NCBI RefSeq assembly: GCF_002287235.1
Contig: NZ_LMVP01000290.1
Coordinates: 1 to 35,599, forward strand
Direction: 5' to 3'
DNA length: 35,599 bases
Source: Methanosarcina spelaei
GTDB lineage: Archaea; Halobacteriota; Methanosarcinia; Methanosarcinales; Methanosarcinaceae
Made by a program: the position numbers and the translations under genes
In this document: positions 1-35,599 of the stretch, in pieces
Numbering within the stretch: the first letter of the stretch is position 1
Layout of the letters: every line of letters starts with the position of its first letter
The notes under the pieces: model-generated
Databases searched by the model: none
Told to the model about the DNA's origin: nothing
Seen by the model: the letters and a program-made list of their open reading frames with translations, nothing else

Positions 1-396
1 ATATAGGTTTCGAATGACCTCATTTATACAAAATGAAAAATTAGCGAAGTACTGAAGTTATATCTTTATCGTCCCTAAGCTATTTTTGATACAATTAATT
101 TAAAGTGATTTATAATAATATTACAGATTGAACGGGAAAGCGCAATGCTGCTAATTTGCTGTAAATTCTAAATCAAACCTTTGTTTACAGCAAGCAATTT
201 GGTTCTATCGATGTGAATTTTTCTATCAAATAACTTCTTGAGATTTGTAATTATACTGAACTTCTGTTACCACTGTCTTTTTTGTTATCGTGTGATTCTG
301 AGAACTCTATTTGGACAACGCCCGCCCTATGTATTGCTTTAGCAATTATTGAGTTTATTCACGGATATTATAATTAGAAAAGAAGAAGGAAAAAAT
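1..396. other. AT-rich leader region without a recognisable gene
   Basis: No ORF with coding character is visible on either strand. The stretch is AT-rich and precedes the broken hydrolase gene. The only site that can be tied to a gene is a purine-rich Shine-Dalgarno-like AGAAGAAGGA at 381-390, six bases before the ATG at 397. Confidence 0.5.
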
Positions 397-1263
397 ATGA
401 TAGCTGAAAAAATCAGTGAAACAACAAAAAGACATTTTCCAATGGAATTAGGGATCAATGAAAAGTGTGCCAATCTCGATGACGTTTTCATTCACTACGC
501 CGAAATCGGAAAAGGTGACCCTATAATTTTTATTCATGGTACAGGTTTAGACTGTCGAATGTGGGAAGATCAGTTAATGTACTTTAGTAAAAAATATCAT
601 ACTGTTGCATACGATATGCGAGGATTCGGGCTCTCAGGTCGGTTAAATGGAGGGAAATATTCTACATCATCTGATTTAAATAAACTAATGGATTTGTTGC
701 AAATTAATTCATCTAATGTAGTGGCTCATTCAAGAGGTGGACGTACTGCCATCACTTTCGCACTTGAGCACCCTGAGAAAGTAAAATCACTGGTACTTGG
801 GGGAGCGGGTATAAATGGACTTCCTTTATCTAATGAGTTTAAAGAAATCAAATATGAGGTCACCTTAATTGCCCAGAAGTTGGAAATTGATAATGCAAAA
901 AGGGTTTGGATTAATTCTGCTCTGTTTGCTTCTGCATTAAAAAACGAGGTTGTAATGAAGAAACTAAGAGAAATGCTTAATGACTACGAACCTTGGCATT
1001 GATTAAATCAAGACACGGAAGTTCGAATTAAGCCAGAAGCGATTGAGCGACTAGAAGATATTGCGGTTCCTACACTGGTTATCTTAGGAACTTTAGATAT
1101 ACCTTATATCCAAAATACTGCAAATATTCTTGCTGAAAGGATTCCAAATGCTCAGCTTGAGATAATAAAAGATGCTGGACATATGAATAATATGGAACAA
1201 CCACAGTTATTCAATTCATTGGTCTCAAAATTCCTAAATTCATTGCTAACTTATAGTAAATAA
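397..1263 (+). pseudogene. alpha/beta-hydrolase fold protein interrupted by an in-frame TGA
   Basis: This is an alpha/beta-hydrolase of about 288 residues if read through. The ATG at 397 is preferred over a TTG at 349 because AGAAGAAGGA lies six bases before it. The first part carries the oxyanion-loop motif FIHGTG and a nucleophile elbow AHSRGG (usually GHSxGG). A TGA at 1000-1002 then follows the residues EPWH. The same frame continues open to a TAA at 1261-1263 and contains the expected acid (LGTLDIPYI) and the catalytic His (DAGHMNNME). So the triad is split by one stop codon with no frameshift, most simply a recent nonsense mutation. The 201-residue product lacks Asp and His and should be inactive as a hydrolase. 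The natural substrate cannot be told. Read-through is possible but unsupported. Confidence 0.8.
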
Positions 1264-1787
1264 TTTAGGACTTACGCAGTCTAAGGCTTTACACATGTTT
1301 TTTAATAATGAGCCTGTCCCAAAACCAATATAATGCCAGAATAGGAGTTATAATATTGGCGGTAATAGTAGATTAGATAATGTTTTGGGATAGGCTCAAT
1401 ATTTATAATCTCTCTATAAATTTAATTTGTATCCTGGTTTACTTAAATACTCCATTATTCCCACTCTTTGAATTTTCATTTTACTTTCAAACCAGAACAT
1501 CTAATTTCTGAACCTTTGGGCAGCGTAACGACTTTTCTGTAAATTTGCTTTGTAGTTTATCCGAAGGTTTCATAATATAACCTATAGATATTCTAAAAGT
1601 TTTAAATTTCTGTTCTATCCTGAAATGATTTCGCTTATTGGTTCTGTGTAGTTGACGGGGTTTACCCTCTAAATAAATATCGCTTGATGCTGGAAATATT
1701 CCCCAGGCCCCATAGACCACACAGTACCTATTGAAAGAAATATTTTAATATTATACGTAAATGATTCAACCGAGTAAGTCCTAAATT
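1262..1787. mobile_element. remnant mobile element bounded by inverted repeats
   Basis: The sequence AATTTAGGACTTAC at 1262-1275 recurs in inverted orientation as GTAAGTCCTAAATT at 1774-1787, a perfect 14-bp inverted repeat about 525 bp apart. The left copy overlaps the stop codon of the broken hydrolase, and the right copy ends just before the Shine-Dalgarno of the GNAT gene. The interior holds a 77-codon minus-strand ORF (1487-1720) rich in Lys and Arg that could be the tail of a transposase, but I recognise no catalytic motif in it. No clear target duplication is seen. I infer a degenerate insertion sequence or long MITE; the family is not identified. Confidence 0.5.
1309..1398. mobile_element. 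90-bp MITE-like palindromic element nested in the remnant
   Basis: TGAGCCTGTCCCAAAAC at 1309-1325 is matched by GTTTTGGGATAGGCTCA at 1382-1398, terminal inverted repeats of 17 bases with one mismatch. There is no coding capacity. An inner pair (CCAATATA and TAATATTGG) makes the interior partly palindromic. Size and ends are typical of miniature inverted-repeat elements mobilised in trans by a full-length IS with the same ends. No such IS is in the window. Confidence 0.65.
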
Positions 1788-1806
1788 GTTAGGAGGGATA
1801 AAAGAG

Positions 1807-2385
1807 ATGAATAAACAGTTAGAAGATAAAGTCCAACTTTTACTTGCAAATGAAGAGGATTTAGCATTATTTCAAAAGGAATTACAGGAAGCTTTCATGA
1901 ATGCGCTAATCGAAAATTTAGGTGATGCAGAAGCTGGTCCTATTCCATCAGATGAAGATATTCAGCAGTCTTTTCATGCGCCTGAAACAGTCATTTACCA
2001 TATTTCACTGAACGGTGAAAAGGTGGGAGGCGTAGTATTAAAAATTAACAACAAAACACATCGCAATCAGGTCGATTTATTCTATATTTCGTCAAAAACG
2101 CACAATCGTGGAATTGGTTCGGCAGCGTGGCAGGCAATTGAGGCGCAGTATCCAGAAACAAAAGTATGGGAGCTCTTTACACCTTATTTTGAAAAACGTA
2201 ACATTCATTTTTATGTGAATAAATGCGGATTTCACATAGTTGAGTTTTATAATAAGTTTAACCCTGATCCACATCAGCCTCGTGTAAACGAGCATCAAAA
2301 CAATTCGAGACCATTAGAAGAATACGAATTTTTTAGATTTGAAAAAGTGATGAAAATGGAAACTCGAAAGAAAATTGAAAACTAA
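1807..2385 (+). CDS. GNAT-family N-acetyltransferase
   Basis: The product has 192 residues. It transfers an acyl group from acetyl-CoA to an unknown amine. The acetyl-CoA pyrophosphate-binding motif is visible as [10 protein letters not shown] (R/Q-x-x-G-x-G/A type) around residues 104-113, followed by a beta strand with [10 protein letters not shown] and the C-terminal FYVNKCGF segment usual in the fold. The ATG at 1807 follows a strong AGGAGGG Shine-Dalgarno at 1791-1797; an upstream TTG at 1786 is less likely. It stands alone, just after an insertion remnant. The strong bacterial-type ribosome site and the sequence style (like Firmicute GNATs) suggest horizontal acquisition, an inference from inspection only. 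The fold is sure; the substrate is not. Confidence 0.82.
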
Positions 2386-2543
2386 AAGAAATATGCAGAT
2401 TCTTTTAATAATATGGGTGATAATTTTTGCAATACAACCCTATTAGTTCCTTTTAGAATATAATCTGGGAAAATGTTGTACGAATAATTTGAAATAAATT
2501 TATTCTACAGTTTTTATTTTCACTAATGCGTGAGCTTTACGTT

Positions 2544-2622
2544 AAAACCTGCGTATTTTCCCAGTTTTAGCCTCAATTTTAGCTCAAAATCAGGGTGAAA
2601 ACGGCAAAAATACACAGGTTTT
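2544..2622. repeat. imperfect long inverted repeat (hairpin or MITE remnant)
   Basis: The 25 bases from 2544 to 2568 (beginning AAAACCTGCGTATTTT) are imperfectly inverted at 2598-2622 (ending AATACACAGGTTTT), about 20 of 25 positions matching, around a 29-base centre. It lies in the otherwise empty stretch 2386-2835 between the GNAT gene and the small membrane-protein gene. It could be a small palindromic transposable element or a structured transcript end. Nothing else is seen in this gap. Confidence 0.4.
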
Positions 2623-2835
2623 GTTTAAATCTATGTATCAACAGAATAATTACCAGAATCTCCACCAGGGCTTAGTCGATATCGGTAACTGAGTCATGAA
2701 ATTATATCTTCGTCATATTCCTAAATGACATAATGATAAATTTATAGTAGGATCTTGAGATAGAACATAAAAGGAGTACTTTTTGTACTTCCTTTCGTTC
2801 GATTTATTTCAAGTTATGAGCTTGTCGTTTCTGAA

Positions 2836-2969
2836 TCTATACCACACTTTCTTCAGATAATCTGCAGTATTCATCGTCTGTGAGATTTCCGACTTTCTTG
2901 CCTCATCCATTCTATACTTTCTTCATATAGTCTGTGATATTCGTCGCCTGTGGAGCTTCTGTCTTTCTT
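2836..2969. repeat. diverged tandem duplication, about 60-65 bp unit
   Basis: Bases 2836-2899 and 2911-2969 align over most of their length (shared blocks such as CTTTCTTCA, TCTG and ATTC.TCG.CTGTG) with a 4-base length difference. On the minus strand the right copy encodes KKDRSSTGDEYHRLYEES within the small membrane protein. The left copy, read in the equivalent frame, would give KKVGNLTDDEYCRLSEES followed closely by a stop. The actual ORF enters the left copy one base out of that frame and ends early at 2871. The duplication therefore looks coding in origin, with a later frame change. Confidence 0.6.
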
Positions 2970-3068
2970 CAAGAAGATTTGGATAACACTTAACAAAACC
3001 TGAAGTATTATCCTCCATAAAAAAATAAAAAAAATTATGTTTCCAAGATAAAGTATCTCTTCCATCAT
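2871..3068 (-). CDS. small single-span membrane protein, unrecognised
   Basis: The product has 65 residues (64 if the second of two adjacent ATGs is used). Residues 5-33 form a hydrophobic helix, and the remaining half is charged and Tyr/Glu/Arg-rich, ending in SRKSHRR. This suggests an inner-membrane anchor with a cytoplasmic tail. A GGAA stretch 10-14 bases upstream of the start is a weak ribosome site. The tail is encoded by a tandemly duplicated segment, and the present stop seems to come from a frame change: one base of shift would add a second DEYCRLSEES repeat. I do not recognise the family. It is isolated from other genes, so a spurious ORF cannot be excluded, but a membrane helix followed by a charged tail is unlikely by chance. 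Confidence 0.4.
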   Translation of the reverse strand: MMEEILYLGNIIFFIFLWRIILQVLLSVIQIFLKKDRSSTGDEYHRLYEESIEWMRQESRKSHRR

Positions 3069-3509
3069 TTTCTTAATGCTTCCTTTTTTCTCACATAGCC
3101 TGTATCTTACTTACAAAATGGATAAATAAAAAAGATATAGATCTCCCGCGTATAACAGTAGAGTTTATTAGCTTCGCCTTGTATTCTTGTGAGTTTTCTT
3201 TTGCCTTAACAAATATGCTATAGACCTATCTGAGTTTATATAATTTCTCATACTCTACGAACACTGGGCAAAGTAAACGCAACAGATACAAAAATGGCCA
3301 TTGGTCATCGGTTAAGGAAAAATCGTTATCAATTGCATTGATTTTCATAAAATTTATTAAATTATTCATCAAATGCAAAACTGGAATCTGATATCGATTT
3401 CAATTTAAACACTAAACATTTGGGTTTGAGTTTTTCCGTCGAAATCGAGATCAGCAGCTCAAAATCCTTAACCGAATACAAATGCAAAAATGGCAGAATT
3501 AACTCATGA
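3069..3509. other. AT-rich intergenic region, nothing recognised
   Basis: No ORF with coding character, RNA gene or convincing repeat is visible between the small membrane protein and the tandem repeat at 3510. Confidence 0.5.
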
Positions 3510-3557
3510 CATAATTAGTTCCTGAGAAAGAAGCATAATTAGTTCCTGAGAAAGAAA
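3510..3557. repeat. 24-bp tandem duplication upstream of a start codon
   Basis: The 24-base unit CATAATTAGTTCCTGAGAAAG plus AAG occurs twice in perfect succession, 3510-3533 and 3534-3557, ending 19 bases before the ATG at 3577. It probably lies in the 5' untranslated region of the next gene. Confidence 0.85.
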
Positions 3558-3576
3558 GTAGATTGGAAGAAGCAAG

Positions 3577-4203
3577 ATGGAAATTGAAGCTGCCGTATCT
3601 GATGATTCCAGAAAAGAGTTGGATAGCATACAGGAAAAATTGGAAGATACAAGAGAAAAAATGGAGCTTGAGGCTCTTGCTTTTATTGAAGCTACCAAAA
3701 AATTCACCTCCGAATGGATTAAAAGAGAAATTGAAATATCAGTTAACTCTCCAGAAAACGCAGCTTTTCCTGAAAACTTAAGACTTCATAACAAAAATCC
3801 AGAAAAATCAAACTTAGACCTGAAAGAGCTGTCCCTCAAAATTTCAGGTATTGTAGAGACTCATCTTAACCACGGCGATTACTGGATTCATAAAAATGCA
3901 CTATTTCAGCCGGATAGTTCAAGGGACTACATTGAATATAAAAAAGAGAAAATTCTAAAGGAGCTGACATTAAGCGTTCGAAGAATCCTTGGCTGTGCTA
4001 CCGAAATTTTCTGGGAAGAAGGGGAACCCGAGAATAAAGCCTGGGTAAAAGAGATGGGAAAAAGAAAGTATGTATGCTTTCTCAGGTTTTCGGATGAAAT
4101 GAAAACCTCTCTTAACCACTATTTTGAGCTGCTTGAAGAGCTTCTAATTTTGAACCATAAAATAAAAGAAGAAATTTTGCGGATGGAAAGACAGAAGGCC
4201 TGA
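3577..4203 (+). CDS. hypothetical protein with N-terminal coiled coil
   Basis: The product has 208 residues, without signal peptide or membrane span, so it is probably cytoplasmic. Residues 10-35 are a heptad-like acidic/basic helix (RKELDSIQEKLEDTREKMEL), and the last 40 residues are another charged helix. The middle is mixed and includes NHGDYWIHKNALF. The ATG at 3577 is chosen because a GGAAGAAG element lies just before it. An overlapping ORF in another frame from 3563 is a shadow. The gene is followed after 38 bases by an M24 peptidase in the same direction, so the two may be co-transcribed. I recognise no family and propose no function. Confidence 0.7.
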   Translation: MEIEAAVSDDSRKELDSIQEKLEDTREKMELEALAFIEATKKFTSEWIKREIEISVNSPENAAFPENLRLHNKNPEKSNLDLKELSLKISGIVETHLNHGDYWIHKNALFQPDSSRDYIEYKKEKILKELTLSVRRILGCATEIFWEEGEPENKAWVKEMGKRKYVCFLRFSDEMKTSLNHYFELLEELLILNHKIKEEILRMERQKA

Positions 4204-4241
4204 CAATAAGACCTTTATGCACAAAGCCAGAATTACCTTGC

Positions 4242-5411
4242 ATGACAGAACCAGAGTTCAGCATAAATAAGGCCCTTGAAGAAGCAGGAACAGATGCCTA
4301 TCTTATGATAGGAAACCTTCATAATTCCGATATATATTATGTAACTCGCTTCCTGGCTTCCGACGATTTCGCATATCTGCAAACAGCAGCCGGAGAAGAG
4401 ATACTTTTTATTTCGGATATGGAAAAAGGTAGAGCTGAAATCGAGTCAAGAGTTTCGACAATAAGGACATTGCAGGACCTGGGCTACAGGGAGAAGATGA
4501 AGGAAAAGAAAGATCCGTCTATAGCCTATGCAGCCTGCATATCCGAGCTGCTTGCAGGAGAAGGAATTAAGAAGATCTCAGTGCCTTACGATTTCCCGGT
4601 ATTCGAATCAAATTATCTCACTGAAGCAGGTTTTTCCGTAGTCCCGATAAAAAGCCCGTTCAGAAAAATCAGGAGCTCGAAAAGACCGGAAGAGCTTGAA
4701 GCTATAAAATATGCCCAGATGGCCGGAGAAAAGGCTATGGAAGCCGCTATAGCCTTGATATCAGAAGCTGAAGAAATGGATGGCTTTCTCTATCATGCAG
4801 GGGAGGTACTGACAGGAGCTAAAGTGCTTTCGGTTATAGATCATACCCTTCTTGATTATGGATGCGAAGCCGAAGAGACAATCGTTTCATGCGGCAAGGA
4901 TACGGCAAACCCCCATGGGACTACGGAGGGCCCACTGAGGGCAAATGTCCCAATTATCCTGGATATTTTCCCGAGAAGCAAAACGAAACGCTATTTTGCG
5001 GACATGACGCGAACAGTCCTGCATGGGAAAGCTTCGGAAGAGCTCAAAAAAATGTACGAAACCGTACTTGGAGCCCAGAAAAAAGGCTTTGAAATGGTCA
5101 AGCCAGGAGTAAAGACATCCGATGTGCATAATGCTGTCTGCGACTTCTTCGAAGCGCATGGCTATGACACCTACCGAAGTGGCGCAAAGGTAGGTTTTAT
5201 TCACTCAACAGGACATGGAGTAGGGCTCGATGTACATGAACTCCCGGGAGTTGGAGAAAACGGGGTTCCACTTGAGGTAGGCAATGTAATCACTCTCGAA
5301 CCTGGACTATACTACCCTGAGATCGGAGGAATACGAATCGAAGATATGGTCCTGGTCACGGAAAAAGGATGTCAGAACTTTACAAGGTTGGAAAAGAGAT
5401 TTGTAGTATAA
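4242..5411 (+). CDS. M24-family metallopeptidase (Xaa-Pro aminopeptidase/dipeptidase-like)
   Basis: The product has 389 residues. Residues 1-140 are a creatinase-type N-terminal domain, and 150-389 the pita-bread catalytic domain. All five dinuclear-metal ligands of M24 enzymes are present: Asp241 in ILDIFP, Asp254 in FADMTRT, His325 in HSTGHGVGLD, Glu353 in LEPGLYY and Glu367 in GIRIEDM. His321 and His332 (DVHE) match conserved active-site histidines. The enzyme should release N-terminal residues from peptides with a proline at position two (aminopeptidase) or split Xaa-Pro dipeptides (prolidase); length alone does not decide between these. It precedes map, another M24 enzyme, by 341 bases. 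No good Shine-Dalgarno is seen before the ATG, and the 38-base spacing to the previous gene suggests an operon. Confidence 0.9.
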   Translation: MTEPEFSINKALEEAGTDAYLMIGNLHNSDIYYVTRFLASDDFAYLQTAAGEEILFISDMEKGRAEIESRVSTIRTLQDLGYREKMKEKKDPSIAYAACISELLAGEGIKKISVPYDFPVFESNYLTEAGFSVVPIKSPFRKIRSSKRPEELEAIKYAQMAGEKAMEAAIALISEAEEMDGFLYHAGEVLTGAKVLSVIDHTLLDYGCEAEETIVSCGKDTANPHGTTEGPLRANVPIILDIFPRSKTKRYFADMTRTVLHGKASEELKKMYETVLGAQKKGFEMVKPGVKTSDVHNAVCDFFEAHGYDTYRSGAKVGFIHSTGHGVGLDVHELPGVGENGVPLEVGNVITLEPGLYYPEIGGIRIEDMVLVTEKGCQNFTRLEKRFVV

Positions 5412-5560
5412 CAGATTTACAATTGAAAGGATTTATTATACTTTTATATTTCAATAACAATATTTAACCTGCTCAAATAGGATATACTCCGTTAAAAGGA
5501 AAAGTTCTCCTCTGAAATTGAAAAAGTATTTGTTAAAATCAAGAATATCCGTCTGAACTG

Positions 5561-5616
5561 AAAAGCATCTGTTCAAAAGAATCTGTTCAAAAGAATCTGT
5601 TCAAAAGAATCTGTTC
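5561..5616. repeat. 14-bp tandem repeat, four copies
   Basis: The unit AAAAGAATCTGTTC is repeated head to tail at 5561-5574 (one mismatch), 5575-5588, 5589-5602 and 5603-5616. The array lies between the M24 peptidase and map, upstream of the map TATA box. There are no spacers, so it is not CRISPR. Confidence 0.9.
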
Positions 5617-5674
5617 AAGTCAATTAGAAATTCATATAAGGAACACACTCAGGACAACTGTCAGAGTTCCAGTA

Positions 5675-5683
5675 TTTATATAA
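5675..5683 (+). promoter_or_regulatory. TATA box of map
   Basis: TTTATATAA lies about 75 bases before the map ATG. Archaeal initiation 25-30 bases downstream would place the transcript start near 5705, inside the 19-bp repeat array, leaving a leader of roughly 45-50 bases. Confidence 0.45.
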
Positions 5684-5697
5684 AATTACAATAAGAA

Positions 5698-5754
5698 CAT
5701 TCACAAGAAATAACAGCATTCACAAAAAATAACAACATTCACAAGGGGTAACAT
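5698..5754. repeat. 19-bp tandem repeat, three copies, running into the map start codon
   Basis: CATTCACAAGAAATAACAG at 5698-5716 recurs with changes at 5717-5735 and 5736-5754. The third copy has AAGGGGTAAC in place of AAGAAATAAC, which creates the only Shine-Dalgarno-like G run before map, and its last two bases are the first two of the map ATG (5753). The map leader is therefore built from a short repeat. Confidence 0.8.
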
Positions 5755-6643
5755 GACCGATAATGTGCATAATAAGCAAGAGATCCTTGAGAAATACAGG
5801 GAAGCAGGCAGGATTCTGAAAATTGTCAGGGCTGAAGCCGTGGAAATGGTCAGAGTAGGAAACGCTCTGCTGCAAGTTGCGGAATTTGTTGAAAACCGAA
5901 CTATAGAGCTTGGAGGCAAACCTGCTTTTCCATGCAATATTTCAAGAAATCAAGAGGCTGCACATGCAACCCCTAAGATAGGAGATACTGACGTTTTTGG
6001 AAAAGATATGGTTAAGCTGGATCTCGGGGTCCATGTGGATGGATACATTGCAGATTCGGCTGTGACTGTTGACTTATCAGGAAATTCTGACATCACGAAA
6101 GCTGCCGAAGAGGCTCTTGCCGCAGCCATTGACCTTGCAAAGCCGGGAATTTCTACCGGGGAATTAGGAGCTGCAATCGAGAGTAGCATTCGCAGCTACG
6201 GACTGAACCCGATAATGAACCTGACAGGTCACGGGCTTTCCCAGTACGAAGCTCACGATGATCCCTCTGTTCCTAACCGGCATATAGAAGGAGGAGTAAT
6301 TCTGAAAGAAGGAGATGTGCTCGCAATCGAGCCCTTTGCAACGGATGGAGTTGGTGCTGTCCATGACGGAAACTGGGCCGAGATATACAGCCTTATGAGG
6401 AAAAAACCTGTCCGTCTACCTGCAGTCCGAAATGTCCTGAAACAGGTTGAAGAGTACAGGGAGTTGCCTTTTGCAAAGCGCTGGCTTGAGTCCGACAAAT
6501 TGGATTTCGTATTACTTCAGCTTGAAAAAGCAGGAATTCTTCACTCCTATCCTGTACTTCTTGAAAGTGCAGGAGGACTTGTAGCCCAGGCAGAACACAC
6601 CATAATAGTAACCCAGGACGGCTGCGAGATCACAACAAAGTGA
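5753..6643 (+). CDS. map: type II methionine aminopeptidase
   Basis: The product has 296 residues, the size of archaeal MetAP-II. It removes the initiator methionine from new proteins in the cytoplasm. The metal ligands are Asp90 (KLDLGVHVDG), Asp101 (IADSAVT), His160 (LTGHGL), Glu193 (IEPFAT) and Glu281 (QAEHTI); the substrate-contacting His is His71 in EAAHATP. The roughly 60-residue helical insert typical of type II enzymes is present (around residues 215-270). The ATG at 5753 follows a GGGGT element. The gene has its own TATA box and is separated from the upstream M24 paralog by tandem repeats, so it is likely transcribed alone. The call is firm. Confidence 0.96.
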   Translation: MTDNVHNKQEILEKYREAGRILKIVRAEAVEMVRVGNALLQVAEFVENRTIELGGKPAFPCNISRNQEAAHATPKIGDTDVFGKDMVKLDLGVHVDGYIADSAVTVDLSGNSDITKAAEEALAAAIDLAKPGISTGELGAAIESSIRSYGLNPIMNLTGHGLSQYEAHDDPSVPNRHIEGGVILKEGDVLAIEPFATDGVGAVHDGNWAEIYSLMRKKPVRLPAVRNVLKQVEEYRELPFAKRWLESDKLDFVLLQLEKAGILHSYPVLLESAGGLVAQAEHTIIVTQDGCEITTK

Positions 6644-6956
6644 GACCCGAAAGAGAAAGAGAAAATGAAATTAAAAATAAAGAGAAAACTAAATAGAGAA
6701 TAAATAAAGATAACTTGGAAACAAATCGAAAATATATTAAGAGAAGTCAAGATAAATTAAGATAAATAGGAAATAAACTAAGATAGATAGAAAATAAATT
6801 AAGACAAATCGAAAATAGTTTAAGAAAAGTTGAAATAAATCGAATGAATCGAAATGAATCGAAATAAATCGAAAGCGAACTGAAAATGAACCGGTAATAA
6901 AGAAGAAAAAGAATATAAAAGGTTATCAAAGAGCCAGAAAGCGAAAAAAATATGAG
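6644..6956. repeat. purine-rich intergenic region of degenerate short repeats
   Basis: The strand reads almost wholly as A and G with some T. From about 6740 to 6880 it consists of degenerate 10-15-base repeats such as AAATTAAGA(T/C)AAAT and AAATCGAAATGAATCG. No gene is visible. A transcription start for the next gene cannot be fixed here. Confidence 0.6.
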
Positions 6957-7790
6957 TTGAGCACCTTGAAAGTATACAATCTTTTTTTAACCGGTTTTCT
7001 GTTAATAACCCTTTTTATGCCTGCCTTTCTGGCAGAACCCTGTATTGCTGCTTTTGTACCAAGCAATAACATAACAGTGGAAAGGGATGGAATGGCCTGG
7101 GGATATCAAGAACAAGTTACAGGTAATGACTCTGTTATTTTCAGGAGTTTCATAGACATGGAAGCAGGAGACAGTGATAAATTTGTTAATGCATGGGAAA
7201 TCCTGAAAGCGGAAAATATTCTTAGAGACCAAATGAAAGAATCTATAAAAACGAAACCTGATGTAAAACTTAATGGCACTTCGGAGTTCGTTAATTTAAC
7301 AGATATTGACTTCTTAGTCTCAGAAGATGCTCTGGGCAAAATTGGAAAAGAATCACTAATTAAGAATTTTGCGCTTGTAAGCTATACTTTCGAGAAAGGG
7401 ATGGATCGGGACACGAATATCTGGTTTATGGGCACTCCGAACTCAAATGTCACAATCAATCTGCCTGCAGGCTTTGATGTCGAAAGGACAGAAGGGCTGA
7501 ATAACGAAAGTAAGGAATCCGAGAACAACTATACAGTGCTTAAAGGCAGTTTCGGCCCGGAAAAAAATATAACTCTCTGGATTTCTGAAAATGAAAGCTA
7601 TAAAGCCGAGATGCAGGAAAGAGAAAGAAGCATTGAACAAAATACAGAAAACAAAACAAGTGAAACCATAAATAAAACCGAAATTGTTGAAAAGACCGGA
7701 AAAGCAGTAGAAGCCAGGAAAAACCCTGAATTTATCAAAAACTTCTATACATGGTTTTGTCAGAAAATCCAAAAAGTTAATCTGGTTTAA
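6957..7790 (+). CDS. secreted, probably glycosylated protein of unknown function
   Basis: The product has 277 residues. Residues 5-32 form a signal peptide (positive Lys5, hydrophobic core, then LAEPCIAAF). The mature part is extracellular in character, with many N-x-S/T sequons (NIT, NVT, NYT, NKT, NES), acidic composition and alternating strands. It lacks a second membrane span, so it may be released or, less likely, lipid-anchored through the Cys in AEPC, which does not fit a standard lipobox. The start is unusual: the frame opens at a TTG (6957) without a good Shine-Dalgarno, and an ATG at 6952 in another frame is stopped at once. It is followed after 16 bases by the DUF1805 gene. I do not recognise the family. 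Confidence 0.65.
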   Translation: MSTLKVYNLFLTGFLLITLFMPAFLAEPCIAAFVPSNNITVERDGMAWGYQEQVTGNDSVIFRSFIDMEAGDSDKFVNAWEILKAENILRDQMKESIKTKPDVKLNGTSEFVNLTDIDFLVSEDALGKIGKESLIKNFALVSYTFEKGMDRDTNIWFMGTPNSNVTINLPAGFDVERTEGLNNESKESENNYTVLKGSFGPEKNITLWISENESYKAEMQERERSIEQNTENKTSETINKTEIVEKTGKAVEARKNPEFIKNFYTWFCQKIQKVNLV

Positions 7791-7806
7791 AGCTGTTCTG
7801 AAAATT

Positions 7807-8094
7807 ATGCTTATTGAACAGATTCAGCTTGAAAATGGGTGTGCTCTTGGCCTCCGCTTTGAGATGCAAAAGTACCCTCTTCTGGTTATAAGGGCAGAGA
7901 AAGGCTTCCTTGTGTGCGGATACCTGAACGTAAGTGCTGCAGAGACACTTGGAGACACGGCAGCGAAGGTGAAAGGCGTACAGAGTTTTGAAGACATGCT
8001 CAAAGCCCAGGTCGTTGAAGTTACCCGGTTCGCCAGGGAACTTGGGGTTGAAACCGGAATGACTGGCAGGGAAGCTCTGGAAAGGATGTTTTGA
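7807..8094 (+). CDS. DUF1805 (YunC-like) family protein
   Basis: The product has 95 residues, the full size of this small-domain family. Recognisable features are the N-terminal ALGLRFEM strand, the central IRAEKGFLVCGYLNV with its conserved Cys-Gly, and AAETLGDTAAKVKGV followed by a helical C-terminus ending in GREALERMF. The family is compact and cytoplasmic, and its biochemical role is not established. It lies 16 bases after the secreted-protein gene and is probably co-transcribed with it. There is no strong Shine-Dalgarno before ATG 7807. The family call comes from motif memory and is fairly confident; the function is unknown. Confidence 0.75.
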   Translation: MLIEQIQLENGCALGLRFEMQKYPLLVIRAEKGFLVCGYLNVSAAETLGDTAAKVKGVQSFEDMLKAQVVEVTRFARELGVETGMTGREALERMF

Positions 8095-8525
8095 AGGAAA
8101 AACGACTGCCTTTAATCGATAAATAAATAAATAAGGCAAAGTCTCAATGTTTACTGATTTCGCATTTCAAACACGATCTTGAAGTAAATAGTTACACTTT
8201 TTTTTGGCTTTAAAATCTTAACTTTGCCTTAGTTACATTTAATGATGAACAGACATCTGAGAGTTTATATCTAGTCACAACGACAGAATTAAACGATTTT
8301 TGACCTTGAAACATCAATGCACATTCGTTTCAGAGCTATGGTTTTGTCACAGGTTCAAAAACAGGTTTTTTAAGTTGAAATCTTGTTTTCTGCTACTATT
8401 AAATGAAAAATAGCCAGAGTAAAACATACAACTTTTTTAAAATATATCGAGCTGCTAAGTTTGGCAACTTAGATATGTAAACAAAGCGATGAAAAGCAGA
8501 AACAAATTCAAAAGAAGATGTGAAA
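8095..8525. promoter_or_regulatory. intergenic region with the hsdM promoter
   Basis: A 10-bp inverted repeat, AAGGCAAAGT at 8133-8142 and ACTTTGCCTT at 8221-8230, encloses 78 bases that I cannot identify. A TATA-like TTAAAATATAT lies at 8437-8447 and would start hsdM transcription near 8470, leaving a leader of about 55 bases. No coding region is seen. Confidence 0.4.
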
Positions 8526-10052
8526 ATGGCAGGTAATAATAACGAAACTGAAAACAGGTTATGGGACGTAGCAAATGAACTTCGGGCTAATTCCGGCTTG
8601 AAAGCCTCGGAATATTCCGTACCCGTACTCGGACTAATTTTTTTAAGGTACGCCGAATTTAAATTCGCCAGGGCAGAAGAAGAATTAAAACCGGAGCTGG
8701 AAAACAACTTATCCAGCCGCAGGAGGAAAAAAGAAATCTCAAAAGTTGATTTTCAGGCAAAAGGAGTACTCTACCTTCCGGAAAAAGCCAGATATTCTTA
8801 TCTGCTAAACCTGCCAGAAAGCGAAAACACAGGGAAAGCCGTAAATGACGCAATGGAAGCAATTGAAGCCGAAAATCCTGAACTGGCCGATACTCTGCCA
8901 AAAAACTACACATCTTTTGAAAATGACCTGCTTGTCGCCCTTTTAAAAGCCTTTAAACTGCCCCCGGAAATCAAAGGCGACGCTTTCGGTAAAATCTACG
9001 AATACTTCCTCGGTAAATTCGCAATGGCCGAAGGCCAGAAAGGAGGAGAATTCTTCACACCTACATCCCTTGTCAGGCTGATTGTGGAAATCATCGAGCC
9101 CTACCACGGAAGAATCCTTGACCCTGCCTGCGGGTCAGGTGGCATGTTCGTCCAGAGTGCCCATTTTGTGGAAAACCAACACCGAGAAGCCAGTTCCGAA
9201 ATTTCAATCTACGGCCAGGAAAAAGTAGCCGACACCGTCAGACTCTGCAAAATGAACCTGGCAGTCCACGGCCTTTCAGGTGACATTAAAGAAGGCAACA
9301 CCTATTACGAAGATATTCACAACTCAGTAGGTACATTTGATTTCGTGATGGCAAACCCGCCCTTCAACGTGAAAAAAGTCGATTTTGAAAAAGTCAAAGG
9401 CGACAAAAGAGTCCCTCTCGGGACTCCTTCGACTGATAACGCAAATTACCTCTGGATTCAGCACTTCTGGTCATCCCTTAATGAAAAAGGCAGGGCCGGT
9501 TTTGTTATGGCAAATTCCGCATCGGATGCCAGGGGCACAGAAGCCGAAATCCGCAAGCAGCTCATAGAAAGCAACGCTATTGATGTTATAATATTGATAA
9601 GCAGCAAGTTTTTCTACACTGTTACTTTGGCATGTACTTTGTGGTTCTTAGATAAAAATAAATTAAACACAGAAAGAAAAAATAGAATTTTGTTTATTGA
9701 CGCAAGAGAAATTTATACACAGGTTGATCGAGCTCACAGAGAATTTACTTTAGAACAAATCGAGCAGATTGCAGATGTAGTAAGAAGTTACCGAAAAGAA
9801 AGTGGAAGTAAACCATATGAGGATATTAAAGGGTTCTGTAAAGTGGCCACTTTTGAAGAAATAAGAAAACAGAATTATTCCTTAAATGCTGGCAGATATG
9901 TTGGTATTAATAAAAATAATGAAGAGGACTTTAATTTTGTTGAGAGACTTGAAGAACTAAAAGAAGAAATCGAGTCACTAAATAAAGAATCAAAAGAACT
10001 TGAGGATTTAATATCTGAAAACTTAGAAGCTTTAATAGAGGGATACCAATGA
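8526..10052 (+). CDS. hsdM: type I restriction-modification methyltransferase subunit HsdM
   Basis: The product has about 508 residues. It is the N6-adenine methyltransferase subunit that modifies the site chosen by HsdS and also forms part of the restriction complex. The N-terminal HsdM helical domain ([17 protein letters not shown]) is followed by the SAM-binding motif [11 protein letters not shown] near residue 200 and the catalytic motif NPPF near residue 278. The C-terminal coiled region ([18 protein letters not shown]) binds HsdS. A GTG at 8520 is an alternative start. The stop overlaps hsdS by four bases (ATGA), so translation is coupled. From about 9585 to the end the DNA is clearly more AT-rich than the first two-thirds, continuing into the first target-recognition domain of hsdS, which suggests a recombination junction. 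Confidence 0.95.
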
Positions 10053-11398
10053 AATTGGATACTCCCAAAAATAAAGAAAACAATTTAGAATATACAGTGA
10101 ATTGGAAAACTAAATCTATTAAATCGCTCTGTCTAAAGGTAACAAGTGGAGGTACTCCATCACGTAAGAACCCTTCTTTTTATGAAGAAGGTACAATACC
10201 TTGGTTAAAAACAAAAGAACTTAAAGATTGGTATATTGATGACTCTGAAGAAAAAATAACTTTAGAAGCTCTAAATAACTCTTCTGCTAAAATATTTCCT
10301 CAAAATACAGTTTTAATGGCTATGTATGGAGATGGAAAAACAATCACAAGTCTAGGAATTCTTCGTAATGAGGCAGCAACTAATCAGGCTTGTTGTGCGC
10401 TTATCACTAACTCAGAAGTTTGTGATCATCTGTTTCTGTTTTATTCGTTAAAATTTCATCGACAAGATTTCATAAGTATGGCATCTGGTGGTTCTCAACG
10501 AAATTTAAATGGGCAATTAATTAGCAACTTCACAATAAAAGTACCTCCTCTTGAAACCCAACAAAAAATCGCCTCCATCCTTTCCAACTACGATGATCTC
10601 ATCGAAAACAACACCCGAAGAATAGAAATCCTTGAACGGATGGCAAAACTGGTTTACGAAGAATGGTTCGTTAAGTTCAGGTTTCCGGGGCATGAAAAAG
10701 TAAAAATCATCGATGGAGTTCCAGATGGGTGGAAAATTAAGAAAATAGGGAATATTTTTACAGTAGTTTTGGGCGGTACTCCCTCTCGAAAGAAAGAAGA
10801 TTATTGGAATGGAAATATTCCATGGATAAATTCGGGGAAAGTCAATGAGTTACGTATAATTAATGAAAGTGAAGGCATTACAGAGCTTGGACTGAAAAAA
10901 TCAGCTACAAAAATGATGCCTGTTAGAACAACCGTCTTAGCGATAACAGGAGTGACTCTTGGCCAAATAAGTTTGACAGAAATTGAAGTCTGTGCTAATC
11001 AGTCAGTTGTTGGAATCTATGATGAAAAAAGAATTTATTCTGAATATATTTTCTTGAAAATAAAAGAAATTATCAATGAAGTTATTTTAAAAGCTGGAGG
11101 TGGAGCACAACAACATATAAATAAAGAAATTATAAATGAGACTGAAGTTATAATACCTCCGGAAAACGTGGTTGAAGAATTCAACTCATTTATAATGTCA
11201 ATTTTCAATCAAATTTCTATTTTGCTTTTTAAAAATCAAAATCTTCGCAAAACCCGCGACCTTCTTCTCCCAAAACTCATTTCAGGAGAAATCGATATTT
11301 CGGATCTTGATATTCGCATAAAAAATGAGTATCAGGAGAATAAGTTTAATTTTGGGGAGCCACAAGATGAAAAAGGATTCAGAGTTAAAATGGTCTGA
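10049..11398 (+). CDS. hsdS: type I restriction-modification specificity subunit HsdS
   Basis: The product has 449 residues, the normal size. It holds two target-recognition domains (TRDs), about residues 25-165 and 225-400, which read the two halves of a bipartite DNA site. The conserved spacer helices are at about 170-215 ([18 protein letters not shown] then [18 protein letters not shown]) and about 405-430 ([20 protein letters not shown]). Both TRDs open with the same GGTPSRK motif, followed by IPWLKTKEL or IPWINSGKV, the usual half-repeat layout. The conserved central block is richer in G and C than either TRD, consistent with TRD swapping. The recognition sequence cannot be read from the protein. 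It overlaps hsdM by four bases and the next gene by 32. Confidence 0.95.
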
Positions 11399-11939
11399 CC
11401 TGAAAAAGTCACTTCAGAAATCAGACAAGAAAGAGCTCCTAAACGTTATTCAGGAGCTTTATAAGTATTCTGAAGATAATCGAAGGTATTTACTTGTCAG
11501 GTTTATTGACAAAAAAGAGATTAATAAAGTTATGGAAGAGTACAGAGAGATAGTTGTAAATGAATTTTTCCCGAAAAAGGGTTATGGGGAGCTTCGATAT
11601 TTTGTTGCGGAAAATGCAATTAAGGAATATTCGGAAGCATCCGGGGATTTTGTAGGGAAAATGGAGTTGATGCTTACTTATGTGGAAAATGGAGTGAAAT
11701 ATACAAACGAATATGGGGACATAGATGAAGAGTTCTACGATAAAATTTATGATATGCTTGACCAGTTTTGCGCTTTGTTGAAAACACCTGAAGGGAAGTC
11801 GTTTTATCCATATTTCAGGGAAAGGCTTCTTAAAATCCGTGATGATTCGGATGAAATAGCCTGGGGGTTTGGGGACGCAATTGATATTCTCATTACGAAG
11901 ATTGAGAATTTCTTTGAAGAAGTGCAGAAGGATTCGTGA
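11367..11939 (+). CDS. DUF6155-like protein, first paralog
   Basis: The product has 190 residues and is all-helical in appearance, without signal or membrane span. It begins [20 protein letters not shown], a pattern I associate with the uncharacterised DUF6155 family, and contains a YPYFRERL box near residue 155. The ATG at 11367, inside the end of hsdS, has GGGGAG ten bases upstream and aligns with the start of its paralog; a frame open from 11325 is not needed. The second paralog at 12705-13304 shares DNRR, EASGD, the TxVEN..KY segment, EG(K/Q).FYPYFRERL and the spacing between them. It is transcribed with hsdM and hsdS. Its role is unknown; location suggests a link to the restriction system or to the neighbouring toxin-antitoxin pair. 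Confidence 0.75.
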   Translation: MKKDSELKWSDLKKSLQKSDKKELLNVIQELYKYSEDNRRYLLVRFIDKKEINKVMEEYREIVVNEFFPKKGYGELRYFVAENAIKEYSEASGDFVGKMELMLTYVENGVKYTNEYGDIDEEFYDKIYDMLDQFCALLKTPEGKSFYPYFRERLLKIRDDSDEIAWGFGDAIDILITKIENFFEEVQKDS

Positions 11940-11964
11940 AACAAAGAAACTCTAGCGGATTTTT

Positions 11965-12120
11965 GTGGAAAAAAGCGTAAAATGGGTAGAAATTGAGGAA
12001 AACCTGCAGAAGACTGAGAACAAAGTTTCTCCGGCTGAATTCGAAAAATATACGGAACCGGAAGAAGTAACACCATGTAGAGCCTTCATAACCACTTATA
12101 ATCTCCATAGCCACTTATAA
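11965..12120 (+). other. doubtful short ORF or gene remnant between paralog and antitoxin
   Basis: A GTG-initiated frame of 51 codons (beginning VEKSVKWVEIEENLQ and ending at the TAA 12118-12120) has plausible coding composition in its first 35 codons. It has no clear ribosome site, and its 3' end overlaps the TATA box of the toxin-antitoxin pair. It may be the tail of a lost gene. Confidence is low. Confidence 0.2.
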
Positions 12121-12123
12121 ATA
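12115..12123 (+). promoter_or_regulatory. TATA box of the toxin-antitoxin operon
   Basis: TTATAAATA precedes the antitoxin ATG (12155) by about 32-40 bases, giving a nearly leaderless transcript starting close to 12147. The sequence CCACTTATAA is present twice, at 12092-12101 and 12111-12120. The duplication could form a tandem promoter or an operator for autoregulation by the antitoxin; this is inferred from spacing only. Confidence 0.5.
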
Positions 12124-12154
12124 TCATCCAGACGCAAAATATCAATGTGGGAAT

Positions 12155-12361
12155 ATGACCGAAACAGAGTTACTAAAGAAAATTTCAGATGACCTGGATT
12201 TCCTCAAAGCAAAAGTTCTCGAAATCGAAAAAAGCCTTGAGTTAATTGACAGTGAGCTTCACCCTGTAAGAGAAGAATACCTTGAGAGACTGGACGAGAT
12301 CAAAAAAGAAGGGACTATTTCGGGAAGCGAATTTGAAAAGAAATTCGGGGTAAAGCTTTGA
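12155..12361 (+). CDS. RelB-type antitoxin
   Basis: The product has 68 residues, highly charged and helical (LKKISDDLDFLKAKVLEIEK, then HPVREEYLERLDEIKKEG), ending in ISGSEFEKKFGVKL. This matches the short antitoxins that precede archaeal RelE toxins: a dimerising N-terminal helix and a C-terminal part that wraps the toxin. The stop TGA (12359-12361) overlaps the toxin start TTG (12358-12360), ensuring coupled synthesis. The own TATA box at 12115 suggests expression separate from the restriction genes. Confidence comes mainly from size and its pairing with the RelE-like protein; the sequence itself is weakly diagnostic. Confidence 0.8.
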   Translation: MTETELLKKISDDLDFLKAKVLEIEKSLELIDSELHPVREEYLERLDEIKKEGTISGSEFEKKFGVKL

Positions 12362-12630
12362 AATATTCCTATGAACTCAGCAGGCACCTTTCAAGAGACC
12401 TGGAAAAACTTCAGAAAAAAGACAAAGAGCTTTTTGAGACCCTGCTGAACAAAATGAGAGAAATCCTTGACGATCCTCATCGTTTTAAACCATTAAGGCA
12501 TGATATGAAAGGTTTGAGACGAGTGCATATTGATAAGTCATTTGTTCTTATTTTTGAGATTATTGAACCTGAAAATAAAGTTATATTCTGGGACTTTGCG
12601 CATCACGACGACGTTTATAGAACATCCTGA
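12358..12630 (+). CDS. RelE/ParE-superfamily toxin
   Basis: The product has 90 residues. RelE-fold toxins cleave mRNA on the ribosome (ParE relatives inhibit gyrase). Visible hallmarks are the N-terminal strand-helix (YSYELSRHLSRDLEKLQKKD), the helix LNKMREILDDPHRFKPLRHDM, the strand GLRRVHIDKSFVLIFEI and the C-terminal VIFWDFAHHDDVY, where Arg, His and Tyr residues in RelE-like toxins take part in catalysis. The start is TTG at 12358, overlapping the antitoxin stop; no in-frame ATG lies nearby, so a weak start codon may hold the toxin below antitoxin level. The pair sits between two DUF6155 paralogs inside the restriction island, where it may stabilise the island or act when restriction is compromised. 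Confidence 0.88.
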   Translation: MKYSYELSRHLSRDLEKLQKKDKELFETLLNKMREILDDPHRFKPLRHDMKGLRRVHIDKSFVLIFEIIEPENKVIFWDFAHHDDVYRTS

Positions 12631-12704
12631 AACTGAGAAAATCGCCTCATGCTCATTGATGTATTTTAAAAAAAGAAGCAATTCGGATGAATTCTGGTAA
12701 AACC

Positions 12705-13304
12705 ATGACAGAAGAAGCAACTTTAAAATGGTCTGAATTGAAGAAATCATTGCAAGAAGCAGACCAGACAGAACTTATCAACCTGCTGCATGATTTGTAC
12801 AAAAATTCCGTTGACAATCGCAGGTTCATCACTGCCAGATACGCAAAAAAGGAAGATGAGAGTAAAATCATTGAGGCATATAGAAAAAAGGTCATAAATG
12901 TTTACTATCATCCACGCGGAGCAGCTAGTCAGCCTCGCTATTCTGTGGCAAAAAAAGCTATTAACGACTATTTTGAAGCTTCTGGAGATATTAAGGGGAC
13001 AATGGATCTGGCCCTTACCCTTGTGGAAAACGTGATGAAATATATCCACGAGTTTTCAGGCATTGACGAAGCATCTCGCGTTGGTGGATCTGACATGATG
13101 AAAAAATTTTGTGAACTGGCCAGGACTGAAGAAGGGCAAAAATTTTACCCATACTTCAGAGAGAGGCTTCATAAACTATACATGGATTCGGAAGATAGTC
13201 CTTACGGGATTGGAGACAATTTACAGTATTATATTTCTAATCTGGTTGATGATATCTCTGATCCTGATGACGACTTTTTTGAAGAAGATTCACAGGGCAA
13301 CTGA
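12705..13304 (+). CDS. DUF6155-like protein, second paralog
   Basis: The product has 199 residues. It is homologous throughout to the protein at 11367-11939 (start ATLKWSELKKSLQEADQTEL; shared DNRR, YFEASGD, LTLVEN..KY and FYPYFRERLHKL), perhaps 40 percent identical by eye, so the duplication is not recent. ATG 12705 is preferred to ATG 12687 because it aligns with the paralog's start. The C-terminus is very acidic (SDPDDDFFEEDSQGN) where the first paralog ends NFFEEVQKDS. No membrane span or catalytic motif is seen. It follows the toxin after 74 bases. The two paralogs could form a heteromer, or one may be an older copy kept after the toxin-antitoxin pair inserted between them. The function is unknown. 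Confidence 0.75.
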   Translation: MTEEATLKWSELKKSLQEADQTELINLLHDLYKNSVDNRRFITARYAKKEDESKIIEAYRKKVINVYYHPRGAASQPRYSVAKKAINDYFEASGDIKGTMDLALTLVENVMKYIHEFSGIDEASRVGGSDMMKKFCELARTEEGQKFYPYFRERLHKLYMDSEDSPYGIGDNLQYYISNLVDDISDPDDDFFEEDSQGN

Positions 13305-13358
13305 GAATCAGTTCTTCTCTTTTTTGGTTCTTGTTTAAGCTTCATTCTTCAATTTTCA

Positions 13359-13422
13359 TTTTTAGATTTTATACTTTTTAGATTTTATACTTTTTAGATT
13401 TTATACTTTTTAGATTTTATAC
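13359..13422. repeat. 16-bp tandem repeat, four copies
   Basis: TTTTTAGATTTTATAC is repeated exactly at 13359-13374, 13375-13390, 13391-13406 and 13407-13422, with a partial fifth copy. It lies just downstream of the second DUF6155 paralog. Its T runs would make an effective archaeal terminator, separating that gene from hsdR. Confidence 0.9.
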
Positions 13423-13506
13423 TTTTAGATTTGAGATACCTCAAATCAATATCATTTAAATAAGAGAGAAATCTAAAAGATAATAACAAACTTGAATATA
13501 TTTTTC

Positions 13507-13515
13507 GATATATAC
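13507..13515 (+). promoter_or_regulatory. probable TATA box of hsdR
   Basis: GATATATAC, with a second AT-rich GAATATATT at 13494-13502, lies about 50-60 bases before the hsdR ATG. With a T-rich repeat upstream, this suggests hsdR is transcribed separately from hsdM and hsdS. Confidence 0.4.
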
Positions 13516-13566
13516 TCTTCAGGATAGAACCCGATCAGACCTGTACTGGAATAAAAAGATGATAAG

Positions 13567-16500
13567 ATGCAAAAAATGGCTCTCGAAGACCAGATAACAA
13601 TTGCAGAAGAAGATTCTGAAATCGATTCCGATTACAGTGAAGGTACCCTTGTAGAAAAATCCGCAATCCTGGAATTCGAAAAATTGGGTTATACTTTCTT
13701 AAACTGCTTCAATGAAAAAGTCGGACTGGACGGAAAAGGACCGCTGGGCAGAAAAACAAAATCCGAAGTATTGCTTTTCGGGAAACTGAGAGAGGCAATT
13801 AAAAAACTCAATCCTGAAATTTGCCCTGAAGCTGAAGATTCAGCAATTCGGGAACTGGCAAAAGACAGGAGCAGGCTTAGCTCTGTAAAGGCAAATCAGG
13901 AAGTTTACTCATTAATCAAAAACGGGGTCAAGGTCAAAGTCAGGAACGATAAAGGGGAAATTGAAGACCGGACAGTAAAAATTATCGATTTTGACAATCC
14001 TGAAAATAACGACTTCTTTTTAGCTTCCCAGTTCAGGATTATGGGAGAAATTGAATCAAGGCGAACCGACCTTCTGGGATTTGTGAACGGAATTCCTTTA
14101 ATCTTTTTTGAGCTAAAAGCTACTGCCAGAAGGGTCAAAGAAGCTTTTGACGACAACCTTACAGATTATAAAGAAACAATTCCACATCTTTTCTGGTACA
14201 ATGCATTTATAATCCTCTCCAACGGCAGAGAATCAAAGATCGGGACCATTACAAGCAATTTTGATCATTTTGGAGAATGGAAAAGAGTTGGAAATGAAAA
14301 CGAAACCGGAAGTACCCTGCTGGATACAATGATAAGGGGAACCTGCGAAAAGAGCCGCTTTCTTGATATTCTGGAAAACTTCACGCTTTTCTCAAGCATC
14401 GAAGGGCGCCCTGTAAAAATTACTGCCAAAAATCACCAGTATCTTGGGGTTAATAATGCCATAGAGTCCTTCAAAAGACGCAACGAGAATGAAGGAAAAA
14501 TCGGGGTCTTCTGGCATACCCAGGGTTCGGGAAAAAGTTATTCCATGATATTTTTTGCACAAAAAATCCTTCGAAAGTTTCCAGGCAATTATACTTTCGT
14601 GGTCGTAACCGATAGAGAAGAACTGGATAAGCAAATCCACGAGAACTTCCAGAACGCAGGCGTGGTAAGCGAAATTGAAGTTCGGGCCAAAAGTAGGGGA
14701 CATCTCAAGCAACTGCTAACTGAAGACCACAGGCTGGTTTTCACATTGATCCACAAATTCGGGACAAATAAAGGAGTGAAACATCCTATTCTTTCGGACA
14801 GAGATGACATTATAGTAATTGCAGACGAAGCTCACAGGACTCAGTATGAAACTCTGGCACAGAACATGAGAGATGCTTTGCCGAATGCGAGTTTCATAGG
14901 TTTTACAGGTACGCCTTTAATGGCTGGTGAAGAAAAGACAAAAGACACATTCGGGGACTACGTAAGCATCTATAACTTCATACAATCGATAGAAGATGGG
15001 GCAACCGTTCCTCTCTATTATGAAAATCGCGTGCCTGAAGTTCAGTTGCATAATGAGAGCCTCAATGATGATATTTACAGAGAAATCGAAAAAGCCGGCC
15101 TGAATGATGAAGAAGAGTCCAAACTTGCTACTGAGTTTGCAAAAGAATACCAGATCATCGTAAGGGAAGATCGCCTGGAAACAATTGCAGAAGATGTTGT
15201 AAAGCATTATACGACACGTGGTTACACCGGAAAAGCCCTTGTCGTATCCATTGATAAGCTTACAACGGTCAGGATGTACGATAAAGTCCAGAAATACTGG
15301 AAAATGAATATTAACGAACTCAAAGAAAAGAGAAAAGAAATAACTGAAGGCGAGAAAGCTATCGATCTGGAAAAACAGACCTCTGAACTTGAAAACACGG
15401 ATATGGCAGTCGTTATTAGCGAAGGGCAAAACGAGGTAAATAAATTTAAGGAAAACGGACTGGACATAAGGCCACACAGGAAAAGAATGGATGCGGAAGA
15501 TCTGGAGAAAATCTTCAAAGACTCAAAGAGTAAGCTCAAAATTGTTTTCGTGTGCAGTAAATGGAGAGAAGGCTTTGATGTTCCCTCGCTTTCCACGATT
15601 TACCTTGACAGGCCCATGAAGGACCACAGCCTCATGCAAACGATTGCCAGGGCAAACAGGGTCTTTGGAGATAAACCCGGAGGCTTCATTGTCGATTATT
15701 TTGGTATTTTCAGAAATCTTGAACAGGCCCTTAAGATTTATGCAACGCCCAGATCCGGTGGAATTGAAATCCCAATCAAGCCAAAAGAGAAACTTGTGGA
15801 AGCTCTTGAACAGAAGCTCAAAGAAATAGATAAGCTCCTTTTCGGCCTTTCAGTAAATTCTGACAAAATCATCAAGACAAAATCGGGTTTTGATAAAATC
15901 GGTCTCTTGAAAGGTGCAACTGATGCTATTCTCAAAAACGAGTCAACAAAAACGAAATTTTTAACCGAAGCCGGAACTGCTCTAAAAATATACAAATCCA
16001 TACTTCCCCACAAACGGGCCTCTGAATTTTTTCCACAGGTAACTCTTTACGAAGAACTGATAAACGAAATCCGTTCTCTCGATCCTGAAGTTGATATCTC
16101 AAGAGTAAGGGATGGTATACAGCAAGTCCTCGATAAATCTATCAAATCCAGAGAATATATCATTAAGGAATCAAAGAAGGGCAGAACAATTGCTCTTAGA
16201 GACATCGACTTTGATGCTCTGGCAGATAGATTCGATGAGCAGTATAAGAACACTGAGTTTGAATGGCTGAAAAATCTTCTCTTTTACAAGCTGGAAGAAA
16301 TGATTAAAATAAATAACAGTCGCCTTGACTACCAGAAGAGTTTTGAAAAACTGATCGAAACTTATAATTCAGGTTCTGATAGCGAAGGCCATCCCTACAA
16401 AGAATTGATCGAATTTGCTAAAAAGCTGAAAAAAGAAGATGAGAGAGCAATAATGGAAAATTTAACTGAAGAAGAACTTTCTCTCTTTGACAAGCTAAAA

Positions 16501-16773
16501 AAACCTGATCTAACTGAAAAAGAGAAAAGCCAGGTAAAGAAAGTTGCAAGAGAACTGCTTTCCAAACTAAAAGCTGAGAAACTGGTTCTTGACTGGCGAA
16601 AAAAACAACAGGCAATGGCCGCAGTTAAAAAAGAAATTGAAGATGAGCTTGATAAAGGGCTGCCCGAATCATATAATCCCAAAACATATGAAGAGAAATG
16701 TGATATAGTCTTCCAGCACATTTATGATTCTTATATCGGTGACAGCCATAGCATTTATGAGGCAATAGCCTAA
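13567..16773 (+). CDS. hsdR: type I restriction enzyme motor/nuclease subunit HsdR
   Basis: The product has 1068 residues. It translocates DNA using ATP and cuts it when the HsdS site is unmethylated. The N-terminal RecB-like nuclease has Asp168 (RTDLLGF) and the ExK pair Glu182/Lys184 (FFELKA). The superfamily 2 motor has Walker A GSGKS at 320-324 (HTQGSGKSYSM), the DEAH box at about 420-423 (IADEAHRTQ), motif III GFTGTP at about 445 and motif VI QTIARANRVF at about 691. A long helical C-terminus (from about 900) should bind HsdM. All key residues are intact, so the enzyme looks active. The general style resembles the EcoR124-like class. It lies 262 bases after the DUF6155 paralog, with its own likely promoter. 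A second ATG at 13576 is an alternative start. Confidence 0.96.
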   Translation: MQKMALEDQITIAEEDSEIDSDYSEGTLVEKSAILEFEKLGYTFLNCFNEKVGLDGKGPLGRKTKSEVLLFGKLREAIKKLNPEICPEAEDSAIRELAKDRSRLSSVKANQEVYSLIKNGVKVKVRNDKGEIEDRTVKIIDFDNPENNDFFLASQFRIMGEIESRRTDLLGFVNGIPLIFFELKATARRVKEAFDDNLTDYKETIPHLFWYNAFIILSNGRESKIGTITSNFDHFGEWKRVGNENETGSTLLDTMIRGTCEKSRFLDILENFTLFSSIEGRPVKITAKNHQYLGVNNAIESFKRRNENEGKIGVFWHTQGSGKSYSMIFFAQKILRKFPGNYTFVVVTDREELDKQIHENFQNAGVVSEIEVRAKSRGHLKQLLTEDHRLVFTLIHKFGTNKGVKHPILSDRDDIIVIADEAHRTQYETLAQNMRDALPNASFIGFTGTPLMAGEEKTKDTFGDYVSIYNFIQSIEDGATVPLYYENRVPEVQLHNESLNDDIYREIEKAGLNDEEESKLATEFAKEYQIIVREDRLETIAEDVVKHYTTRGYTGKALVVSIDKLTTVRMYDKVQKYWKMNINELKEKRKEITEGEKAIDLEKQTSELENTDMAVVISEGQNEVNKFKENGLDIRPHRKRMDAEDLEKIFKDSKSKLKIVFVCSKWREGFDVPSLSTIYLDRPMKDHSLMQTIARANRVFGDKPGGFIVDYFGIFRNLEQALKIYATPRSGGIEIPIKPKEKLVEALEQKLKEIDKLLFGLSVNSDKIIKTKSGFDKIGLLKGATDAILKNESTKTKFLTEAGTALKIYKSILPHKRASEFFPQVTLYEELINEIRSLDPEVDISRVRDGIQQVLDKSIKSREYIIKESKKGRTIALRDIDFDALADRFDEQYKNTEFEWLKNLLFYKLEEMIKINNSRLDYQKSFEKLIETYNSGSDSEGHPYKELIEFAKKLKKEDERAIMENLTEEELSLFDKLKKPDLTEKEKSQVKKVARELLSKLKAEKLVLDWRKKQQAMAAVKKEIEDELDKGLPESYNPKTYEEKCDIVFQHIYDSYIGDSHSIYEAIA

Positions 16774-16963
16774 AAATGAATTGTGAAAGAGTTAATGATC
16801 AACAATTCTAAAACTTATTTCTCAATTATTCTCTGTTCTAAAATCCGATAAAAAATAACAGCTACCACCAATCTCATCAGTTACTTTTAATAACTATTTT
16901 CGCGTTTCACACACGGATTTTTATATTAGTTCCTTACTGTTATGGTACGAATCTTATTTCGAA

Positions 16964-16972
16964 TTATATTTA
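16964..16972 (+). promoter_or_regulatory. TATA box of trmG10 (leaderless transcript)
   Basis: TTATATTTA is centred about 26 bases before the ATG at 16994, so transcription should begin at or within a base or two of the start codon. No Shine-Dalgarno is present, consistent with a leaderless mRNA. Confidence 0.55.
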
Positions 16973-16993
16973 TCAACCTATTTCCGATCACCA

Positions 16994-18061
16994 ATGTTAT
17001 ACGCTTTTGAACTTTCTGGAGAACATGAAGAACTGCCCGTTGCCGAAGTATTTGCCTGTCTCAGAATCGAGGGACTTGATTTTCGGCCCCATACTATTGT
17101 TGACCAGTGCCTTGTGGTAGAGATAACTGGTAAAGAAGAGGATGTGGAAAAAATCCTTAGAGGCCCGATAACTGACAGGCTGGCAATGACCCACCATATC
17201 CTGAAAGTTGTTGGGATTTCCGAAAATACTCCGGATGCAATCCTGAAACTTGCAGAAGCCTTTGATCCATCAGGCTACATCAGGGAAGGACAAAGTTTTG
17301 TGGTCAGAGCAAAACGAATCAAACACAGTGTGGATTTTCCTGGCGAGTTTCTGGAACAGAAAGTAGGAGGATACATTTACAGGAAAGGCTTTCGGGCAAA
17401 CCTGAAAAACCCGGACGTGGAATTCAGAGTGATCCTGAGTGAAAAAGCTGTGTTCGGAACTCTCCTGTCCTCTATCGACAGAAGTGCATATGAAGCCAGA
17501 AACCCCCAGAATAAACCTTTTTTCCATCCTGGTGTCCTTATGCCAAGAGTCGCACGCGCCCTCGCAAACCTGTCAGGAATAAAGCCTGGAGAACTTTTTA
17601 TGGATCCCTTTTGCGGCACTGCAGGAATTCTTGTTGAAGCCGGGCTTATGGGAGCAAGGGTTATAGGAATCGATGCCCAGGAAAAACTTGCTAAGGGTGC
17701 CCTAATGAACCTTGAAGCCTTTAAACTGGACTATGCCCTGATGGAAGGAGACGCTTGCAGGGTTCCGTTAAAGGAAGAAACAATAAACGCAGTAGTTACT
17801 GACCCGCCCTATGGTAGATCGGCTGCAATTCTCGGGGGGTCCCTGGAAGAACTTTACTCCTGTGCTCTTAGTGAGATCGAGCGTGTTCTTAAGCCAGGAG
17901 GCATCGCAGTTGTAGTTTCGGATAAAGCTGCAGCGGAATATGGAGAAAAAGCAGGGCTTAAGGTTCTTAATATCTACTCCCAGAGAGTGCATAGAAGCCT
18001 TACCCGGACAATAACTGTTTTTCAAAAAGAACTGAAGAACGAAAATGTAAAGCAGGAATGA
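16994..18061 (+). CDS. trmG10: tRNA (guanine-10-N2)-methyltransferase, THUMP domain
   Basis: The product has 355 residues. It methylates N2 of G10 in tRNA with S-adenosylmethionine, the archaeal counterpart of Trm11. Residues 1-160 form a ferredoxin-like and THUMP RNA-binding region (including GQSFVVRAKRIKHSVDFPG). The Rossmann methyltransferase domain has MDPFCGTAGIL near residue 203 (SAM loop) and the N2-guanine signature DPPYGRS at about 270-276. The linker with FFHPGVLMPRVARALANLSG is typical of the family. The gene appears to be transcribed alone from the TATA box at 16964. Its DPPY motif is shared with DNA methylases, but the THUMP region rules out a role in the adjacent restriction system. 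Confidence 0.92.
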   Translation: MLYAFELSGEHEELPVAEVFACLRIEGLDFRPHTIVDQCLVVEITGKEEDVEKILRGPITDRLAMTHHILKVVGISENTPDAILKLAEAFDPSGYIREGQSFVVRAKRIKHSVDFPGEFLEQKVGGYIYRKGFRANLKNPDVEFRVILSEKAVFGTLLSSIDRSAYEARNPQNKPFFHPGVLMPRVARALANLSGIKPGELFMDPFCGTAGILVEAGLMGARVIGIDAQEKLAKGALMNLEAFKLDYALMEGDACRVPLKEETINAVVTDPPYGRSAAILGGSLEELYSCALSEIERVLKPGGIAVVVSDKAAAEYGEKAGLKVLNIYSQRVHRSLTRTITVFQKELKNENVKQE

Positions 18062-18145
18062 AGAATCAAACCTGCGTTCAGCAGGTAACTTGTAACCTGT
18101 TTTTTGCAATATATTTTATTGATCGTGTTTTTGCTGGAAAACATT

Positions 18146-18290
18146 ATCCATGACGTTAAAAACACATACGTTAAATGCACATCATCCATGACTTTAAAAG
18201 CACATACGTTAAATGCACATCATCCATGACTTTAAAAGCACATACATTAAAAGCACATACATTAAAAGCACATTATCTATGACGCGAAAT
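18146..18290. repeat. 38-bp tandem repeat with nested 15-bp repeats
   Basis: A 38-base unit (starting ATCCATGACTTTAAAAGCAC and ending GTTAAATGCACATC) occurs at 18146-18183 and 18184-18221, then a third, altered copy from 18222 is expanded by extra 15-base CATACATTAAAAGCA units. The array lies in the 405-base gap before the unknown 419-residue protein. No spacers are present. Confidence 0.88.
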
Positions 18291-18328
18291 AATATTGCAG
18301 GCGGCATCTTTGTCTGTTAACAGGGGAA

Positions 18329-18385
18329 AGTTGCAAAAACTGAAGAAAGTTATAAAAACTGAAAAAAGTTATAAAAACAGGGAAA
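18329..18385. repeat. 19-bp tandem repeat, three copies
   Basis: AGTTGCAAAAACTGAAGAA (18329-18347), AGTTATAAAAACTGAAAAA (18348-18366) and AGTTATAAAAACAGGGAAA (18367-18385) follow one another. TTATAAAAA inside the units could act as a TATA element for the gene at 18467. Confidence 0.8.
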
Positions 18386-18466
18386 AATTACAAAACTGGT
18401 AATCTTTTCTACCTGCAAGTTGTATAAAGATTACAAGGAAGTAATTGATCTGCAAAGAGTGATCCT

Positions 18467-19726
18467 ATGGCATTGCCCCCGTTAAAAGACCGAAGCCGTG
18501 GATATGAATTTGCGGCAAGCGAATACAATCTTATTTTTAAAATGGAAAATACGGGTTATGTCCGATACAAAGATAAAAGGAAAGGAACCTTCTATCTTGA
18601 TCCCTCACCTTATTATAATGACCCTAGAAGCCAGATTTACGCGGTAAAAAGCGGGGAATTTCCACCAAAGGACAAATTAATAGAAGTTACTGTGACGGAA
18701 ACCGAAACATTTTATGAGCTTAAAGGGCAGGAAATTGATCCGGTTTTAGTTAAATACGTAATTGGCTGGAAATACATAAATCCGAATAAAATTCGGAGTA
18801 AAGACTTAGCAAGTACTGAAGAGTTTTTGGAGTTTTTATCAACTCCTGTGAAAAACCCCAACTTTTATAATATTGAGGATTTTCGGTACTGTTTGGGTAT
18901 GTGTGCAATCTCAGCCCCTCAAATAACAGACCTTGAGAAAGGCGGAATAAACACCGTAGCCCTGGATACACACCGGGATAGGCAGAAATGGGCTGCATTT
19001 AAGCGAATATTAAGAATTGTCCCGTTAGAATTTCGGCAGCCTTCTTCCAAGAATTTCTATAAGTTTCTTGAAAACGGTGAGGAAACTTATCCTCTTAACA
19101 GCCGTGAAGTTAATTTATCTTATTTTGATGTAACCGATGTGCCTATTCACCTTCCGATTCCTTTGAACATGGCATTTAAAACGCATGGAGAATATAAAAA
19201 GAATTTTGAAGAATACCTGCCTGTAGCAAGGGCATACATGATTAGTTCTCTACTTTTCCAGCCATATGTTCCTGAAAAAGTAGAAAAAAGAATGGAAGAT
19301 GCAATGTACTTTATTCTGGATGAAATATCTTCAAGTGAAGATATTCCATATTATCAGGATATCGGATCGGTTATTCCGAAATTAGCCACTTCTTTTGCCA
19401 GACTTAATTTTAAGTCCTGGGTAACACTTAATGATTTGAAAACAAGTACAGGACTCTGGTCAGATGTAATGGAAGGGTCAAGACATAACGTAAGTGAACT
19501 TAATAAAATATCAACAGACTATCTGTATAGATTGCCTCCTGAAGCAGAAGTCCTGCTTAAAGAAATAACAGAACTGGATGATGCAGGAATGCCTCTTTTA
19601 TTAAGTACTGTCAAGAGTAATACAAAGCTGTTTGATTTTACTTTTGATAATGCTTTAAGGAAACTAAAGGTAAACGGGTTTATATATTTCCCGAGCGGCG
19701 AAAAAATAGGACTTATTCATTACTAA
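18467..19726 (+). CDS. hypothetical 419-residue protein, possible C-terminal winged helix
   Basis: The product has no signal peptide or membrane span. The N-terminal 80 residues look beta-rich (YRYKDKRKGTFYLDPSPYY, VTVTETETFYELKG). The middle is helical with two nearby Cys (YCLGMCAIS). The last 90 residues (PPEAEVLLKEITELDDAG, then FDNALRKLKVNGFIYFPSGEKIGLI) resemble a winged helix, with a helix pair and a beta wing. This would suit a nucleic-acid-binding or regulatory protein, but I recognise no family. ATG 18467 follows GTGAT five bases upstream, a match to the 16S anti-Shine-Dalgarno. It stands alone, with tandem repeats on both sides and a long pyrimidine tract after the stop. Real gene: confident. 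Function: unknown. Confidence 0.8.
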   Translation: MALPPLKDRSRGYEFAASEYNLIFKMENTGYVRYKDKRKGTFYLDPSPYYNDPRSQIYAVKSGEFPPKDKLIEVTVTETETFYELKGQEIDPVLVKYVIGWKYINPNKIRSKDLASTEEFLEFLSTPVKNPNFYNIEDFRYCLGMCAISAPQITDLEKGGINTVALDTHRDRQKWAAFKRILRIVPLEFRQPSSKNFYKFLENGEETYPLNSREVNLSYFDVTDVPIHLPIPLNMAFKTHGEYKKNFEEYLPVARAYMISSLLFQPYVPEKVEKRMEDAMYFILDEISSSEDIPYYQDIGSVIPKLATSFARLNFKSWVTLNDLKTSTGLWSDVMEGSRHNVSELNKISTDYLYRLPPEAEVLLKEITELDDAGMPLLLSTVKSNTKLFDFTFDNALRKLKVNGFIYFPSGEKIGLIHY

Positions 19727-19850
19727 TTTTTTTTACTCTTTTCTTTTATACTCTTTTCTTTTCTTTTCTTTTCTTTTCTTTTATACTCTTTTCTTTTATA
19801 CTCTTTTCTTTTCTTTTCTTTTCTTTTATACTCTTTTCTTTTATACTCTA
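19727..19850 (+). terminator. pyrimidine repeat tract, probable terminator
   Basis: The stop codon is followed at once by an eight-T run and then by about 115 bases made of TTTTC pentamers and TTTTATACTC units. Such T-runs on the coding strand terminate archaeal transcription efficiently. The tract is also a simple-sequence repeat prone to slippage. Confidence 0.65.
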
Positions 19851-20215
19851 TCGATATTTATTGGTTTAACAATTATTCAGCTTATGTAAAGTCAATTTAC
19901 CGTCAATGATTTCAACTTAATTTAGATTTAAACACCAACCAGTGGAAAAAGAGAATAAATAGCTAACAATTGAGGAAAATTAATTTAGGGAGATACCTAT
20001 TGAATTTAATCAAAGAAGGGGATTTATACTGTTTTACTGAGGATATATTGTTCTAGTTAAAAGATATTGTTTTAATTAAAATATGGTTTCAATTAGGATA
20101 TATCATCTTAATTAAGAGATATTGTTTTGCTTAAAATAAATATTAGGTAAGTATGATCAAAAAAGTAAAATCAAAGTGAAATTCGAAACATTAAAAATCC
20201 ATATAAAGGCGTTTT
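19851..20215. other. AT-rich intergenic region with degenerate repeats
   Basis: There is no gene. From about 20040 to 20140, degenerate 20-25-base repeats around AGATATTGTTTTAATTAA occur four or five times. A run TTTTTTGATC on the minus strand near 20157-20166 could terminate truA transcription. Confidence 0.45.
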
Positions 20216-21025
20216 TTACTCATGGGAGGTCAGTTCTTCCAGCACTTCTGCCATAACCCTATGCCTGAGAATACGTTTCTGGTTCTGCTCACTTGCTCTT
20301 CTGATAGAGTAACTATCTTCAATCCATTCTATTTTCTCGTCATAATTAACTTTCAGCAAGGTCAATCCATATGCAGGAGCTGGTTCGATTCCTTCTTCAT
20401 AAATATCCGGATTCAGCATCTGGAGCAACCAATCGTTATCACGCACCCCTTTTCCTATCATGAAAAGAGCAGTTACAATTTTCCGGACCATATTCCAGAG
20501 AAAACTATTTCCAACAACATCGATTTTTATAAGCTCTCCATCTACGCGAGCATCGATCCTTTCTATGGTTCGGATCGTACTTTTTTCTCCGTTGGTTCGC
20601 GAAAAATTTTCAAAGTCATGCGTCCCGAGCAGCAATTTTGAAGCTTCCCGGATTTTGGAGATATTATACTCTCTTCCGCTCATTACATAACGGTAGTGTC
20701 TGGAAACCGCATCTCTCCTGGCATCAAAGCTTCGGGACACTTTTGCGTGAGCCCAGACCCAGATTCCTGAAGGGAGTTCGGAGTTTATTACTCTTGGAAT
20801 TGTCAGGTTCGGTTTATCCGTATCAAAAGCGATAACCTGCCCAAGGGCATGAACCCCGGCATCAGTTCTGCCGGCACAGGTATAATTTGCAGACTTAGGG
20901 CTTTCTATAATCCCGAGATTCCGGAGAGCCTTGAAGAGTTCTCCCTCCACGGTCTCGATATTGGGCTGGATCTGGGAGCCGTGAAACTCGGTGCCTATGT
21001 ATGCAAGTTTTAAAGCGACTCTCAT
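20216..21025 (-). CDS. truA: tRNA pseudouridine synthase TruA
   Basis: The product has 269 residues. It converts uridines 38-40 of the tRNA anticodon stem to pseudouridine. The catalytic Asp55 lies in the signature AGRTDAGVHA. Other family blocks are LAYIGTEFHGSQIQP at the N-terminus, SFDARRDAVSRHYRYVM near 98-115, THDFENFSR, and GNSFLWNMVRKIV near 170. It is 8 bases downstream of the membrane winged-helix gene on the same strand, so the two form an operon, although no functional link is obvious. ATG 21025 is the natural start because LKLAYIGTEFHGSQ begins a few residues in. Confidence 0.95.
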   Translation of the reverse strand: MRVALKLAYIGTEFHGSQIQPNIETVEGELFKALRNLGIIESPKSANYTCAGRTDAGVHALGQVIAFDTDKPNLTIPRVINSELPSGIWVWAHAKVSRSFDARRDAVSRHYRYVMSGREYNISKIREASKLLLGTHDFENFSRTNGEKSTIRTIERIDARVDGELIKIDVVGNSFLWNMVRKIVTALFMIGKGVRDNDWLLQMLNPDIYEEGIEPAPAYGLTLLKVNYDEKIEWIEDSYSIRRASEQNQKRILRHRVMAEVLEELTSHE

Positions 21026-21033
21026 AAGAATCT

Positions 21034-21951
21034 CTACTTGGCTTTTTTCTTATAATAGACTTCTCTTACAATCAGCACGACTACTATAAAAACACACCCT
21101 AACAGGAACCAGAACCCAGGGTGAAGAGAAAGCGTGTCATAAAGACCGTGAATCCCGCTTGTGTGAGTTAACCCTTCGGGCTGGATAGAAGAGCACCCAT
21201 GTACAGAGTTTAGACCATCAGGTGTGGACACTGGTACTTCAGCAACTCCCTGAGTCGGGCCAGCTTCCAATCCAGAAGACACATTTCCTGTTCCGGCTCC
21301 CAGGGCCTCATTGCTTGCATTCGAAGTTCCTCCTGACACTTGCTGGTCGAGAGCTATTTTCGGGCTTATGTTATTGCTCTCGTTTATTCCCATGACCATT
21401 TGATCTGGAGAAGAATTATCAAATGATTCCATTGTCCTCATTCTTAAAGGAGCAGTTGCATCAATGACCCTTTTTGCCTTCATATAAGCTGAAAAATACT
21501 CTATGCCCGCGGCTGCAAAAAAGGCAGCTACTATTACTCCGAGGTACTTTTGCAGCAGGCTTACGAGAGAGAGTTTGTCTATAGAGCTTTTCGAAGGGAC
21601 AAGGACAATAAGTTTTTCAACTGACTCATAGATCTTTACCTGCCTTCCTTTCTGACTCCATTTTATTTGTTTGACCTTTATAAGATCGGATTCGAAAAGG
21701 GAGTCAAGATTATACTTGACAGTAGTAAGGGGAAGCTCCAGCTCCTCTGCAATGCTGGTTGCAGACATGCTTTTTTTCCCAAGCAACTCAAGAATCTTCA
21801 TTGATGTTTCATTAGAAAGAGTCTGAGTGATCTTTCTGGATTCCCCATTTACAGGGAGAACAAGCACTCTACTTCCCTGTTCCATTTGTTCAGGAACCTG
21901 TAGTGGTTCGCCTGCTTCCGATAAGCCCTCTTGATCTTCAAATCCGTCCAT
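21034..21951 (-). CDS. membrane-anchored winged-helix transcriptional regulator (ArsR-like HTH)
   Basis: The product has 305 residues from ATG 21951, which has AAGGAAG six bases upstream; an in-frame ATG at 22011 would add 20 residues. A winged helix-turn-helix is clear at about residues 45-105 (ETSMKILELLGKKSMSATSI, then LPLTTVKYNLDSLFESDLI, then KGRQVKIYE). A membrane helix follows (LLQKYLGVIVAAFFAAAG), then a long Ser/Gly/Asn-rich loop, a second hydrophobic helix (FWFLLGCVFIVVVLIV) and a basic tail. The layout suggests a membrane-bound DNA-binding protein that senses something through its low-complexity loop, which is probably outside the cell. It heads the truA operon and is divergent from purP; its targets are unknown. 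Confidence 0.82.
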   Translation of the reverse strand: MDGFEDQEGLSEAGEPLQVPEQMEQGSRVLVLPVNGESRKITQTLSNETSMKILELLGKKSMSATSIAEELELPLTTVKYNLDSLFESDLIKVKQIKWSQKGRQVKIYESVEKLIVLVPSKSSIDKLSLVSLLQKYLGVIVAAFFAAAGIEYFSAYMKAKRVIDATAPLRMRTMESFDNSSPDQMVMGINESNNISPKIALDQQVSGGTSNASNEALGAGTGNVSSGLEAGPTQGVAEVPVSTPDGLNSVHGCSSIQPEGLTHTSGIHGLYDTLSLHPGFWFLLGCVFIVVVLIVREVYYKKKAK

Positions 21952-22102
21952 GATTGCTTCCTTGATTAAAAACCTGTCTATTTTTAACTCAGAGTATACC
22001 TTAGTTTGCACGAATCAATATAAAGTTTTATTTTTATGGCAAAATACTCATTCACTACTAAGTCCGGATATAGAATTCAGACCTTAACCTTAAATAGAAC
22101 AT

Positions 22103-22112
22103 TGTATATACT
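22103..22112 (+). promoter_or_regulatory. TATA box of purP
   Basis: TGTATATACT is centred about 32 bases before the purP ATG (22140), placing the transcript start at about 22133 with a very short leader. The divergent regulator promoter lies in the same 190-base region, with a TATA-like element on the minus strand near 22028-22038. Confidence 0.5.
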
Positions 22113-22139
22113 AATCTAAATTTTCCGCTGGTACCAATC

Positions 22140-23210
22140 ATGATAACAAAACAGCAGGTTCTTGAATTTTTGAAAAATTACGATTTAGAAAACATTACAA
22201 TTGCAACAATTTGCTCCCACTCGAGCCTTCAGATTTTTGACGGAGCTAGGAAAGAAGGCTTCAGAACCCTGGGAATCTGCGTCGGCAAGCCTCCAAAATT
22301 TTATGAGGCTTTTCCCAAAGCAAAACCCGATGAGTATCTTATCGTCGATAGCTATGCCGATATAATGAACAAGGCTGAGGAGCTTAGAAAGAAAAACACC
22401 ATCATTATTCCACACGGTTCAGTAGTTGCTTACCTTGGTACGGAAAATTTTGCAGATATGGCCGTACCCACTTTCGGAAACCGGGCTGTGCTTGAATGGG
22501 AGTCGGATAGGGATAAGGAGCGTGAGTGGCTTCTTGGGGCAGGCATTCATATGCCTGGGAAAATCGATGATCCTCACGACATCAATGGGCCTGTAATGGT
22601 CAAGTACGATGGGGCAAAAGGAGGAAAAGGTTTCTTCGTTGCAAAAACCTACGAAGAGTTCAACGAACTTATAGACCGGACCCAGAAATACACAATTCAG
22701 GAATTTATTACCGGAACCCGTTATTACCTGCACTATTTCTACTCCCCGATCCGAAACGAAGGATATACCTTAAGCCAGGGAAGCCTTGAACTTCTGAGCA
22801 TGGACCGCAGGGTAGAATCCAATGCTGATGAAATCTTCAGGCTCGGCTCACCCAGAGAACTCATAGAAGCAGGAATCCGTCCGACATATGTAGTCACAGG
22901 AAACGTTCCTCTTGTAGCAAGAGAATCCCTCTTACCTCTCATCTTCTCTCTTGGAGAAAGGGTAGTTGAACAATCTCTTGATCTCTTTGGCGGGATGATA
23001 GGGGCTTTCTGCCTTGAGACTGTCTTTACGGATACTCTTGAGATTAAAGTCTTTGAGATCTCGGCCAGGATTGTTGCAGGGACAAACCTTTACATTTCAG
23101 GTTCTCCTTATGCCGACCTGATAGAAGAAAACCTCTCAACCGGAAGAAGAATAGCCAGGGAAATCAAAATAGCAGCTCAGACAGGCCAGCTGGATAAGAT
23201 AATATCCTGA
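22140..23210 (+). CDS. purP: FAICAR synthetase PurP (archaeal purine biosynthesis)
   Basis: The product has 356 residues. It makes 5-formaminoimidazole-4-carboxamide ribonucleotide from AICAR, formate and ATP, the archaeal replacement for the PurH transformylase step. It is an ATP-grasp enzyme. The N-terminal CSHSSLQIFDGARKEGFRT region binds substrate, the central MVKYDGAKGGKGFFVAK is the ATP-grasp glycine-rich loop, and the C-terminal FEISARIVAGTNLYISGSPY block is highly typical of PurP. Length matches the family. It is followed by T-rich repeats that should end its transcript. The call is firm from the motif set; some methanogens carry a second, divergent PurP-like protein of unknown role, but this one has the intact motifs. 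Confidence 0.95.
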   Translation: MITKQQVLEFLKNYDLENITIATICSHSSLQIFDGARKEGFRTLGICVGKPPKFYEAFPKAKPDEYLIVDSYADIMNKAEELRKKNTIIIPHGSVVAYLGTENFADMAVPTFGNRAVLEWESDRDKEREWLLGAGIHMPGKIDDPHDINGPVMVKYDGAKGGKGFFVAKTYEEFNELIDRTQKYTIQEFITGTRYYLHYFYSPIRNEGYTLSQGSLELLSMDRRVESNADEIFRLGSPRELIEAGIRPTYVVTGNVPLVARESLLPLIFSLGERVVEQSLDLFGGMIGAFCLETVFTDTLEIKVFEISARIVAGTNLYISGSPYADLIEENLSTGRRIAREIKIAAQTGQLDKIIS

Positions 23211-23309
23211 TACCGTGAGCAAGTAATAGTACCCTCAAGAAAGTGAACTCTTAAAGATATAATTTGATAATTTTAAGTGTTCAAACTCTAAAATTAAACG
23301 GTACTATTT

Positions 23310-23412
23310 AACTTTTTGATTTTTAACTTTTAACTTTTTGATTTTTAACTTTTAACTTTTTGATTTTTAACTTTTTCTCCAAATTATTAATCTTTTCTCC
23401 AAATTATTAATC
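23310..23412 (+). terminator. T-rich tandem repeats (22-bp x3, 20-bp x2), likely purP terminator
   Basis: AACTTTTTGATTTTTAACTT plus TT is repeated at 23310-23331, 23332-23353 and 23354-23375, and TTTTCTCCAAATTATTAATC twice at 23373-23392 and 23393-23412. Each unit gives T4-T5 runs on the purP coding strand. The array lies between purP and the convergent oxidoreductase gene. Confidence 0.75.
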
Positions 23413-23454
23413 TTTTCTCTTAAATTTTAATTTTGATGTTTCAAACAAGTTTTT

Positions 23455-24054
23455 TCAGAATTTATGGGGGAAATACATATCTACTGTTTCCTTCACTTCT
23501 TTTAACCAACCTAACCGTTCTTCAAGCTTACTGGTAACTATAACCCCAAACATTTTTCTATGAAAGTTTTTTACTCCACAGAAATCGAAAATGCAGTTTT
23601 TCCATAATATTTCAAGCGGATCCCCAAACATTTGCAGTTCCCGTTCTCTCGGTGTGTTTGATGTGTTGAATACTAAAGCCGTTTCTGCTTTTAACAGTCC
23701 TGTTGGTATTCCTTCACCACTATCTTCTTCTTTAAATTCATATGCTACTCCAGCACGTATTACCCTATCTATCCATCCTTTTAAAATCGCAGGTGGTTGC
23801 CCCCACCAGTTAGGGTGAACTATAACAATCCCTTCAGCCTTGCTAATTTCGTTGCAGTGTTCTGTTATTATTCCTTCTAAAGAAGCGCCTTTAGGGATTT
23901 CCTGACCTGAAAGGATCGGATCAAATTTTTCCTCATAAAGATCGTGAAATAAAACTTCATGCCCGTTACTTGCAAGGGTTTCTATAACGGTATTTGCAAT
24001 CGCATGATTAAAACTACCTTTACTTGGATGTCCAAGAATTACCAGTATATTCAT
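23455..24054 (-). CDS. flavodoxin-fold NAD(P)H:quinone oxidoreductase
   Basis: The product has 199 residues, the NQO1/MdaB/KefF-like family that reduces quinones or related compounds with a bound flavin. The N-terminal MNILVILGHPSKGSFNHAIA is the FMN/FAD phosphate-binding segment, with HDLYEEKFDP next. HPNWWGQPPAILKGWIDRV (around residues 79-97) is the signature of the family, followed by AGVAYEF. The C-terminus is slightly longer than KefF but normal for archaeal members. It stands alone, convergent with purP and divergent from the HerA-like gene. No partner potassium channel is adjacent. The physiological acceptor is unknown; in a methanogen it could act on methanophenazine-like or xenobiotic quinones, which is speculation. 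Confidence 0.88.
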   Translation of the reverse strand: MNILVILGHPSKGSFNHAIANTVIETLASNGHEVLFHDLYEEKFDPILSGQEIPKGASLEGIITEHCNEISKAEGIVIVHPNWWGQPPAILKGWIDRVIRAGVAYEFKEEDSGEGIPTGLLKAETALVFNTSNTPRERELQMFGDPLEILWKNCIFDFCGVKNFHRKMFGVIVTSKLEERLGWLKEVKETVDMYFPHKF

Positions 24055-24214
24055 CGAACTTTGCCTTCCTATCCTGTGAATATATGCTTTACTGATGATG
24101 TCACATATCTACGTGAGCTTTAGACTTTTCCAGATATCATCCTCATATGGAAGAAAAAAATTATGAAAAAGATCAAAGTGGGGATTTTTATTTTAAGTTC
24201 TGGGAAATAAATTA

Positions 24215-24223
24215 TTTTAAATA
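24215..24223 (+). promoter_or_regulatory. TATA box of the HerA-like gene (leaderless)
   Basis: TTTTAAATA is centred 27 bases upstream of the ATG at 24246, so the mRNA should begin almost at the start codon. There is no Shine-Dalgarno. The spacing supports ATG 24246 over the adjoining TTG 24243. Confidence 0.5.
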
Positions 24224-24245
24224 GTTTTCAGTCCGATACTATTTG

Positions 24246-25583
24246 ATGCAAAAAATCGAAAATAAAGAACTCAGTCCTGTTTTTGGAGGAAAAATCACAG
24301 GGAAGCTACGTGTGCTTGGAAGTGAAGAGAATCCCGGGAAGGGACTGTTATCGATTGGAAATTACATGGCACTTGACCACTCTCGGGGAGCAGCCGTTTA
24401 CCTTGATGCCCTGAAGCCTCATGCTATTTTGATTTGCGGGAAAAGAGGATACGGAAAATCCTATACTATGGGCTGTTTGCTTGAAGAACTCGCTTTTCTT
24501 GAGCCTACTATTAAGAAAAAACTTGCATCCGTTGTTATTGATACTATGGGGATTTTCTGGACACTGAAATATCCAAACGCTTTTGAAGCGCAGAGGCTTA
24601 AAAACTTGGATCTCACTCCAGCCGGGCTAGAGATAGAGATTTTCGTGCCTGAGGGCAAGGTCGAAGCTTACAGGAAACGGAATATCGATGTAAAGCCATT
24701 TTCCATTCCGATAAGAGAACTTTCAGGAAGCCAGTGGTGCAGGATCTTTAACATCGAGGAAGTTTCTCCTCCTGGGGTTCTGCTGGTAAGGGCAATCGAA
24801 TCCTTCAGGGAAAAAGGAGAAGCATATTCTTTTGAGGAAATTCTCAGCGAGATTGCTCGGGATCCTCACTCTGACGAAGCTTCGAAAGGAGCTGCAGAGA
24901 ACTATTTCAGGGCAGTAAATTCCTGGGGCCTATTCTCAAAAAAAGGGATAAAACTGTCAGATATCGTATCAGGGGGAAGAACAGCTATCCTTGATGTGAG
25001 TACGCTTGAAGACGAAAACATCTGCGCTGCAGCCGTATCAATTATTGCAGGTAGGCTTTATGAAGCAAGACTTGAGGCAAGAAGAATCTATGAAAAAAAA
25101 CTTATGGGGGAAAAAACCGATGAAGAAGAATTTCCCATGGTCTGGCTCTTTATAGATGAAGCTCACATTTTCATACCCGCAAAGACTGAAGGCCTTGCCT
25201 CAAAAGTGCTTATTAACCGCTGCCTCAGACAGGGCCGGCAGCCTGGTCTCTCCCTTGTCCTGGCAACCCAGCGACCTGCAAGTCTGCACCCTGATGTGGT
25301 TTCCCAAAGTGACCTTTTGATCTGCCACCGCCTTACGGCAAGTGATGATATTCTTGCTCTGGAAACTTCACGGCCTCTTTATATGCAGGAAAATCTCCAG
25401 GCATATATTAAGAAGATGGGAAGTGAAAGAGGGGCTGCCCTGATAGTGGATGACCATTCAGAGTCAGTTCATCTTGTACGTATCCGTCCGAGGATAAGCT
25501 GGCACGGAGGAGGAGAACCAAGTGCTCTTGAGTCTCATAATGACGAAAAAAGCAACGGAAGTACTTTTCAATTACAAAAGTGA
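24246..25583 (+). CDS. HerA/FtsK-superfamily ATPase (DUF87-type)
   Basis: The product has 445 residues. It is a ring-forming P-loop ATPase of the HerA type, proteins that move DNA during end resection or act in unknown DNA transactions. Walker A is GKRGYGKS at 65-72, Walker B is WLFIDEAHIF near 300-309 with Asp304 and Glu305, and sensor segment LVLATQRPASLHPDVVSQ follows at about 335-352. An Arg-rich RCLRQGRQPG before it fits the arginine finger region. The short N-terminus (about 50 residues) lacks a full HAS-barrel, and no nurA neighbour is present, so this is probably one of the stand-alone archaeal HerA-like proteins rather than the resection helicase itself. Confidence 0.85.
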   Translation: MQKIENKELSPVFGGKITGKLRVLGSEENPGKGLLSIGNYMALDHSRGAAVYLDALKPHAILICGKRGYGKSYTMGCLLEELAFLEPTIKKKLASVVIDTMGIFWTLKYPNAFEAQRLKNLDLTPAGLEIEIFVPEGKVEAYRKRNIDVKPFSIPIRELSGSQWCRIFNIEEVSPPGVLLVRAIESFREKGEAYSFEEILSEIARDPHSDEASKGAAENYFRAVNSWGLFSKKGIKLSDIVSGGRTAILDVSTLEDENICAAAVSIIAGRLYEARLEARRIYEKKLMGEKTDEEEFPMVWLFIDEAHIFIPAKTEGLASKVLINRCLRQGRQPGLSLVLATQRPASLHPDVVSQSDLLICHRLTASDDILALETSRPLYMQENLQAYIKKMGSERGAALIVDDHSESVHLVRIRPRISWHGGGEPSALESHNDEKSNGSTFQLQK

Positions 25584-25663
25584 CTCATTCTGTAAATTTC
25601 CCTGGGAAACTCAGGAGTCAGAGGATTTGAATTGTTAACTAATTTTTGGGTCCTGTTAGAAAA

Positions 25664-25675
25664 TAATATAAATAT
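25664..25675 (+). promoter_or_regulatory. TATA box and leader hairpin of leuD
   Basis: TAATATAAATAT at 25664-25675 predicts a transcript start near 25697 and a leader of about 75 bases. That leader contains a small hairpin, GTTGCA-cttaat-TGCAAC at 25738-25755, just upstream of the GGTGAT ribosome site at 25764-25769. The position could allow translational control; this is inferred. Confidence 0.4.
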
Positions 25676-25772
25676 TACCTGTGATACTTCAACCCTGTAA
25701 ATGCAGCTAAATTCGGGCTGTAGAAAATTCTAATGTAGTTGCACTTAATTGCAACAAAAGACCGGTGATGTT

Positions 25773-26261
25773 ATGAGAGGAAGAGCCTGGAAATTCGGAA
25801 ATGACGTAGATACGGATGCAGTAATTCCCGGAAGGTACCTGATTTACAATACCCCTGAAGAGCTTGCAAAGTACACGTTTGAAGGCGTACGCCCCGAATT
25901 CGCAAAAAACGTTCATGAAAATGATATCGTGGTCGCGGGAAACAATTTTGGCTGCGGCTCCTCGCGAGAGCACGCGCCTCTTGCTCTGAAAGGAGCAAAG
26001 GTAGCCTGCGTAATTGCAAAATCCTTTGCAAGGATCTTTTTCAGGAACGCAATAAATATCGGAGTTCCTGTCCTGGAATGCCCTGACACTGACAGGATTG
26101 ATGACGGAGATGAACTTGAAGTAGATCTTGCCACAGGAGTTATAGAAAATAAGACAAAAGGTGAGACCTACCAGGCAACCCCTCTCCCTGATTTCGTGCG
26201 TGAAATCGTGGATGAGGGAGGACTTATAGAGTATGCCAGGAAACTTGTCTCTGAACGCTAA
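25773..26261 (+). CDS. leuD: 3-isopropylmalate dehydratase small subunit
   Basis: The product has 162 residues. With an aconitase-like large subunit (not in the window) it isomerises 2- to 3-isopropylmalate in leucine synthesis. Family motifs are [16 protein letters not shown] near the start, [18 protein letters not shown] near 68-85 and [20 protein letters not shown]. In methanogens a close paralog serves homoaconitase in coenzyme B synthesis. The specificity loop here reads RYLIYNTPE; as I recall, homoaconitase small subunits have YLRT at this place, so YLIY favours the leucine enzyme. ATG 25773 follows GGTGAT, and the frame open from TTG 25749 is not used. It is followed after 95 bases by leuB, consistent with a leucine operon. 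Confidence 0.88.
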
Positions 26262-26356
26262 AAAACAGGAAATCTGTCCTGAGACAACCCTGTCCGCGTT
26301 TGAGATCTCTCAATAAAAAAGGCAATTTTGCCTGTAAATTACAATGGAGTATAAAT

Positions 26357-27484
26357 ATGACGCAGTATAAGATTCCGGTCCTCCCGGGTGACGGGATAGG
26401 CCCAGAAATTATCGCCGAAGGCAGAAAGGTCATAGATGCTGCTGGCGAAAGATTCGGTTTTGATGTAGAGTGGATTGAATACCCGCATGGAGCAGACCAT
26501 TATCTTGAGACGGGAGAACTGATTTCGGAAGAGACCTTAAAGGAGTTGTCCGGATACCCTGATATTTACCTTGGTTCCATCGGAGACCCAAGGATTGCTC
26601 CAGGTGTCCTTGAGAAGGGAATCTTATTAACTGCACGCTTTTACTTTGACGAGTATGTCAACCTTCGTCCGATAAAACTTCTTGACGGAGTATGGACTCC
26701 CCTCAAAGACAAAACCTCAAAAGATATCGATTTTGTGGTTGTCAGGGAAAATACCGAGGACTTCTACGTAGGAATAGGCGGCAGGGCAAAAAAAGGAGCA
26801 AGCAAAGACCTTCTTGAAGTAAAAAGAACGCTCTACTCCGCAAAATTCGGTCTTGATATCGAGACCGACAGCGAAGAAATAGGATACCAGATAGGCCTTA
26901 TCTCCAAAGAAGGCACAAAACGGGTTATCGAGTACGCCTTTGACCTTGCCGAGAACCGGAAAAAACATGTTTCGTCCGTTGATAAGGCAAATGTGCTTTC
27001 CGATATCTACGGATTCTGGAGAGAGGAGTTCAATGCAATTTCTGCAAAACATCCCGGTGTTACTACAGACTTTAACTTCGTTGATGCCATCACAATGTGG
27101 TTTGTGAAAAATCCGGAATGGTTCGATGTTGTCGTAACCCCGAACATGTTCGGAGACATTATTACTGATCTAGGAGCCATGATCCAGGGCGGTCTCGGCC
27201 TTGCTCCAGGTGGAAATATCAACCCTGAAGGCACAAGCATGTTCGAGCCGATTCACGGTTCAGCCCCGAAGTACAAAGGACAGAACAAAGTGAACCCTAT
27301 TGCCACAATCTGGGCAGGTGCAATGCTCATAGAACAGCTAGGAGAAAAGGAAGCCGCAGACACCATAGTCAATGCAATCCAGAAAAACATCCTGGATAGC
27401 AAAGTAAAAACCTACGACATGGGCGGCAAGAGTACAACCTCAGATGTCGGAGACGACATTGCAAGGATAATAAAGGGAGAATAA
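26357..27484 (+). CDS. leuB: 3-isopropylmalate dehydrogenase (isocitrate/IPM dehydrogenase family)
   Basis: The product has 375 residues. It oxidatively decarboxylates 3-isopropylmalate with NAD in leucine synthesis. The N-terminus [13 protein letters not shown] is diagnostic of the beta-decarboxylating dehydrogenases. LRPIKLLDG and [14 protein letters not shown] hold substrate-binding arginines and the catalytic Tyr region, VDKANVL the catalytic Lys, [14 protein letters not shown] the metal-binding Asp, and [18 protein letters not shown] the NAD-binding loop. Pairing with leuD supports the leucine assignment over isocitrate or homoisocitrate dehydrogenase, which share these motifs. ATG 26357 is chosen because GGAG lies eight bases upstream; the frame is open from 26300 but that part lacks family sequence. 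Confidence 0.88.
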
Positions 27485-27560
27485 CCCCTTCCTTTCACTT
27501 TTTTTCATTATTTTTGCTTCGTTATTCTTTTTTCGTACTTCTTTTTCACTACTACTTTTT
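27485..27560 (+). terminator. T-rich terminator after leuB
   Basis: The stop codon is followed by CACTTTTTTTCATTATTTTTGC and further T5-T6 runs to about 27560, a typical archaeal intrinsic terminator without a stem. The remaining bases to 27695 are AT-rich with no gene. Confidence 0.6.
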
Positions 27561-27695
27561 CATTAACAATAACACATTTTTAAAATGTCTCTGTTTAAAT
27601 ATCCATATACGATTGAAAGATATAGAGAATATATTCAAAGTGTGATAATTAAATAGAAAGGTTTAGTTGAAAGGGAAAAATCAACAATCGGAGGC

Positions 27696-27911
27696 ATGTC
27701 TATAATCTCCATTAGACCTTTTAGTGATAATGATAATCAAAGCTTACTTGAAATAGAAAGACTGTACCCACAAGGCGATGAAAACTGTGCTCTAGGCGTA
27801 GATAAGAAGGATATAATTGCCCGTTATAGAATGTATGACAACTGGAATATTTTTGTGGCAGAAGACGAAGGAAAAACTGCTGACTGAACCGGTTTGACTG
27901 TGAAATCATAA
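27696..27911 (+). pseudogene. truncated GNAT acetyltransferase remnant
   Basis: ATG 27696 has a strong CGGAGG ribosome site. The 63-residue frame begins ISIRPFSDNDNQSLLEIERL and reaches NWNIFVAEDEGKTAD, the first two strands and helices of a GNAT domain, then stops at TGA 27885-27887. Reading on in frame gives TGLTVKS and another stop. In intact homologues the sequence after the VAE(D/E).GK strand usually continues with Gly and a hydrophobic or Trp residue, so GAC-TGA here plausibly derives from GGC-TGG by two G-to-A changes. The acetyl-CoA-binding half of the domain is missing altogether, so the gene is dead as an enzyme even if the stop were read through. Confidence 0.7.
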
Positions 27912-28013
27912 TCGTCTTCCTGAAAAAATGAAAAGTAAGCATACATTGTTGAAGTGATAGTTCATCTGGAACTGCAGAATAAATTTAAATATGTTTGTTG
28001 CGTATATTATCAT

Positions 28014-28175
28014 ATGAAAATTTTTAATATGGTGATCGGGACATCAAATTTGTTTGATATGAAATGTGAGTACACATCGAAATGCACTGCATATAAAGAT
28101 GATTCTTACACATGTACGGAAGCACTGGACAAAAGCTACTGCGGAATTTATAAACTTTTCTTGAAAGACGCCTGA
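28014..28175 (+). CDS. small Cys-rich protein
   Basis: The product has about 53 residues from ATG 28014 (a nested ATG at 28059 would give 38). The C-terminal part holds four cysteines in the pattern C-x6-C-x9-C-x8-C (CEYTSKC ... YTC ... SYCGIYK), suitable for a small zinc- or iron-sulfur-binding knuckle. A TATA-like TTTAAATATG at about 27981-27990 lies some 28 bases before ATG 28014, supporting a leaderless start. The frame is open from a GTG at 27954, but that part looks non-coding. I believe similar tiny four-Cys proteins occur in methanogens, but I cannot name a family. The role is unknown. Confidence 0.5.
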   Translation: MKIFNMVIGTSNLFDMKCEYTSKCTAYKDDSYTCTEALDKSYCGIYKLFLKDA

Positions 28176-28373
28176 AATATTATCCACAGAATCATATTTC
28201 GAGTACTGAGAGTTACCAGTTAAGCTGAAAAAACTTCTGTTTTCTTGTTTTATTAATATAATTTTTGTAGTAAAACCTGTGCATAGACTTTGCAGCAAAT
28301 TAAAATCAGACTCAAGAGCTCTGTACTAAAACAGGTCTTTAATACTACATGGAAAAAAAATTACATTGGCGCT

Positions 28374-28399
28374 ACAACCTCCAGCTAAAGCCGGGTTGT
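28374..28399. mobile_element. IS200/IS605-like subterminal palindrome (remnant end)
   Basis: ACAACCTCCAGCTAAAGCCG followed by GGTTGT forms an imperfect hairpin with an AGCTAAAGC tip, closely resembling the CCTCCAGCTAAAGCTGGAGG palindromes I know from IS200/IS605 (TnpB-associated) element ends. No tnpA or tnpB frame lies beside it, so it would be a solo end or a PATE-like relic. It lies in the gene-free stretch 28176-28479. Confidence 0.35.
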
Positions 28400-28479
28400 T
28401 TTTACGCTTCGTTATATTAAAACAAAAGGCTTCAAAGTTAAATATTGAATATTCTACCTAACGGTCAGTTCAATTTTTT

Positions 28480-28576
28480 ATCAGATATTATTTAGTTTTT
28501 GTCAAACATTGTTTGGTTTTTATCAGATATTATTTGGTTTTGATCAGATATTGTTTGGTTTTTGTCAAACATTGTT
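28480..28576. repeat. 21-bp tandem repeat, four full copies and a partial, overlapping an ABC ATPase stop codon
   Basis: Units of 21 bases in two flavours, ATCAGATATTATTTGGTTTT(T/G) and GTCAAACATTGTTTGGTTTT(T), occupy 28480-28500, 28501-28521, 28522-28542, 28543-28563 and 28564-28576. The last unit contains the stop codon (28565-28567) and the final Asn-Asn-Val codons of the minus-strand ATPase. Confidence 0.85.
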
Positions 28577-29176
28577 TATGTCTTTTAGATAAATGGTATC
28601 GTGGCATAACCTACTAATTAAATTCCTGTCATGGCTTACGACCAGTACTCCGATGTTAAGTTCTTCGACAATGTTTAAAACAATGTTCCAGATTTGAGCT
28701 TGGGTAATGGCGTCTACCATTGTAGTAATTTCATCAGCTATTAAATATCTGGTTTTAGGGCTTAGAGCTCTTGCAAGGGCAAACCTCTGGAGTTCTCCTC
28801 CGGAAAGCTCATTGGGCCATCGGTTAAGCCAGTTGTTTTTTATTCCAAAGGCCTCTAAAATATCCTGTGAAACAAGATGTCCTTCGTTTAGAATATCTTT
28901 CATTCTCCATTTCGGATTTACAGCTTTTTCCGGATGTTGAAAGACAAGCTGGACGGGGTTATAACCTTTTGACGGAATTTCGTTTCCATCCATAGTTACT
29001 TTTCCCTGGTACTTAATTTCATAGCCTGCTAAGATCTTACAGAGAGTTGATTTGCCGCTTCCACTGTCCCCAATAAGGCCCAGTACCTCCCCGCTGCGCA
29101 AAGAAATATTAACATCTTTTAAAACCGGATCATTTTTTTTATACTCGAAACTTATGTTCTCACCTTTAAGATGCAT
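28565..29176 (-). CDS. ABC transporter ATPase, OppF/NikE type
   Basis: The product has 203 residues. It is the second ATPase of the importer encoded by this operon and sits on the cytoplasmic side of the membrane. Walker A is GDSGSGKS at 36-43, the Q-loop lies at LVFQHP (77-82), the signature LSGGELQR at 123-130, Walker B YLIADE ending in Glu148, and the switch His181 in VVSHD. It is shorter than OppF (about 300) because the C-terminal oligopeptide-specific domain is absent, as in NikE-like proteins. The start overlaps the preceding ATPase by 11 bases and has GAGGTG upstream. The stop codon comes from a tandem repeat, so the end of the protein may have been set by that repeat. Confidence 0.9.
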   Translation of the reverse strand: MHLKGENISFEYKKNDPVLKDVNISLRSGEVLGLIGDSGSGKSTLCKILAGYEIKYQGKVTMDGNEIPSKGYNPVQLVFQHPEKAVNPKWRMKDILNEGHLVSQDILEAFGIKNNWLNRWPNELSGGELQRFALARALSPKTRYLIADEITTMVDAITQAQIWNIVLNIVEELNIGVLVVSHDRNLISRLCHDTIYLKDINNV

Positions 29177-30179
29177 TATTACACCTCACCACCCCTCCGT
29201 TGACCTGTTTCAATTGAGGAATTCCCCTGGAACATATAGCTTTCTTTTTGGAACATCTGTCATAAAAGATACATCCGTCAATGACTTCATCCTGCATCGG
29301 TTGATGGCCTTTGATTGCCTGAAACTTATTCTGGGGAAGAGCATTCCAGAGTGCACGGGTATACGGGTGCCTCAAGTTCTCACCATTGTTTTTAAAGTCT
29401 TCAACATTCGCTACTTCCAGAACCGTACCTGCGTAAAATACTGCGATTTTATGGGAGATTTTTAGTGCAGCCTCGATATCATGAGTTATGAGTATCACTG
29501 CACACCCCTTATCTGCCATGTCTTTGAAGTAACTCAGGGTCTCATTCAAAGTTTTATCATCTAAGCCAGGGGTTGGTTCATCTGCAATTATAAGTTTTGA
29601 AGAGCTTATTACGGCAGTGGAGACCAGAACTCTTCTGGTCATTCCTCCAGATAGCTCATGAGGAAGCATTCTTTCTACTTCGGGTTTTAAACCGTATCTC
29701 TGAAAAACTTCTCTCTGAAGTTTCTTCATTATACTTTCTTTTTCCTTTTCAACACTTCCTATTACCTGATTCGAGATTTTCATTAAAGGGTCAAGATAGG
29801 TTATAGCTTGCGGAATCAAGGCTATTTCTTTGCCTCTCATTTCTTTTTTTCTTTCCTGAGTAAGTTTTTTACCATCGTATTCCATCTTACCATCTAATTT
29901 TGCATTCAAAGGCAAAATTCCTAAAATCGCATGAGCCAGAAGACTTTTACCCGATCCGCTTGACCCTACGATAGCTAAAATTTCACCTTTATAAGCCTGG
30001 ATACTCAAGTTAGAAATTACTTTCAGTTCAGTCTGCCTGAGTCCTGACGCATATTGAGTGAACGAAAGTGAAAGATCTTCTACTGTCAACAGAGCTTCAG
30101 TTTTTTTCCGATCTCCAGCAACTGTTTCAAGTCCAGTGGATAACTCTTTTTTAGGGTTTATTTCAGCTTTATTTCCCAC
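29166..30179 (-). CDS. ABC transporter ATPase, OppD/NikD type
   Basis: The product has 337 residues. Walker A is GSSGSGKS at 72-79, the signature LSGGMTRR at 176-183 and Walker B LIIADE ending in Glu201, followed by PTPGLD and the switch VILITHD. The C-terminal 70 residues form the Opp/Dpp-type extension with HPYTRALWNALPQ and a four-Cys cluster (GCIFYDRC, AIC and VVRC) that is seen in many OppD proteins and may hold an iron-sulfur or metal site. The start codon is GTG at 30179, with GGAGAG upstream; the overlapping ATG at 30182 is out of frame. A 184-base gap with a 16-bp repeat array separates it from the permease gene upstream. Confidence 0.92.
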   Translation of the reverse strand: MGNKAEINPKKELSTGLETVAGDRKKTEALLTVEDLSLSFTQYASGLRQTELKVISNLSIQAYKGEILAIVGSSGSGKSLLAHAILGILPLNAKLDGKMEYDGKKLTQERKKEMRGKEIALIPQAITYLDPLMKISNQVIGSVEKEKESIMKKLQREVFQRYGLKPEVERMLPHELSGGMTRRVLVSTAVISSSKLIIADEPTPGLDDKTLNETLSYFKDMADKGCAVILITHDIEAALKISHKIAVFYAGTVLEVANVEDFKNNGENLRHPYTRALWNALPQNKFQAIKGHQPMQDEVIDGCIFYDRCSKKKAICSRGIPQLKQVNGGVVRCNNAS

Positions 30180-30240
30180 ATTTCACACTCTCCAGATATA
30201 GATTTAACATATTTTTGTCCAGTACACTTTTATCCAATAC

Positions 30241-30336
30241 ATTTCTAATTCAGCATATTTCTAATTCAGCATATTTCTAATTCAGCATATTTCTAATTCA
30301 GCACATTTCTAATCCAGCACATTTCTAATCTAGCAC
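30241..30336. repeat. 16-bp tandem repeat, six copies, inside the transporter operon
   Basis: ATTTCTAATTCAGCAT is repeated at 30241-30256, 30257-30272, 30273-30288, 30289-30304, 30305-30320 and 30321-30336. The last three end in CAC rather than CAT, and degenerate copies flank both sides. The array lies between the second permease gene and the first ATPase gene, which are otherwise tightly packed with their partners. Confidence 0.92.
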
Positions 30337-30363
30337 ATTTCCAGTCTAATAACTGAAGAAAAA

Positions 30364-31221
30364 TTATTCATGAGCAATTTTCGGATTTATCAGCTTTCCT
30401 AAATTTTCTCCAATCATATCAAACGCCAGGACTACAATTAACAGAGATAATCCAGGGAAAAACGCAAGCCACCAGTATCCTGCTGAAAGGTACCTCATAG
30501 ATTCGGAAAGAATTATACCGATTGCCGGTTCATGTGGTGAAAGCCCGAATCCCAGGAATGTGACTGAAGCTTCGTGTAAAATCGCATGTGGAAACATTAA
30601 AATTGTGCCTAACAGTATCTGGGGAACCAGATGAGGTAGAATGTGTCTTGTAGCTATCCACCATTTTGACCTGCCAAGATTCCTGGAGATATGAATATAC
30701 TCCTGGGTTTTCAACTGCTTGGTTTCTGCTCTTACGACCCTTGTTAAGCTCGGCCAATGAGTTAATGCAACTCCGGTGATAACTCCTGCTGCTCCCCCTC
30801 CAATTCCTATGGAAATAAGAACTATTAAAAGCAGATGCGGAATTGAAAGAAAGAGGTCTACCAACCAGGATACAAAGGAGTCTGCAGTTTTTCCTGCACT
30901 TGAAAGTAATCCCAGAATTACGGTCAATAGAGTGCTAATTGTGGAAGCGAGCCCTCCAACCAATATACTTAGGCCCAGTCCTTCCAGAGTCCTTATAAAC
31001 ATGTCTCTTCCCATCCAGTCCGTTCCGAACGGATGTTCCAGAGAAGGGGCAAGGTTTTTTGAGCCGAAATTGGTCTGTAGCGGCTCCTCGCCTAAAAACA
31101 CGCTGGAAACCACAATTGCAAGCAATAAAAGTGAAGTGGAACCTATTATCAGAAGCGTTTTTTTCCTGAGGTTTAATCCTCCGAATAGTCCCCTGTTAAC
31201 TGTCACAACAGCAGTACTCAT
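30364..31221 (-). CDS. ABC transporter permease, OppC/NikC type
   Basis: The product has 285 residues. It is an inner-membrane subunit of the importer, with an N-terminal helix (TLLIIGSTSLLLLAIVVSSV) and about five more spans. The periplasmic-side HPFGTDWMGRDMF motif after the first span is typical of DppC/OppC/NikC, and the cytoplasmic EAA-like loop is seen in VTFLGFGLSPHEPAIGIIL near residues 219-237. ATG 31221 overlaps the stop of the upstream permease by four bases (ATGA), so the two permeases are translationally coupled. The downstream ATPase gene is separated by a repeat array. Confidence 0.92.
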   Translation of the reverse strand: MSTAVVTVNRGLFGGLNLRKKTLLIIGSTSLLLLAIVVSSVFLGEEPLQTNFGSKNLAPSLEHPFGTDWMGRDMFIRTLEGLGLSILVGGLASTISTLLTVILGLLSSAGKTADSFVSWLVDLFLSIPHLLLIVLISIGIGGGAAGVITGVALTHWPSLTRVVRAETKQLKTQEYIHISRNLGRSKWWIATRHILPHLVPQILLGTILMFPHAILHEASVTFLGFGLSPHEPAIGIILSESMRYLSAGYWWLAFFPGLSLLIVVLAFDMIGENLGKLINPKIAHE

Positions 31222-32210
31222 ACCAATGCCTCCTGTTGTTTTATCCTGGGATCAATAAATTCATAGATAATATCAGCAATCAGGTTTCCAAAGAAAACAA
31301 ATAAAGTACTGAAGATGACTATTCCCAAAAGCAGCGGTACATCGGATTTCAGTCCTGCTGATACTGCAGTCTGTCCGATTCCGGGATAAGAGAATACCTG
31401 TTCAACAAGGACTGTGCCTCCGAACAATTCACTGAACCCTAAAAACTGCAGAGTAATGGCCGGAAGTGCAACGTTTCGAACTCCATGCCTCAAAATCAGA
31501 TCCAGCCCTTTTTCACCTCTTGCTTTTGCAAATAAGACATAATCACTGGATAGAACTTCGATTAATTTTTCTCGAGTGAACATTGTAATTTTGGCAATGT
31601 CTAATAAACTCAAAGTTATCGCAGGGAGAATTAAACGCTTAAGCCAATCAAAAAACGTCACATTGTCGGCTGTAACCCCTATAGGTACTCTTAATCCTAT
31701 TGGGAACCAGCCCAGATATACCGAAAACACTATTAGAAGCAGCAGTGCCAGCCAGAACGTAGGTGCAGCAGCCAGAGCATAACAATAAGTTTTTATTGCC
31801 TTATCAACCCACGTACCTTGATTCGCGCCCGCTATAATTCCTAAAGCAAACCCCATAATTCCTGAAAGCAGCCAGGAAATCCCCATCAGGATAAGAGAAG
31901 CTGTAAATCGTTCTTCAATGACGTCAATAACTGGAGTTCTATAAATTAGAGAAGTTCCAAAGTCTCCTTTAAGAATATCTCCGGCCCAGTTGAGGAATTT
32001 TTCCTGTGGAGGAGTGTTAACCCCCCAGTACGCTTCAAGTTTAGCTTTGTGCTCTGCGGTTACTGGCATCTCCCCAATATAGGCTCTAACGGGATCTATA
32101 GGCGAATACTGGATAAGCATGAAACTTGCAAAACAAACTATAATCAAAAGGCTTGTCAACCTGAGTGCTTTTTTTCCGATGAAGCTCGCTATTTTTTCAT
32201 TGTTTGACAC
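31218..32210 (-). CDS. ABC transporter permease, OppB/NikB type
   Basis: The product has 330 residues and about six membrane spans. The N-terminal span (LTSLLIIVCFASFMLIQYSP) followed by PIDPVRAY is the mark of DppB/OppB/NikB proteins. The EAA-like motif is at YVLFAKARGEKGLDLILRHG near residues 219-238, and GGTVLVEQVFSYPGIGQ near 260-276 is strongly conserved in the family. The start is GTG at 32210 with GGGAG close upstream. It pairs with the OppC-type permease to form the channel. The 262 bases upstream, before the binding-protein stop, are AT-rich and carry no gene. Confidence 0.92.
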   Translation of the reverse strand: MSNNEKIASFIGKKALRLTSLLIIVCFASFMLIQYSPIDPVRAYIGEMPVTAEHKAKLEAYWGVNTPPQEKFLNWAGDILKGDFGTSLIYRTPVIDVIEERFTASLILMGISWLLSGIMGFALGIIAGANQGTWVDKAIKTYCYALAAAPTFWLALLLLIVFSVYLGWFPIGLRVPIGVTADNVTFFDWLKRLILPAITLSLLDIAKITMFTREKLIEVLSSDYVLFAKARGEKGLDLILRHGVRNVALPAITLQFLGFSELFGGTVLVEQVFSYPGIGQTAVSAGLKSDVPLLLGIVIFSTLFVFFGNLIADIIYEFIDPRIKQQEALV

Positions 32211-32472
32211 GCTACTCCCTCATACATAATTATTCTATAGTGGTGTCCATTTTAACGTGAATATTGGCCTGTGAACTATTTCTGGGGATTATTCAAGGTT
32301 TTTTTATTTATTAAACCAGAATAGAGTTAAATCCTGGAAAATAAACGTTTTAGTACCTTTTATAGTCAGTCATTAAACTCGACTGTTGATAGCAATAAAG
32401 GAAAAAGTGAGTAACTGAGCCTGCAAGATCAGAATTAAAGGCTCGGTTATCCATTAATTATCGGATAAAGTC

Positions 32473-34185
32473 TCACTTGGAAGTCGAGCTTGCTGTGTCT
32501 ACTCTTTTCCATTCATAGATATTTCCTAAAACATCTGCTCCTGCATTTCTTTGCGGAGTACCCATATCCAGGGTTTCATCTGCCATGTAGAGGTAATCAA
32601 TCGTTACCAGCCATAACCAGGTAGCATCTCCTGCTGGCCCAAAACCGGTACTTCCGTCATATGCAGCTAACTTCCAGTATTTTGTAGCCTGGTCCTGATC
32701 TGTTGACCTAAGAGCTGTTTCCAGATATCCGTCTACAATAGAATTATTATAAAGGCCAGGGTTCCTGTAGGTATCGTCAGCCTCTTTGCTGTGGTACTGC
32801 TGGTAGAGATTAAAGGTATCTATACTGCTGTAAGCGTATAATACAGCTGAACTATACTGGTTAGCGTAGATTTCGTCCCAACTTGCTCCTACAAGGTCTA
32901 TTTTTATTCCTAACTCTTTAGCCTGTTCGCTTACAGCTACTGATAGAGCTTGCCTTGTCTGGTCAGTAGCAGAGTAGTATAACTTGAATTCAGCTTCAGT
33001 TCCGTTCTTCTCCCGAATTCCATCACCGTCGGTGTCTTTCCAGCCTGCGTTTTCCAGTATTTTTTTGGCTTCCTCGGGACTTGAACTGTTAATTTTCGCG
33101 TCAGGGTTCCCGAAGTCCCGCTGGTCTACTCCGGTATATTCTACGGCTCCTTTTCCGTATATGACTCCATCAAGCAGAGCTTTTCTGTCGATACCGATGT
33201 TTAAGGCTTTTCGAATTGTTATGTCTGCTGTGACATTATTGCCTATTGGGTCTCCCTTAAGGCTTTTTTTGCCTGTGTTATACTGCAGAGGGAAGGATAG
33301 TCCCTGAGCCCTTGCTGCCGGAAGATTTACTAACTTATATCCATCTACGGTCTGGTTTGCATGGCTAATTTCAATTTCAGCTATGTCCACATCCCCGGAT
33401 TTTACTGCTGCAAACGCAGTATCTTTATCCAAAAACAGCATGGTTATTTTTTTGAAATATGGCTTTTTTCCATAGTAATTTTCGTTTAATTCTAAGATTG
33501 CCTGCTGCCCCTTGTCCCATTCTACGAGTTTATATGGTCCAGATCCTATCGGATTGGCTCCGTAGGTTTCTTTTTTATATGCATGTTCCGGCACAATCCC
33601 AACGTATCTGAGTCTCCATATGAAACTGGACTGAGGCTCTTTCAGCTTGAATTCAACTGCAGTGTTATTTATTGCCGTGGCTTTTTCGAGATTACTCATA
33701 TCCAGTTCGGAGTTACTTCCAATTGCGGTATTAAACGTAAATGCCACATCTTCTGCGGTTAAGTTTTCACCGTCCGTGAACCTGACATCATCTCTAATAT
33801 GCACAGTCCAGGTATTTCCATCCGAACTGACAGAGTAATTCGTAGCAAGATCGTTTATTATGCTTCCATCGTCAGCTGACTTAAAAAGAGTGCTCTGTAG
33901 AAGTGGCTCAAAATTCACATGCCCGCACCCCCATCCCAGAAGCGGATCAAATCCGGTTTCGGGCTCACCGGTATGCGAATTTACATTCACCACAAGTTCA
34001 TCAGAGCCTTTAGAAGCTGGTTCATCCGAGTCCTCGGAAACGAGTTTATCCGAGCTCCCTGAAATAGATCCATCAGAAACATGGGATGACGAGCTAATCG
34101 GATGACCCATTAATGTAAAAATAAGGATAGCCGATATAATTATGACTCCTGTCCCTATCAGTAGATACTGCTGATTTTTCTGAAT
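32473..34185 (-). CDS. ABC importer substrate-binding protein (SBP family 5), non-AUG start
   Basis: The product has about 570 residues. It captures the substrate (peptide, nickel chelate or similar; not decided by sequence) outside the cell. Family 5 motifs are FEPLLQSTL, the SSDGNTWTVHIRDDVRFTDG block, AEDVAFTFNTA, GSGPYKLVEWDKGQ and RKALNIGIDRKAL. The first ATG (34110) lies after the signal sequence. Upstream in the same frame are the codons for QKNQQYLLIGTGVIIISAIL and IFTL, an evident signal/anchor, and before them GGAGGTG with five bases to an ATT codon at 34185. No ATG, GTG or TTG is available in this frame back to the stop at 34206-34204, so ATT is the likely start. A Ser/Asp-rich linker follows the anchor. 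It heads the five-gene operon. Confidence 0.85.
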   Translation of the reverse strand: MQKNQQYLLIGTGVIIISAILIFTLMGHPISSSSHVSDGSISGSSDKLVSEDSDEPASKGSDELVVNVNSHTGEPETGFDPLLGWGCGHVNFEPLLQSTLFKSADDGSIINDLATNYSVSSDGNTWTVHIRDDVRFTDGENLTAEDVAFTFNTAIGSNSELDMSNLEKATAINNTAVEFKLKEPQSSFIWRLRYVGIVPEHAYKKETYGANPIGSGPYKLVEWDKGQQAILELNENYYGKKPYFKKITMLFLDKDTAFAAVKSGDVDIAEIEISHANQTVDGYKLVNLPAARAQGLSFPLQYNTGKKSLKGDPIGNNVTADITIRKALNIGIDRKALLDGVIYGKGAVEYTGVDQRDFGNPDAKINSSSPEEAKKILENAGWKDTDGDGIREKNGTEAEFKLYYSATDQTRQALSVAVSEQAKELGIKIDLVGASWDEIYANQYSSAVLYAYSSIDTFNLYQQYHSKEADDTYRNPGLYNNSIVDGYLETALRSTDQDQATKYWKLAAYDGSTGFGPAGDATWLWLVTIDYLYMADETLDMGTPQRNAGADVLGNIYEWKRVDTASSTSK

Positions 34186-34190
34186 ATAGA

Positions 34191-34261
34191 CACCTCCTCT
34201 ATTTTACCAGAGTCCTGAACATTTAAGCAAGAATTGGATTGTCAAGTAAGTATTTTTTAAA
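34191..34261 (-). promoter_or_regulatory. promoter and perfect Shine-Dalgarno of the binding-protein gene
   Basis: On the minus strand GGAGGTG (34197-34191) is fully complementary to the archaeal 16S rRNA 3' end and lies five bases before the ATT at 34185. A TATA-like TTTAAAAAATA at 34261-34251 would start transcription near 34228, giving a leader of about 43 bases. Both elements point to translation beginning at 34185 rather than at ATG 34110. Confidence 0.6.
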
Positions 34262-34597
34262 CCTGTCCAGATGACCGGAATCTTTTATTAAATAACATTT
34301 TCTTGATAAAAATATGATATAAAATATTACTTTTTTCAGTAAAGTTAAGATAACACAATTAAAACAATTTACTATAAATACATTCCGAAATTTATGTATT
34401 ACTAATTATTAGTCTTCAGGAGTTCAGTAACACTAAATAAAAAATTTTATGCATTTTTTTAAATTTGAAAATTGTCGATGCATTGTGTAGTGAGAAAGTA
34501 TAATTTTGGCGACCCTAAAAGATAGCCAATAGCCGATAAATATATTTAAAATGAGACGATAGGACTCAGTTCCAAAATCTAGTGATGAAAGTAAGTG
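34262..34597. other. AT-rich divergent intergenic region with a probable transposase promoter
   Basis: No coding region is seen. AAATATATTTA near 34536-34546 could be the TATA box of the transposase gene, with a start near 34572. The left end of the insertion sequence must lie in this region, but its terminal repeat cannot be recognised because the right end is outside the window. Confidence 0.35.
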
Positions 34598-34645
34598 TAA
34601 CATCACTACATAAATTTATAATTCTCTAATTATGTAATGATGTTA
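34598..34645 (+). promoter_or_regulatory. 16-bp stem hairpin in the transposase leader
   Basis: TAACATCACTACATAA at 34598-34613 and TTATGTAATGATGTTA at 34630-34645 are inverted copies with one mismatch around a 16-base loop. The hairpin ends 11 bases before the transposase ATG at 34657. It could limit transposase translation when transcribed, or be a transposase-binding palindrome near the IS end. Confidence 0.65.
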
Positions 34646-34656
34646 CGGCAAAAACA

Positions 34657-35599
34657 ATGGTAATTATAAATCTTACTCTTAATAACTTATCGGAACTCCC
34701 TGCTCTCTCATACCTTTTTGATAGTTATAGCAATGATTACGAATATACCACAAGAGGAATTTTTCGTAGAAAAATTCCTCCAGCCTGCCCTATTTGCAGT
34801 GCTCCTATGGTTCATAACGGCTATAATCTATACATCAAAAAAGGTCTTGGAAAAATCAGCATTGGTCGATACAAATGCCAAAATTGTGGTAGTACAGACG
34901 AAGAAGATCATAGTTTTTGGGAAGGTCTGAAAACTTTACTTTTTGATTCATTTAATAATTTTTTCCAGGTGCTCAGATACCATAAAGTTTCTTATGATGG
35001 AATTTCTGATATAATGAGCTTCATATTTCCAAGATCAAGAAGCACTATTTTTAGAACATTCAACAAAGAAATGGAACAGGAAAATGTTCCAATTTTAGAA
35101 AATGTACATATGGTGCACTATGACGAACAGCATCCAAAAGAGGGACGTTGTCAGAAATACCGTTTAACATTACTGGATGCAAAAACTCAAAGAACAATAG
35201 CAGATGAACTTTTTGAGGATAAAAGTTCAGAAACCATCAAAACGTTTCTACGAAAAAATCTAGATACATCAGAACCTGTGTTTATTGTTACGGATTTTGA
35301 TAAGAGATACCCAGATATTTTAAAGGAAGTTTTTGGGGATAAGTTAGTGCATCAATACTGTTTGATGCACTTAAACAAGCTTATAGTTAGCGATTTTCCG
35401 AAGAAAACAACAATTGAACAGGAACTATTAAAATACAGGTTATTGAATATATTTTACAATCGTGAAAATGAGATTAAATTCCTGGAAAAAATTCTATCTG
35501 AAGAACTTAACGTAATTATGAATGAAGAAAAGCATCAAGAATGGAGTATAAAGGCAAAAAAGGAATTTAACCGATTTAGATATAAATTGAAGCTAGAAA
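34657..35599 (+). CDS. DDE-type transposase with zinc finger, truncated by the window edge
   Basis: The frame from ATG 34657 is open for 314 codons to the last base. The N-terminal part has a zinc-finger pattern, CPIC then YKCQNCGS about 30 residues later, for binding the element ends. The catalytic domain shows a first Asp in MVHYDEQHPKEG (near residue 165) and a second in VFIVTDFDKRYPDIL (near residue 215), followed by HQYCLMHLNKL, a Cys-His segment common near the second Asp in several transposase families. The third acidic residue should lie beyond the window. Similar transposases are frequent in Methanosarcina; I cannot name the IS family with certainty. A shorter frame at 34718-34930 in the same DNA is a shadow. 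The gene looks intact as far as it goes. Confidence 0.85.
   Translation, partial: MVIINLTLNNLSELPALSYLFDSYSNDYEYTTRGIFRRKIPPACPICSAPMVHNGYNLYIKKGLGKISIGRYKCQNCGSTDEEDHSFWEGLKTLLFDSFNNFFQVLRYHKVSYDGISDIMSFIFPRSRSTIFRTFNKEMEQENVPILENVHMVHYDEQHPKEGRCQKYRLTLLDAKTQRTIADELFEDKSSETIKTFLRKNLDTSEPVFIVTDFDKRYPDILKEVFGDKLVHQYCLMHLNKLIVSDFPKKTTIEQELLKYRLLNIFYNRENEIKFLEKILSEELNVIMNEEKHQEWSIKAKKEFNRFRYKLKLE

Follow-up and report, generated by a model that had tools for sequence, protein, structure and literature searches.

Does the gene for a solute-binding protein in Methanosarcina spelaei begin at an AUU codon, and is such a start an accident of one strain or a feature of its lineage? The question arises on the minus strand of a 35,599-nucleotide stretch of DNA, the window, in which the frame of this gene extends from stop to stop over 34203..32473. 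Read on the minus strand, the region around its presumed start is TAG AGG AGG TGT CTA T-ATT CAG AAA AAT CAG CAG TAT CTA CTG ATA GGG, where the hyphen directly precedes the ATT. The elements of this region are as follows.

34204..34206, minus strand: in-frame TAG upstream of the start, 18 nt upstream of the ATT (direct reading)
34191..34197, minus strand: Shine-Dalgarno (SD) sequence GGAGGTG, with 7 nt between its GGAGG core and the ATT (direct reading)
34183..34185, minus strand: putative ATT start codon of the binding-protein gene; ATT, ATC or ATA stands here in 36/36 distinct start regions
34108..34164, minus strand: hydrophobic signal or anchor segment, about codons 8–26, conserved in relatives and lost with a start at ATG 34110
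34108..34110, minus strand: first in-frame ATG, the choice of a gene finder limited to ATG, GTG and TTG, unsupported as the real start
32473..34185, minus strand: solute-binding protein of the SBP_bac_5 family, 570 amino acids counted from the ATT (Pfam PF00496; closest solved relative YntA)

Direct reading of the window places the ATT, GGAGGTG, TAG and ATG where the original prediction had located them, and five bases, TCTAT, separate GGAGGTG from the ATT. That prediction had also held that no ATG, GTG or TTG occurs in frame between the upstream stop and the N-terminus, the ATG at 34110 being the first, and that a start there would drop an in-frame hydrophobic segment; both statements are borne out. 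An Rfam scan near the start found no riboswitch or other RNA family, and folding of the start region revealed nothing unusual (z 0.65). A short upstream ATG frame was considered and rejected; it is not conserved and is lost in some relatives.

The protein satisfies the requirement for SBP_bac_5 membership (PF00496, 244.7 bits, E 2e-72; gathering cut-off 32.4), and its closest solved relatives are structures of the Yersinia nickel-binding protein YntA (PDB 4ofl/3ry3; E about 1e-115 over 488 residues). Against the NikA equivalog model TIGR02294 it scores 176 bits, with a curated cut-off of 393, which suggests a relative of NikA rather than an equivalog; the NCBIfam nickel models score under their cut-offs. 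The gene order is binding protein, two permeases and ATPase, all on the same strand. By homology, the substrate of this importer is likely nickel, and nickel binding is itself an inference. The remaining genes of the importer and the elements upstream of the start are listed below.

31218..32210, minus strand: ABC permease 1 of the importer (PF00528, E 3e-40; Opp/Nik B-type models below cut-off)
30364..31221, minus strand: ABC permease 2 of the importer (PF00528, E 2e-21)
29166..30179, minus strand: ABC ATPase of the importer (PF00005 and oligo_HPY)
34372..34381, minus strand: TATA-like GTATTTATAG, conserved in relatives in an alignment of upstream regions; a possible promoter, without functional data
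34396..34433, minus strand: inverted repeat GTGTTAC-N24-GTAATAC, upstream of the TATA-like box; GTRTTAC...GTAAYAC in relatives

Row L003 of the upstream alignment, which has the wrong orientation, is disregarded. The inverted repeat at 34396–34433 is a possible operator, perhaps for a metal regulator, for which there are no functional data. At the contig end, a transposase-like frame (34657–35598) occupies the place of the relatives' tandem binding-protein paralogue, and a paralogue of comparable grade was sought in this genome and not found. In several relatives (L032, L034, L036, L040, L043), the tandem binding-protein genes have CRISPR repeats (CRISPR-DR7) a few kilobases away.

The search for relatives drew on a separate genome collection as well as on 31 genomes of the genus and 112 of the family; genera are labelled g1 to g27. 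The relatives yielded 36 distinct start regions, taken from Methanosarcina and one sister genus and representing both the orthologue and the tandem paralogue, although locus counts are not independent events. The start codon is ATT in 27 of these regions, ATC in eight and ATA in one, and ATG, GTG, TTG and CTG never occur at this position among the 36. GGAGG lies exactly 7 nt upstream of the ATH codon (ATT, ATC or ATA) in all of them, so the close SD spacing that the original prediction had remarked on goes beyond chance. Thirteen different codons occur at position −1, and in 16/36 start regions the codon there is a stop; therefore, no upstream in-frame start could serve all of them. The two paralogous clades, ~55–60% identical and in most relatives arranged in tandem, both carry the ATH start, making the feature at least as old as the duplication. 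One sister-genus locus (L056, in g4) also starts with ATT; it groups with the upstream paralogue clade. A tree of 33 rows requires at least six changes among ATT, ATC and ATA and none to ATG; with only about six third-base changes, this absence alone is weak evidence of selection against ATG. Homologues in g11 and g12, two other genera of the family, have an ATG start and a different signal peptide, as do those in clostridia.

The codons that follow the ATH position vary in a pattern expected of translated sequence. Across codons 2–11, variation is 0.07 at second positions and 0.24 at third positions, and pairwise single-base codon differences are synonymous in 1193 cases vs 941 non-synonymous. 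In several relatives, the hydrophobic stretch ends in a lipobox-like SGC. The segment after the ATT is, judged by these patterns, coding-like; with the SGC and the stop codons just ahead of the ATH position also considered, codon 1 remains as the start.

The AUH start is not unique to the binding-protein gene; several unrelated genes of the lineage have one, which goes beyond what the original prediction considered. A screen of 1.2 Mb from one complete Methanosarcina genome (G029) looked for SD-bearing coding frames that continue in the 5' direction beyond their first ATG, GTG or TTG, and candidates were then checked for conservation in relatives. Methanogenesis marker protein 11 (TIGR03280) has AAGGAGG-N7-ATT in 34/34 loci (L133–L166) from Methanosarcina, g4 and g5; its predicted N-terminal part includes TKHINACALDNR..., and sampled loci of other genera mostly have an ATG further in. 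In a CooC-like ATPase the codon is ATA in 8/8 (Methanosarcina, g4, g5), with ATG in four further genera; in a CDP-alcohol phosphatidyltransferase it is ATC or ATA in 9/9, and in an RND exporter it is ATT in 7/7 and either ATT or ATA in two further genera. For a DUF362 protein, five genomes have ACG and three have ATG, and another protein has ACG in three. Starts switch between ATA and ATG in a hydantoinase and a DUF169 protein, and they also switch in a coiled-coil protein, a universal stress protein and a DJ-1-like protein. Two patterns emerge: in some genes the near-cognate start is fixed, and in others it exchanges freely with ATG.

Some further observations accompany this screen. Marker 11 is distantly related to TiaS (NF040849, E 6e-8), the tRNA-Ile2 enzyme for reading AUA; any relation of this to AUH starts is probably chance. 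Two genes appear to be ACG-started behind AGGAGG (L219, L222, L223, L236 and G029:C1:349540; L259, L260 and G029:C1:202829), and in the DUF362-like gene ACG is replaced by ATG in some relatives. GGAGG-N7-ATT also occurs in two genomes (G029:C1:2524505, G001:C1:615729) before a product that begins ISKEELLQELA and resembles methylamine corrinoid proteins. A pirin gene was excluded for its ambiguous start.

The frequency of such starts was estimated in genes where no canonical start is served by an SD, by counting codons that lie 6–8 nt downstream of an SD-like site and ahead of the first canonical start. A first version, diluted by gene-internal sites, gave a weak result (ATH 61 vs 50), and after that result had been seen, the filter was narrowed to codons that precede the first canonical start. 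With the narrowed filter, the 1.2 Mb sample of G029 contained 14 ATH sites vs 4.7 expected (p 1e-4) and four ACG sites vs 0.4 (p 8e-4). In a second Methanosarcina genome (G001), sampled over 400 kb, there were eight ATH sites vs 2.4 (p 0.002) and five CTG sites vs 0.4 (p 5e-5), and over 400 kb of a g11 genome, four ATH sites vs 0.8 (p 0.004). The expected excess in both Methanosarcina samples is ~26 genes in ~1060 gene calls, an order-of-magnitude figure, and all these figures rest on samples of genome stretches rather than whole genomes. A strict GGAGG scan found too few sites for use. An E. coli control (200 kb) had one near-cognate site in 63 tested genes, which fits background but has little power; because this control is too small, the habit cannot be called special to archaea.

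The original prediction had left open whether the AUU start is genuine or an ATG-to-ATT mutation. A mutation or base error confined to this strain, weakening the gene, would need only one base, as ATT is a single step from ATG, but the orthologues refute it: ATG never stands at this position, and ATH is present in all relatives, a 96%-identical one and the paralogue clade included. Independent genomes carry ATH, which excludes a base-call error, and we give this account virtually no credence. The same comparison supports the genuine start. Alternatively, a downstream ATG or TTG could be the real start and the upstream segment an untranslated leader that merely looks coding. An ATG is indeed present at 34110 in the window, and 14/36 relatives have a TTG at codon 8; however, these candidates shift position among relatives and are not conserved, and the ATG matching 34110 is missing at that place in many orthologues. 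The SD is tied to codon 1 in 36/36, codons 2–11 behave as described above, and a start at 34110 would cost a secreted protein its export signal, which homologues elsewhere possess. Orthologues beginning at the later Met without the signal segment would, according to the original prediction, have spoken against the AUU start; instead, the segment is conserved and the later ATG often absent. A downstream start is accordingly very unlikely. Even less can be said for a true start further upstream, reached through stop readthrough or frameshifting. The in-frame stop here is a TAG, and Methanosarcina has tRNA-Pyl and can insert pyrrolysine, yet codon −1 in relatives is TAA, TAG, TGA or a variable sense codon. 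There is also no upstream protein conservation, and the short ATG frame (MFRTLVK, then a stop) is missing from some relatives.

A different objection accepts the AUH starts as genuine and takes them to be neutral, near-cognate codons being tolerated behind strong SDs without regulatory meaning for the importer. The hydantoinase, DUF169, DUF362, universal stress and DJ-1-like genes swap ATG with ATA, ATT or ACG among close relatives, and this free exchange fits tolerance as well as selection. Against neutrality, no ATG is found over three genera in marker 11 (34/34), the CooC-like ATPase (8/8) or the binding-protein family (36/36). Neutrality remains a serious rival, to which we assign a chance only somewhat short of even.

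A genuine, weak, SD-dependent AUU start of a YntA-type nickel-binding protein, in a lineage where near-cognate starts are in regular use, is nonetheless highly probable as the explanation of this locus, with initiation itself inferred. The identity of the codon, its conservation, the fixed SD spacing, the coding-like signature and the same anatomy elsewhere are all observed. In the proposed mechanism, the strong SD (GGAGG) at its optimal 7-nt spacing would position the 30S subunit on the AUU, and Met-tRNAi would pair with it despite the third-base mismatch. The non-AUG start appears to be old and kept, drifting among AUU, AUC and AUA without reaching AUG in Methanosarcina and the sister genus, and would be one case of a habit of placing AUU, AUC, AUA, ACG and CUG behind good SD sites. 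Because the pairing is weaker, output from near-cognate starts is probably lower and dependent on initiation-factor stringency. In Sulfolobus, aIF1 favours discrimination against non-canonical starts (PMC6237735), from which it follows that near-cognate output should be lower and should depend on factor levels. Against the AUU reading, an M. mazei Ribo-seq paper lists, in the text consulted, ATG, GTG, TTG and CTG starts and no AUU (PMC11456600). That ribosomes initiate at this AUU and insert methionine, and that output is lowered and its level regulated, are inferences without N-terminus, ribosome-profile or reporter data. It is plausible that the start limits importer expression, for which there are no expression data.

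The initiation factor aIF1A takes part in start selection, and its own gene starts at CTG, preceded by GAGG(T/A), both in Methanosarcina and in almost every locus read across four families of the class, paralogues included (L284–L333, L237–L247, L271–L275; G029:C1:1525802). Each Methanosarcina genome carries several aIF1A paralogues. The exceptions are five g11 loci with TTG, one locus with ATG directly before the CTG and one without the CTG. By analogy, autocontrol of aIF1A through its CTG start is possible. More speculatively, in Methanosarcinaceae an aIF1A that is CUG-started throughout the class might set its own level, via how strictly start codons are selected, and thereby tune genes started by AUU, AUC, AUA, ACG or CUG, the nickel importer among them; we consider such a stringency regulon doubtful. 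No report of a CUG start in aIF1A was found in the openly licensed literature.

The start codons described for archaea are AUG, GUG and UUG (PMC7531240), and a survey of 36 genome groups, which rests on annotated starts, saw hardly any switching to AUU or CUG (PMC5622118). We found no openly licensed paper on AUU starts in Methanosarcina, although such absence is no proof of novelty. Near-cognate starts as such are already known; no description was found of a conserved AUH on a transporter gene of an archaeon and on further genes of the lineage. Standard annotation overlooks such starts, and several other genes of these archaea appear affected. If the starts are used, a measurable share of methanogen genes have wrongly annotated N-termini and hence wrong export signals. 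Start selection by aIF1 and aIF1A could then be studied on natural near-cognate starts in a genetically tractable archaeon, and an archaeal counterpart of infC autocontrol, in aIF1A, would become testable.

Among known systems, the binding protein resembles the nickel-binding proteins YntA and NikA in sequence (YntA, 488 residues) and in importer gene order; it differs in being archaeal and in having an N-terminal segment reachable only from the AUU start. Deinococcus deserti likewise has non-canonical initiation codons, reportedly found by proteomics in work by Baudet from 2010 (cited in PMC3219674), as far as its title tells, but is a bacterium. The classical case of translational control by an AUU, AUC or AUA start is bacterial infC, encoding IF3, for which Butler is said to have found in 1987 (cited in PMC9845219) that the AUU start gives autocontrol. 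The comparison with infC drawn in the original prediction holds as an analogy of anatomy: here too, a conserved AUH start lies behind an SD at fixed spacing (36/36) and has been kept over long evolution. In contrast, infC encodes a factor that discriminates against its own start, whereas the present product is a transporter binding protein in an archaeon without IF3. Autoregulation of the infC type requires the product to be an initiation-fidelity factor; a solute-binding protein is not one, and the gene is therefore not under infC-type autocontrol. The nearer functional parallel to infC is aIF1A, itself an initiation factor with a non-AUG start.
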